A DNA stretch of 64,000 nucleotides, from assembly GCA_038093515.1 (NCBI GenBank), contig JBBPSI010000006.1, forward strand, positions 124,001 through 188,000, written 5' to 3'. Source of the DNA: Butyriboletus loyo. Lineage: Eukaryota > Basidiomycota > Agaricomycetes > Boletales > Boletaceae. Position 1 is the stretch's first letter; each line of letters opens with the position of its first letter. The translations under genes were made by a program, and so were the position numbers. Below are positions 1 to 64,000 of the stretch, piece after piece. The notes under the pieces were generated by a model. That model was not told the origin of the DNA. It made no database searches and was given only the letters and a program-made list of their open reading frames with translations.

Positions 1-1779
1 GCATGGCCAAAGAGCACGGCAAGCGGCGAACCACACGCGAGTTCCTGAATATCCTGGTTGCTCAGGAGCCCGAGATCCGCGTCCTCCTGGACGTCGGTGC
101 TCAAATGCTCGATCTTCAAAACTATGAACTGGCCGAAGCATGGCTAAACATCAAGAAAGATGCATCTGCCGCCGTCTATTTCAACGAAGACAACGAATTG
201 ACAGTGCGCACGAGAAACGGAGGTACACAACTTCTGATATCATCACCATTCGCGCAGCAATTAGACCAATGCGTCGTATACCTTGATGATGCTCATACAC
301 GTGGTACCGACATCAAGTTCCCAAGCGGATTCCGCGCTGCGGTCACACTGGGTCCAAAAGTCACCAAGGATCGTTTGGCTCAAGGTATGTACAGCTTGCG
401 TCTGTTCATTCCATTGATCTAACTGTTCGTCGCTCGTAGGTTGCATGCGGATGCGGAAGCTCGGCCACGGACATTCCATCATGTTTTTCGCACCTCTCGA
501 AGTTGATCGGCGTATTCGCTCTGTATCTGGCAAAGATCCTGGAGAGGTCATCGACACCATGGATATCCTACACTGGGCTATACGTGAGACATGCGACGAT
601 ATTCAGTGGTGGGCATCTCATTGGGCACAACAAGGGATGGATCATACGTCCCGATATGCCGCTTGGACTAGCTTCTGCAGAAACCGGCTGTCCTCGAAAG
701 CGCTTTCACAAAAGTGGCTCCAGCCGGAAGCCAAGGGGTTGGAAGATCTATATTGGCCCCACAACACTTCGAAACCTTCGTTGTCGGGCGCTAGGAACAT
801 TCGCGAACGTTGCACCGAGCTCGGGGTTTTGTCGCTCTGTGATGTGAGAACGGATGAAGAACAAGAACGAGAGGCCATTCACGAGGCTGAGGGTGAACGC
901 GAACGACAAGTGGAACGGTCGCCGAGAGTATCCCCAGCGCGCCATTCACTCCATAAAGATGTCACTACGTTTGCACTGACAGGTATCGTTCCTACAACTA
1001 CAGAAGCTTTCCGTCCGGCGTTCGAGACACTCGATGTGACTTCCGCGGCTACCAGCGAAGCGCACGTCTGGAGTCCATTTGTGCTGGTAACGACGGACTT
1101 TCAGAAGACTGTCGCATCGTCAGGAAAGTTAGACGAGTACTTGCGTCCTGTCCAGTGGGTTGCTTCTGGGAAAAGGGATGGCAATGACGTGCTCGTCGTT
1201 TTGAGTCCTTACGAAGCCAACCACTTGATACCGGATATCAGGTCGAGCGACAAAGTTCGACTGCATGTGTACACACCTCGCGTCACCAAGTTCATGAAAT
1301 CATGTGACGACCTTGCGTTGTACAGCATTCCCACTGTCCCCACCGGATGGCCTCCCCCTCGGCCTCTTATGAATCAGTTGAACGTGTTTGCTGGGCAGCT
1401 ATACCTGAGGGACTACGAGACGTACATCTGGTTGTGTCGTTTCCTTTGCGTGTATGCGAGGGACTTGGAAGGCGAGGATGGCATTGAGGTTGGGGCCGAC
1501 GCGTTCATTCCGCGGAAGAATCGGCCAAGGCATCTACAGACCGCGCACACATTCCGACGTTCGCCTGTCGCCTCGGTGAGGACATTGATGGGCTTTCGCA
1601 GGCAAGGGATGGGCTTCGCACCGACGCACATGGGGAAACTTCTCGATGGACGGCCACTTTCTGAGGAAGATTTCTATGCCAGTTGTGATGAGGTGTGTTT
1701 CATTCTTACCCCTTGAGTCACGGTTGGGCGATTGACGATTCGGAACGTTACCGTTGACCAGACCGTCAAAGACCACTAG
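1..1779 (+). CDS. DUF3638/DUF3645 giant protein, C-terminal part (copy 1, 5' end outside window)
   Basis: This is the last ~557 codons of a very large fungal protein of the DUF3638/DUF3645 group (often auto-labelled ubiquitinyl hydrolase; real function unknown to me). Exons read as <1-384, 440-1692 and 1762-1779, with GT-AG introns that keep frame. The last exon is only six codons (TVKDH and a TAG at 1777-1779). It aligns almost base for base with the 3' end of the complete paralogue at 36813-46473, including both intron positions, so the two copies are recent duplicates in the same orientation. The family's P-loop-like region must lie upstream of the window. Compared with the complete copy it lacks a 27-bp internal duplication. 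Whether the full copy is intact cannot be judged here. Confidence 0.85.
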
Positions 1780-2024
1780 CATGCAATAATAATGAACTGG
1801 CTTGAAGTTTAGGTGAGCATGTTCCTGGTTGTATGGATTCTCGTGCCTCTTGTTGTAAATCGGCGTAGCCCTATTGCTATGAAATCCCCCCCAAAAAAAA
1901 AACAATGTCTGCAATTTCTTGAATAACTACGCAATTTATTTTCGTCTGGAGGAGGTTATGCTTCAAACTCTCAGCTATGAGATCGTGCAATAAAAGATGA
2001 TGTTTTGGCGTGGTCAGCACAAAA

Positions 2025-2840
2025 TCAACACAATGTGATCGCTGGAGTCGGACTGAATGACGTCCTCATGATACTCTCAAGGGCCAGAGAGACGTCGCGA
2101 TCCTGGTCAAGGAGGAGCTGCAGAGGCAGGAGACCTTGCTTGGCGTGTGGTCGTGAATTAGTACAACAGAAGAAACTGGGGTCAACGTGCTTCGACAAAC
2201 GGCGGCGGCGTCGCGTAAAACCCCACGCAAGTGATAGCTTTATCAGGGAGGTTGGACGCAAGTAAACGACGGACCAAGAATTCATTGTCACTACTAGCTT
2301 CCAGCCAATTTGCTTCGACATCCCAGACTCGGAGGAGGCACTCGAGCACTCCTAGAATCACCTATCTAATTCAAGCACGACAGCCTCAGCGCGGAGCTGT
2401 TCAGCAGGCAACGGTCATTCATAACTTCATGTTCGCATGTTCCGATTCAAGGCAGCAAATCCTCAGGCTGTACAGTAGTAGGTGATTAAGCATAGCCTGA
2501 ACTTGCTCTTGCAGAGCGGCATGGCGATCGAGCGTTCTGTCTCTCAAGTGCAGCAACCTTTGTACGCGGTACTTCCTTGATCTGAGTCTTGATGTGAAGA
2601 GGATGGCAAAGCCAGTGTCCGCAGTCGGAGAAGAAACCGACCCTTCGACTTCCTGATCGCAGAGACATACATATTGGTGGACTTGCAAACTAACAGATGG
2701 GCCTCTGGCTGAGGACTTGACTCGTGGGGACCTCCGGAGCGTACTTGGGGACTTCCCTGATAACCATTTTGTCGAGCGCAACCCAGAGCTCGAACGCAGA
2801 GGGAAAGCCAAACAGAGAAAATTACTGCTCCTTTCTCGGT
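2025..2840 (-). pseudogene. Inverted, decayed internal fragment of the DUF3638/DUF3645 gene
   Basis: The reverse complement of this stretch follows the complete paralogue from about 38270 to 39930. Runs such as GAACAGCTCCGCGCTGAGG, GATCTGTTAGTTTGCAAG and GATGTCGAAGCAAATTGGC are shared exactly or nearly so. Between them are frameshifts, in-frame stops and missing pieces; one gap removes roughly 640 bp corresponding to 38830-39470 of the intact gene. It lies head-to-head against the 3' end of copy 1 and cannot encode a protein. It is a relic of a third, inverted copy or of a rearrangement of copy 1. Confidence 0.85.
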
Positions 2841-2923
2841 GGAATTTCATATGTCGCGGATAAGACCCGACTTATCTTCTTGCTTCCACCGTCTCCCCAA
2901 CGACTCCCGCTCTTCCCATTAAC

Positions 2924-5900
2924 ATGACATCCATCCTCGACACCACCACGATTGGCAGACCCCAACGCCCCCGTAGACATGTCAGATCTCTCACAGGTAC
3001 GTCTAGTAGAGACACAGCAGCGAGCTTATCGAACTTGGCTTTATTTCAGGTTACCTTCCAGAGAAAGATGATTCCGGAAAAGAAAAATGGCCCAGAGGCG
3101 AGGAGGAAGTGTGGAGGGATGGCTATCGGCAGCTCGATACGAGTGAGTGATCGGAGAAATCCCATTCGCGTTTGGTGGCCGCTGGTCTCATGTCATGAAG
3201 ATATCCGATCTCTTACGAGGTCTTTTGTGAACCACGTTCAAACTTCGTTGGCACGCCAAGTTTACAGTCTCGATGACTTGGGTGCTTATCAGGCAACTGC
3301 GCTTTCCGTCCGTGACAACCTACTCGTAGGTGTCTGCCATGATAAGTGTAGTCTCGGTTTTCAAACGATATTCGTCCCAGATCAATTGGAATGTCACACA
3401 ATTGCATTTGAATCGCACAGGGGGGAAACGTACTTATTATCTCTCCCTCGAATTCCTGATGGGTCGGGCCCTCGACAATGCACTCCTCAATCTTGGACTT
3501 AAAGACAAGTTCGAAGAAGGTGTCAACAAACTTGGGTTCAACCTCGAAGATCTCCTGGACCAAGAACGAGATGCCGGCTTGGGAAACGGTGGCCTAGGGC
3601 GCCTTGCAGCATGTTATCTCGATTCATCAGCATCGCAAGAACTTCCAGTTTGGGGGTATGGGCTTCGGTACAAGTATGGCATCTTCCAGCAGCTTATCTC
3701 CCCCGATGGACAACAACTTGAGGCACCTGATCCTTGGCTCGAGAACTCGAATCCCTGGGAGCTGCCCCGCATCGATGTGACATATGAGATTCGCTTTTAC
3801 GGAGTGGCAGACAGGTACCATGATGGGAGTAGGCGTGCCGTATGGCATGGTGGCCAGGAAGTGTTGGCAGTTGCGTACGACGTCATGATTCCAGGCTATG
3901 AAACCAGGAATACCAACAATCTTCGTCTTTGGGAGAGCAAACCCAAGAGAGGTTTTGACTTGAACAGTTTTAATGGTGAGAACCCCAACAAAAATATAGC
4001 ACATCGCCTGACACGTTCCGCTTAGCTGGAGATTACGAGGGTGCGGTCGAGTCCTCGAACAGTGCTGCTGCTATCACCTCTGTGCTTTATCCCAATGATC
4101 ACACAACCTGTGAGCGGTCTATTCTACCTACCGGTCGATCGCTTACTCACATCGTTGACCGACAGTCGGAAAGGAGTTGCGTCTTAAACAGCAGTACTTC
4201 TGGACCGCAGCGAGTCTTGCAGACATCTTAAGGCGGTTCAAGAACCTTGATAAACCGATCACGGAGCTATCCGATTGTGAGTTACTGGGAAATATGTTTC
4301 AGGACTGACTCAGAAATCATCAGATGTTGCTATACAGCTTAATGACGTCAGTGCACTATGAGGACTTGTGGTGAAACTTTGTTTGAAATCATTCCACAGA
4401 CCCACCCCACACTGGCCATCCCTGAACTGATGCGTATCTTGCTTGATGAGGAAGACTTGCCCTGGGAAACTGCGTGGAAGATCGTCACGGAGACCTTCTT
4501 CTTCACTAATCATACCGTGCTCCCTGTTGGTCACATATTTTCCCATCCTCGTCGCTTTGACAAGGATCTGTTCCAGGAAGCATTGGAGAAATGGCCGGTT
4601 CCTCTGATGGAGCATCTTCTGCCCCGGTATGTCGTCGGTCCCCCGTCTGATATTGTCATTTAACCATCCTTTAGACACATGCAGATCATCTTTGATATCG
4701 TCAGTCCGTGTCTTTCGAGAGCAGATTGTCACTAACTCCAGTCTCATACTCACAGAACTTGTGAGTTGATCTCCGTGACCCCTTTGAGTTAAATAACAAC
4801 ACAATATGGTCGGTTTTGAAGGTTATTCTTGCAGTGTAAGTGTGTGTTGGCCTCATCAGCTTCAGGCTAATGGTCCCAATAGCCGTCGAACGCATGTTTC
4901 CTGGCGACCGTGACCGATTGGAAAGAATGTCTTTGATCGAAGGCGAGTGTTGTCACTCTCTCCTTGCGTGAAGTTCTTAACCGCGGTTGCTTAGAGGGTT
5001 TTCCGAAAAATATTCGCATGGCGCATCTAGCATGCATCGGTTTGTGGTCTTTTAGACAGTAGTGAGATGCTGACACATCTTTACTGAAACAGGAAGTCGT
5101 AAAGTTAACGGCGTCGCTGAGGTATGCCTTGTGATTTAGCTTCAGTCCATGTGGTAGGTATGACAGGACTCCTTAGTTGCACAGTGAATTGGTGAGGACT
5201 ACGATCCTGAAAGACTTTGTGGATTACTTTGGCATCAGCAAGTATGTTCTTTTACCCTACTTGCAACTTGTCATCTAATGTAGTGCAAGGTTCGGAAATG
5301 TCACCAACGGCGGTAGGTATCTTGACGGATCCCGGAGACATCTCGATGATAACCCTTCCCCAAAGTCACTCCGCGGCGCTGGCTTGATCAAGTGTGTCTC
5401 GTCGTCACCGGAGCGATGACAACGCTGACATCTTCCCCTAGTGTAACCCAAGGCTGAGTGAACTCATCACCGAAGCTCTCGAGATTCCAAAGAGCGCGTG
5501 GCTGAAGGATTTATCGAAACTCGAAGGATTGTTGGATTACGTAGAAGATGAGAAATTCCAGGAAGCATGGGCTTCCGTGAAGCAGGCTAACAAGGAAAGA
5601 TTAGCCCATCATGTTCAAACAACTCTCGGGCTAAGAGTCAATACGAAAGCGTTATTCGACGTCCAGATAAAGGTAGGACCAGCACGTGTCGTTCTCAGTT
5701 TTTATCAACCTGGTTAATTCGGTGCTGTGGTACAGAGGTTGCATGAGTACAAGGTATATCAACACGGAAGGAAATATCTGGCATACGAAGCTAATGCCCA
5801 ATGTAGCGTCAAACGCTCAACATTCTTGGTGTCGTTCATGTGCGTTGGCAAGCACACAATTATTGAGTTTGTTTGGTCTGACATTTTTCCAGCGTTACTT

Positions 5901-7021
5901 GACATTGAAGGCGATGAAACCAGAAGAAAGGAAGAAAGTCACCCCGCGGAACGTCTTCTTTGCTGGAAAAGCTGCCCCGGGCTGTAAGTCCTCCGCCCAT
6001 CCAACTTGACCACGTACTGACACGACAACCACAAGATTATATCGCCAAACTGGTATACACTCTCCTTCTGATCCTTGTATCCCATTCGCTGAACTACACC
6101 TCCCAGACCATTCGCCTCATCGTGAATGTCGCCCGTGTCATCAACGTTGACCCGGACACACAAGACTACCTTTGCGTCTTCTTCCTTCCCGACTACTCCG
6201 TGACCTTGGCCGAAGTACTGATACCTGCCTCGGACGTCAGTCAACACATCTCGACCGCGGGTACGGAGGCGTCTGGTACGTCCAACATGAAGTTTTGCTT
6301 GAACGGTGGTCTTCTCCTCGGCACGGTCGACGGCGCGAACATTGAGATCGCTGAGGAGGTCGGTTCCAGCAACGTCTGTGCGTGTTTTTCCTCCCCTTCC
6401 TCCCTCAGACCGCTTGAGACGAACGATGACGACCGATTTCGACTCCAACAGTCTTTTTTGGAAACTTGACGCCCGACGTGGAGGACTTGCGTTATCAACA
6501 CATGTACCACCCCGTGCCGGTGGAAGAAAAGTCGCCCGCGCTCGCACACGTTTTGGACGTGATCTCTGGAGGCCTGTTTGGTGACGAGGGCGTTTACGAA
6601 CCGTACGTCCTTTACGTTTTTTTTGCAGACCTTGCACGAAAGAATGCGCGCCCTCGACGTCCCCCCCTTTTTTTTTTTGGTTTTGCAGATTGTTGAATAC
6701 CATTCGGCAAGGAGATTATTACTTGATTACCGACGATTTCGATTCTTGTACGTTTTGAACTACGTCTTTTGCCATGTGCTGATGTCGGTCGCATTTGATA
6801 GATATCGAGGCGCTGCGCATGGTAGACGACGCTTACAACGATCGTATTGAATGGATCAAGAAGAGCATCAGAACGACTGCCAAGGTACGTCAAACTCAAC
6901 CGATTGTATTGACGCTCAGGGGTATTCAACGATACAATAGATGGGCAAATTCAGCTCCGATCGTGCCATCCAGGACTACGCGCAAGAGTACTGGAACATT
7001 GAAAGCACCAAAGTGGAGTAG
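2924..7021 (+). CDS. GPH1: Glycogen phosphorylase
   Basis: Catalyses phosphorolysis of alpha-1,4-glucan ends of glycogen to glucose-1-phosphate in the cytosol, with pyridoxal phosphate as cofactor. The start is [20 protein letters not shown] at 2924 and the stop is TAG at 7019-7021. About twenty exons can be followed through in-frame GT-AG introns. Family landmarks in order: the [10 protein letters not shown] region near 3230, the [19 protein letters not shown] block (3430-3480), [20 protein letters not shown] (3565-3625), the IKRLHEY motif around 5735, and the PLP attachment segment [10 protein letters not shown] with its lysine codon at 6290-6292. All key residues seen are present. Some exons are very short (for example 4300-4350 and 4670-4700). 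A C-run/T-run (6661-6680) forms the polypyrimidine tract of one intron. Identity is secure; exact small exons in 4670-5450 are less so. Confidence 0.95.
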
Positions 7022-7451
7022 AAAAAATAGAGATGAATGAGAAGTATGGGAATATCATAGTGAGCGCTTCAATCAAACTCCGGTATACGTACAAGAAACC
7101 CAGGGTGTAAGGTAAAAGTCTTAAGGATGGCTTTGTGTTAGAATTGTCGAAAGTAGGAAAAAGAGTGTGAGTGTGAATGGGGATGAGAGAAGGAACGAGG
7201 CTAGGAGAAATGCAACATAAAATGGTGAAATGGATCAGAAATGAAGACGGAGGAGATAGTCCGTCTGCTGGTTAAAAAAAAACAAAGACTGACAGGTCGT
7301 CGTGGACTGTTCCATGCGGTCTCCTCAGAAACCCCGGCTGGCTCGTGCGTAGAAACGTCGAGGTCGGCTGATATGGATGCATGAGTGAGGGTCGCCATGA
7401 GGTTCGTCAACACTTACCTGTCACGGGCTGCTCGGCAAGGTCAGCGACCTC
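7022..7451. other. Convergent 3' intergenic space
   Basis: This lies between the tail-to-tail ends of the glycogen phosphorylase and Msb1/Mug8 genes. I see no gene and no repeat beyond a short A-run near 7275. It may hold the two 3' UTRs, or further 3' exons of the minus-strand gene if its last intron is spliced differently from my model. Confidence 0.5.
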
Positions 7452-10400
7452 CTATGCACCACTCACTCCGCGTGTCTCGTCGTCAACCTCGACTGCTGGC
7501 GTTGCTGTTGAAACCTCATCAAATACGGCTCGTGTCGTGTATGTCAGCCAAGCTCACCTTGCTGACTTGCCACGACTTCCTCCGTTACTTCAACGGCAAC
7601 CAGGGAAGGGTCCTCTGCTTCCACGGGGCCGTGCGCTTCTTCGACAACGGGTACCGGTTCACCGACCTCAACAGGCTCTGCTTCAGCAGTACGTGTTCCG
7701 GGTTCGTCAGCATCCACGACATCCTGGATTTCCTCAATCGGTACATCGATCTCATGCGCATGAGGGGCTGGCTCGGCATCTTCAGCGACTTCATGGGTTC
7801 CATCGACGTCGACAGAACTGATCTCCTCAGGTACAGGAATCGCGATTTCATAGACGGACTGAGGTGCAGACTCGCTTGACGGTTCCTCAATTTCTATGGA
7901 AACTTGCACATCGTGGGCGACGGGCTCTTCAATAATGACAGTGGGAGTAACGGCAACTGGCTTGCTTGCAGATGGAGCTGCGTCCTTGACCAGGACCTGC
8001 GCTTCTTCAATGACGGGCTCGAGGTCAGCAGCGGTGACCGGAGCAAGCTGAGCGGGCTCGCTCGCGTCCTTGATCGGCGCACTTTCTGGAGTAGGGGGGG
8101 CATCAGATGTTGGTTGGGCTTCCATGATAGTCTCATCTGCCGTAGCTAACGCGGCGGTAGCGGCTTCTGCGATAGATTGGGACAATAACGTCTCTGCGGG
8201 CTCTGTATCAACAAATTGAGTTGGCAGCTCTGCTTCAATGGAAAGCTCCAGAGGGTTAGAGCTGGTCGCTCGGGCATTGGCTTCCGCGATGGCTTTGACC
8301 AAAGGTTCTGGTGCCTTGTCTTCCACCGCCTCAGATTCGAGGGCAACAGCTGGAGCAGCTTCGATAGGCCCGGATACGTCAGCATGGACCTCTAATGGGC
8401 CGGGAGTTTCATCGACCAATGCAGCATTTTCTGGAACAGGCGTAGACACTCCGGTGTCTTGAGTCTCGACGACACGAGCCTCAGAAATGAAACCTTCGAG
8501 TGCAACCTGAGCCTCCACCTCAGCGAGAGGAATGTCTTGCGCGGCGGAGACGAAAGCCTCGACCTCGGGAACTGGGGAAGCTACGACCAATGGTGCCTCC
8601 GCAGCAGCCTGAGCAAGAGTGTCTTGCACGAGAGGTTGTACTTCTTCGATTGCGAGTTCGGGCACCTGGTCCGCGGCGTGCTCGGTTTCGACACCCGCGA
8701 TCTCGGCGCCCGTGTCTGAGCCAGGAGTCTCCTCGACCAACGCAACGAATTCCTCCGGAGCGGGAGTAGGTATTTCCACAAGTTCGGCAACTTCCACGCC
8801 TTCTTCAGCCGCATCAACCGCGCAAGCAATTGAATCTGGTTCCAGCTGAGCTCCCATCTCAATGGCGGTAACCTTGCCTTGGACATCGGGTATAGATACC
8901 GCGGGAAGATCATCCATCACTGATTCGACGGTAGATGCCGCTACGAATTCAGTGGGAGCCGTCCGCGATGAATGTTCAGCCACGTGTGGTTCTTCGGCAA
9001 TGTGCTCAGGGGCTTCGTCATTGACAATAGATGTTGCCAATACCACCGCGACAGTTTCGAGGGCCGAAGGCATAGCAACAGCGTCCGCGACTTCCCGAGA
9101 ACCATCAGCAACGTCGACCTGTGCCACATTGGATGGCTCGCCAAGTCGGTCCTCAACTTCATGGACGGTAACACCTTGCTGAACTTGTTCTGCATGAATC
9201 CGCGCTTCTTTGATGACAGGATTTTCTGTGGTGGGCGCGGGCCCTGAAGCAAGGGCCATAGGGTCGCCTGTACGCTGTGTAGACCGTGAATCAAACGTGT
9301 CTGCTGCCAGCGGAATGACCTTCGCAACTGGGTCGGCTGTATTAATCTTTGGGTTAATGCCATCAAGAGATTGCGGCGAACCTTGTTCGACAGAAACAGC
9401 CTCCTCTGATGTTCTGAGAGACGAGCGTGGCAGACCATTGTAGCTGTCCCCAGATTGTGGGGTAGGCTCGATTGAGGGTGCCTCCGTCGATGCCGGAACA
9501 CGGTCAAATTCCTCCATGGAGAAGTCAATAATTAAACTTGCAATTCCAATACGACAGGTTCTTACCTTGGGCATGGGTCCTGGTTCTGCGGTTGGAGCGC
9601 CAACAACAGACACGGTGGAAGTGTCGTCTGCTTTCGGCTGATCAGCAACGTTGGCTGTCGCGCCACCGGTGACGGGAGCTCCCACAACTGCATCCCTATC
9701 GAAATGATGATCCACTTTGGTGGGAGGAGCAGACGGAAATGTAGGCTCTTCCTCAACGAGAACCTCGCCGAGTTCTCCCACAATTGGAGTCTTACAACCT
9801 GATTTCTTAAGGTCCAAATCAGTAGCTGATTTGCTGAAGACGCTGAAACGTTTCCGAGCAGATGAGAACATCGAGTTGATACGAATTCCCGAAATATCAG
9901 ATCTGAAAGACGGACGAGGGGAACGACCTCTGTGTCGTCCATCTGGAGATGGAACGCGGGAAGGTTGTTGGTGGCTGTACGCTTGTTCAATAACAAGCCA
10001 GCGGATAGGGGATTGGGCACCCGGTATTTGCTTCAGACCACAAACAAGGAATGTGGGCCAGTTAACAGAAATAGGGTCGACGATAGCGTCACTCCAGAAG
10101 TCAATGAAGGCTTCGTCGATTTGTATCACGTGGACTGAGGAAAGTTTGGTCTCGACGATGGATGACTCGGATTTGGAATGGGATGACGGCAGGGTCTCCG
10201 GAGGCTCGTGGTCTTCAGAACGTCGTCTGCGAGTATGCGATTTGCCACGCTGGCGACTTGTCTTGCGGGAAAATCGGGGTTGCGTTACCTCAATGTCATC
10301 GTCCTGGTCCAAAAGAGCGACTAGAGGTTGCGTGGTTGGGGTATCACCAAACCCAGCCAAAGAAAACTGCGTCCAATCTGTAATCACAATCGAAGACGGC

Positions 10401-12056
10401 GAAGTAGGCGATACAGGTGTAGATCCGTTATTTGCATTCGATCTTGGCGTGGTGTTCTCGAGGACCTTGGTGAGGGAGGAGGAACGTTTGCGAGACACAA
10501 CTTTGGTGATCGGTGAGGTAAAGAGTGTGGGCGATGTTGGAGCATTGTTATCAGCAGGAATCAAAGACAACAATTGAATAGTTTCGTCGACAAAGATGCG
10601 AGTAAACTGAGGTCCTTCGGGATCGGATGAAGTTGCCTCTTCAGAAGCTGCGTTCTTCACGGTATGCCATAACGCTATATGCTCTCCCCCGGAAGGATTC
10701 TCGATAGGAAGTTGGAAAGCGTCGAGAAGGAGCTGGATCGGGTGCTGCTTTGGCTGTACCGCACCCTGCGTCAGGAGAGTCTCAACGCGGACGAAAAGGG
10801 CATCATATTGACGGGTAGAAAAACGAGGCCGCGACAGAAGCTCGTCTTCCGTAACAAGAGAACCTTTGTTGTATGGATAATACTTGACCAGTTCCTGAAG
10901 GCGTGTAGGTAATCGCTGCACAAGAGATTCCTCCCTGTAATATTATCAGTCAATATAAGGGCAATACATCATCCACGCTCACCTCAAGCGAACAAGGAAT
11001 AGGTGTTCCAGAATGCGGCCTGCACGCTCCCATCGAGCATAAAACCGATTCCAATCATCGGACTGTTCAGCTCGAGTAGCTACGAGAAGCCAAAAACCCC
11101 AAAACTTTGTGAGTCTGCTACCAGAAATACTGTTTAACTCTGCATGGGACGCAAGAGACGACACCAGGCTAAGCGTCACGGTCAATAGTTCAATGTGGGA
11201 TGCAGGCAACTGAGGCAACAATAGTTCGGAAAACCCTTTGGGAGGATATGATGCATTACGCTCCGCATGGAAGAACGCATCGTACCATGCCCATTCGGCG
11301 CTGTCTTTACCGAAATGACCATTCTCAAGTGAGAGATGACGGAGCCCCCAACGGAGAACGGCAGCGACGTCGTGGGGTGAACGCGTATAATGAAGCTCAT
11401 TTTCGAAAGCTGACGTGGGGGAAGGGGGTGTTGGAGAGGACGTGGTTATCCTGTTCTGCGGGGCTAAAGAGCGGATGAAGAGGGAAATGAGCTTGCGCTG
11501 GACATCAGGAGATGCAGAGAACCAATGCGGATGCATGATTCCGAGAGTCTCCAAGCCTGATTTGCGAAGATGAGCGAAGAAGTTGCACGGAACAACACAA
11601 AAGCATACCGCGCTCGGTAATGGCATGTGCGCACGCCCGGATGAGAATGAGAGCCTCCAGAGGATCAAGACGTTTCGCGGCAATGACAGTATCGTCAAAG
11701 ATGATTTGCGAGTCGGGATCTGCTTCAAAGACGATACCAAGGGCACGCGAATCCGAGTTTTCCTTGGGAGGAGGGAGCCGCAGGGTCAGAAGGGGGGTGA
11801 CGTCTGGATGCTTGTGGCCAGATTTCTGAGAAACCCCACGGAATTTAGGCCTGAAAATGGAGAATAGTACATCGCGGTCTGAGTCCTTGGACGGCTGAGC
11901 TTCAGCGAGGGCGGCAGTGGATGGAGAAATGATGGGTAGGATTGCTTCGTACTTGCCATCAAGCAAGGTACTATCAGAAGCCTCGCGCGTCGGACGTGCG
12001 GTCTCCTTATCCTCGTTCTTCTTATAACCGAAGACCTTGTTCAGAAATGAAGGCAT
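7452..12056 (-). CDS. Msb1/Mug8-domain protein (former DUF1708) with long acidic tail
   Basis: Members of this fungal family include budding-yeast Msb1 (polarity, Rho/Cdc42 morphogenesis) and fission-yeast Mug8; the role here is inferred from family only. Exons on the minus strand: 12056-11609 (begins MPSFLNKVFGYKKNEDKE), 11556-10983, then one very long exon from 10934. Conserved blocks are LDPLEALILIRACAHAI at the end of exon 1 and GLETLGIMHPHWFSASPDVQ opening exon 2. The first ~550 residues are the conserved part. The remaining ~900 residues are extremely rich in Glu, Ala, Pro and Val and look disordered. An in-frame 69-nt segment near 9510-9570 could be a further intron. The 3' end is uncertain: reading through gives a TGA at 7544, while splicing a short intron after ...VVASQQ adds about 28 acidic residues and ends with TAG at 7452-7454. 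Confidence 0.8.
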
Positions 12057-12574
12057 GGCGTGACAATCACGTCCCCAAGGACGCGTGGATCAACGGTGAC
12101 AGACCGGATCTGGAATAGAATGGCCTGGATTGAGATTAGTGACCTGCATGCAAATAGCCACGTTGAAAGCGTACAGCAGACGTCGAGGAGGCTGGGCGTG
12201 TGCTGTGGACAACGACGAGAAGATTGAACGCAAGGAGGAAAGAAACGTGTTTGGGGGGAAGCGAGACAGGTAAACTACCGTGGGAATTCCTTGAATCGAG
12301 GCCCCTTTGCGCCTTTTTTTCTGCCAGTAGACTATGTTTTGAGGGGTTCAAGTTCCCGAGCTTTGATGCGCCAGTGTCAGCGTGTTCACATGCATTACTT
12401 GGAGTCAACCGTGCTCATGGCCTCGAATGTGATCAGGCACACAGTGGGGGCTGTTCTAATTGAACCTGACTAGTGGATGCACACGCGGTGCCGGCGAGCG
12501 TCTAACTTCTATGCGATACCCCCGCGTCGCTCTCCTTCCTGATACTACAATCGTGAGGGCCAACCCAGACGCCA
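12057..12574. promoter_or_regulatory. Divergent intergenic region
   Basis: This ~520-bp interval separates the starts of the minus-strand Msb1/Mug8 gene and the plus-strand small membrane protein gene, so it should hold both promoters. I see no clear TATA box or repeat. A T-run occurs near 12315. Confidence 0.5.
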
Positions 12575-13196
12575 ATGTCGTCCTACGACCAAAACTTGCT
12601 TGACGCGGTACCGAGGGCGACTCGTGCACAGTTGCAGGTGAGAGAACACAGCCTCGCGTCTTCTTTTACTCATCTGCAATCCAACCTCGGACTGACGCTC
12701 ACAACTCTCCAATATCATGTAGGAAGGGTACAATGTCGACCTCCTCGAACATCCACCTCGACGCACACCTTCCGTGCGCAGCCCACCTCCACAAATACCC
12801 CAGCCGCCGTCAGTTCCCGCGCCTTTGACGCCGGGCATTGCAGAGGCTGGTTCTGGCGAAAAGTTCAATTCTCTTACACGTGCACCCGCCCAACCAAGGT
12901 CCCGCACATCATTTTGGCGCAGCCGTAACGGCGTTATCACCGTTTTCGTCATCGTCATCGTCGTCATCGGCGCCGTGGTGGGTGGCGCAGTGGGCGGAAC
13001 AGTTAAGAAGGGTAGCAGTAACAATGTGGACACGACCGGAGCCACCACCGGTAGCTCTTCAGGTTCCAGTCCAGCTATCACTGTCACCCCGCAATCCGAC
13101 ACCTCAACTTTACCATCGAGCGCTGTGACTCAGGCTGTCGGTGGAGGCAGGCCCACTACGGGCCCGTCTGCTACAGTGACCGCGAGTGCGATATAG
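12575..13196 (+). CDS. Small single-pass membrane protein, unknown function
   Basis: Exon 1 is 12575-12637 (MSSYDQNLLDAVPRATRAQL...). A GT-AG intron covers 12638-12722, and exon 2 runs from 12723 to the TAG at 13194-13196. The ~178-residue product has a proline-rich N-terminal half, one strongly hydrophobic segment (VITVFVIVIVVIGAVVGGAV, around residues 95-115) and a Ser/Thr/Gly-rich C-terminal tail that would be a good target for O-glycosylation. No signal peptide precedes the membrane segment. This layout (short cytosolic part, one helix, Ser/Thr-rich tail) is common among fungal proteins of unknown role. I do not recognise a family. Confidence 0.7.
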
Positions 13197-13479
13197 CAAA
13201 CACTGCCGAGGAGACTGTAGCACCATAGGGGGATGTTGAGCAGGATCGTACTCTTTGATATAATCTATGGACCTTATCCCTTTACTGTCGTTCGTACATG
13301 TTCATCCAACGATACCGCTCCCTTTGAGCACCACCTGAAACGGACCAACATCCCAAAGGCATGAGCAGTGATTCATACTGTTGTAAAATTACAAGGATCA
13401 GGACCAGATGTACGACCTACGACTATGCTACTGACACGCCATGGACCCGCGTCCAGACTTACCAAAACCACCCCTTGGG

Positions 13480-14092
13480 TTAAACGACATCCTCATCATC
13501 CCTCACCTCGCCATCTCTGCGCTGTCTGAGCACCTCCAACATACCTACAACACCATCCACGTCCCCGACACTCGCCCGTCCAGCATTCCAATCGACCACC
13601 ACCGGCCACTTGAGCGCGTTCGGATTCTGTGCACCGAGCTCCGCAACGCCTGCCGCACTCTGAGGCTGTTCCTGTTCTTCAGACCCTGGCGCGGACAAGA
13701 ACGTCGTGTATGGCGGTGTTGCTGCCTTGACGTCTTTGGCAGTCAGATAGGCGAGAATCGTCCGCAATTGATCTGGCGTGGGTGGCTTGGACTCGATGAC
13801 TTCAAGGTTGAATTCAAGAGGGGGAGAATCGGGCTTGGTAGGCGGATATGGTGCGGAAAGCGATGCTCGTAGCATCGCAAGTGCCTTTACGGAGGGGGGA
13901 GAAGAAGGATGATGGCTGTGGGCGTCAATCACCATCGGATTAGTAGCACGATCACCGGGGACGAACAGAACAGTGCTACGGACAAGATGGATATTTGAGG
14001 CTGTATATCGATGTCGCTCAAAAACAAAACAAAAACAAAAAGGCTACATGGGGTTAACGACGTACCAAACGCCTCGAAAATGCGGAGAACAT
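13480..14092 (-). CDS. Fmp46-like putative redox protein (DUF1687)
   Basis: The main exon (about 13930 down to the TAG at 13480) encodes HPSSPPSVKALAMLRASLS, FNLEVIESKPPTPDQLRTIL and a C-terminal ALKWPVVVDWNAGRASVGD block. These recall the thioredoxin-like Fmp46/DUF1687 family, which in yeast is a small mitochondrial protein of unproven redox function. The likely start is the ATG at 14092: MFSAFSRRL, a GT-AG intron 14065-14001, then PQISIL, which fits the family's usual N-terminus. The join between that second exon and the main exon is not resolved; several short-intron options exist and the one keeping frame has a weak donor. If upstream exons are wrong, the first ATG in the main exon is at 13935. 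The product would be about 165-175 residues. Confidence 0.6.
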
Positions 14093-15488
14093 GTCGATTG
14101 GTTGCAAGTGACTCGCCACCCTTGCCCTCTTCTATCACGGTTACGTAATGTGTATGTATTCGGGTCGGCGGTAAAGCTGGATTCCGAGTCCATCGCAGCC
14201 AGATACGTGCTAGTTTCTGCATCCCGTAAATTCATCGAGGGTAGTCGTTCATTTTATTCCGTCGCCCTGTGCACGCGACAACCGCATGGCCCAAGGTTCA
14301 AACGTTCAAGCGCAGCTATGCAACCCCCCCACTCGACCCTATGCGATCATCGGAAAACCCCAAACAAGCAGGTCTTGTAGTTGAACGGATGCGGCATCAC
14401 ATAACAAAAAAAGTGGCGCATCCGAGGAACCCGAAGCTCTCGCAGCTGTGTGCTAAGCAGCTTCTTCTATTGGCATCGTGCGTAAAGTTCGTGATCGTAC
14501 TCCGAGATGAGGTTCCTTGGGTGGAGCGTTCTTCCCTCCCATCACATCTCGCGAGTCTTCTGACCCTGGTCAGCCCTAATTGGTCGTACTACTACGGGAC
14601 AGTACGGGATTCGTCACCCATCCGGAATGCACGCAGCAACCCGTGCCATTGCACCCGCCATCAGCAGGCCACAGCTGTCGTTCGTTCTAGACAAATACCA
14701 CCTGCGGGAGTATTACTCTGGCGGGTCCTGTGCACGTCGAGCCTGAGCCAACTTGATATTGGTTAGTATCGGCGAAGTGGGTCCCTCCCTAGTATTGTCC
14801 GATATCCCGGAATTCGAGGATTTGATAATTGTGGATGTCAGGCACAGTGATGCAAATTACCTGAACAAACCTTCTGGACCGGAAGGAGGTGGGGGCTCGG
14901 GTCTTTGGCGATTCATTCATAACTCATGAACTGGTCTATATCCTGGTTGTTACGACCAAGGACCCACGGACGGACGGACGGCCCTCAGGGTGCACGTCCA
15001 GGTTGTGGACAGTTGGGTTTTCTATATGGGTGTAATAGACGCAAACTCAATATCTCGGGCGATCCCTCGATCGTGATCGTCCTGACGTCTGGTGACATGC
15101 AGTGTGCTATTACAATATTACCTGAGGTTCGCGAGCACGAGGCAAGAATGCAATGTAGTGCAACTGAGCCTCAACCGACCGTGAAATGGGCGGCGGAAAA
15201 AAAGAATATCACGCTGAGCGCGTGCAACTCAATGGCAAAAGTGGATCGTAAAGTGCAAGATATTCGGTACACGTAGTGAGGGGACTGGTTTGGTTGCAAA
15301 ATCCACGACGGACAGGTATTTGGACAGCGAGAGACATCTCAGCCGGGAAAGTGTGTATAGTATGGAAAGTACTGAAAACAGATCTGGTAGATAAATAGAT
15401 TGAATGGCTACAAAGCGGTCGAGTGAATGTTCTTATTAAAACACTATACTAACTGATACTTTACTCAACATATCTGCCGAAACCGAGT
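14093..15488. other. Intergenic region, no gene seen
   Basis: This 1.4-kb stretch lies between the 5' end of the Fmp46-like gene and the 3' end of STE12. I see only short unrelated reading frames, no recognisable protein, no RNA gene and no strong repeat. It probably holds the upstream region of the Fmp46-like gene and the STE12 3' UTR. Confidence 0.5.
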
Positions 15489-17943
15489 CTATGCGCTAGT
15501 AAACAGAGGATTCGAGTCAAAGTAGCCAGTCGAATAAGCATGATTCGTCTCCAGCGGACTGTCATAGTATGACAGTCTGCCAGACGAAACGACGTCGTAA
15601 CCAATTGGCATTTGGGAGGCAGCGGGTATACAGTGTGGCTGAGCGTTTACCGAGTTCTCGCTGATGGAGACGGGCGATATGTCTGGTGAACAGGCGATGC
15701 TCGAAGGGCTAGACGTACTCGAACTCGCGCGAGAGTGGGTGGTAGAGACTGGCGGATATGGGTGGTACCCGCGGTTGGGCGGCGACTGACCTCGGTCAAA
15801 GTCTCTCATTACGGAAGGTGTCATACTCCTATGGCGCCTCACTGGGCCAACCACACCACGGGTCATCGACATCACAGACCGATGGAGAGACACCTGGTCG
15901 AACTCCGGTCGATAGGGTGGGGCGGAAAGAGAAGCCATCATCGGCTCTCTACAGTATGAGGATACGGAGTCGGGAGTAGAAGAGATAGGAGAGAGATTGG
16001 CCCAGGTCATGTTCGACGCATCAACTGGCGGGAGGAAACCGAGAGGGGGGAGATCGCTAACTGGACTAGGCGTGTCGGAAACTGCGGAAACTGCGGAAAG
16101 GTTTTGCGAATAGTATGGACTCAGAGTAGGATTCGAGGCGGTGGCACTCCAGTTCGATCCAATGGTGCCGGGTGCGGCAAGGAGACCTTCCTCGTCTCCC
16201 TGAATCTCCTGCAGGTGGCCTGCTACCTCCACCTCGCATATGCCTATATCAGGCATTCCATCTGGAAACGGCATCGACGAAGACAGAGGGAAATCGCCCT
16301 CGTCTATCCCCTGGATTTCAGTGTCGATATCAGAAGTTCCGAACTCTCCGGCGTTGGTGTCATCCCCATCAGCGCGGAAATGGATACGAAGGTGCTGATT
16401 GAGGTTATCGGACCTCGAGAACCGCTTCATACATCGGTCGCATTGATATGGCCGCTCCATTGTGTGGGTGCGTACATGCCGCTTCAAATGCTCCATACGC
16501 TTGAATAACCGGCCGCAGCAAAACAGAGGGCAGACAAAGGCCTTTGATGTAATAGGGCTGCTAGCCCCCGAAGAGTCTGTGCCGTGGGAATAGGGTGGCA
16601 AAGTGCCATTGTCGGGATTGGGACAAAGATAAGTGTGGGATAGTCTCTGTCCTGAGTCGTCGCAGGCAGCATGTTCGTATGTAGCGTATGCCCCACCATC
16701 AACCGGAACATTAGATAAGCCGGGCGTCAGTTGAGGGGCAGTTGAATCTATCGGTGGCGTTCCAGGGATGACCTTTGGGTCACCCCTGGCTTGCGTGATA
16801 AACATATCAGCGGCCGACGTCGCACGGTCGCACGTTCCATAACCACTGCCCACGTTAGTGGAGTTGTTGCGTGAATGATGACTCCCATCCGTGCTGCGGT
16901 TGATGCCCGAAGGGTTGCCGGGATGAAATTTACTTGCCGGCTTTTTACGGCGCTGTTTGTAAGTCGGGGAACCCTCGAATAGCGTGAACGGCATGAACGG
17001 CAGGTTGGATCGCTGGACGGTCGACGAGAGTTGAGTGGTATCTGCGCCATCGATACGAATCATGTTATGTTGACTGGCCGCTGGGTGGCCATTGAGCAGT
17101 TGTCCATGCCCATCGTCCATGGGTTGCGCGACTGTTAGGTCGCGTGCCAAATGGGTACTAGAATCTCCCTCGTCTTCACGGCTGCTTATGACCTTTCCGA
17201 ATTGCTCGTATAGGCTGCGCTGAGGCTCGTATGTGAACGACAACGCTGGTTCACCGAGAACGACGGTCGTAGGCTCGATACCCATCTTCTCCCGCTTGAG
17301 GTCGCGCTCTAGTGCATCGAGAAAGAGGCGATCATGTGGGACAGAATACCTGCAGATCCATGAAATGGGACAAAATCGGGAGGACACGCGTCATCTCACT
17401 CACCAGTAGAACACTTTTTGCTTTTTCTGGGTACGAATACATTGGTACTTGAAGAGAAGGTCCAAGAACGGCGACTGGACAGACATGAGTCGGTATGTGT
17501 ATGTCCAAGAAGTTGTTGTGGCAAGAATCATGTACCTTGGGTTCTTCCAGAGTGGCATCCACACCCGGTTTGAGGTTTCGAAGGTCACTGAAAACGCCCT
17601 CCTCGAACTTCTTCATGTTTCTGACGGGTCGCCCGAAGGCCTCGAATCGGAAGACCAAAGCGCGAACGATGTCTGTTCCGGTGATATGATAGGTGCCTGA
17701 CCAGAGGACACATGAGACGTATTCTGAGGATGGAATGAGGAATCGGTTCATGGAAGGGTGTGAGGAGGCTTGGGTGACGGTGGCAGAGTCCCCTGAGGAG
17801 TCATCTGGGAACCGCGAGGAGCCCGGAGAGGACCAACGAGAGGGCGCGGTAGCGAGGAAGTACTTGAGCTTATCCAGATGAGCAATGTTATCTTGCTCCT
17901 TGGTCGTGAGTGACCTCGAGAGGTCTTTGGTAGCCAGGCCCAT
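15489..17943 (-). CDS. STE12: Ste12-type transcription factor (STE domain plus two C2H2 fingers)
   Basis: DNA-binding regulator at the end of the pheromone/filamentation MAP-kinase route; acts in the nucleus. Exons: 17943-17536, 17474-17404 and 17349-15489; both introns keep frame. The N-terminal STE homeodomain-like region spans about residues 25-190, with [55 protein letters not shown] and [16 protein letters not shown]. Two C2H2 zinc fingers follow around residues 430-490: C-x4-C-...-H-x3-H (with RHVRTH) and C-x2-C-...-H-x3-H (with QHLRIH). Yeast Ste12 lacks these fingers, while filamentous fungi and basidiomycetes carry them. The rest is Ser/Pro-rich and probably disordered. The start ATG at 17943 is the first in frame and sits just ahead of the STE region. 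Confidence 0.95.
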
Positions 17944-19255
17944 AGCAAAGGAAGGTAAGGGTGGATATGGAAGCAGAAATCCCTGGACCGGCTTGAGAGA
18001 AATAATGCTTCGGGGAGTCGTCGGTACAGCTTACCTGTGTTGATACCAGTCCATCTATAAAGCTTCGTTATTTTGATTATTTCACTCCGCGATAACCAAT
18101 CTTAGGTCACCAAAGAGGGCCAAGCAAATACGGAAAGGACGAGAAGGGATCTTGACCTTGCGCTTGATGATAGCCGTGCTGTGCAACGGTCTCAATAATC
18201 ATGTTCGTATTTGCCATCGGCTGCCATGCTTGTGAGCTGTCGGCGCTCAAGGCTTTCTCCGTTCTTTTCCGGCTCCGATATGATGCAAAAACTAGATCGT
18301 ATTTCCCGCGAAGCTAACCCTGAGTGTGCTGCGCTCGGAACATGCCATTGGGCCAACGCATACATTCAGATCAGAAAGAGGGTAGTTCGGGCGAGAAGCC
18401 TGCTGGCGGGGAGGCGACCTGCCATTCTCAACAAGCTTTTAGTGGGCCCAGCCAAGAAGGTCGATTGTTATCAGAGACAGGTCGATCAGAATGCGGACAG
18501 GCTCACCGCCTGAGAGAGCGAATCGGCGATCTGGTAGGAAGGGGCGCAACCAATTGCAACCAGCGAGAGACGCCACTACATCTGCTCCCGAGAGCGATAT
18601 GGAGGTGGGTGAAGAGGTTGCTTGACAATTTGCATTGAGTATGTCAGGGACGACCAGTTCGAACCTCGTGGCCATAATCGACGAACCGCTAATGGCCGTG
18701 CGACGGTCGCACTCCCGATTTCGCCGGCGCGGCCCGCTGAGTCAAGGTCGGAGGGGGAAGCCCACTTTCAATGGAGACGGAAACGTGGCAGTCGGACTCG
18801 CACACGGGTCGGATTTCAGCAATGGATGGTGGCTGTTACTCGTAGACCACCGTGCTTGCTTTACAGAAATGGGCCCACGGCTGTCAGGTCATGGGGACGA
18901 TGAGCTGTCATATTCCGAGTGGCACACTGGCACATCCACAATCCTTGCGGAACGGATCCCTGTGACCGCGCTTGGCCCTAGCGCGACCCTTGAAATTGAT
19001 CGCCATGGAAGCGACGATGCCCGTGGCTCCGTGGTCGAGTGGGTGTCGAAAAAGTAGTCGAGTTTGTTTGTGCCACTGTCCGGTCTGGTTTCGGCAGGTC
19101 AGGTCAAGGTCAGGATCGCCACCGATCAGGGTGAGCTCGTCCCTGGGATCATGATGTTGGTAGTCACGCGGCGTCGTCGTCGAAAACGTGTCAGTCCGGG
19201 CCTCGACATCGTCGTAGTACGGTATATTTACATACACCCTCTCTCGTAATCTTCC
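17944..19255. promoter_or_regulatory. Upstream region of STE12; no gene seen
   Basis: This 1.3-kb stretch separates the STE12 start from the 3' end of VPS36. It should contain the STE12 promoter and 5' UTR. I found no convincing coding frame, RNA gene or repeat in it. Confidence 0.5.
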
Positions 19256-21344
19256 TCACTCCTGGCCATCCCAGATGTAATCTTCCAATTCGAAAAGGGT
19301 CCATCCAAGTTCCGAGCCACTACCACTCCCGCCCCCTCTGATTGCCGACACTTCGTCGTCTCTGCATATCACTCCATCAGCTTCCACCGCCAAAATCATC
19401 TCTGTAGCAAGCGAAATCGTAATGTTCTCTTCTCGAGCGATCTGACTCGTCGTTTGTGCCCCTGAGATCGTCAGGTAGCCGGAAAGACGTGCGGCAAATG
19501 CTCTGTGCGTGTATGGCGGTGTGTGCAACACTTGCAAACCTGATTTGAATATTCTGCTGCGGATCGGTGGCAAGGTATGTAAAGGCAAGTGCTGCAGTGC
19601 CTGCAAAAACGTTGAAGGCGGAATAAGCGCTAGCAGTCACATAAGATGATCACCCTGGACATCGCAATTTCGCACTTTGAACTTACCCACACCCCTCGCA
19701 CGATTCCAGCCACCCCATGCCTCATCCAGGCCAATGATGCCGCGTTCCTTCATAATGCCTCCCGTCTTCTCTTCCTGTCCTCCATTCCCCGAACCCTCAA
19801 GCACTCTCGCCAGTTCACGTGCCAATTCCTCCATCCATGTCCTCTCGTCCTGTATCATGTCGGCCGTCACCGGCGCGTTAGACAACTGTAAACCTAGCTG
19901 AGCCAAAGAAGACCGTATAAATTTCGCTTCCTCTGGATCGGAGGACAATACAAGCGGGGTCGTCGTGAATAACGAGGATGAGGATAAAGTCGTTGGGCCC
20001 GAGGCGGAAGGCATCCACGTTGGTGGAGAAGTCGTGTTGTTCGCAGTAGAACCATTGTTTGATGCACCGAGTTTCTCATTCAGTTCAGCGGCGAGATGGA
20101 CAAGGTCTTGAGCTTTCACCATCAGCGCTTCGAGATCTTTAAAGGCATCGGATAGTTCTGTTTCTGTGTTTTGCGCGGATGTCTCGACGTTGCGCAGAAT
20201 ACCATCTAATAAATTCCTTCAGCAACCCCCCAGTGGCAAGATGGGAATTATTTTACCAATGCCTGATCGTCGCAGTGATCCTGGCGTCGAGCCCCCATCA
20301 GGAGAAACGACGCCGAGGCTCGAGGTACCACTTCTAGGCGCTTTGCCAATTTGCCTACCCTGGATGGGAATTTAGCGGTAGATTCCTTGAACCACATCGC
20401 TAGACTGACCTCCCATGCCCTGGCCTTCAAAGCGCGTCTGAGAATCGTATAAAATGACCTGTCTCCACCTTTACGAAAACTCAGCTTAATGAGAGGATTA
20501 GCAGGATCCAAGACATCGTCTTCGAGAGGTGGGGATACAGGCCGGGAAGAAGGCGCGGACTTGCCATTAATTCCAGAATTTCCTGTAGCGAGCGGCAATA
20601 GGGTAGAACAAATCTCACAGTTTCGAAGGGACGGGTGGTTTAGGAATGTACATGCCGTGCATGCAATCGGCGATAGCTCGCTAGTAGGTGGTGGAGGGGT
20701 AGAAGATCGGGATACTGTTGACAAGGCGACAGGGAGAGATACAGACGAAGCGGGTTGCGAGGTAGGCAAGGTCAATGCTTTAGGCTGAGACGAACTCGAC
20801 AGCGCGCTTCTGGGGACTCCACAGAGGACGCATATCCGAGCGGCAGCTGGACTGAGGCCCGGGGGATTGCGGTAATTACACACACCGCAAACCCAACTCT
20901 CCAGACCGTCATTGGCGCCGTCCTGACTACCAGACAGGGGAACGAACGTGGGATCGAGGTACAGTGTAACTTTCGGAGAGGACATGAACAATCCCGTATA
21001 GTAATCAGTTCGCATAATGTGCGCGAGATCCAGACTGAATGAGTGCGAAATTGCTTGATGCGAGTTCACGAAGAAAAGGCGATGCGAGGACACATGTACC
21101 GTACCAGACTGGTGATTAGCATCTTTCTGAAGACTGTGGATTTAGTGTTGATTGATGATATAAATTGTGCGATAAATCGCATGTGACCATAGAAACCACC
21201 GGCGGAGAATGTGGATATAGGTGGTACGTACCCATCGTAGATCCCGATGTTGTCTTGAGACGCAAGAAGGTCTTCATCGTTGTACAGGAGTGCTGGGATC
21301 GGAATAGTACCGTCTATGGAGGTAGTAAATCGGCGGAGGGCCAT
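19256..21344 (-). CDS. VPS36: ESCRT-II subunit Vps36
   Basis: Component of the endosomal ESCRT-II complex that passes ubiquitinated cargo into multivesicular bodies. Exon 1 is 21344-21232 (MALRRFTTSIDGTIPIPALL), exon 2 is 21133-20410, and at least three more exons follow to the TGA at 19256. The N-terminal GLUE domain runs across the first intron: ...IYDG joins LQKDANHQSGTVHVSSHRLF in frame. Two NZF-type zinc fingers sit inside it: SWVCGVCNYRNPPG...CVLCGVPR and IACTACTFLNHPSLRNCEIC. The C-terminal winged-helix (EAP30-like) part includes LVHLAAELNEKL, WMEELARELARVL, GLDEAWGGWNRARGV and REENITISLATEMILAVEAD, ending in ELEDYIWDGQE. Length (~600 residues) is normal for fungi. Neighbouring genes have no evident functional link. 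Confidence 0.93.
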
Positions 21345-21989
21345 GACTGTAGGTGCTCGGAGAACAAGACGGTCCTGGTTTGGTGTGGTCACGCGGGCAG
21401 CGGCGTATAAGTTATAGATGCCTTTGGCCAAGGAGAGATTGACGAATCGGCTCTGCGTGGATTGCGTGAACTGTTGAACCAGGGGCGCACGGCATTCATA
21501 TGTAGGTTGTGGGATTGGTGAGAGGGACTTGCTACGTACAACGTAGATATGTTGGAAGTCTCGAGCTCGAGCTCGGACCCGAACTTCGGTCTCAGGTGAG
21601 CTTCAGATGCAACGCTGCGTGCAGGTGAGGCGTGAGCGAGATTGGGTGGCAAACGAACCCCGGACACCATCCACGCTTGCCTGTCTGATCATTGATACGG
21701 CTCCAAGACTTGCTTCCAGAAACCTCTGATTTACATGAATAAAATGCATTTCGTACAGTCTTGACACCGGGCCCGACATCCAGAGCCAACAAAAAACGTG
21801 CTCTATGTAATGCATACGTATTGTGCAGTCCGCACGGCACCTAAGGTGCCGCACACAGTGCACGCATGAAGACCGTCGTTAATAATAGGTGACGAGGGAT
21901 TTGGGAATTACGTGTATCTGGGAGATATCTCGTGACAGAGCGGACTCACAGAGCATGTCAATATGTCACTGGAAGCGATGAGATCCCGA
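21345..21989. other. Intergenic region between VPS36 start and SRP9 end
   Basis: About 645 bp, likely the VPS36 promoter/5' UTR plus the SRP9 3' UTR. Only short arginine-rich or low-complexity frames occur, and none resembles a known protein. Confidence 0.5.
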
Positions 21990-22475
21990 CTATTTCCTTT
22001 TCTTTGGCTTTTTCTTCTTCACTCCACCGGCAGCCAAGCCAGTCTGTGGAACAGGCATCGGAGACGCTGTCCGTGGGTGACTTGAATCTCCGCCCGCCGA
22101 CGATTGTGGCAGAGTAGTGGATGGGGGCGGATCCGGACGCCTGTTCTGCATTTTCTGCATCAGGGAAAGATTGAGGGACTCGAATCGATTGAGAAAGATT
22201 GATGAATAGGTTTTGAATTTGATGCACTGGATGTGAATGACATGAACAGAGTTTATGATCCTCCTGTTTGAATGGCCACATACCGTCGTATCATCGGTGA
22301 TCTTGAGAACGAGTTTCCCCTCTGACGATTTCCATTTTACACAATATCGCGTCTGGGGTGATGTGATGTAGTGGAGCAGAGTGTCGTCAATACTGGAACT
22401 GACCTTGTTCGGCGACTTGACATACAAATTTTCTGCAGCCTCTTGGTATTCCTGCCAGGACGCGATGTACACCAT
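21990..22475 (-). CDS. SRP9: Signal recognition particle subunit SRP9/SRP21
   Basis: Alu-domain protein of the signal recognition particle, acting in cytosolic translational arrest during ER targeting. Three exons: MVYIASWQEYQEAAENLYV...NK; then TRYCVKWKSSEGKLVLKITDDTT; then CIKFKTYSSIFLNRFESLNL and the tail. Both introns are GT-AG and in frame. The TRYCVKW...GKLVLKITDD...CIKFKT pattern is the family core. The C-terminal extension ends in a Lys-rich GGVKKKKPKKRK stretch, as fungal SRP21-type proteins do. The start is taken as the ATG at 22475, because the next in-frame upstream start-like codon (22493) is TTG. It is divergently arranged with the carrier gene, 210 bp away. Confidence 0.88.
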   Translation of the reverse strand: MVYIASWQEYQEAAENLYVKSPNKVSSSIDDTLLHYITSPQTRYCVKWKSSEGKLVLKITDDTTVCGHSNRRIINSVHVIHIQCIKFKTYSSIFLNRFESLNLSLMQKMQNRRPDPPPSTTLPQSSAGGDSSHPRTASPMPVPQTGLAAGGVKKKKPKKRK

Positions 22476-22685
22476 CGTCGCATCGCAGTCCAAACCCGCA
22501 TGGCCACCTCAGAAAAGCTGTGTGACATCACGTGCCACGTCACACGGTCATTGAGCCGAACCCGAGATCACCCACATCCGAGTCACAAAACTGCAAGTTC
22601 ATCCCGTCTTGACGTTTCAACATTTCTTATTGAAAGTCCTGTTCGCACGTCCAAAGCTTCCGTCCTCCTAAACGTAGCTTGTGAC
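22476..22685. promoter_or_regulatory. Bidirectional promoter region, SRP9 / ODC carrier
   Basis: Only 210 bp separate the two divergent start codons, so both promoters must lie here or overlap the 5' exons. No TATA box is evident. Confidence 0.5.
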
Positions 22686-24240
22686 ATGACTACGAACCAA
22701 CCCAAACGTGGGCATTGCCTTTCTGTTCTCCCCTGGTGCTTGCTGAACCAATCGGAACCGTTTGCCATAATTAAATAGCGCTCCCCTTCATTGCTAATTT
22801 TGCTGCTGGCGCGATCGCTGGTGTGTCGGAAATTCTGACTTTTTACCCACTTGGTGAGTGCCATGCAAATCTCGGTCTTTCCTCGCATGATTTGTGCGTC
22901 TTTTGCCAGATGTCGTGCGTTCTTATTCCTCTGTGTTATGTATTCAATTCCCGACATAGAATATATAATTGCAGGTCAAGACGCGTATGCAATTAGAGAC
23001 CGGGAAAGCCAAACATGGCATGGTCGGCACTTTCACTTCGATCATCCGCGAGGAAGGGTAAGCCTCATATGAACTTACCTTGGCCAAGACTAAAAACCAA
23101 GTCTAGTGTTGGCAGGTTGTACAGAGGTACGATAACGTTGTGACTCTCATCCAAGTCTTTCGAACAGCTGCTGTCAGGTTTGGTTCCGCCACTGCTTCTG
23201 GAGGCACCAAAGCGTGCGGTCAAGTTGTAAGTAGCATTTTCTGATCCACGACACCTTCCTCAGTCTCGCCTCCTACCTCCTACCTAGCGCCGCCAATGAT
23301 TTCTGGGGAAAAAGACTCATGGGAATATCTGGTGAAAGTAAAATGACACAGCAGCTCTCCATTCTCACCGGGTGCAGTGCTGGTGCTACCGAGTCCTTCG
23401 TCGTCGTTCCATTTGAACTTGTCAAAATCAAGTAAACTTTCCGGTGTTCTCTCATCTCCGTGTGCTATGCTCACAATTCATTGCAGGTTGCAAGACAAGA
23501 CAAGCACTTTCGCTGGCCCAATAGATGTCGTCAAGCAGATTGTTAGAAAGGAAGGTTTTCTCGGACTCTACGCTGGAATGGAGGCAACATTCTGGAGGTG
23601 GGACATCTTCCCACATCATGATGCGCGATGTTGAAGCCTTCTCTTGATAGACACTTTTGGTGGAACGGAGGATATTTCGGATGTATCCATCAAGTACGTA
23701 GTATGATGCCAAAGGCAGAGGTGAGAGTGTTGCTTTTGCCTTTGAATGTTTTATGAAAAGACGATGGCAGACCCCCCAAGGCCAACTTTTCAACAACTTT
23801 GTCTCTGGAGCTGTGGGCGGTTTCGTTGGCACAGCCCTCAATACCCCATTTGATGTACGTCTCTGCGCACATGCTAATTGATCAAGAAGCCTGAGTTTTT
23901 CTTTTCGTAGGTGGTCAAGTCACGCATCCAGGGAGCTGCCAATGTCCCTGGAGTAGTACCCAAATACAATTGGACATACCCTGCGTATGTCCGCTTTCCC
24001 TCGCTTTATAAACTCGTGTTTAATTGCTGTGATCAGACTCGTTACGATTATGCGAGAAGAAGGACCGGCGGCGTTGTACAAGGGCTTTGTGCCGAAGGTG
24101 CTTCGACTTGCCCCAGGCGGTGGTATCTTACTGCTAGTTGTCGAGTTCACTCTCGGTGTCTTCAGGAAGGGTATGTTTGATTTGCTTGTGCCGGCGCAGT
24201 CTCTGATGTCTACACAGCTTTGGGTCCACCATACATATAA
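22686..24240 (+). CDS. ODC1: Mitochondrial 2-oxodicarboxylate carrier
   Basis: Inner-membrane carrier of the SLC25 family, likely exchanging 2-oxoadipate/2-oxoglutarate as the yeast Odc1/Odc2 carriers do. Start ATG 22686 (MTTNQPK, first intron in phase 1); stop TAA 24238-24240 after ...FRKALGPPYI. About eight exons. The three carrier signatures are visible: PLDVVKTRMQLE (split by an intron), PFELVKIKLQDK and PFDVVKSRIQGA. ODC-like segments are LEAPKRAVKF, GLYAGMEATFWR and ALYKGFVPKVLRLAPGGGIL. Length (~300 residues) is usual for the family. The substrate is inferred from overall resemblance to yeast Odc proteins. The exon at 23655-23790 was not traced base by base. Confidence 0.88.
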
Positions 24241-24401
24241 ATGTCCGCTCGTTGTACCTAGACCTGATACTTGACAAAAGAAAAAAAAATAGACACAGCC
24301 CATTTTGATACTGGTCCAATAAGCCAAAGTCATCAGGACGAGGTGAGTCCCTTGAGACTACAAGGGGTTTTCCCTTGTACACAGCCACATCTTTGAGCGA
24401 G

Positions 24402-24407
24402 TATAAA
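24402..24407 (+). promoter_or_regulatory. TATA box of the peroxidase gene
   Basis: The sequence GTATAAAAGG (24401-24410) lies 45 bp upstream of the ATG at 24447, a position compatible with a short 5' UTR. It is one of the clearest TATA motifs in the window. Confidence 0.5.
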
Positions 24408-24446
24408 AGGCTGACGCCACACAGGGGTCTTTCTTTGTCCACCGCA

Positions 24447-25161
24447 ATGTCGACCGCCAGCCGTCTTCCGTTCGTGCCCGCCGCACGGGGCGACAAACGT
24501 TCTCCTTGTCCCGCCCTCAATGCACTGGCAAACCACGGCTACATGTACGTACCGCAACCGTCATTCGTTTCAAGCACAACTCAAAGTCTATAGTCCTCAT
24601 GACGGCAAAAACATCGGCTTCTGGGAACTCATACAAGCCGTCCGCTCCGTCTACAACTTGTCGTTCCCCCTCGCAGCCCTGCTGGCGCTTGTCGGTATCC
24701 TTCTCTGTGGCCACGCCCTGCGTCTCGACCTCGACAAGCTCGCGCTGCACAACAGAATTGAGCACGACGCATCCCTCGTTCATGGAGATGCTCTCGTTGG
24801 CCACGCCGAAGCTCCTATCCCAGTTGACCCAAAGCTTCTCCACGCCTTCCTATCCCACGCGGACGAGAACCAGGGATTGAGCCTCGATGGATTTGCACAG
24901 CTGCGGGTGGACAGAGAGGCGAGGTTGACATCACCGTTGGACCACCTTCACTCTGAGATTGGCACGGGCGAGGCTGCGCTGTGCTGGTTACTCCTCAAAC
25001 AGGAGAACGGCCAAGTACCGCTGTCTACGCTCGAGCAATGGTACGGCGAAGAGCGTATACCGGATGGTTGGGCTCCACCCGCACAAGGTATCGGGCTGTT
25101 TGACGCACGTCAGAAGGCCAGCGAAGTGGCGACTAAGATGGAACAGATCAGATGTCGGTAA
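24447..25161 (+). CDS. Heme-thiolate peroxidase (chloroperoxidase/peroxygenase family)
   Basis: Member of the fungal HTP family, which uses a cysteine-ligated heme for halogenation, peroxidation or peroxygenation. Exon 1 is 24447-24544 and exon 2 runs from 24591 to the TAA ending at 25161; the junction forms ANHGY-IPHDGKNIGFWEL. The proximal PCP motif is in SPCPALNALANHGY (Cys near residue 21), and the acid-base motif EHD occurs in HNRIEHDASLVHGDA. The C-terminal part has GEAALCWLLLKQ and ERIPDGWAPP as in relatives. Length is ~225 residues, within the short-type range. There is no obvious N-terminal signal peptide, unlike the secreted members, so an intracellular location is possible. The hydrophobic stretch SFPLAALLALVGILLCG matches an internal helix of the family rather than a membrane anchor. 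Substrate unknown. Confidence 0.88.
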
Positions 25162-25450
25162 TGAGGAGTAAGGGAGGCATCACCGCTTTTGCAGCGGTGC
25201 TTGTGAACGAACGCTCGATTGCTGTAGTCCTGTAAATACCTCGTCACACCTTTATCATTGGCTGTTTCAGAGGTAGACTCAACCGACCCATTGCGCAGGT
25301 CGCAGCGCGTGTGGCTAGTCTGCGCAATGCGGCGCAAAAAAGTAGAACTTCAAGCTTCAAGGCGGTTGACGGTCTTGTTTTTAAGGGGCCGTCAGCTTGG
25401 GTGTTGCCCCTAAATCTGATAGTCATCATCACCCAAACTGTCGTTTTATC

Positions 25451-26127
25451 ATGGTGAGCCCGACATCGTCACCAACGACGGTGACTGTTTCTGGCGCTTG
25501 CTAAACTTTGCGCTTGTACGCAGGCATCCGGCGTCGAAGTTGCAGATGTGTGCGTCACGACTTACCAGCAGCTCAAGCTGGGAAAAAAATTCAAGTACAT
25601 CCTCTTCACCCTCAACGACGCCCTATCCGAGATCGTCGTCGACAAGACCTCAGACGCGTCGAGCTACGAAGTATTTGTAGCGGACATGCCAAAGGATCAA
25701 TGTCGCTGGGCAGTCTACGATTTCGAGTTCGAAAAGGAAGGGAAGAGGAACAAGCTTTGCTTTATCTTGTGGTGTGTTTTTAGCACTTGCTTTCAATTCG
25801 GAGGTGGGGGGTGTGGGTGCCAATGGGGGGGAGGAATCTACCTACGAGGGTCGACCTCAGCCAACTTACATTGATCACTTCATCTCACAGGTCTCCCGAC
25901 GACGCCAAGATCAAAGACAAGATGGTGTTTGCTTCCTCCTCAGAGACCCTCAAGCAGAAGCTCGATGGTATAGCCTTTGAAGTTCAAGGCACAGACCCTT
26001 CAGAGATCAGCCGCGACACCGGTTCGTCGCTATCCACGTCTCTGGGGATAGCAACTGTCTATATCCTGATTCCTTGTTTACTTGCCGATTTGCAGTGCTT
26101 ACCAAAGCGTTGACCTCCACTCACTGA
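25451..26127 (+). CDS. COF1: Cofilin (actin-depolymerising factor)
   Basis: Binds and severs actin filaments in the cytosol. Exons: 25451-25453 (the ATG alone), 25524-25771, 25891 to about 26019, and a short last exon ending with TGA at 26125-26127 (...RDTVLTKALTSTH). The ADF-homology fold is complete: ASGVEVADVCVTTYQQLKLG at the N-terminus with the regulatory serine, then ALSEIVVDKTSD, DQCRWAVYDFEFE, KLCFILWSPDDAKIKDKMVF and the long actin-binding helix ASSSETLKQKLDGIAFEVQG. Length of ~143 residues is normal. An intron directly after the start codon is a known feature of fungal cofilin genes. The divergent and convergent neighbours are unrelated. Confidence 0.95.
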
Positions 26128-26494
26128 CTTCCGCGTTGCTCCTAATGTATCCGCCTGTATCGTTTATCGGTTCCGTATCTCATCTTGTATGTACAAATTG
26201 GGTTGTTGCCGCTCCGTTTATTTAGCGTGGTCGTCGATCCGTTCAGTGATTTGACTTGTCTAAGTGACTTGATGCCCTGATGGGCCCGCGGAAGCTTTGT
26301 CTGTTGAAACGGGAAATTTGAGCAGATACTGAGTCTGCTGACAGCGTGTCGCATGGTGATATGGCTATCGGCGGCATGGGAACCGAGTCTTGGATCGCAG
26401 AAGTCTATGGTCAAAAAGGTACCGATTGAATAGCTCTGTGTATCCGGTCCCGCCCGCTTGCTTGATATCGTCCGTATTACCGACAACCGTGGGT
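26128..26494. other. Convergent 3' intergenic space
   Basis: This 367-bp gap lies between the ends of the cofilin and MCD4 genes. Nothing beyond presumed 3' UTRs is seen. Confidence 0.5.
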
Positions 26495-29400
26495 CTACGA
26501 TACCTTCTTTCTATCTATGGACTCGGCGGGGATCAACGTGTCTCCCATAAGATACTCGCCTGTTGCGCAAATGCCAGCAGACCACACTAACAAAAGAGAC
26601 GTGATGCAGAAAAAGCTGATAGATTGCCCTATCTCCAACCAGGATCCTAACGCACGCATTAGTAAATAAACGACGGTGGAGCTGGCATTCCTTACCGGTG
26701 TCAGTCACGTTCAAAAAGAATGTCATCGTCATTCCTATTGGAGCAATCAGAATTGGATAGTCTTGGCGAATACAAAATCATGTTCACCGTCCGTAAGGGT
26801 CAGCGCTACGAGGAACAGGGAAAAAGAAGGCAAGCATAAACGGGCGTTGAGGGTGGCAAAAACTGCTGACAGGATCACATATGGCACGACGATCTTGAAG
26901 ATCTGCATGCGCAGGTCAGCGGGTGGATATGACCAAATCGGAAAATGAACCAGTAAGGCCGCCATCAAGAAAGGGTTGAATACTGGCACAAGACGGTATA
27001 CAGGCTCCAGATAGAAGGAACTAGACGCGTTATGAGACCACGCCATGCCAAATGTCATCCAGTTGTAACTTACGATATAGACGCAACGCTGAAAATGAGA
27101 GTCGACATGAGAGACTGACAAACATGGCACATATGTAACGTACTTTCCAGTCCCAAAGAAGGCGACCTGCACGAAAAATAAGAAAAACAGAGCTATCCGT
27201 ACATCATCCGCCTGGAAGCGATAATCATTCGACCGGACCTCCTTCCGCGTGGAGCCGTTTCCGTTGGTTCCCGAAGCCTTCCGAACGACTGCTTCGACGT
27301 CTATCCACAGCAGTAAATTGCATGTGAAAGCCGAGTAGAAGAGACCTTCAATGGATATCGACAATACAACGAAACAGACAGAAAATGCTAGGAACAATGT
27401 CATGATTTTGGACCTCGGTGAGGAATGTTGCACTCGGGATATGAATGGGTATAGTGATGATATCACTGTCCGAATCAGAGTAAGGTTACACGATACTAGA
27501 ATCACAATGAAGTTAAATTACCTACCGAGAATTGACCATGCAGCAACCTGATTGAGAGGTGGCAAACCATTCTTAGATTGCAAGCTGACGACAGAACTAG
27601 CAGTGACCACCATGGTAGCGACAAGTAGGCCCACCTTCCAGAAATTAAGTAGGAGCAATGAGCATGAAGAATTTTTACTCACTTGGAAAAGTACAGAGAC
27701 TCTTCGACTATCGAAGCCTGACCCTAAGTCGGATGACCAAGTTTGCGAAGCGCCTATAAAGAGCATAACAGCACCACCAAACAGGCTGGAAAATCATCAG
27801 CACCACGCAAAGTCGATCATTCGGGACCTACGTGGTTGCAAGGCTTTCCTTCTTGTCAACTGGGAGGAAGGGGAATACAGCGGTGACTAGACAACTAAAA
27901 GTCCATTGTGCAGCAAGTTTCCAATTCTGCGAAAGAGTTGAGGATGGCCAGGCACAATATGGCCATAAGACTCCGATGATCACAAAACCGACACTCCATA
28001 TAGAACGGTAGGTGTATGCGGCCTGGGGGATGTAATGTGTGAACCATAACTTCAGAACGAAGAGACACACATACTACCATGCTCTGAAGCGAAACCACAA
28101 CAAGTAATCCATAAGTGAAAAGCTGGCGGGTGGAGAAAGAGGATTGGGATACGGCTCTGAACAGAGCGGGTGCCCCTCGGAGGTAGAACACTCTCCAGAA
28201 ATAACACGGGAAGGCAACATAAATGTAGAACGTCCATGGTGAGTTTTGTATCCAGAAGGCCATCGCAGAGCCAAAAAAAGTCAAAAGAGTGAGTGCATCA
28301 ACGAGCCCGTTCCTGGTGGACGCCAGTGGGCTATCAAGAGTAGGGAGGAGGGAGATGGAAGCATATGCAGCCCATCCAACATACGCTACGATGACAATAG
28401 AGCGAATCAAGAAACGATCATAGCTAGAGATCTTGTCAGGCCAAAACGCAATGAAATACAACGCAAACTGACGTTTCTAGGTAGCGCAAACCTTCCAAAC
28501 AAGTGTTGATCAACTGCGCAGACTGTCGACGTGCTTCATTCCATTGTCCTTCTCTGAGCGATTGTTCGATGGAAGCAAGTTTCCGGATGCGGGCCGGCAT
28601 TCCGGAATCGTCCACACCTTCGAGGGGACCAAATGGTTTATAGAACAAAACGTTTGTCTGCTTGAGCTCTTGGAAAGATCAGAAACTACATTTAACGATA
28701 GATGTCAACTTACCGTGTTTCATATGGTAGTGCTCTAACAAGACCTGGGTATTGACTAATGCCATGTGCGCAAGTGATTCCTCTCCTCTACGAGGGTTAA
28801 GGAAGCCAGCCCGCGTATGATCTACATCAGGCAGCACACCAACCGAGTTTGCTGGCCAATCCATGCCGACAAGTGATGCCATTAGAGGAGCTATATCTGC
28901 TTGAGAGATGTCCCGGCGAAGTATATGCTCAAGTTTCCATGGCCGTGAGAAGTCGTCGTGCGAAGAAGGTGAGGAATCGGGGAGAGGACCTCGAATGCCT
29001 TTGCCCCACGCAACAAGTGGCGTTCGTGTGTTATCTGGGTCTGAGAAAGGCTATGAAGGCCAAACCTGCGAAAGCGGGATAGTCTCACCACCATCTCCAT
29101 GATTACCTATTTTAGACATGCCATGATCGGCAGTAAATACGAAACTTGTTTCCTCGTCCCCGTAGAAGTCCAGGAAGAGTTTCTCTGTCTCGCGGACAAT
29201 GCTGTCTACGACTTGGATGTTGTTCATATACTCCTGTTGGTCTATTTGAGTGTAGTGAACCACGGTTGAGTTGCTGGATTCACCTCGGAATGAGGACGGT
29301 ATGAGTGCCCGGTAGTGTCCAGCCCTAGGAGATGCATGAAAAATATGACTTTGTCCTTGCGCAAGTTCGAATTTAGCGTAGCATCGCCTGACGCGTTTCG

Positions 29401-30250
29401 AAATAGTGTTTTGAGTTGATCTAGCACCCAGGTGTCGAGAGCGGTCGCATCTGCACACCTCGTTAGGCTCGTGACCAAAACGCTCGGCATTATATCAACC
29501 TTTTGTAAAGTCTTCTGCTTCCTCGTCATAGCACCATGAGCGGACTTTTCCAGGAGTGGCACCTTTGGCAAACATGGGCAGGATATCGGGTGACCCGAAC
29601 GAGAAGGTGTGAGTTGACTGGTTAAATACCGAATCGAAGTCCACCTTGATTGGGGAATGGTCAGCAGACAATTGCTCCTCTATGTTTACCTCTTACTGGA
29701 TTGGTCTTCCAGCCCTGTGATTGGCACGCTAAGGTCATGGACGGTATCTGCAATCATGCTCATGTCTGACCTTTGTGACCGCTGAGACATCTTCATACAT
29801 CCCCCCTATCCACAGTAGTGTGAAGACAGAAGCCGTGGGACTTGTGAAGACAAACCTATGATGGCGACATGTCCTGGGCGACTCTCGGTAGGTACCCTGG
29901 TGTGAGATACCCCGAAGGCACCGCGCTTCTCCGCGATGGACCTCAGGTATGGGGCAACTACCTCTGGGGCAGAATCAAATGGCGAAAACCCGTTTGGCGT
30001 GAATAAGAGGTCAGCCCGAAGGCCATCACCTGCTCAAAGCGTGTTAGGACGAGGCAACATACGTTGTATAATCCGACATACCTACAATGAGCACTAGGCG
30101 TTTAGACTCTCCGGGGCTTGAGCCATAGCGTGTCATGCCATGAACGACAGGGCTCCTGAAGTAGCAATCGAATACAGACGCGATAAACACGATGTGGAAT
30201 ATGATTCCGAGGATGAGCAACTTGAAGACATGGCCACTCGAGCTGGGCAT
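26495..30250 (-). CDS. MCD4: GPI ethanolamine phosphate transferase 1 (Mcd4/PIG-N)
   Basis: ER membrane enzyme that adds ethanolamine phosphate to the first mannose of the GPI anchor precursor. The start is taken at the ATG 30250 ([20 protein letters not shown]), because the longer in-frame extension begins with a non-ATG codon. The start leads straight into the first membrane helix, as in Mcd4. The lumenal alkaline-phosphatase-like domain shows [69 protein letters not shown] and [16 protein letters not shown], which carry the expected metal-binding Asp/His residues. The C-terminal half is a string of hydrophobic segments (28450-26500) ending ...[18 protein letters not shown] with the TAG at 26495. 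About twenty short exons. No break in the frame was seen, but not all small introns in 26.8-28 kb were traced exactly. Confidence 0.93.
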
Positions 30251-30930
30251 TTGGCATACAACACCGCGGGTGATGGTCGCTTCGTTGCCAAAACTCGGTT
30301 CAACCTCGGTGAGTGCTGGCACTGAACGTCGAACCTGACCAGAGCAAGGTCGAATGAATATTTTCGTTGAACGTGTGTTGCCGTTCCGTCACCGTGAAAG
30401 AATTTCTATATTCGTATACCCCTAAATGCAAAGTAACAGCTACATCGCGGAACACATTAATCGTTGATAGCTACTATAAAGACGCTCTAGTTCGACTAGA
30501 TGCTCCTCTGAAAGGATCAACCAAGCTCAACGCGTGAGTCCATAACACAACACCCTACTATTGCAAACTTGCAACACTCGGTTTCTATCAAACAGTTGAA
30601 AGAGCGCTGGCAGAGAAAGGTGACCCAGATCCGTGTACAACCAACCACAAGAAAATTAGATCATGTAGTTACCATTGGGACATCATATTTTGGAGCGATC
30701 CGCAATCGAGCCCTGGCAACTACTATGAGCGGGAGCGTGGCATCATGATTATGATAGAAATCACGCTGTCGGCCTCTGCGAGTCTCCCTCAGGATTAGCC
30801 CAGTGACTGCATGGTGCCGACATGTAATACACACTGCTATGGTCAAGACGAGCTCGCCCTGGTACGTCCTCTCTCACTACTTTTCTACACCGCCGATCAG
30901 TAAAACTTCTGGTTCCCGGTGGTAGCCGAG

Positions 30931-30980
30931 CGGTTCTGACTGGTTCTGACTGGTTCTGACTGGTTCTGACTGGTTCTGAC
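30931..30980. repeat. Tandem repeat, 5 x 10 bp TGGTTCTGAC
   Basis: Five head-to-tail copies of TGGTTCTGAC; the first starts with C instead of T. It directly follows GGTAGCCGAG, so the first unit reads like the D-arm of a tRNA (TAGCCGAGCGGTT), but no tRNA body follows. The complement CAGTCAGAACCA recurs once near 36436. Confidence 0.85.
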
Positions 30981-31902
30981 CACTAACCGTTTCACTGATT
31001 CGACCATCCACTTCTTTTGATCGACCTACAATTGACTTATCCTTACCACCTGGCCACGACACACAGATTTACTCCCTTGGAGTCGGTACAGACACTCCCC
31101 TACCCTTCGCTCTTCCATCATGCACAGCACACACCGCAACTCGTCCAATCAACCGAACACACGGATACTAGTAGTCGACCGATTACGTTGATCGCTTGCA
31201 TGCTGCGTTGCCACTTCTGCGGAGAACCTTTCGGGATTTGGAATTGCAGCTGTGCCGTGTGTGCACTGTGAAACACTGACAAAATTTTGCAACCCCTGTT
31301 GTGTTCGACTTCGACGCAGTAGAACGCTGCCACTGTTCCAGCCTCTCAATTAATCATCCCCGGAAAGTCGGAGCAAGTAACTGAGATAGTTCTATGACAA
31401 CTGTACGCACTGTTCTGCTAACAAACGGGTAAGTGATTCAAGTATTGTTTCTAAATGTTGTGAGACCGTTTGCAACTCTGGTGGAATGATGGTATGATGA
31501 CCAGGAACTGCTTCGATAGCCTAGTTGCTGTCCGCGGGAGCGCGGAGCCTGGAGGACGAGTTGAGCGTGTCTTTGCCCACGATCCTACCCCATGTTCCCA
31601 CTCTTGGCGGAAACAGACAGACCTTGGTCAGTGGTCACAGTCCCACGTCATGACGGTAGTTATGGTCCTTTTTGCCCACACTACACATGGTTCAGATGTC
31701 TCCGACGAACTGTTCTATCCTCATGGAACACTTTGCAGGAAGAGCCCGGAAGTTTTTTTCATTGTTTCATATAGATCTAGCTGGCAACCTCTTCGGGCTG
31801 ATTTACGTCGAACACGCCTAGATAACGATCTCGTTCCATCCTCAGGTTCTTCTCCAGGGGCAACCCCTTCGACGTCGTGACACTCCCAGGCTCGCCGCGC
31901 CA

Positions 31903-31909
31903 TATATAA
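31903..31909 (+). promoter_or_regulatory. Possible TATA box of the F-box gene
   Basis: TATATAA within CCATATATAAGTCAC, about 150 bp upstream of the ATG at 32056. Weak positional evidence only. Confidence 0.3.
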
Positions 31910-32055
31910 GTCACTCCCTTGAAGGTATACTTTCCTTTCTCACTTATTTTAAACACGACACTCCCAGCCTGATAACAAATCTGATAGTAATTTAGTAAAC
32001 CACCGTCTGCAAGTGACGCTTCGTATCCTCGTTATCCTTGCCTCTTCCTCCCGCA

Positions 32056-33379
32056 ATGACTTCGGTTTTTGCCTCTCTGCCGCAGGTCTCCCCACGTGTA
32101 CCACCTGAAGTATGGCTTAGGATCTTTGGTCTTGATACCGACCTCGACGTTCCCTTTAACTGTGACAATCCGATTTCTTCGGACTTGCCCCACACGCTCG
32201 TTAAACAACACGAGTTACAGAAATTGAAAAGTTCTCTTCGCACAAAGCGCAGCATGGCTCTCGTTTGCAGAGCTTGGAATGAACTTGCATTGGAATTCCT
32301 CTATCAAAACATCCTCATCACCAAAGTGGATACTCTGGTTTCCCTCCACGAAGCGCTCCAGAGACATGCTTTGACAGCACAAGGCAAGAATCGACTTGGC
32401 TGGTGGACAAAGCGTTTGGACGTCCTCATAGAAAATGAACGCTGCGAGGCCTCCGACTACAGCATGCTTGCCGCAGTCATACACCAACTTCCAAATCTTT
32501 CTATTATTACGCTCTCCATGCCCATGTTGCCATTCAACGACTGTTGGCTCCGCCAACTACCTACATCTGTCGTAGCGTCTCTGGCTGAGACATGCGGGAC
32601 GTCACTCCAGGTATTCGACTGCTCTGAATCGATTCTTAGACCATGCAGGCAAGCATGCGTGCATTATTTACTATAGTGCTTAAAACTAACGACTTCATAT
32701 CAGAGAAGACTTGATGATGCTGCTTGCGTCGTCTCCGAATTTGAGGGTACTTAGGTGCCCAATTTGCTCCCCCACGCCTGCCGAGAGAGCTTCTAGAAAT
32801 CGCCCTGACGTTCCCGTCATGCCAAAACTAGAATCCATCACTCTAACCTCTGTCTTTCTGCGAGATTATCTTCCAAGAGACAAAGATGCAAACCACCTCC
32901 CCGCACTCCGTCAGCTCACCTACGATTGCATTCCCCCGCCATTCCTCGACTATGCATGGAAGAATTTTGTGAAGCTAACTTGTGCAAATCTCACTTCTGT
33001 CACTCTCGACTTTTGTCTTGCGGGCGACTCTCTGCAGAGTGAACTCGATTTACTCTCCGAATGTTGTACGGCGCTCGACAAGCTTGTTGTCTACCTGCGG
33101 TCCTGGCTTGAGCTGAAACCACGCCTTATCCTTCCGCCGGTTTCCTACCTCGGTCTACACTCCAAAGCTCCAAAGGGACCACTTTTCCATTGCCAGGCTT
33201 TGGTTTCTGCTCTCGTGACGCTAACGGCGCCAAAACTCAGGACCGTTCGGTTACTGCATGCTAATGCGGCGGCAGAGTTGCGCGAAAATCCATCTTCAAT
33301 TACTGCAGAGGATCGCGCTTATCTGGCTTCATGCAATTTCTCATTAGAAGATTTCGAAGGTCGCGTACTGTTTTCGTGA
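32056..33379 (+). CDS. F-box-like protein with leucine-rich C-terminal part
   Basis: Probably a substrate adaptor for an SCF ubiquitin ligase, a very expanded family in Agaricomycetes; the target is unknown. Exon 1 is 32056-32648 and exon 2 is 32704-33379, giving ~422 residues. The F-box-like segment is VPPEVWLRIFGL...MALVCRAWNELALEFLYQNI (residues ~14-90, with an insertion). Downstream, spaced leucine motifs such as LPNLSIITLS, SPNLRVLRC, MPKLESITL and APKLRTVRLL suggest irregular leucine-rich repeats. The start ATG at 32056 was chosen because the six-codon longer frame begins with TTG. The single intron appears to use a GC-AG pair (GCAAGC...TCAG), since only that donor restores the frame. 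Confidence 0.8.
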
Positions 33380-34317
33380 AGGAACCACCCCTATTTTTCT
33401 TTTTTCCGATAGGTTTGTTCTGTTTCGTTACTCATATGAGGTAGGGAAGTTTCTCGCGTTTGTTTTTCATGTAAATGTACCAATGGAACCAGTGAAGTCC
33501 GAGTTGATCATGATAGGGTTAGAACTAGCCGATGGCATGCAGCTGCCCCTATGGCTGAGCGTAAGCGGTTTGGCATCATGCATATGTATGGATCGTCCTG
33601 TAGTTCGAGCCCCTCTCGAAAAAGTTCCGTGCACCTATTTTCCGCACGGCTCGTGTGCCTGGTTTCAAGCAGGTCCACTTGTCACTGATACCATCGACTA
33701 CCCTCTAGATCTACTAGACTCGTCACCAGTCTTCGTTACACAGGCAACAGGCTCGATCGAGACTAAGCCTCTACGTCGAGAGTGACAATATGCATGCTCA
33801 CCCATAACTTCATCACTGCCGAGGACGTTCGCTCGATCGAGGTAACGTTGGGCTACACGATTGCTTTCGATGTCTTTTTAGACTACTTCTCCAAAGCCGC
33901 AGCACCATTGCGTCGCAAGCGCGTTTGGAGAGAGAGTCGGTAACTCGGGAACAGCGGCTCCTTCTGTGGGAGCGCTCACTTGAATTTTTTACTGTAGAAA
34001 AATCAGTAGAATTGAAACCAACGTACATAAGACTAAGCTACAAAGTATGAAATTCATCGATGGAAGCTCCTTAGAGGCATGCAATGGCCTCGAGAACGAT
34101 CCGCGTGCGCCGGTGTAGAGGCTATCCATGTCGGTGTCGTTCAAGTTATGTACATTTGTGCATAGATCCACAACAAAAACTACAAAAACTGTAAACAAAG
34201 CGGTAAGAATAGGTGCAGGTGTCACTATAACCACTCTCCATTAGATCAAGCATATTTCCAAGATAAAGGGAAAGCGAATCTGCACGACAGGAAGTGGATG
34301 GTGGTACAGTATAACCC
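33380..34317. other. Intergenic region with a tRNA-like relic
   Basis: This 940-bp interval lies between the 3' ends of the F-box and aspartic protease genes. At 33551-33620 there is an A-box-like TGGCTGAGCGTAAGCGG followed ~45 nt later by a B-box-like AGTTCGAGCCCC. The flanks do not fold into acceptor or T stems. No protein gene is supported. Confidence 0.45.
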
Positions 34318-35811
<1,494 letters not shown>

Positions 35812-35912
35812 CTACGGCAGAGTCCTTTATTCGCGTCGAGGTTGAATCTGAAGGTGAATCCGATTTACGCCTTTACTACATGTAATGCCGTACAGCATAG
35901 CATTGTACTAAG

Positions 35913-35919
35913 TTTTATA
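35913..35919 (-). promoter_or_regulatory. Possible TATA box of the aspartic protease gene
   Basis: TATAAAA on the minus strand, about 120 bp upstream of the ATG at 35794. Confidence 0.35.
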
Positions 35920-35937
35920 GATCTCTGTGAGGTAGGC

Positions 35938-36030
35938 AGATGGCCAGACGCAACAGAGGGAAACTGCTAGAGTTTGAACTTGTGAACGCCAGCGGAGGCG
36001 AAAGGGAGGAGGAGGAGGAGCGTTGCACTC
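35938..36030 (-). pseudogene. Decayed copy of the aspartic protease signal-peptide/propeptide exon
   Basis: This stretch repeats 35693-35777 in the same orientation. Both share CTTGTGAACGCCAGCGGAGG and the following GCGAAAGGGAGGA, and both have a TGGCCAG start. In the upstream copy the start codon is gone and a stop interrupts the propeptide (after GVHKFKL). It is a partial tandem duplication of the first exon, now non-coding. Confidence 0.75.
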
Positions 36031-36812
36031 AGAGACTCGGAATAATATTGTGGGAAGTGAGCGGCAGGAAGTGGCAGTGCAGCTCTCTCCCTTTCACGCC
36101 GCTCGCCAGCAGCTGAGTGCCAGTGATATATACAATTCTTCGGTAATCATCCCGTCCGTCCGTCCACGTCCTGGGCCAAGCGCTGGTCAAAGATATACAT
36201 GGCCTGGTAGGTTTTCTAGTATGCAGTCGGTCGTCAAACAAGCTCCTTGACAGATAATTGGCTATGGCAGGGTTTTCGCTGTTTGACGTCTGTTGCAATG
36301 CCTCATAGAAGCTGAATCCCACTACGACTATTGGTGAAATTTCTACCAATGCCCTGAACCAGATTCAAGCTACTAATCTGCAAACATAGCCGAACCCGGG
36401 ACTCAACTACAAAACGTAGCCGACCTGTCGTTCAGTCAGAACCAATAACCTGCGGTAGAGTGGTCAAGCGATAACGTTACACTATGCCTTTGCAGATGGG
36501 CCTAGCAGTGGAGAGGCAAGTTGTTCCATCTTGATTGTGCCTTTCTTTCAGGGTCTCATTGTGGGTGCGGTCCTGTGGTGAGGGCCGCGGGCATTGAAAG
36601 GCCCAGGGCGTGTCCCTGCCAGTGAGTTTTCAGCGACGGACCACGATGTAGGACCATCCTGTACTGTTCGGACCCAGACCATTGAATTCAGGACACATTC
36701 TTCGTTACAGATCAACAAATATAAGAACAGAACCGCGTACACGTGTTTTCCTCAAGTTTCCTCCTTTAACACCATACTGTCTCGCGCCAAACCCATTCTC
36801 AATATCGCTCAA
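36031..36812. other. Intergenic region, tRNA-like fragments only
   Basis: About 780 bp between the aspartic protease and the giant DUF3638 gene. It contains CCGAACCCGGGACTC (36383-36397) and GGTAGAGTGGTCAAGCG (36455-36471), which look like tRNA B-box (inverted) and A-box pieces, but no complete tRNA. The last part is the giant gene's upstream region. Confidence 0.45.
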
Positions 36813-39800
36813 ATGTCTCACTCCGTCCTTGACCACGGGGACCTTCGTACACTGGAATATATCGTCACGCACGTTTTTTTTCCCATCAAGCTTCCCGATG
36901 AGGACGACCACAGCATCCACAATAGTCTTTCTCTAGCTGGAGCAGTCGCCTCTGTTGCGCGAATGTATTGTAACCACGTCGACAACGCAAACCTGCCTCA
37001 GTGGCATTGCATCTCAGGAATGTTGGACAATCTACAAGCCGCTGTTCAGTATAGAAGTTTGGATCGGCTCCGGACTATTTCCCAGCTTAGCAGCATGAGC
37101 GTAGGAGGTAAGCTTTCGAGCCTCCACTATGTCCTCGGAACTCACAATCTGCAGATACTCGCGCATTTCTTATCCGAGCGCAAAACGCGGCGGTCGTTTT
37201 TAGAAAGCAGAAAGATGTCACTATCTTCGAATCCTTCGAGGTATCCCCAAAAGCTGAGGATGTGATGGCTACGCGGGGAAAGCTCATCTGCTCTTATCCT
37301 GGACCGGCCATCAATGTCCCTAATGTCATGTTTGAAGACGAGAGCTTTCTTTCCGAGCTAGTGAATTTCCTCGTTCACATGAACGACGATGTCCTTGATG
37401 CGGCTCCACCAAGTCTAGAACCACAGTCCACTGTTGGCCAAGCCCGAGACACCACCCACCCGCGTTATATCACCGAGTTGCTTACTGGCATCTTGAGAGG
37501 TGTCGGTCGCCCTGCCGACATCGTTCGCATCAGTAAACGTGTGGGGGATGATGTTATCGGCAACGGCTCGAAGTTGCCGTGGCGACGCTCGTCACTCTGG
37601 CTGGTTATCAAGGTTGCCCTTCAGACATCACTGCATCGGTCCTCTCTCGGGCATCATACCTACAAGGAATTCATGCTATTCTTCATGTGTCGCCTTGCAC
37701 AGGACGAGATCTGTGCGGACCTCCCCAATAATGTACTCCAATGCATGTCAGCCAAAATCAGCCGACGCCTGCGGAAGCTTGGTTCTTTCGCACCAGACTG
37801 GCTCTCCCGCATTGCGTTGGAGATCTGCAATTCCCTCCGATCGGCTCTTGAGAAGAGGTGGGCACAGGTACATGCTGCTCAGCGTGTATCCCCAGTGTGG
37901 GATCCCTCTCAGCTTGATCTTACCCGAGACATTCAGCTGTCACTCTTGGGGAGTCGCGACTACCTTCGCAACGCTCTCGCGGATGGCATCATAAATACTC
38001 CCCGCGCTTCTTTTAACCCCGAACATCATCCCCGAGGTACCCTTGATGATTTTCTGTCTTCTGACGGGGTCTTTTTCGAGAAGGCATATCGTACTGAGCC
38101 ACATGTTGCCCTCTACGACGTCGAGCGGGCGGTTGAGCAGAGTATTGACGCCTGGGTTGGTCGGGTTGGAAACAACGACGAAGCTTGCATGAAACTGGAG
38201 GTCTTGGCAAATAGATACTCCTCGAGTGCGCTGAAAACGTACGCGAACAATCCGGAACTTCTGTCAGTCATGCTGTTGACCGCGATCGAGCTTTGGGTTG
38301 CGCTGGACAAAATAGCTGTCAAGGAGATTCCGATGCTCGCAGACTACTCTCCGGAGGTCCCCACAAGGATTTTGGAGGATCTGTTAGTTTGCAAGACTGG
38401 GAGTCTCTGTCGTCTTCGCCACGCGCACCAATACCTCTCTGATCGCCACTCCCGGTCACGACGTCGAGAGTCTGTTTTTTCTCCGCCAATCACTGCAAAC
38501 AATTTTGCCGTCCGTTTCTACAGAAGCTCATCGCATCTTCAGCGCCTCAAGACTCGGGTCGAGGAAGTAGCGCAGCGCGAAGTTCGTGAAAAAGTTGCTG
38601 AACTCGAGAGAGAGAACGCTCGTCATGCAACTCTGCAACGACAAGCTGCTATGCTTGATCACGAGTACGCCATTGATCGGGATGGCTTCGGATGCCATGC
38701 CAACCACTGCAGCAAATGCAACCTTGAAACAAAGTATGGGAACATGGAGATATCGGTTCATGAATGGCCATTGCCAGCCGAACAGCTCCGCGCTGAGGCT
38801 GTCGTGTTTGAATTAGATTGTCCAATCTCTTTCAACATGTGGCGCACTGCTACACTGCATCTCTTGGTCGATATTTGCTCCCCATCCATTGGGCGAAAAC
38901 GTCCCTGTATCAAACTCAGTGGATATGCCGCATTACAGCCTTACCTTGTTCAGTATCCGAGATCGCGGGTCACCCTCGCTTCTGACACGGGGCCCAGGCA
39001 TTCTAGTACAACGTCCATTCCCACCACGCAGGGACGGGTCTGCGTTAACGATGGGTTGACATTCTATGGTTTTGATAGCCGTGCTTGTATTCCTATCTCG
39101 GATGCATTGGGTCGTGTCGACATCAGCAGGCATTGCACGTACAAGCTTCAAAGTGAATCATACCAGAATTTGCAGCAATTTGTTGTTGCCACCTCCCACA
39201 CGTCGAACGATGTCGTAGCAAACCAAGCTGACTGCCATCAAGACCTTTCCATCCATGAATTTATGGCGTTCGGACACCTGCGCAGTGGCGAGTTACTTCA
39301 ATGGCTCAACATCTTGCGAGAGCTTCGGGGTCGATCGCTGAGTTTCCATCGTCACGAAGTCCATCTGCTGTTGGCTCAGGCAGCTTCTCAAGTTGGACCG
39401 CTTGCAAATTCGGGGTGGACGTGGCATCAGGAGACCCAGGAGACGTCCTTTTGCTATGCGCTTCTAGGAGAGTTGGAGGACCTCCTTCGGGATGTCGAAG
39501 CAAATTGGCTGGAAACAGTGACAATGAATACCATTTCCTTCTTGGTCCGTCGTCTACTGGCGTCCAGCCCTGATGAAGCTGTCGCCCAGAAAGCGCTTGG
39601 ACTTCTTCGTACTGTATGTGGCAAAGTATTCTCTTGGGTACGGGAGTTATCGGCTAAGCTCGCGAAAACCCCGGGAGATGAAGAGTTGCGTGTGTTTTTG
39701 CGGGACGCCGCCGCCGTTTGTCGAAGCACGTTCGACATTGACCCAGCTGTGGCCCGAAAGCTCCTTCGCTCAGCAGAAGACATCGAAGTTCTGCTTTCTT

Positions 39801-42800
39801 CCGCTGTATTAATCCACAAACACGCACCCAGCAGCACCTCTTCCCTCCCCGCATATTCACAACTTATCCTTGACCGAGACCGCCGCACATCTCTGACTCT
39901 TGAGAGTGTCGTGAACGGCGTCCTTCAGGCCGACTCCAGCGATCAAGGCATCAACCTTGCGGTTGGCAGGGTTTGGCCATACTACCGCCCAGGTTCGAAG
40001 TGGACGCCATTGAGGAATCCGAATTCACGCTGGTTCTCATGCACGACCGCACGAACAGGTAATCAGTGTTCGCAAGTGGTGCACTTCAATTTACTCGATG
40101 GGTCACTTTTGGTCAACGGAAAACCACTTCGGGGATTACCAAACGAAATTCTGCGGCATCCACAATACAACCTGATATTTGGTGAGGTACGTTGCGCCAT
40201 CCCCAGTGTAACGCAGGTTGCTGACCACTTGTGCAGCAAGTGCTGGAGGTTGTACCAAGTGATCTTCCAGGGATGGATTACTCGACACGGAGCATGATCT
40301 GCGGTCACCAGGTGAGCCCACTTTCGGAGGTGAATGGTATAACCTTGAGAACTCAGGTGGCACGCCCAGGTGTACTTTTCTCTGAGAAACAACTCTGATC
40401 TCGTGATACGAGCTTTTTCTAATTCGGGAATTACCGAGTTCATCCCTCAAGAAAAGCTGGAGGGTGACTTTCCGGATGTATTGATTGATGGACACGCTCA
40501 CTGGTTAAACCTTTCTACATCCATTTTGGAGATTCGCCCTCTCGATACTCTTTGGGAGGGTTCGTCGGAGAACTGGAAGGTGGATTGTATCCCTGGGCAA
40601 TACCGTATGCGCAGAGGCCGTGAGTTCCTCATAGACATCCGAAGCCAATCTTGGGCCATGGTATCAAGTCTCTTCAAGCCACTCGATACCCCACAGAACC
40701 TTCTTATCACCGTGTCCCCGATCAACTCCGACCAGCTTTCGCCATCATGGCAACTGTCTGGCACTCTACCCCGCTATCGCCTATCCTTTTACGTCGATGA
40801 GGATGGGGATCTACAGTCTCGTAACATCAGGGGTATGGTTTATGACGAGAATCAATTCATTGGGACTCTGTTTGGTTTGGTCAATCGGCTTGTGCTTCGG
40901 CCAAAGCTCAGAGGACATGTCAACGCCGTCGAACTTGTCCCACGGTGTGTCCTGATCCCGGAGGGCGCAGTTTCATTTCAGACGGATGGTCATCACGTTC
41001 GCGTCGAAATCATTACCCGGGATTCTGTCTGTCAGCGGGTCACGTACCAGACCTATGGAATTGATACCGACCTGGGCTGCTTGACAGGAAATGTCAGTTT
41101 GACGAACAAGCTGTACTGTGCTTACCTGCATGCTCTGACTAGCGGGTGTAGCACCGATCCGCTGACAGGCAGGTCTGGTACGGAGGAAGCGCTGTCTCTA
41201 CTGCAGTCAGCTAGCTGCTGGTCGGCCATGAGGTTCGGCTCTCGCGATGCGGAGCTCCTGAGGTTGATCGCATCTATATATCCCCCACGCACGTGGTACC
41301 CCATCCATTTCAAGTGTATGCAGGTGGAGTGGGCCAATCTTCCGGTCAATTCTCAGCATCACGACTTGTACCTCGTTTCCAAAGCAATCAAGAAACACTA
41401 CGAGAGGGTGCAGTTGTTCCGCGAGAGCCAGTCTCGCACTTTACTTCGGGAATTTCCATCACATAACGATCACCTGCTAGACCGCAGTGCGCGACGAGTT
41501 GTGTATCTATTCCCATCTGAATTTTCTGCACGGTCTTCTAAGGAAGACTTCAATGTTCAGTACCCTGCCAGAGACCGACTGCAGGTTCGCTCGGGGGAGC
41601 ATCGCGCTTATACCGCGGCAATTTTCGTTCACCGTCGGACTCCCAATTTGGTGACTCCGAAGGATGTACTGGGCATGGTGCAGTCATGGAGCGGAATTGT
41701 GGCCAAGGATGCTACTTGGTCTCTCCAATATGACAGATCGTGGCTGGCTCCAGATCTTCCATCGATTTGGTTAAAGGCATACAATCTCTTGCGAGGAAGC
41801 GATGAAAGAAAATGGGTTCAGTTGCTTTTCTCACTGCCCGCGATGGCGTATGCCTCGTCGAATCTCACCGACTTGGTCCCCATGTTCATAGCCTTTGCGG
41901 TGAATCCGCGGTTTCGTCTGGAGGATCCAGCACACTATGATTCTTACACACCTTCAAAAGGATACAGTCCCTCTCCGACCACTCTGAGCACTTATGTTTC
42001 TCGCTGTGCACACTCCTTTGAGCGTAGCCCTGAAAGCACACATCCTGCAAAAACTGGCGAGAGTCTCGAGAATTTACGAAAACGTCGGCTCGAAATGTAT
42101 AACAAGAGACGAAGCTCGGACTCTGATGCAACAGTCCAATGGTTGTTGAACGCTTGGCCATGCGAGACTCCCCCACGGTGCTTGCTCAACCCCGATTTAT
42201 ATGATTTGGCAGATTTGGAGTTCAATGTTCAGAGCCATTTCTCCAACTGTTATCACAATCTCAAGCTCAGAGAGCACCTCGCTCGTGTTCAGAAGATTTT
42301 GGACAGCGTACACCGCCAGGTCTTCCGAATCCCATCCCCCACTTACTCATTTCGTCCCTCGAAAAGCATCCCATCTTGCACCACGTGGCCATTCACAGTA
42401 AACCAGCTATTCGCCAGACGTGCACCATCATTAGAAGCACGGGATAGATTGCCTCGACAGACTGCCGACGTTGAGAATACGCCACTCTCTGGTCCCAGCA
42501 TGTTACATCAACTAATTGCGAAAGCTGATACAAACGCAGTCAATCAATTCCAGCGACGATACATCTCGGCCCTTCGCGCTAGTGCAGATTGCTTTGCAAG
42601 TGAGATGTGCCTTGCAGCTCACGGAGCGACGAAGGTACCTACTGTCGAGACACTCCTGGCACACTATCATCGGTGCAGAGCCAGTTACATGGAAGCACTT
42701 CACCGGCTCAAGCAGCATCTGGGCCCGAGAAGCCAGAATGAACAAGCTCTCGAGCAGTCCGGCCAATGGCCACGCGTCACCCCACATGCACTTTTTCGGT

Positions 42801-45800
42801 CCCTCGCGTCTAATTCACCAATTGTACTCTCTGACGAGTGGAAGAGATGTCTCGTAGGGTTAACGCTACACGCGCTCGAGCTACAGCGTACTCGAAGATT
42901 GCTTCGACTACACATCGACAGCCTTCATGAAGAACTCCGCAGGGAACTGCAGAATGAAGGATGTGATGGTTGGAACGCCGAGTCGAACCCAGACTGGCTG
43001 CTAATCCAGGTGTGTTTCCCATGTCATGGATGTATATACTAGCTGACGCCACGTCCTTCCCGTACTTCAGCTGCAAGCCAACTTTTTGGTTCGTCGCGTT
43101 CAAGTTGATGTCGCCCAGGAAATGATAACACCACGCTCCGGTAACAATACGGCCATGCAACTCAATATGGGCGAGGGGAAGTCATCCGTGATCGTCCCTA
43201 TCGTTGTTGTTGTGCTTGCCAATGGTGATCAACTCGTCCGCGTCATTGTCCCGAGGGCATTAACGGCGCAGATGTTCTACCTTCTTGCGGATCGCCTCGG
43301 CGGACTCGTCAATAGACGAATATACTTCATCCCATTCTCCCGTTCCCTCGAAGTTAGTCGTGACGAAGTGGTTGCCCTCCGTGACCTTATGACGGAATGC
43401 ATGAAGGAGCGTGGAATTCTGGTCGTCCAGCCGGAGCACGTTTTGTCGCTCAGGCTGGTGACCGTGGAGAAGCAACTGCCTCAGGCAGAAGACCATCAAC
43501 TGGCAAACCTGTTACTGAAGCTTCAGAGGTGGCTTCGTTCTAATTCACGAGATATTCTGGACGAGAGCGACGAAATTCTTCACGTTCGGAACCAGTTGGT
43601 ATACACCATCGGCCATCAGCAGCATATGGAAGGCTTCCCTGATCGATGGACCACCACGCAACAAGTTCTCGGCCTCGTGAGCAAACATGCGTCTTCCCTT
43701 AGAGACCGTTTCCCGCTTGGAGTAGAGTACGAGCACGGTCCGTCCGGATCTTTCCCCTACCTTCGTATCCTGCAAGCAGACGCTGGACAAGAGTTAATTT
43801 CGTGGATAGTGCAAGACGTTATGGATGACCTGCTTCCAAACTTCAGCCTCGGACAGCTCCGTTCGGACCTTGGGGAGGCGATTCGAAGCTTCATATCGCG
43901 CGCGGATGTCCCTCCCGAGAATGTCCAGTTGGTAAAGGAGTACTCTCAGCAAACTCCTCTGTGGGGTGGTCTGCTCCTGCTGCGCGGCTTCTTGGCCACC
44001 GGCATTCTTCTGTTTGCTTTCAGAGATCGACGGTGGCGGGTAGACTACGGCCTTGCCCTAACGCGTACCATGTTTGCAGTCCCGTATAGAGCAAAAGACA
44101 TCCCAGCACAAAGGGCCGAGTTTGGACATCCAGACGTTGCCATCGTCCTCACTTGCCTATCTTACTATTATAGTGGCCTCAGCGATGAACAGCTGAGGGT
44201 TTCTTTTGAAATTTTGCTCAAACAAGATGACCCATCCTTGGATTATGGTCTCTGGGTTCGAGATTGCCCTGCTGTGCCAGAAAATCTACGGGCAGTAAGC
44301 GCTCTCAACGTCAAGTCATCCGAACAATGGAAGGAGTTCCTAGTTCCTCTGTTCTCGCGGGGTCGGGCAACAGTCAATTTCTACCTTTCGAGTGTCGTGT
44401 TCCCGAGACAAGCCAAAGAGTTTCCTTCAAAGCTGTCATGTTCAGGTTGGGATTTGGCAGAGAAGAAAAAATGTATAGTGACCGGTAAGTCGAGGATGAC
44501 TTTACTCGATTGCCGAGCTCGCTGGCTCAACCATGCATTAGGATTTTCGGGAACGAATGACGGTCAATATCTACTACCCCTGCACATCACTCAACGCGAC
44601 CCCAACCATCAGCGAGGGGCCAATGCGAAGGTTTTATCATATCTTCTACAGTCAGAGAACAAGCACTATATGCGCATGACCAAAGAGAACGGCGAGCGGC
44701 GAACCGCACGCGAGTTCCTCAAGATCCTGGTTGCTCAGGAGCCCGAGATCCGAGTCCTATTGGATGTCGGTGCTCAAATGCTCGATCTTCAAAACTATGA
44801 ACTGGCCGAAGCATGGCTAAACATCAAGAAAGATGCATCTGCCGCCATTTATTTCAATGAAGACGACGAGTTGACAGTGCGCACAAGAGACGGAGGTTCA
44901 CAACTTCTGATATCATCACCATTCGCGCAGCAGTTAGACCAATGCATCGTATACCTTGATGATGCTCATACACGTGGTACCGACATCAAGTTTCCAAGCG
45001 GATTCCACGCTGCGGTCACACTGGGTCCAAAAGTCACCAAGGATCGTTTGGCGCAAGGTATCCACAGCTTGCATCAGTTCATTCCACTAGTAATCTCACT
45101 GTTTTTTGCTCGTAGGTTGTATGCGGATGCGGAAGCTCGGCCAAGGGCATTCCATCATGTTTTTCGCACCTCTCGAAGTTGATCGGCGTATCCGTTCCGT
45201 GGCTGGAAAAGGGCCTTTGGACATCATCAACACTATGGATATTCTACACTGGGCTATGCTTGAAACGTGTGACGATATTCAGCGGTGGGCATCTCATTGG
45301 GCACATCAAGGGATGGATCATACATCCCGACATGCTGCTTGGACCAGCTTCTCCCGATATGCTACTTGGACCAGTTTCTGCAGAAACCAGCTATTCTCGA
45401 GAGCGCTTTCGAAAAAGTGGCTCCAGCCGGAAGCCAAGAGGTTGGAAGATCTCTATTTGCGTCACAACACTCCACAATTTGTCTCGTCGGCCAGTCGGAA
45501 TGTTCGCCAACGTTGCATTGAGCTCGGGGTTTTGTCGCTCCACGACGTGAGCATGGATGAAGAACAAGAGCAAGAGGTCATTCATGAAGTCGAACGTGAA
45601 CGACAAGTAGAACGGCCACCGAGAGTTCTCCCAGAGAGCCACTCGGTCCATCAAGATGTCGTTACCTTTGTAATGACAGGTGTCGTTCCTACAAATACCA
45701 ACGCTTTCCGTCCAGCTTTCGAGACACTAGATGCAACTTCCGCGGCCACCAACCAGGCGCACGTTTGGAGTCCATTTGTGTTGGCAACGACGGACTTCCA

Positions 45801-46473
45801 GAAAACCGTCCGCTCGTCAGGAAAGTTAGACGAATACTTGCGCCCTGTCCAGTGGATTGTTTCCGGGAAAAGGGATGGAAACGACGTGCTCGTTATTTTG
45901 AGCCCTTACGAAGTCAACCACTTGATACCGGATATCAGGTCGAGCGACAAAGTTCAATTCCATGTGTACACACCTCGCGTCACCAAGTCCATGAAACCAT
46001 GCGACGACCTTGCGTTGTACAGCACGCCCGCTGTCCCCACCGGGTTGACTCCCCCTCGGCCTCTTATGGATCAGTTGAACGTGTTTGCTGGGCAGCTATA
46101 CCTGAAAGACTACGAGACGTACATCCGATTGTGTCGTTTCCTTTGCGTGTTTGCAAGGGACTTGGAAGGCGAGGATGGCATTGAGGTTGGGGCCGACGGG
46201 TTCATCTCGCCAAAGGATCGGCCAATGCATCTGCAGACCACACACACATTCCAACGTTCGCCCATTGCTTCGATGAGGACATTGATAGGCCTTCGCAGGA
46301 AAGGGATGTGCTTTGCACCGACGCACATGGGGAAACTTCTCGATGGACGGCCACTTTCTGAAGATGATTTCTATGCCAGTTGTGATGAGGTGTGTTTCAT
46401 CTTGCTGCTTGTAACGGTTGGGTAATTGACGATTCGGAATACTACTATTGTCCAGAATGTCAAAGGCCACTAG
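36813..46473 (+). CDS. DUF6606/DUF3638/DUF3645 giant protein (copy 2, complete)
   Basis: Complete 3106-residue member of a fungal family with unknown cellular role, often auto-annotated as ubiquitinyl hydrolase. Exons: 36813-37107, 37155-40186, 40237-40311, 40370-43009, 43071-45057, 45116-46389 and 46456-46473; all junctions keep frame and the total divides by three. The N-terminal region (LEYIVTHVFFPIKLPDEDDH) fits the DUF6606 part. A P-loop-like MQLNMGEGKSSVIVPI lies near 43155-43202 and a DESDE acidic box near 43558-43572, both in the DUF3638 part, which resembles a nucleotide-binding/helicase-like core. DUF3645 and the C-terminal part follow. Start ATG 36813 (MSHSVLDHGDLRTLEYIV) is the first ATG leading into the conserved N-terminus. 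Its last ~560 codons are nearly identical to copy 1 at the window start. Confidence 0.9.
45328..45381 (+). repeat. 27-bp in-frame tandem duplication inside copy 2
   Basis: Two 27-bp units (45328-45354, 45355-45381) encode RHAAWTSFS and RYATWTSFC. Copy 1 has a single unit at the matching place (652-678, RYAAWTSFC). The units already differ at several bases. Confidence 0.85.
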
Positions 46474-46824
46474 GCATGCAATGTTAGTGAACTAGGGCTT
46501 CGATTTAATTCACGGATGATGATGTTTCTGCTCGTGTAGATTCTTGTGTGTCTTGTTGTAGATGCAATACTAAATACTACGTCCGATTTGTTGTTCCATA
46601 AACGGAAGCTGCACAGGCCAACAACTTGATGACGCGACTTGCGCAAAATCCTACCGTGGACGTCTCGCCAATCATACACACGAGTGTGAAGCCGGGCATC
46701 GACAGTGCCAATTGTAATCCCACCGTTGGTGCCCATCCTTGTGATCTAACACCTCCCAACTTCTTATTCTGAGTTTGCTTCATTGTTCACTGTTCACCTC
46801 TCACCTTTCTTACTCACTCCTGCA
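46474..46824. other. Intergenic region
   Basis: About 350 bp: presumed 3' UTR of the giant gene and promoter of the GTPase gene. No repeat or RNA gene seen. Confidence 0.5.
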
Positions 46825-49800
46825 ATGAAGCCCTTCAACAAGAAACAAATGGGCACCGCCAGTAAAGTCTCCAGTGACTCCCCAACCCTCAGATGCCCAT
46901 ACCCAACATATGACCCAGTGCAGTTTCCAGCGACTGGGAGATTCTCCTAACTCAAGCCGGTGCTCTCGCTCCCGATACACAGCCTGTGGATTCAGGCACA
47001 CCCGAGGGACAAGCGTCAGCCTATCTTGTGACTCTTCCGCACTGCGAAGTGAATGGTGAGTGACGCTTTCGGGGTAAAAGGGGCCATCTCTGCCCAATTA
47101 GGTGATGCGCGGCACTCGCCGAAGTGGCGCGGCGATCTTCCGTCGCTCAATGTTGCCAGTGGAACCCTGCCAGTAAGTCATCCATCGCTGTTCGGGTCCA
47201 CTACCAATCAGTCGTCTTCCACTCATCTTTCAGCTTTCCACTCCCGCAATGAGGGCCGCCATTGAGCGGTTTGGACGTCTCCGATCTCTCACCCACAGCA
47301 GAGACTCGTCTTCGGCACCTGCCCTGCGTTCCCACGTATCCAACATGCGACCCCCCAGCGAGTCGAAATTTATCCCGACTCAAACCAATGACACCGATGC
47401 TCCCGCTTTCGAGTCACAGCACATAGATATGAATTCGGTCACAGACAGACACTCTCTTGAGCCACACTCCGACAACTCGAGTGCCACCAGCGTGCAGACG
47501 AAAGCTTCGGATGTTGCCGACTTCATGCAGGACATTGACCCGGATCTCATGGAGAAATTTGGGCGATTTAGAATTCTCATCATCGGCAGGGCAAACGCCG
47601 GCAAGACGACCATCCTTCATAGAATCTGCAATTCGACGGAAGGTCCGGAGATCTACGACAGTCAAGGGGAAAAGGTACGGTTGATCAGGCTAAGATATGC
47701 TGGATGCTAATGTTGTATCGTGCGATCAGGTTGATTTTATGATCGAGGGGTCCAGAGAGGTAGGTATCATGGCTATCACGAATGCCGTCGTGTCATCTTA
47801 CTCTTCGCAGCGTGGACTCCATGATATCGATTGTGAGATGGTCTTCAAAAGCAACCCGAAACTTATTTTCCATGACTCTCCTGGTTTCGAGGCTGGTCGT
47901 GAGGATGAGTTTGAGAAGATGAAGAACTTCATCACAGAGCGTGCAAATACGAATTTCCTCGGGAAGCAGATCCATGCAATATGGTGAGTGGGTATAATAT
48001 TGTGTTGGATTCTGACAACTACTTTAACATGAGCAGGTACTGCATCCCAATGGATCAGTTTGATCGTGCTGTCGTTGTTGCAGAGGAAAAATTCTTTGGC
48101 GAATGTGACACTAATAATGGTAATGAATTCTTCTTAATGATGCTTTCCAAGCTCATTGGTTTGGGTACCAGTGCCAGTTGTGGTATTGTTCACTAAATGT
48201 GATGCCCTCATGATACAGGCATTCCAGCCACAAGACCTACTACTGCCTCCAGAACTTGTAATGCAGAGGGCTCAAGAGAATTTTGACAAGAGAAATATAA
48301 GGGGGAAATTGTGTGAGATGACATTTCCTCCAAAGGCATTTGTGCAACTGCAAAGTTTGTATACATATGCCCTCCTTTTTATTCTATTCTATTCTATTGA
48401 TTATATTTCAAGACATGGATACATCTGCCAAAGGGTGTAACACATTGCTGGCACAGACTGCAGCTGCACTCAATGATGAAGCATTGCAGAGGTTGTTGAT
48501 TGCAGCACAGGAAAAAAATATCCTGCTATGCATTGAGTATGCAGTCAGATGGTAAGTGAAGCAATTTTTGAATGTAGAGGATACATGTATTGATGCTACA
48601 AAGTGCCTTGGTGCCTTATGTTGAGTTCAAGATCACTCAAAAGCAGGACCTTGATCTAGTTGGGGCAGTGGCAAGCTGGTTTCCACACACACAGGTAAGA
48701 ATTTATTGGAATATGGAATGGTTCTATGCTTGAATGAAATTGGTGGATTGTTAGGTAATTAGCATGACATTAAATCTACAAAGAGGTCACTGATTGGTGT
48801 TTTTATTCTTTTCGTACAGAAAGTATGTGAAATATTATGCATTGGAAGAATGACAAACTCATATGGTTTATTATATTAATAGCATGTAAGTGATACATAA
48901 AACCAAACACTGTTATTACATTCATCTTACTGCCCTTATATTGATAGCAAGTGAGTAATTGGTTGGATAAATGAATAACAATGTTACTAATGAATTATTG
49001 TTTGATTCTAAAGGGAGTAAGTCATGCATATGAATATATGAAAATCAGCATGTTAGTAATGGATGCATTGCATGTCTACTGCTACCCTGTTATCATCAGG
49101 CAGTAAGTTATGTGATATGTATTAAGATGGAGTGTGGCTGATATATTGATATTTGTTTTTATAGGGGGTAAGCAGTTTAATACATGTTGCAAAGACAAAA
49201 CTGAGGGTTACATATGACATTGTTGAATGTAAAGGTGGTAAGTGGGATGTGAATAAAAGTCAAAATTCTATTGACAAACTTTTATTCATCTCTATAACTG
49301 CTATTCCAATGTAGCTTGTAGGTGACCAAGTGTGCATATTGAGACAGGACATTAATCATAGGCCTATGATCTATGCTTTCTGATTATAGTTTGTAAGTAG
49401 TTCAATGTCAATATGAAATCAGAATGCTGTTAATGAACCTCTGTCCTGCTGCACTCTGATTGATAGATTGTAAGTGGTTTGGTATGGCATTGGAATGAGA
49501 ATGCTGCTGATCAATATGCCTCCTGCTGCTCTTTTGTTGATAGAGAGTAAGTGGTCTGATATAACTTTGAACAAAGAATGCTGCTGATCAGCATGCTTCC
49601 TGATTGATAGGAAGTAAGTGGTTTAATGTGCATTTAAAATGAAAATGCTGCTGATCAGGATGCCTCCTGCTATTTCTCCATTAATAGCTTGTAAGTGGTC
49701 TATTGTAGGTATGACATGAGAGTTGTACTGACCAGAATGCCTCCTGCTGCTCTCTCACCAATAGCAAGTAAGTGGTCTGATATGGGTTTAGTATGAGGAT

Positions 49801-52800
49801 GTTGCTGATCAACATGTCTCTTCCTGTTATTTTGTTGATACTAGGGAGTAAGTGATCTGATGTGGATTTGAAATGGGAATGCTACTGATTAGCATGCTTC
49901 CTGCTGCCCTCCTATTGATAGTTTGTAAGTGGTCTGATATAGATTTAAAATGAGAATGCTGCTGATTAACATGTTCTCTACTGCTTTCCCATTGATAGTT
50001 TGTAGGTGGTCTGATGTGGATTTGAAATGAGAATGCTGCTGATCAGCATGCCTCCTGCTACTTTCCCATTGATAGGAAGTAAGTGGTCCATTGTGGATTC
50101 CATCTGAAAATGCTATTAATCAGTATACCTTCTACTGTTTCCTTACTTGTAGTGTGTAAGTGGTTTGAAATGGGTTTGAAATGGGAATGCTGCTGATCAG
50201 CATGCTTCCTCTCCCATTGATAGATTGTAAGTGGCCTAATGTGTATTTAAGATAATGATGCTGCTGATCAGCATCCCCTGCTACTCTCCCATTGATAGCA
50301 AGTAAGCAGTCTAATATGGATAGTGGATACTGCTGATTAACATGTCTTTTTCTACTCTTCCATTGATAGCAAGTAAGTGATCTGATGTGAATTTGAAATG
50401 AGAATACTGCTAATCAGCATGCCTTGTGTTGCTTCTCCATTGATAGCTTGTAAGTGGTCTGTTATGGATGTGAAATAAAAATGTTGCTCATCAGAATGCC
50501 TCCTGCCACTCTTCCATTAATAGGAAGTATGTAGTTGGATTTGAATTTGGAATGAGAATGCTGCTAATTAGCATGCCTTCTGTTGTTTTTAGGGGGTAAG
50601 TAGTCTGGTGGGAATTTGAAGTAAAAATGCTGCTAATCAGTATGCATCATACTGCTCTTCCATAGGGAGTAAGTGATCTAACATGGATTTGAAAATCAAA
50701 GTGCTAATTGGCATTCCTTCTGCTGCTCTCCTATTGATAGGAAGTAAGTGGTTTGATGCAAATTTGAAATAAGAATGCTGCTGATCAGCATTTCTCTTGT
50801 TACTCATCCATTGATAGAGAGTAAGTGGTCTGATGTGGATTTGAAACCAGAATGCTGCTGATCAACATGTCTCCTGCTACTCCCTCATTAATAGCATGTA
50901 AGTGGCTTGATGTGAATATGAAATAAGAATGCTGTTGATTGGCTTGCCTTCTATCATTTCCCCACTGATAGCTTGTAAGTGATCTGATATGGATTCAAAA
51001 TGAAAATGCTGCTGATCAGCATGCCTCCTGCTACTCTTTTCTTAATAGTATGTAAGTGGTCTGATGTAGATTTGAAATGAGAATGCTGCTGATCAATGCC
51101 TTTGTTGCTCTTCCATCAATAGTTTGTAAGTGGTTTGATATGGATTTGAAGTTGAAATGCTACTGATTAGCTTGCCTCCTGCTATCTCCCTATTAATAGC
51201 AAGTAAGTGATCCAATGTGGATTTGGAATGACAATACTGCTGATTTAGTGCCTCTTGTTGCTTTCCAATTGATAGCAAGTAAGTGGTCTTATGTGAATTT
51301 GAAATGAGCATCATTGGTGCTGATTAGTGTGCCTCCTGCTATTCATAGAGAGTGAGTGGTCTGATGTGGATTTGAAATGAAAAGGCTGCTGATTAGTATA
51401 TCTTTTGTTGGTCTTCCATTGATAGAAAGTAAGTGATCTAATATGAATTGAAAATGAGAATGCCATTGATTCCATTCTATCATTCCTATCTCAACTCATA
51501 GTTTGTAAGTTTTTTTTGTGTGCATAACAAAGTGCAGGATCAATTGATCTTCATTTCTTTTACCACTTTTCTATCAATAAGGAGGTAAGTAATTTCATTT
51601 GAAAATGTTATTTTGATTAACATTACTTTTATTTCACTTTCCTTGTCACAGAAGGTGATTAATATCATAATATTTGCATCACTAGTAAACACATCCCTAT
51701 TTCTAATACTTTCTTCAAAACAGAATGTAAGTAATCTGATGTAGCTTGCAAGTCTACATTCTGCTCATTATACCTTTTATTCCATTGTCTCAATCTGGAA
51801 TAATTCTATCATTCCTTAATCTCTGATATACATAGTTGGTATGTGCTATTTTATCATTTAAGCATTGCACAATTATAAGCTTATATTTATATAGGATGTA
51901 AGTCTAGTCTGTCATATAATGTATTATTCACATTTTTCCTTTGTTGAAATTTAGATGGTAAGAAATTTATGCTATAATTTAATATTCTTATTCAGAATTT
52001 CAATAGCATGTCAGTTTTCATTTTCAAGGTCCCTATGTTATAACTAATGTTATTCAGATTGTCATCCATACTCAGTCTCAGTCTCAGTCTCAGTCCAGCC
52101 CTGTAATATTTTGTAATCTGATTATCATTTGTACTTGCTAAAATGATTTCATGCCTTTCAGATCTCTCTTGAAACAACAAAGGGAATGCTCATGGCATGT
52201 ATATTCATGGACATATCTATATTATACCAATGTTCTATATGTTTCAGGCTAAGAAGACAGCCAACACATGGAAAAGAGTCCTTCAAGATGGCATTGGTAA
52301 GCTGATCAATCTCAAGTTTTAATAACTATGACATCTTTTTCAACAGACCTTATACTGCTTCTTCAATATTCCTTCACTCTTGTCCAAAATAATTCTGAAG
52401 ATCCCATTTCCCTGGCAGTACAAAGGTATAATGAGTCTGGAATCTCTGCTCAGGTGTCCAGAAAACTTGATCAGCTCTATGTCAAATATTCTGCTGTCAA
52501 TGGCATAGAGGAAAAAGTGAATATTGTCATGGATGTGATCTTGCATAACCCTTTGTGTAAGTAGCCAAGTGACATAGCTTTTATATGCTAATCTGACTTC
52601 ATGGAGTATAGGCTAAATGTCATGGCTTGTAGAACTTAGATAGATGATGATGATTTACAGACCAGAAATGTGTAAATCAATATCAAGAGCATTGTCAACA
52701 ACACTTGAAGGACACACTTGTACACATCATGGCCACAATCCTTTTCAAGTGTAATATATATATATTGTAAACAACCATGAGCTTTTGTCACTTGCATAAC

Positions 52801-52825
52801 TGTGGTGTATATATTTGCAGATTAA
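46825..52825 (+). CDS. P-loop GTPase with a central array of 43 single-codon exons
   Basis: G-domain protein of a family common in Agaricomycetes; role unknown. The 5' exons are 46825-46861, 46924-47055, 47102-47172, 47234-47674, 47730-47759, 47811-47983, 48037-48119, 48172-48354, 48413-48551 and 48604-48694. G motifs: G1 IIGRANAGKTTI (47580-47615), G3 FHDSPGFEAG (47871-47900) and G4 LFTKCDAL (48186-48210). Exon 10 ends in ...SWFPHTQ in phase 0. Then come 43 triplets between consecutive introns (48820-51957), followed by exons 51996-52009, 52162-52198, 52248-52296, 52347-52556, 52661-52750 and 52821-52825. The sum is 1914 nt, 637 residues, one open frame. An earlier ATG at 47249 or a stop at 52564 or 52770 are alternatives at the ends. 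From ~48102 the gene, exons included, is nearly CpG-free and AT-rich, unlike its 5' half. The 5' and 3' exons are well supported; the microexons rest on splice signals and frame only. Confidence 0.7.
48820..51957 (+). repeat. Tandem intron array, ~77-bp unit (mostly 74-nt intron + 3 nt)
   Basis: At least 42 intron units in tandem between the first and last triplet. In the core (49467-51501) the intron length is usually 74 nt (range 64-77). Each unit starts GTAAGTGGTCTGAT or close to it, has a branch-site-like CTGAT/CTAAT inside TGCTGCTGATCAGCATG, and ends CCATTGATAG. The three bases between AG and GT vary freely: 20 different codons, most often CAA (6), TTT (5), GAA (4) and CTT (4), with no stop. 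Triplet starts: 48820, 48883, 48948, 49014, 49100, 49165, 49235, 49315, 49390, 49467, 49544, 49611, 49688, 49765, 49845, 49922, 49999, 50076, 50153, 50224, 50299, 50370, 50447, 50524, 50593, 50666, 50741, 50818, 50895, 50972, 51049, 51123, 51200, 51276, 51349, 51426, 51502, 51582, 51652, 51724, 51836, 51895, 51955. The outer units have unrelated intron bodies but the same AG-3nt-GT spacing. Confidence 0.9.
52071..52094. repeat. Hexamer repeat, 4 x CTCAGT
   Basis: Four perfect CTCAGT units in the 152-nt intron that follows exon 51996-52009. The tract offers several internal AG and GT dinucleotides close to the 3' end of the intron array. Confidence 0.8.
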
Positions 52826-53486
52826 TACTCAGTCTGTTGTGTTGAAACTGGTAGGTTCTAATGGAAAGGGGCAATGAAGAGATGAGCCTACTGGGTTGGG
52901 CTAAGTGTCAGTCTGGAAGGATAAGAGAAAAACAATGAAAAGAGGAAAAATACCATCCCATAATACACTCAGGTGATTTCACCCATTAAAGATTGTGGAA
53001 ATGGAGCAAAGTGTTTACTGACTGACCACACACATGAAAAGGATGTGAGAGATCAGGAGAAGAATTATTATTCTATCCCCTATGATATGACTCCTCTAAT
53101 ATACAAGTTTTACTGAATTATATTTCTAATCTTATTGAGTCAATAGTAAGCTTTATTGATTATCTTATTAGCTGTATGTTCAGCTGAATGTAGCTTGTTT
53201 GGTCTACATGGCTCCAACAAAGATGCATGGTGTGTAGCAATGTTTGTATGTGTTAATAGTACTTGTGGTTGATATTCATTGTAACGAGTACATTGTCTTG
53301 CTCATTGCCATAGTGGATCCCCTGTCTGGATGAAAAGGGATTATAATGTAGAGTACATTCGAAAATGTAGTAAAATATATAGAGTTGAAACCTTCCCTGC
53401 TGTCTGTTTCACCTGCATTGACCTCATTCACCCTTCTGTACACGACTGTCCTCATAGAAGTGCATTACCGCTTGGTCTGCGTGACA
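52826..53486. other. AT-rich, CpG-free intergenic region
   Basis: About 660 bp between the GTPase end and the next, convergent gene. The CpG-free composition continues to 53284. No gene is seen. Confidence 0.5.
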
Positions 53487-54394
53487 CTAACTGTCGCTCA
53501 GCCAAACTTTGAACTGTTTGACAAGTTTCTTGGCGGTGACCTCCAATTTCTCGTCCCTTGTCCTCGCAAACTCCAAGATCGTCCGCTTTCTAGTTGTGGT
53601 GGTTAATACAAGGCCCACCTTCCTAGGAGAAAATGATATGGAAAGCGTAGAGAACGGGACAGGAGCAGGTTTGGAAGTGCTCGTACGGTGGCTTGTTGAA
53701 CTGCTTGAGCCAATATTGTTGTGGAGGTGGGATCCGGGAGCAGCCGACAAAGAAGAGATGCCAGGTGGATTTGTGTGCACCACCCCCTCACGGAGACCAT
53801 AATAGCGCACCAGGTCTTCCAGACGGCTGCGTGGCTGCATGAGATCAAAGAGATCTTTGAATGACTCTTCACGCTCAAGGTGAAGTTCTGTGTCATCCAT
53901 CATCACGTCCTCACGCACTTTGAGTGCGATGAAGAGATCGAAGACTTGGGTTTCGCGTTGCAATGTCTCTACAGGGCCAGCAAGGGACGAGGATGAAGAG
54001 GAGAGAGGAAACGGGTCGGACGTGTACGGAGCACGGATAAGGGACCCATAGGTGGGCAAATAAATAGACCGCAGTACATGCATGCAAGCTGACGGTATGT
54101 CAGATTTTGATTATCTCTTTGATAGGTAGTGGGATTACCAATGTAAAACGACCTGTTCACCAAGCGAAGTTGGCGTGACAACCAATACAGCGTCTTGCGC
54201 TGGCGCTCGGATTGACTCTCATCCCTCCCAGGCGCCCGGGGAAATACCATATATACAATCTTGAGGAGTAGATGCGGAGGTAATGTGGCTAGACTTTGAT
54301 GGGACCGATTGCCAGGAAACGGCGGTGGGGCAACCAAACCCTCTGCAGCGTAAGGCGGAGGAGGGATCACACATTTTTCGTCGAGGACAACCAT
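53487..54394 (-). CDS. Conserved fungal protein of unknown function
   Basis: Two exons: 54394 to about 54138 (MVVLDEKCVIPPPPYAAEGL..., with LPPHLLLKIVYMVFP) and from about 54090 to the TAG at 53487. They join as NRSFYI-ACMHVLRSIYLPTYGSL. The product (~282 residues) has a conserved middle with VFDLFIALKVREDVMMDDTE and RSRLEDLVRYYG, a Ser/Thr-rich linker, and a C-terminal block SFSPRKVGLVL...LEVTAKKLVKQFKVWL. The LPPHLLLKIVYMVFP start is reminiscent of F-box-like helices, but I would not call it one. I recall similar uncharacterised proteins in other basidiomycetes but know no function. The 3' end borders the CpG-free region. Confidence 0.75.
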
Positions 54395-54421
54395 GGCAGA
54401 GGTTGTTTCTAGGTAGCTGTT

Positions 54422-54691
54422 TTAATTATAATGAAGCTGTGTGGGCATCCAAGCCCAGCGGGAGAGATTGAGGTTATTTCCAGAACGGATCCAGTGTGAA
54501 GCCCTGGCCGCAGCAGTGAGATGGCGTTGATACTGTTCGACTTGGCACGTCTCGCACGGCGAAATCGCCGCGTAGAGAAGAGCCGCTGCGAAACTGTTCA
54601 CTCCCAAAACTTTGTGTAGTACCGTGTAGTAATTACTGGCAGGTGTGATCACTCCAGTGGTTACCTGATCTTTGTCTTCAACTGCACTCAT
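54422..54691 (-). CDS. Small open frame, doubtful gene
   Basis: An 89-residue ATG-to-stop frame (MSAVEDKDQVTTGVITPASN...) in the gap between the previous gene and PEX1, both of which need promoter space here. A CETC motif occurs in ISPCETCQVEQYQ. It contains a plausible GTAACC...AAAG intron that would alter its start. No family recognised. It could be a small divergent partner of PEX1 or chance. Confidence 0.25.
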   Translation of the reverse strand: MSAVEDKDQVTTGVITPASNYYTVLHKVLGVNSFAAALLYAAISPCETCQVEQYQRHLTAAARASHWIRSGNNLNLSRWAWMPTQLHYN

Positions 54692-54719
54692 TCAAGTCCG
54701 TACATCCAAAAGAAAAAAA

Positions 54720-57700
54720 ATGCCACGAAGGGCACGAGTACATTTTGTGTCCTTGAAATCCTCCCTCGTGAATCTACCCATCTCAATTTACGGGCCTCTT
54801 CTTGAACGATCCATAGTACGTGCGCGCATTACGGCGCCGGTGCCTCACATAAACGTCCATCTGACACCCGACAGCGGCCACAAACGCTTGCTATACATTT
54901 GAAACGCGACTCTCAAGCTTCGAAGGTGGAGGCTTATGTAGGATGGACCGGAATGGCATCTTCCTCTTCCCTCGCCCATTTCAGTGCAGACGCGCGAGAG
55001 AACGCGTTTGAGACCATCGAGATCGATCCTCAGTATGCGCAAGGCCTTGGATTCGCAGAGGGTGACATCGCACGTCTGCTGCTTCTCAAGGAGAAAGTGT
55101 CTCATCTCGTCTCCTGTAGGTCGAGATTGGTCTGTTGTATGATCTGCCCTTTGCCTCCTCAGTGGGAACAGAACCTCTCACCGCAGATGACTGGGAAATC
55201 GTCGTGAGTCTACTTTATTGGTTCTGCAGAGATACTTATCGTTTCTTGTGCAGGAAATCCATGCTGCTCATGTCGAGTCAACTCTGTTGTCCCAGGTTCG
55301 GGTCGCAAAAGTCGGTCAGGAAATTGATGTGTGGGTATTGGGGCACACAAGGGTTCGCCTCCTTGTTGGTAGGCTCCATTTCCTTGATCCACGTGTTCTC
55401 CTGACCAATTTCCCCAGTCTCTTTGGCCGCGTCAACCAAAGGCAATGCAGCTCTCCTGACAACCAATAGCGAGGTCAGCATCGCGCCGAAAACGCACGCT
55501 CGCCAAAAAGCTATTGGAGACGCTCCATCCACCACTTCTCAAGATGGTACAGCCAAAAAGGACCCCGCGAAAGCATCGTTGCCGGCGACCGTATTGCGAG
55601 TTCTACCCACCTCCCTAATCGACCGATTTTCACCCTCACCAGCTTGTTATAGTCGATCGGAAACACTAGGTTATATTCATCCCTACATATTCTCTAACCT
55701 TGCGCAATCTCGGTATCCGATGAAGGAAGATATGAAAGATGTTTTCCTGAAGTTTTCGTATCGACTGCTGGACCCCCCGCGGAACCCGCTCGAGCCACCC
55801 CGCGATGCTAGTGCAAATGCGGAACCGCAGGAGCCGGTGGCTCAGGTTCTTCACCCAGGGAGGAAAAGCGAACCTCCCGCCATGGAAAAGACATCATCAG
55901 ATATGTCCCTGGAAAATTTCCTGTTAGTGGGGTGGTCCGACAAGGTCCTAGAAAGCCATGTGTACCTTCCGTATGGATTGGAAGGTGTTGGTGATTGGCA
56001 TTGGATTCAGTGAGTGAGACGTATAACTGTAGTTTTGTCAGACGCTCGTATTGATGCTGGCGACGAAGTGTTACTCCAACAGGAGAGCGAAAGTCATTTT
56101 CAGACCTCTTCACTAATGCTCCCGCCCATGATCTATCCGAGGCAGAATCATTGTGAGTACATCGGACCAAAATGTATGATGGAACATCCGTTTATTGAGT
56201 TCCAACAAATGCAAGGCAACCGCCATCGCCGGAAACTGTACTCTCTGGCGTGCAAGACATCCTTGAGGAAGGCACCAAGCAATTCGTTGCTAATTTTGCT
56301 CTCCATTCTCTCGACAAGATGGTACATGGAAGTACGTGACTCGTTGATTAGATATTTCTGTACGCTCAACAGAGCGCCGCAGTATCCGCGATCCTCTTGA
56401 CTGGGAGAAGAGGTGTCGGAAAGACCTCGGTAGCCCGGGCAATCGCGAAGCGGCTTGAGGGGGACACTCGCACGTACGCATGTATGGTCTTGATTGCTCT
56501 CTGTATTGTTTTGCTGCTAATTGCTCACAGATACCCACTACATTGACTTCAATTTATACACCGAGAAATCAGTAGCGACCTTGAAGGCTCTTTTCCGGTA
56601 TTTGTTCGAGATTGCAGCATGGCATCGTCCGACCGTACTTATATTTGATAATCTCGATAAAGTCTTGAAGGCAGAGGTTGAGGCGAGTGGTTTCTGCGTT
56701 TGCAACTCGACTTGCCTCCGGATTGACGATCGAACACGGGTTACTAGCACACTGACTCATTTCGCTCCCGCCATGTCACAGAGCTTTTCATTGCTCAATA
56801 CTCTTCCGGAGAACGCATGTTACCTTCAAACTTTCGTGGGATAGTCATGATTGGTACTGCTGAATCGCAAACAAGTCTGCACGCCCTGGTGCATACATTG
56901 CATATCTTTCAGGAAGTATACCACATTCAGTCTCCCAACAAGGATGCGCGCAAAGAGGTCGGTAGGCCTCCCCTGCTTAGTACCCGTTAGTGGGACTAAT
57001 TTTTCCGTCAGATACTGGCAAACGTAGTGGAACGACTGCGTGTAAAGAGTCCTGGTGTTATCATAGACCCCGACGATCCTCCAAACTTTGTCATGATCTC
57101 GACGCACACAGAAGGTTATTCTCCTGTTGACCTACAGGATCTTGTTACCCGCGCAGTGCAGCAAGGTGCTAGCCGAGCGTTTCTGAAGCTTGGAGCAGGA
57201 GCAACTGAAGTAAGCATGTTGGTTTATATAGGTTGTTTTAGATCTAACGGATATAGTAGGTTAATTTATCCGCCGTCGATTTCTCGAATGCGCAAGTGGA
57301 TTTCGTCCCCCACTCTTTACGTGACGTCCCACTTCAGAAGTCAAACGTGGAGTGGGCTGACATTGGAGGTGAATCTGGATCAAGTTCCCTCTGTGGTCTT
57401 GATCGCTTACCTTTGTTCCAGGGCTGAAACACGCCAAACGTGTTCTGCGAGAAACACTGGAATGGCCCACCAAATATGCACCATTGTTCAAGCAATCACC
57501 CTTGCGCCTGCGTTCAGGGTATGTTGGCACAAAACATACTATTATTGTTATTTACGCTTAAACAGGTTGTTACTGTATGGTTACCCAGGCTGTGGCAAGA
57601 CGCTTCTTGCTTCTGCTGTGGCCAAAGAGTGTGGGGTGAACTTCATAAGTATCAAAGGCCCTGAGCTCTTGAATAAGTATATCGGTGCAAGTGAAAAATC

Positions 57701-58875
57701 TGTACGTATGAAACGAAGTAAATTTTCTGTTTTAGTAAATTTGTTTCCCAGGTTCGAGATATTTTTCAACGAGCTTCCTCTGCGAAACCGTGTGTCCTGT
57801 TCTTTGACGAATTCGACTCTATCGCTCCCAAGAGGTCCGTCAGTCTTCACCTCATGCATGCCACATTTATTTATATTCGTGATTTTTAGAGGGCATGACA
57901 GTACGGGTGTGACCGATCGTGTGGTGAACCAGCTACTGACTGAGATGGATGGTGCTGAAGGCCTGACCGGAGTATACGTTCTCGCAGCCACAAGGCTAGT
58001 ATTCCGTCCATTCAACTTTGTTACCATCTAATTTCTCAAGCTAGTCGACCTGATCTCATTGATGCCGCCCTCCTTCGTCCCGGCCGACTTGACAAGTCTA
58101 TTCTATGTGACATGCCCAACGAGGAAGATCGAAAGGATGTAAGAGGTTTTCTCTCTGTACATTGTTGATGACCTAATCCCAACAGATTTTACAAGCGATC
58201 AGCCGCAAGGTAACCTTGGAATCGTCAGTTGATTTGGAAGAAATTACTCGATTGACCGAGGGGTACTCAGGGGCTGACCTTCAGTCCCTTGTGTACAATG
58301 CTCACCTCCAAGTCGTGCATGCGTCCATTGACGCAACGTCAACCAGACGGCCAGGGCAAGAGGAGGAGAAACAGATTCGATACGTGACTCTTGGTGCCGC
58401 TGGCAAACAAAAGCTGCTTTCGAGAGCAGAGGAGTCTGCGCTGCAGAAAAGAGTATGCGTGTTTGATGCCTTGTTCAGTAAGCAAACTTATGTCAGCACC
58501 TATAGCTTCAACAAATAATGAGCCCTAAAACGAATGTCAACGCCAAGAAGAAACCAGCCGACACGCCTAAAAAGGTGTCGTCTGCATTCTTATTGCACAG
58601 GGATGACTACTGAAGGGTGTGAGTGGTGCCAGTACGAAATCACGCAAGCCGACCTTGTACAGGCTCTCAAGACCACACGACCCTCTGTTTCTCGGGATGA
58701 GCTGGATCGTCTAGGCAGGATGTGAGCGGCTTCCCATGATGCTGTGCAAGATCCGGTGCTGATGCAGAGAGGCCCCAGATATAGCGGCTTCGTATCAGAT
58801 CGTAGTCAGAACACAAAAGGATTTCCGTCGCCACCCGCCTCAGGTGGTGTGGGCTCCCGAGCAACTCTTGGATGA
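54720..58875 (+). CDS. PEX1: Peroxisome biogenesis AAA ATPase Pex1
   Basis: Forms the Pex1-Pex6 double-ring ATPase that extracts the Pex5 import receptor from the peroxisomal membrane. Start ATG 54720 ([20 protein letters not shown]), which opens directly into the Pex1 N-terminal fold ([25 protein letters not shown]). The first AAA domain has Walker [21 protein letters not shown] (56384-56450) and Walker B-like [11 protein letters not shown] (56636-56670). The second has Walker [21 protein letters not shown] (57567-57628), Walker [17 protein letters not shown] across an intron, [20 protein letters not shown] and [19 protein letters not shown]. The C-terminus joins ...RLGRI to [15 protein letters not shown] and ends [10 protein letters not shown] with TGA at 58873-58875, matching the family end. 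About twenty exons. Some internal junctions (55400-56400) are approximate. Confidence 0.92.
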
Positions 58876-59202
58876 CGGGGAGGCTTGCAATAGTTTTTAC
58901 ATTAACATTGCCAGAAAAGCATAGTCAACTTGTGGTCCGTCTCTGTTTTCTGGGTAAACCCGCTACTTTTGGGAAGACCTATGATATTGTACATGCTGTG
59001 GGCGGGTGGATGAAACGAGGCAAGGAGTGAGGCAAGCTCTGTAGAAAACGAGGGGTGCCACCGCTTTCCGGGGTCTCGCGCCACAGGACCCCAGAATGCG
59101 GAGCCAGGGTTTATTAACAACCAGAGTGATCCCCTCGCAGAAGTACAAAACACTGAAAATTCTGTTACTTTATAATGGTTTCTTCGAAAAGGCATCAGAA
59201 AC
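58876..59202. other. Intergenic region
   Basis: About 330 bp between the PEX1 stop and the OTU gene start; 3' UTR plus promoter, nothing else seen. Confidence 0.5.
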
Positions 59203-61030
59203 ATGGCAAAGCACCGTTACAAAGTGCGTTTCGTATTGCACAATGCTGCAATATTTGTTGTGTTGGGCAGATCATTGACACAACCTCATCGAGCAGTGAG
59301 GACACGCACGACGAGGTCGAAAGGCAGGGTCAGTCCCCACGTTCCACTCATAAGCACGGTAGCAACCAGCTCATTGCTCCAATACGATCACTTCTGTTCT
59401 CTTTATGTTTTTTTCCTCATTAGCCCCTCGCCGATCCCGAGCAGAACACACAGCTTCTCACAGAGCAGCTGCGCTCGTTGGGGCTGTACGCAGCGCACAC
59501 GCTAGGAGACGGCAATTGTCTATTTCGTGCGTTGAGCGATCAACTACACGGTTCCCCCTCATACCATCTTCAACTCCGCAAGGATATTTGCGACTGGATT
59601 GAGACCCACTCGCAACGTTACGAACCGTTTTGTGAAGATGAACGTGGCCTAACCGCCCATCTGCGGTGCATGAGGGAACAAGGTGCGTGACGGTGGTCGC
59701 CCTGTTGCAGGGTCCCATCCTCTCTTCCTTTTCTCTCCCAGCAATGTAGTGACGCCCTGCAGGCACTTATGGTGGTCACCTGGAGCTTTCCGCATTCGCT
59801 CACTTTGCGCGACGGAATGTCAAGGTCATACAACCTGGACTTGTATACGTCATCGAATGGAATGCGGGGGGAGAGGCTATCGCCGATCAATCCGCTTCTC
59901 CGGCGACACAAACGGACAACCAACTAATGGACGCACGTGAGAGGCGACGCCTTCGGAAGCAGCAACAGCAACGCGAGGAAATGTCGCAGCAAGAGGAGCC
60001 AAGTGATACGGTGTATGTGGCGTAAGTTCATCGCGTCACATGAAAACCCGGACCTTAAAAATCGTTGACATTTGGCGCGTGCAGGTACCACGATTGGGAA
60101 CATTTCTCATCAATTCGCAATTCGAGGGGTCCGCACACAGGCCTTCCAAACGTTTGTGAACTGGCAGCGCATTCGGAGGCTATTGCACAATCCCCTGTGA
60201 AAAAGAAGCCACCTTCGTCGCGGGCTAAGGCAAAGTCGGAGTCCAAGGTTACTTTGAGGCGCTCCAAAAATGGCCAATTTGTGAGCACGAAGGTGAAGAT
60301 CGAAGAAAGCATGGTTCCTACCCCAACGCAAATACCTCTTCCTATGTCGCGCTCGCCATCACCCCTATCCTCTACCGAATCGCTGCCCCAGATCGATGTT
60401 GATGTATTACCACCCACACCTGTCACTTCACAACCAACAAATGTAGACTGTTCACTGCCCCCTGTCCTTCGGGTCCACCGATCCCCCAAACGCACGTTTG
60501 ACGAATCGTCAGGCTCTTCCTCTGTATCGGATTGGATAGCGAAGAGAACACGCAGTGCCCCCAAACCTCCCCCTCCTGTAACACAATTGCGACCAGACCC
60601 AAATACTATCGAGGTTGATGGTCCTGAGGAAGAAGACTCGACACCTGAACTGTCCACGCCAAGATCCTCTGGTTCTACGCGCTCTTCTTCTGTAGCGTCG
60701 TCTCCCCTCCCTGGAACGCCGCCTCCGGAGCCCGAACCAGAGCCCATGCCTGTTGAAAAACCCCTGACGCGGCGTCAGCGCAAAGCCCTTGGGCTTCCCA
60801 AGTCGCGGCGGGCTGCACTTGTTGCGAAACGGACAAGCGCAGGGAAGATTGTCATTCCCGGCGGTCGATTCAAGAGGAGTGTGGGCGCTACGGCAGACGA
60901 AAAGGGGTTGGCAAAGATAAGGGAAGTGGCGGACGCCAGTGTAGAGGATGAAAGTAGTGTGCAAGAAGAATGGCAGCGGAATGGAACGGGACGGTTAGAT
61001 GTGCGTGGTTTTCGAGAGTTGAAGATCTAG
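59203..61030 (+). CDS. OTU-domain cysteine protease (OTUD3-like deubiquitinase)
   Basis: Predicted deubiquitinase. The best model starts at ATG 59203 (MAKHRYK). An intron after 59223 joins IIDTTSSSSEDTHDEVERQ, and a second intron ending CTTCTCACAG joins EQLRSLGLYAAHTLGDGNCL, which carries the OTU catalytic Asp and Cys (DGNCLFRALSDQLHG). GTYGGHLELSAFAHFARRNV follows after another intron. The catalytic His lies in YHDWEHFSSIRNSRGPHTG. The N-terminal OTU domain covers about residues 35-165, a usual length. The C-terminal half is Ser/Pro-rich with a basic block (RRQRKALGLPKSRRAALV) that may be a nuclear signal; it ends ...DVRGFRELKI with TAG at 61028-61030. An upstream ATG at 59175 is in another frame and gives a stop after splicing. 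Confidence 0.85.
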
Positions 61031-61433
61031 CGCTGTTTGCACTGCCGAGTTTTCCTCCGCCATCACTCACGTTCGAACGCATCCCACCATGACGTTGCAA
61101 TGACTCTTGTTACGACCACGACCACGGACTACGCTCACACACTCGCACTCTGCCTTCTCATCGGACACACATGACACCTGGAAAAGACATCCCGCTTCAC
61201 CACACGATGCGCTTCTCCGAACATTTATTACAGCATCTACCTTAGACCATCATTCCCCAACCCTGTTCACGATACCCGCATATTTAGCCTGTACCAATAT
61301 ACCGAATACATCGCCACATTTGAGCGTGCTGGTGAGAAACAAACGTGATGGGGCTTGACCACGTGACCGCTCATTTATCTCTGCGGTCACAGCCGCATTT
61401 CTCGACGTTCCTTTCTTTCGTGCCTTCGTGCAG
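61031..61433. promoter_or_regulatory. Intergenic region upstream of the SNF2 gene
   Basis: About 400 bp holding the OTU gene 3' UTR and the promoter of the next gene. It contains several ATGs in short frames and no repeat. Confidence 0.45.
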
Positions 61434-64000
61434 ATGGATTTGGGGAACGACGTGCACACCATCCACCATGCCGAGTCCCTGCGCTGCAAAGCTTCCTATT
61501 ATTGGCCAGACAGACGCTATCACAGCTACATGAGAGGCATAGTCTTCCGTAACCTTGACTTCCGCCCCGTGCTTAACCTCCGTACACTTATTTCTTCACT
61601 TTCCGAGGAGGAAAGGGTAATAAACGAGGAAGATCATTCGGCAGGTGACGAACCCGTAACGAATGGCCATATCCTTGGCAAACGTAAACGCTTAGAATCA
61701 ACCCCTGGCCCTTCAAAACGCATTAGACCTGACGACGGAGCCCAAGGGAACTCAAACGATGAACCGGATGAAAACGGAGAGATTGACGAAGCCGACATAG
61801 GCCTGGAGTACAGGCAGATTTATCCCTCGTATTGGGAATCATCCTCTGACGTAATTAATGAAGCATACCAAACAGAGAACACCACTTTTCTTCAAGTTTA
61901 CCAGTTTGCGCTGCACTTGCGGTATAACAAGGTGGTTGATCACAGTTCAGAACATTACGCCGACGACAATGTTGCAGCGAAATGGGGATGGCTTGAGGAA
62001 GAGAAGAAGCTCCGTTCTCTACTCCAAGTCCGTCAGAAGAACATGGCTCTCTCTCAGGATATAGATATGGGGAGGTTCTTTATGACGCGCTACCATGGTC
62101 GTCTTTTGGCTCTCTCTGGACAACTCCTGGAATCTCCTCCCTCCTCCCCAGAAATGACCAGAAAACATAGCGAGAGATGGCTGTTTTTACTTCCGGACAT
62201 CCCGTGGCCAGATGGTCTCGCTGAAGACAAGCTTGAGGAGCAAAATATACAGCCCTTAGGTGTGCACCGCGACTTTATCAAAGCCTGCGCCGTCCTCCAG
62301 TTCTACAATCGCACGAAGCTGGAGGCGAGTCTCCAACTACACATCCTGCCAGAAGGCACATATGACCCTACACGTGATCTTCCGTTTGAGCTCCGTACCC
62401 ACTTCACACTCTCGCTTGCAATACCTGAGACCTATTGCCCGTTCAGTAACTCGCTTTCTCAGACCAAGTTGAACGAACTCGAGGGTCTCCAATGCCGCCT
62501 TGTCTGCTTCCTCTCCAAAATACCCCTCACGCGCCCTGTGTATAGCAATGCTATGGAGGATGCAGTGGACGTGACCATTCCGTTCTTTCTTAACACCATG
62601 CATCCAGCACCCCCTCTTGCGCAGGATGTATTCTACGAGTTGTTGCAGCCTGACGGGCTCCTCTCAACGTTGATGCCCTTTCAGAGGCGTACTGTGGCAT
62701 GGATGCTAGAACGTGAGGGCAAAAGGATCACATCTGCGGGGACCGTAGCACTGCTCGACGATTCGGAAACCTCTTCAAGCACGGAAAGCAGGCACTTGCC
62801 ACTATTTTGGGAAGAAATAGAAATGGGAGGTCGAAATTTCTTTTTCAACCGCCTCACAAGTGCTCTTAGTCCCACCTTCCCCAGGCCCCATACTGTACTG
62901 GGAGGCATACTTGCTGAGGAACCTGGTCTGTTGCTCTCATGCACCCTACGTGGTCGCGAAGCTTACGTGGCTTTGAATGCTTATTTAGGCCTCGGAAAAA
63001 CTATGGAGTGTCTCTCGTTAATGCTTCTCAACCCGGCTCCGGAGAGAAACTTTTCGAATCAGAGATGGGATCCGGAAGCGCAACTGCACGTTAGAGAGAT
63101 CAAGGTGCCATTTTAGCCTCGCTGTACACCTTCCTTCCAGTTTGTTAACATTCTGTATTTATAGACGACCCTCATCGTGACACCACCTGCACTAGCGACC
63201 CAGTGGGCAGACGAGATCGCCGCTCATGCACCTGATCTCAAAGTCTTTATATACGATGGTTGGGCGAAGCTCAAGGTACCAATAACGGAGGCTGATGTTG
63301 AAGCTGAGGAAGCGAAACGTCGTTCCACGGCAGCTCAGAAGTCCAAACAGAGGGGCGAGGCCAATGCCGAACGGAGTGGCCAGTATAAAGTCAACCCTTT
63401 GCAAGGCGACGACATAATTATGGGCGAGACAGCGTCTGGTGCCGCGCACGACCCGGATGGAGACTCGGATTCAATCCTCGACTGGCCCAGCTACATCAAC
63501 CAGTTTGACGTTTGCATCACAACATATAATATCCTTCGATCGGATATATTTATTGCCCGCGCCCCTCCTGAACGACCCCGCAGAAGGGATGTAGAGTACA
63601 AGATCTTGAGGAGGCCAAGGAGTCCCCTAGTGATGTGTGAGTGGTATCGGGTAATCATGGACGAAGTGCAGATGATGAGAACGGGCATGTCTGAGTTCGT
63701 TTTTTTTCCTCTTCACATTTTCTCTCTACGATTCGTGAGGCGGGACAAACATTGTACTTATGTCTTTGATTTCAGAGAAATGGTTTCCCTTATTCCTCGT
63801 TTATCTTCCTTCGCCGTCTCCGGGACCCCGGCGCGTGCCCAGGTCTCAGACCTCATCAGCACTCTTAAATTTTTGCACGTCAGTGACCTTGTGTCGCCAT
63901 CGCGGATGTGGGATAGGCTTTTGAAACACAGGTTCAAAAATTTGTTTACGTCCTTGTTCCAAAAATATTCTGTCAGGTTGGTAGCATGTCACCAGAAAAT
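61434..64000 (+). CDS. SHPRH/Irc20-type SNF2 helicase-like E3 ligase, 5' part (continues past window)
   Basis: N-terminal part of a large SNF2-family protein of the SHPRH/Irc20 type, which pairs a split SNF2 ATPase with a RING finger; the RING would lie beyond the window. Start ATG 61434 (MDLGNDVHTIHHAES). A ~500-residue N-terminal region precedes LMPFQRRTVAWMLERE, typical of the start of the ATPase. Motif I is split by an intron (donor at ~62923, acceptor at ~62990): GGILAEEP joins GLGKTMECLSLMLL, so the box reads AEEPGLGKT in place of DEMGLGKT. Motif Ia TTLIVTPPALATQWADEI follows at about 63165. The motif II equivalent is VIMDEVQMM (near 63650), DEVQ in place of DEAH. Motif III region is RLSSFAVSGTPARA (63802-63843). 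Likely nuclear, in DNA damage tolerance or chromatin work by family analogy. Confidence 0.85.

Follow-up and report, generated by a model that had tools for sequence, protein, structure and literature searches.

A GTPase gene of the fungus Butyriboletus loyo appears to contain an array of single-codon exons, which are quite probably spliced together into a variable segment of the protein. The array lies in the window, by which we mean the whole 64,000-nucleotide stretch of DNA that was analysed. A first-pass annotation of this DNA had read the triplets as in-frame exons; we regard their inclusion in the message as probable because the paralogues carry such arrays and the proteins of relatives carry a segment at the same place.

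The gene was modelled with the guidance of homology. The resulting model, of 55 exons and 533 aa, starts with the ATG at 47249 and contains one GC-AG intron (52195-52247); an earlier model of 59 exons and 637 residues was not reproduced. A 14-nt exon proposed at 51996-52009 is replaced, by homology with the paralogue L016 (used for its positions and array only), by a 44th triplet, CAT. The features of the model are as follows:

47249..47674, + strand: exon 1, with the start ATG at 47249 and the P-loop GRANAGKT; homology-guided model, matching start in paralogue L016
47730..47759, + strand: exon 2 of the model; GT-AG, frame open
47811..47983, + strand: exon 3 of the model
48037..48119, + strand: exon 4 of the model
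48172..48354, + strand: exon 5 of the model
48413..48551, + strand: exon 6 of the model
48604..48694, + strand: exon 7 of the model; ends ...ASWFPHTQ right before the array, phase 0
48820..51957, + strand: array of 43 candidate single-codon exons and 42 introns; triplet string KHQGAGVLFIRELQGFFECIQQLEGGERHLYFQQRKFEKNLDM
52007..52009, + strand: 44th candidate single-codon exon, CAT, donor GTCAGT; its position matches the AGT that ends chains L014, L015, L016 and L018
52058..52102, + strand: post-array exon of the model, IVIHTQSQSQSQSSP; counterpart in L016, IVTNPQSSL
52162..52194, + strand: exon of the model, ISLETTKGMLM, followed by the GC-AG intron 52195-52247; the GCATGT donor is also present in L016
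52248..52296, + strand: exon of the model, AKKTANTWKRVLQDGI
52347..52564, + strand: last exon of the model; stop TAG at 52562-52564

The host gene product is a P-loop GTPase: the Pfam family MMR_HSR1 matches residues 108-194 with 23.4 bits (E 6.6e-5), above the curated cut-off of 21.9, and NB-ARC scores 18.7 bits, under its cut-off of 23.5. NACHT and ANK were absent from the eight Pfam families listed for the product, and no solved structure matched it by sequence at E up to 0.01. PF01926 is precomputed for many Boletales relatives among the 120 of 437 matches listed. The WFPH-type block that ends exon 7 was found in most aligned relatives. The C-terminal block (exon 52248..52296) adjoins 10 of the 18 array chains discussed below, and several of the others are cut by contig or stretch ends.

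All 43 triplets in the window (the first at 48820-48822, the last at 51955-51957) are flanked by AG and GT, confirming the exact 3-nt spacing that had been noticed at first. GT[AG]NG stands directly 3' of 42 of them; the sole exception is triplet 39 (AAG, 51652-51654), which is followed by GTGATT. The 42 introns between these triplets are 56-109 nt long (16 of them 74 nt), and a tandem repeat of period 77 is detected in the stretch. This chain of AG-NNN-GT units is far beyond chance. For an exon length of 3, the longest strict chain in the window is 38, and at ten other loci it reaches 48; for all other exon lengths from 0 to 12, it is 4 across the same window and loci. Genome-wide, the linked pattern TAG-NNN-GTAAG..50-80..AG-NNN-GTAAG occurs 259 times, against 4 times for the reversed pattern, while its 4-nt-exon version is absent (control 2) and its 6-nt-exon version occurs twice (control 3). 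As the first-pass annotation stated, the 43 triplets comprise 20 different codons and no stop; as evidence, the lack of stops is weak (P = 0.051 given the triplets' own base composition). With the 44th unit included, the third base is A in 19, T in 18, G in 7 and C in none.

Twelve GTPase gene copies in the 30.3-Mb genome have arrays that begin at the same site. Altogether, about 490 triplets form 18 chains, 12 of which include the array start, and exons of the same GTPase family flank 17 of the 18. Judged from sequence only, the window holds tens of consecutive 3-bp candidate exons with usable splice sites (43, or 44 with the last), and the longest paralogue chain up to 58 candidate units. 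The ends of the arrays are common to the paralogues (RGLGREKFLIQDDF...AQEDFARNLD); the middle differs. No stop occurs among 491 triplets, a count from which the six units of L011 (the last being TGA) and four doubtful units (the first two of L027 and the first two of L041, which are in the totals of 495 and 501) were excluded; L009 was left out as a duplicate of L010. In the 18 chains, [CT]AG-k-GTAAG is found 349 times with k=3, twice each with k=1 and k=2, once each with k=4, k=5 and k=7, and never with any other k up to 12. Units of 1, 2, 4 or 5 nt are present in 5 of the 18 chains and would shift the frame if included. The L038 array consists mostly of GCT triplets, which we counted against our main reading.

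Relatives in the Boletales were compared as proteins, with the segment limits cut by eye. On short transcript-like contigs of 1.1-2.3 kb, presumably cDNA, proteins continue from WFPH through a variable segment into the C-terminal block (P0003, P0004, P0005, P0051, P0121, P0129, P0130, P0132 and P0134); five of them (P0003, P0004, P0005, P0051 and P0130) run without a break from the P-loop to that block, and P0135, which ends without it, was left out of the set. The residues E, K, Q, M and W, which should be depleted if codons end in T, make up 0 of 25 positions in the segment core of P0051, 0 of 32 in P0121 and 1 of 33 in P0132, lower than in every equal window elsewhere in each protein. Six segments were tested; the depletion is clear in these three, and P0129, P0130 and P0135 do not clearly show it. 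P0131 equals P0130 plus 17 residues, added at a codon boundary, and the extra residues probably represent a retained 51-nt intron, GCAAGT...CAG. In Suillus P0133, a 22-aa V-S...S-Q block occurs three times, with Y in one gap and EE in the other, a pattern fitting read-through of 66-nt introns in the gene model. Seven short-contig proteins end soon after WFPH (P0009, P0010, P0011, P0023, P0046, P0074 and P0136). The Suillus models P0054, P0124 and P0126 are almost without the segment, which fits either gene callers missing microexons or real skipping. The models that break off at WFPH or translate introns, of which there are several, suggest that gene prediction shortens or garbles families of this kind; similar systems may therefore be missed elsewhere.

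We compared codons with introns in 55 core units (245 pairs from the eight arrays with core introns that pass the length filter). Diversity at codon bases 1, 2 and 3 is 0.588, 0.673 and 0.000, against a mean of 0.0325 over the 72 intron columns of the same units. When units of the same array whose downstream introns are identical are paired, 64 of the 111 pairs have different first bases and 70 have different second bases, and all agree at base 3; without L038, bases 1 and 2 differ in 53 and 64 of 90 pairs. Neutral parts of a tandem repeat should diverge like the introns, so these pairs reject that account of the triplets for the core arrays. The early remark that the triplets differ though the introns are alike was right, and the effect is much stronger in the paralogues. 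T ends 119 of the 121 triplets lying between core introns (eight arrays, a set that predates L038-L041). Linkage was assessed with T-ending core units: where two units have the same downstream intron, the dinucleotide is common to 26 of 110 pairs (26.7 in shuffles), and where they have the same upstream intron, to 23 of 110 (22.9 in shuffles). At bases 1 and 2, the core-array codons are nearly as diverse as random draws and show no linkage to the introns on either side. The third base is fixed as T in the younger arrays. The window array is older and more diverged than the core arrays, and all three codon bases of its subfamily are near random-draw diversity; a "two bases only" rule for every array is wrong.

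The triplets had also been proposed to be under coding constraint, which our counts do not bear out: end codons change about as often as introns (a minimum of 18 changes in 75 codon columns vs. ~14 expected from introns), the length of the triplets is about as steady as intron indel rates would lead one to expect, and the middle is hypervariable. By this minimum-change count at the array ends, the codons there were not found to be more conserved than the introns. Third-base changes number at least 0 vs. 2.3 expected at one end and 1 vs. 2.5 at the other; the 0 of 394 pairwise third-base differences at the ends were rejected as a sign of conservation, as shared ancestry is counted many times in them. 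Nor did frame-keeping of triplet length find support against intron indel rates, which predict about as few size changes: 2.7 were expected and 0 seen in the window plus L010, 2.4 expected and 4 seen in the core arrays, and 0.8 and 0.4 expected and 0 seen at the ends. We thus dropped the argument that the reading frame holds triplet length, and attribute the genome-wide lack of linked 4- and 6-nt units to common descent of the units. A best stem of GAATGGT...ACCATTC or near it occurs in 22 of 46 introns of L012, 17 of 46 of L014 and 21 of 51 of L016, and ATGCTG-CTGAT-CAGCAT in 4 of 41 window introns; hairpins in L010 and L038 introns are no different from shuffles. A conserved hairpin was rejected as a general intron feature, being present in part of the arrays only, and for that reason was not used as evidence.

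The two-base peak may reflect either targeted mutation of the bases that follow AG or strong diversifying selection, exchange then being limited to the introns. Ordinary diversifying selection with gene conversion, the introns being homogenised by unequal exchange, the codons being kept different by selection on the protein and no special mutation process acting, has been proposed for the WD, ANK and TPR repeats of fungal NLR genes and is a serious candidate here to which we give rather less than even weight; it concerns the cause of the variability and is compatible with single-codon exons. L041 contains repeated multi-unit blocks, with a weaker trace in L012 (repeated codon strings are a weak sign of duplication overall: 18 at k=3 vs. 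9.7 in shuffles, 2.9% of which are as high), and passages of PMC4986451 describe concerted evolution with positive selection for fungal NLR repeats. The near-random diversity of all three codon bases in the window subfamily also suits this explanation, as does the mild fall in core-array codon mismatch as intron identity rises (for bases 1 and 2, from ~0.73 at 70-75% intron identity to 0.52 and 0.62 at zero intron differences). However, codons and introns are in linkage equilibrium even where the introns are identical, so exchange tracts would need to spare the codons. Moreover, core-array base 3 varies in 0 of 245 pairs, although in codons for His, Asp, Tyr, Phe and Cys a base-3 change would replace the amino acid, and although A and G occupy this base in the window array.

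We tentatively propose, as a possibility on which we would place about a third of our belief, that a dedicated process alters no bases but those directly after the AG of each intron, amounting to gene diversification at single-codon resolution. A young array would then be a natural degenerate library, mostly [CGT]-N-T, read by the spliceosome as the variable segment of the GTPase. Stops are impossible among [CGT]-N-T codons, and because which codon stands in a unit does not depend on the repeat around it, length (through intron exchange) and content (through local mutation) could vary separately.

Alternatively, the array could be one large intron with a minisatellite, its AG-NNN-GT sites being recursive-splice (ratchet) points or their relics and its triplets never entering mRNA. 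This we consider improbable. The period of 77, flanking exons that are in frame both with and without the triplets, triplet size drift near the intron indel prediction and ends lacking special conservation all agree with it, but it offers no reason for the hypervariability of just these bases. It is also at odds with the transcript-like contigs of relatives, which have a segment that lies at the corresponding place and draws on a partly similar set of residues, and with the difference between P0131 and P0130, which resembles a single retained intron inside that segment.

More doubtful still is an introner-like insertion, in which copies of a mobile intron landed between codons of what had been an uninterrupted coding exon. 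Near-identical introns between unrelated codons, with no codon-intron linkage, would be expected from it; yet it explains neither the dozens of consecutive spacings of exactly 3 nt nor the T-ending triplets, the same two features left unexplained by the first-pass idea that an intron body spread between neighbouring codons. The fixed spacing and fixed third base disfavour any such insertion between older codons. The census contigs comprise this GTPase family and the L011 fragment (two complete lists, 134 of 259 matches), whereas introner-like elements are located in unrelated genes according to passages of PMC4457414; intron copies outside arrays were scored as best candidates only. Finally, a repeat collapsed or scrambled in assembly is scarcely credible: a number of contigs have an end within or close to an array and C395 and C75 share 1454 identical bases, but the codon strings are ordered and paralogue-specific, the ends are shared, the introns are positionally homologous, and the window array lies inside its contig with well-diverged units.

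If the triplets are single-codon exons, a unit of ~75 bp would comprise one codon and a short GT-AG intron. In B. loyo, the spliceosome would remove the introns singly via intron definition, and the joined triplets would form a variable segment (44 residues in the window gene) between the ...WFPH block and the C-terminal block, both conserved. Almost every unit has a length of 3 nt and phase 0, so units could be gained, lost or skipped with the frame preserved. Unequal exchange and block duplication, acting on near-identical introns, would change array length fast, and codon bases far more variable than the introns would give each gene copy its own segment, which may have a role in recognition. 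Removing 40-60 adjacent introns per transcript would be demanding, a point that we also counted against the main reading.

Such an extreme gene layout may let the fungus vary one protein stretch quickly. If our reading is right, the spliceosome assembles a segment of up to ~58 residues codon by codon, at the limit of presumed splicing, and the arrays are a natural system for studying how 3-nt exons are recognised. With two almost saturated bases in a nearly invariant 75-bp repeat, targeted DNA change vs. selection alone becomes directly testable.

Several known systems bear comparison. Aphid bicycle genes contain microexons and are not known to form single-codon tandem arrays; like the products here, theirs evolve fast. 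Schistosome micro-exon genes (MEG) likewise combine runs of very short exons with variable proteins, and are not known to form uniform codon-sized arrays with near-identical short introns. Their exons are given as 3-81 bp and their introns as up to 5 kbp in a passage of PMC10526429. Introner-like elements of fungi are near-identical spliceosomal introns in many copies, as here, but those in the passages of PMC4457414 reside in unrelated genes, whereas those of our arrays are tandem within one family. Fungal NLR repeats (WD, TPR, ANK), as passages of PMC4986451 portray them, resemble the present arrays in having highly alike repeats, few hypervariable positions, copy-number change and paralogue families, and are suspected of non-self recognition. 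Few hypervariable positions within a high-identity repeat, a trait of those NLR arrays, are likewise found in the 55 core units. The NLR repeat, however, codes for a structural motif; the window repeat unit codes for no WD, ANK or TPR motif and is an intron-like stretch plus one triplet, that is, one residue per unit.

The first-pass annotation knew of no run like this one, but codon-sized mini-exon runs have already been reported: NACHT-ANK (nank) genes of Tuber melanosporum have runs of 3-bp mini-exons (Iotti et al. 2012, as cited in PMC3689799, PMC4986451, PMC9815663 and PMC10197012). From the passages of these citing papers, the two systems share tens of 3-bp exons, a fungal P-loop NTPase gene family and an affected C-terminal region. 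They differ in that the Tuber genes are NACHT-ANK NLRs, whereas ours belong to a GTPase family of a basidiomycete (Boletales-like), and in that alternative splicing of mini-exons is reported for Tuber, to which the nearest counterpart here is the probable retained intron in a relative (P0131 against P0130). The same passages do not mention a two-base hypervariable peak between near-identical introns; relative to them, the other phylum, the other gene family and this peak, which we did not find described, are new here. As such arrays now appear in another phylum and another NTPase family besides the truffle NLR genes, our results suggest that fungi may repeatedly have resorted to codon-sized exons in tandem for making variable surfaces, possibly ones used in recognition.

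The window does hold the chain that the first-pass annotation had described as a run of 43 candidate single-codon exons: AG-NNN-GT recurs 43 times running within a GTPase gene. The main features are as follows.

47249-52564, + strand: GTPase gene model, ATG at 47249 to stop at 52562-52564; open 533-residue frame with 7 exons before the array and 4 after, and one GC-AG intron
48695-51957, + strand: array of 43 triplets (candidate single-codon exons) and their introns
52007-52009, + strand: CAT, the next triplet after the 43 by comparison with a paralogue
37262-46425: reading frames with DUF6606, DUF3638 and DUF3645, directly upstream of the GTPase gene
445-1716: frame at the left end of the window, similar to that at 45106-46425 and without a Pfam match

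The triplets read, in order, KHQGAGVLFIRELQGFFECIQQLEGGERHLYFQQRKFEKNLDM, and 42 of the 43 donors that follow them fit GT[AG]NG, the remaining one being GTGATT. The predicted protein had a weak match, above threshold, to the MMR_HSR1 GTPase of Pfam; among the 120 of 437 matches listed, its closest named relatives were Boletales (Butyriboletus, Imleria, Boletus, Chiua, Suillus, Pisolithus and Rhizopogon), and the source is accordingly treated as a bolete-type fungus.

How widespread are such arrays in this 30.3-Mb genome? When the best candidates were scored, an intron query close to the consensus had 54 matches on 10 contigs, including that of the window. A pattern of two linked units (codon plus adjoining GT-AG intron) matched 259 times (87, 125 and 47 by first codon base, the 87 and the 47 being listed in full), against 4 for the reversed control pattern; with 4-nt exons it had no match genome-wide, and with 6-nt exons it had 2. 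From the fetched loci, 18 chains with 501 triplets were decoded, locus L009 being left out as a duplicate of L010 (1454 identical bases). No stop codon occurred among the 491 triplets left after removal of four doubtful units and those of the L011 fragment. In 17 of the 18 chains, GTPase exons of the window gene’s family stand before or after the array; the exception, L011, is a 6-unit fragment adjoining an apparent LTR element. Because 12 chains include the array start, 12 gene copies carry the array, some of which may be alleles of one another. Starts (RGLGREKFLIQDDF...) and ends (...AQEDFARNLD) are alike among copies, except that the window and L010 arrays start with a KHQGAG.LF... type; the middles differ in both sequence and length.

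One array seems to be split on contig C8 (minus strand) into pieces about 8 kb apart, L017 (63.6-65.4k) and L032 (73.4-75k): GTPase exons accompany the 5' half, at 73-77k, and the C-terminal exon accompanies the 3' half, at 63-65k. An insertion within this array is likely. L011:4700-6300 and the array start of L041 adjoin the same LTR-like sequence (shared 23-mer), and in L011 a frame that by eye resembles a retroelement precedes the 6 units. Retroelements seem to land in array pieces or to carry them. The array of L039 (contig C254) contains 4-nt and 5-nt units and may be decaying.

Two lines of evidence, the proteins of relatives and the traces of introns, make it most likely that the triplets are exons. 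Relatives’ proteins from short contigs (1.1-2.3 kb) continue past WFPH, the conserved block just before the array, through a variable segment into the conserved C-terminal block. This segment is run through in P0003, P0004, P0005, P0051, P0121, P0129, P0130, P0132 and P0134; it is RYYYDDVRDLDVLDLLRDLDVLLLL in P0051 and DGFRRDDLRFVSSIRFLSDDRFSLSRDLRFDF in P0121. Five of these (P0003, P0004, P0005, P0051 and P0130) continue without a break from the P-loop on, across the sites of six further introns of the window gene, so their short contigs were taken, from the proteins, to be probable cDNA. The residues E, K, Q, M and W are scarce in the segments of P0051 (0/25), P0121 (0/32) and P0132 (1/33), no stretch of equal length elsewhere in each protein being so low, and such a shortage is the expectation for T-ending codons; by the same test, depletion does not stand out in P0129, P0130 and P0135. 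In P0134 the segment is SSSWWSWEWWWDLDMEL, with much W, S, E, L and M; an array of G-ending codons would give this, and the fixed third base may differ between arrays. As to intron traces, P0131 equals P0130 plus ASRLIPHYLCLLIIIYQ, residues that fit a GCAAGT...CAG intron left unspliced at a codon boundary. In Suillus, the model P0133 has three 22-residue VSVSI...SQ blocks with a single Y in one gap between them and EE in the other, a pattern that fits read-through of 66-nt introns.

Other observations are neutral or run against the exon reading. Seven short-contig proteins (P0009, P0010, P0011, P0023, P0046, P0074 and P0136) end soon after WFPH, and the segment is nearly absent from the Suillus models P0054, P0124 and P0126. 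The constant 3-nt length (in the 18 chains, [CT]AG-k-GTAAG occurs 349 times at k=3 and 7 times at other lengths) proves less than it seems, because intron indel rates predict few size changes: ~2.7 vs. 0 seen in the window and L010, 2.4 vs. 4 in the younger core arrays, and 1.2 vs. 0 at array ends. Potentially frame-shifting units are present in L012, L014, L016, L032 and L039. Codons at the array ends change about as often as introns, with minimum changes at bases 1, 2 and 3 of 5, 4 and 0 at one end (2.3 expected per base) and 4, 4 and 1 at the other (2.5 expected). Slots 7-14 at the array start, however, do not vary among the 6-9 copies that were compared.

The introns of the younger arrays hardly differ from one another; the codons between them are hypervariable. 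For 245 within-array pairs, drawn from 55 units of 8 arrays with a 72-nt intron on each side, diversity was 0.588, 0.673 and 0.000 at codon bases 1, 2 and 3, while the 72 intron columns averaged 0.0325 (maximum 0.31). Bases 1 and 2 are close to saturation, since codons drawn at random from those observed in the core would give only 0.632 and 0.715. In the 36 pairs whose 36 flanking nucleotides match on either side, 22 differed at base 1, 22 at base 2 and none at base 3; in 111 pairs with identical downstream introns, from all arrays, the differences numbered 64, 70 and 0. Bases 1 and 2 are unlinked to the flanking introns: among T-ending core units, the dinucleotide was shared in 26 of 110 pairs with identical downstream introns (shuffles, 26.7) and in 23 of 110 with identical upstream introns (22.9). 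A mild trend opposes this in the core subfamily: codon mismatch is ~0.73 where introns are 70-75% identical and falls to 0.52 (base 1) and 0.62 (base 2) where they do not differ at all. Part of this trend may stem from the GCT-rich L038 and from the scarcity of A as first base. Among the 121 codons flanked by core introns, T is the third base in 119 and A the first base in 3. In the window’s older subfamily the third base also varies (A 19, T 18, G 7, C 0; n=44).

Two explanations of this variability stand about level. We lean slightly to the orthodox one, diversifying selection with exchange confined to introns; it must explain why exchange leaves codons behind and why the third base stays unchanged even where a change would alter the residue. 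The other is a targeted change that would strike the bases immediately 3' of AG; it accounts for the peak at two bases and its near-saturation, for the third base being fixed in core arrays and for the lack of linkage. The 1-nt units (TAG-T-GTAAG) of L012 and L014 look like units minus exactly the two variable bases. L038 (C158:32-1629) is mostly GCT, its first nine codons all being GCT (poly-alanine), and has introns of a distinct subtype; it may be a single unit that expanded recently and has yet to diversify. Growth by blocks occurs as well, since multi-unit repeats are present in L041 and, more weakly, in L012.

Judged from sequence, the array introns would most likely be removed singly by intron definition and the triplets joined into the mRNA. 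Intron definition is favored because the introns are of normal fungal size with mostly GTAAGT-type donors, and CTRAY occurs in 31 of the 43 window introns (in 14 of those 31, 37 nt before the intron end). Phase-0 units of 3 nt would preserve the frame under any gain, loss or skipping, and the introns would provide homology for unequal exchange. Among core-array introns, a perfect inverted repeat of 6-9 bp (GAATGGT...ACCATTC type), its loop holding a branch-point-like CTGAT, is the best stem in 22/46 introns of L012, 17/46 of L014 and 21/51 of L016; ATGCTG-CTGAT-CAGCAT occurs in 4/41 window introns. Such repeats could help in splicing or in recombination. Our guess, drawn by analogy from fungal NLR genes, is that the variable segment might act in recognition.

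In the literature searched on codon-sized exons, on introns and hypervariability in Boletales or Suillus and on introners with microexons, no paper on the present GTPase family was recognizable by title and the start of the abstract, subscription journals being mostly outside that scope. This kind of array is already known, as “tens” or “dozens” of alternatively spliced 3-bp mini-exons are reported for NACHT-ANK genes of Tuber melanosporum (Iotti et al. 2012, as relayed in PMC3689799, PMC4986451, PMC9815663 and PMC10197012). Those arrays belong to another phylum and to NACHT-ANK genes, whereas the present ones lie in a GTPase family; the additions here are a second phylum, a second gene family, the genome census and the analysis column by column.
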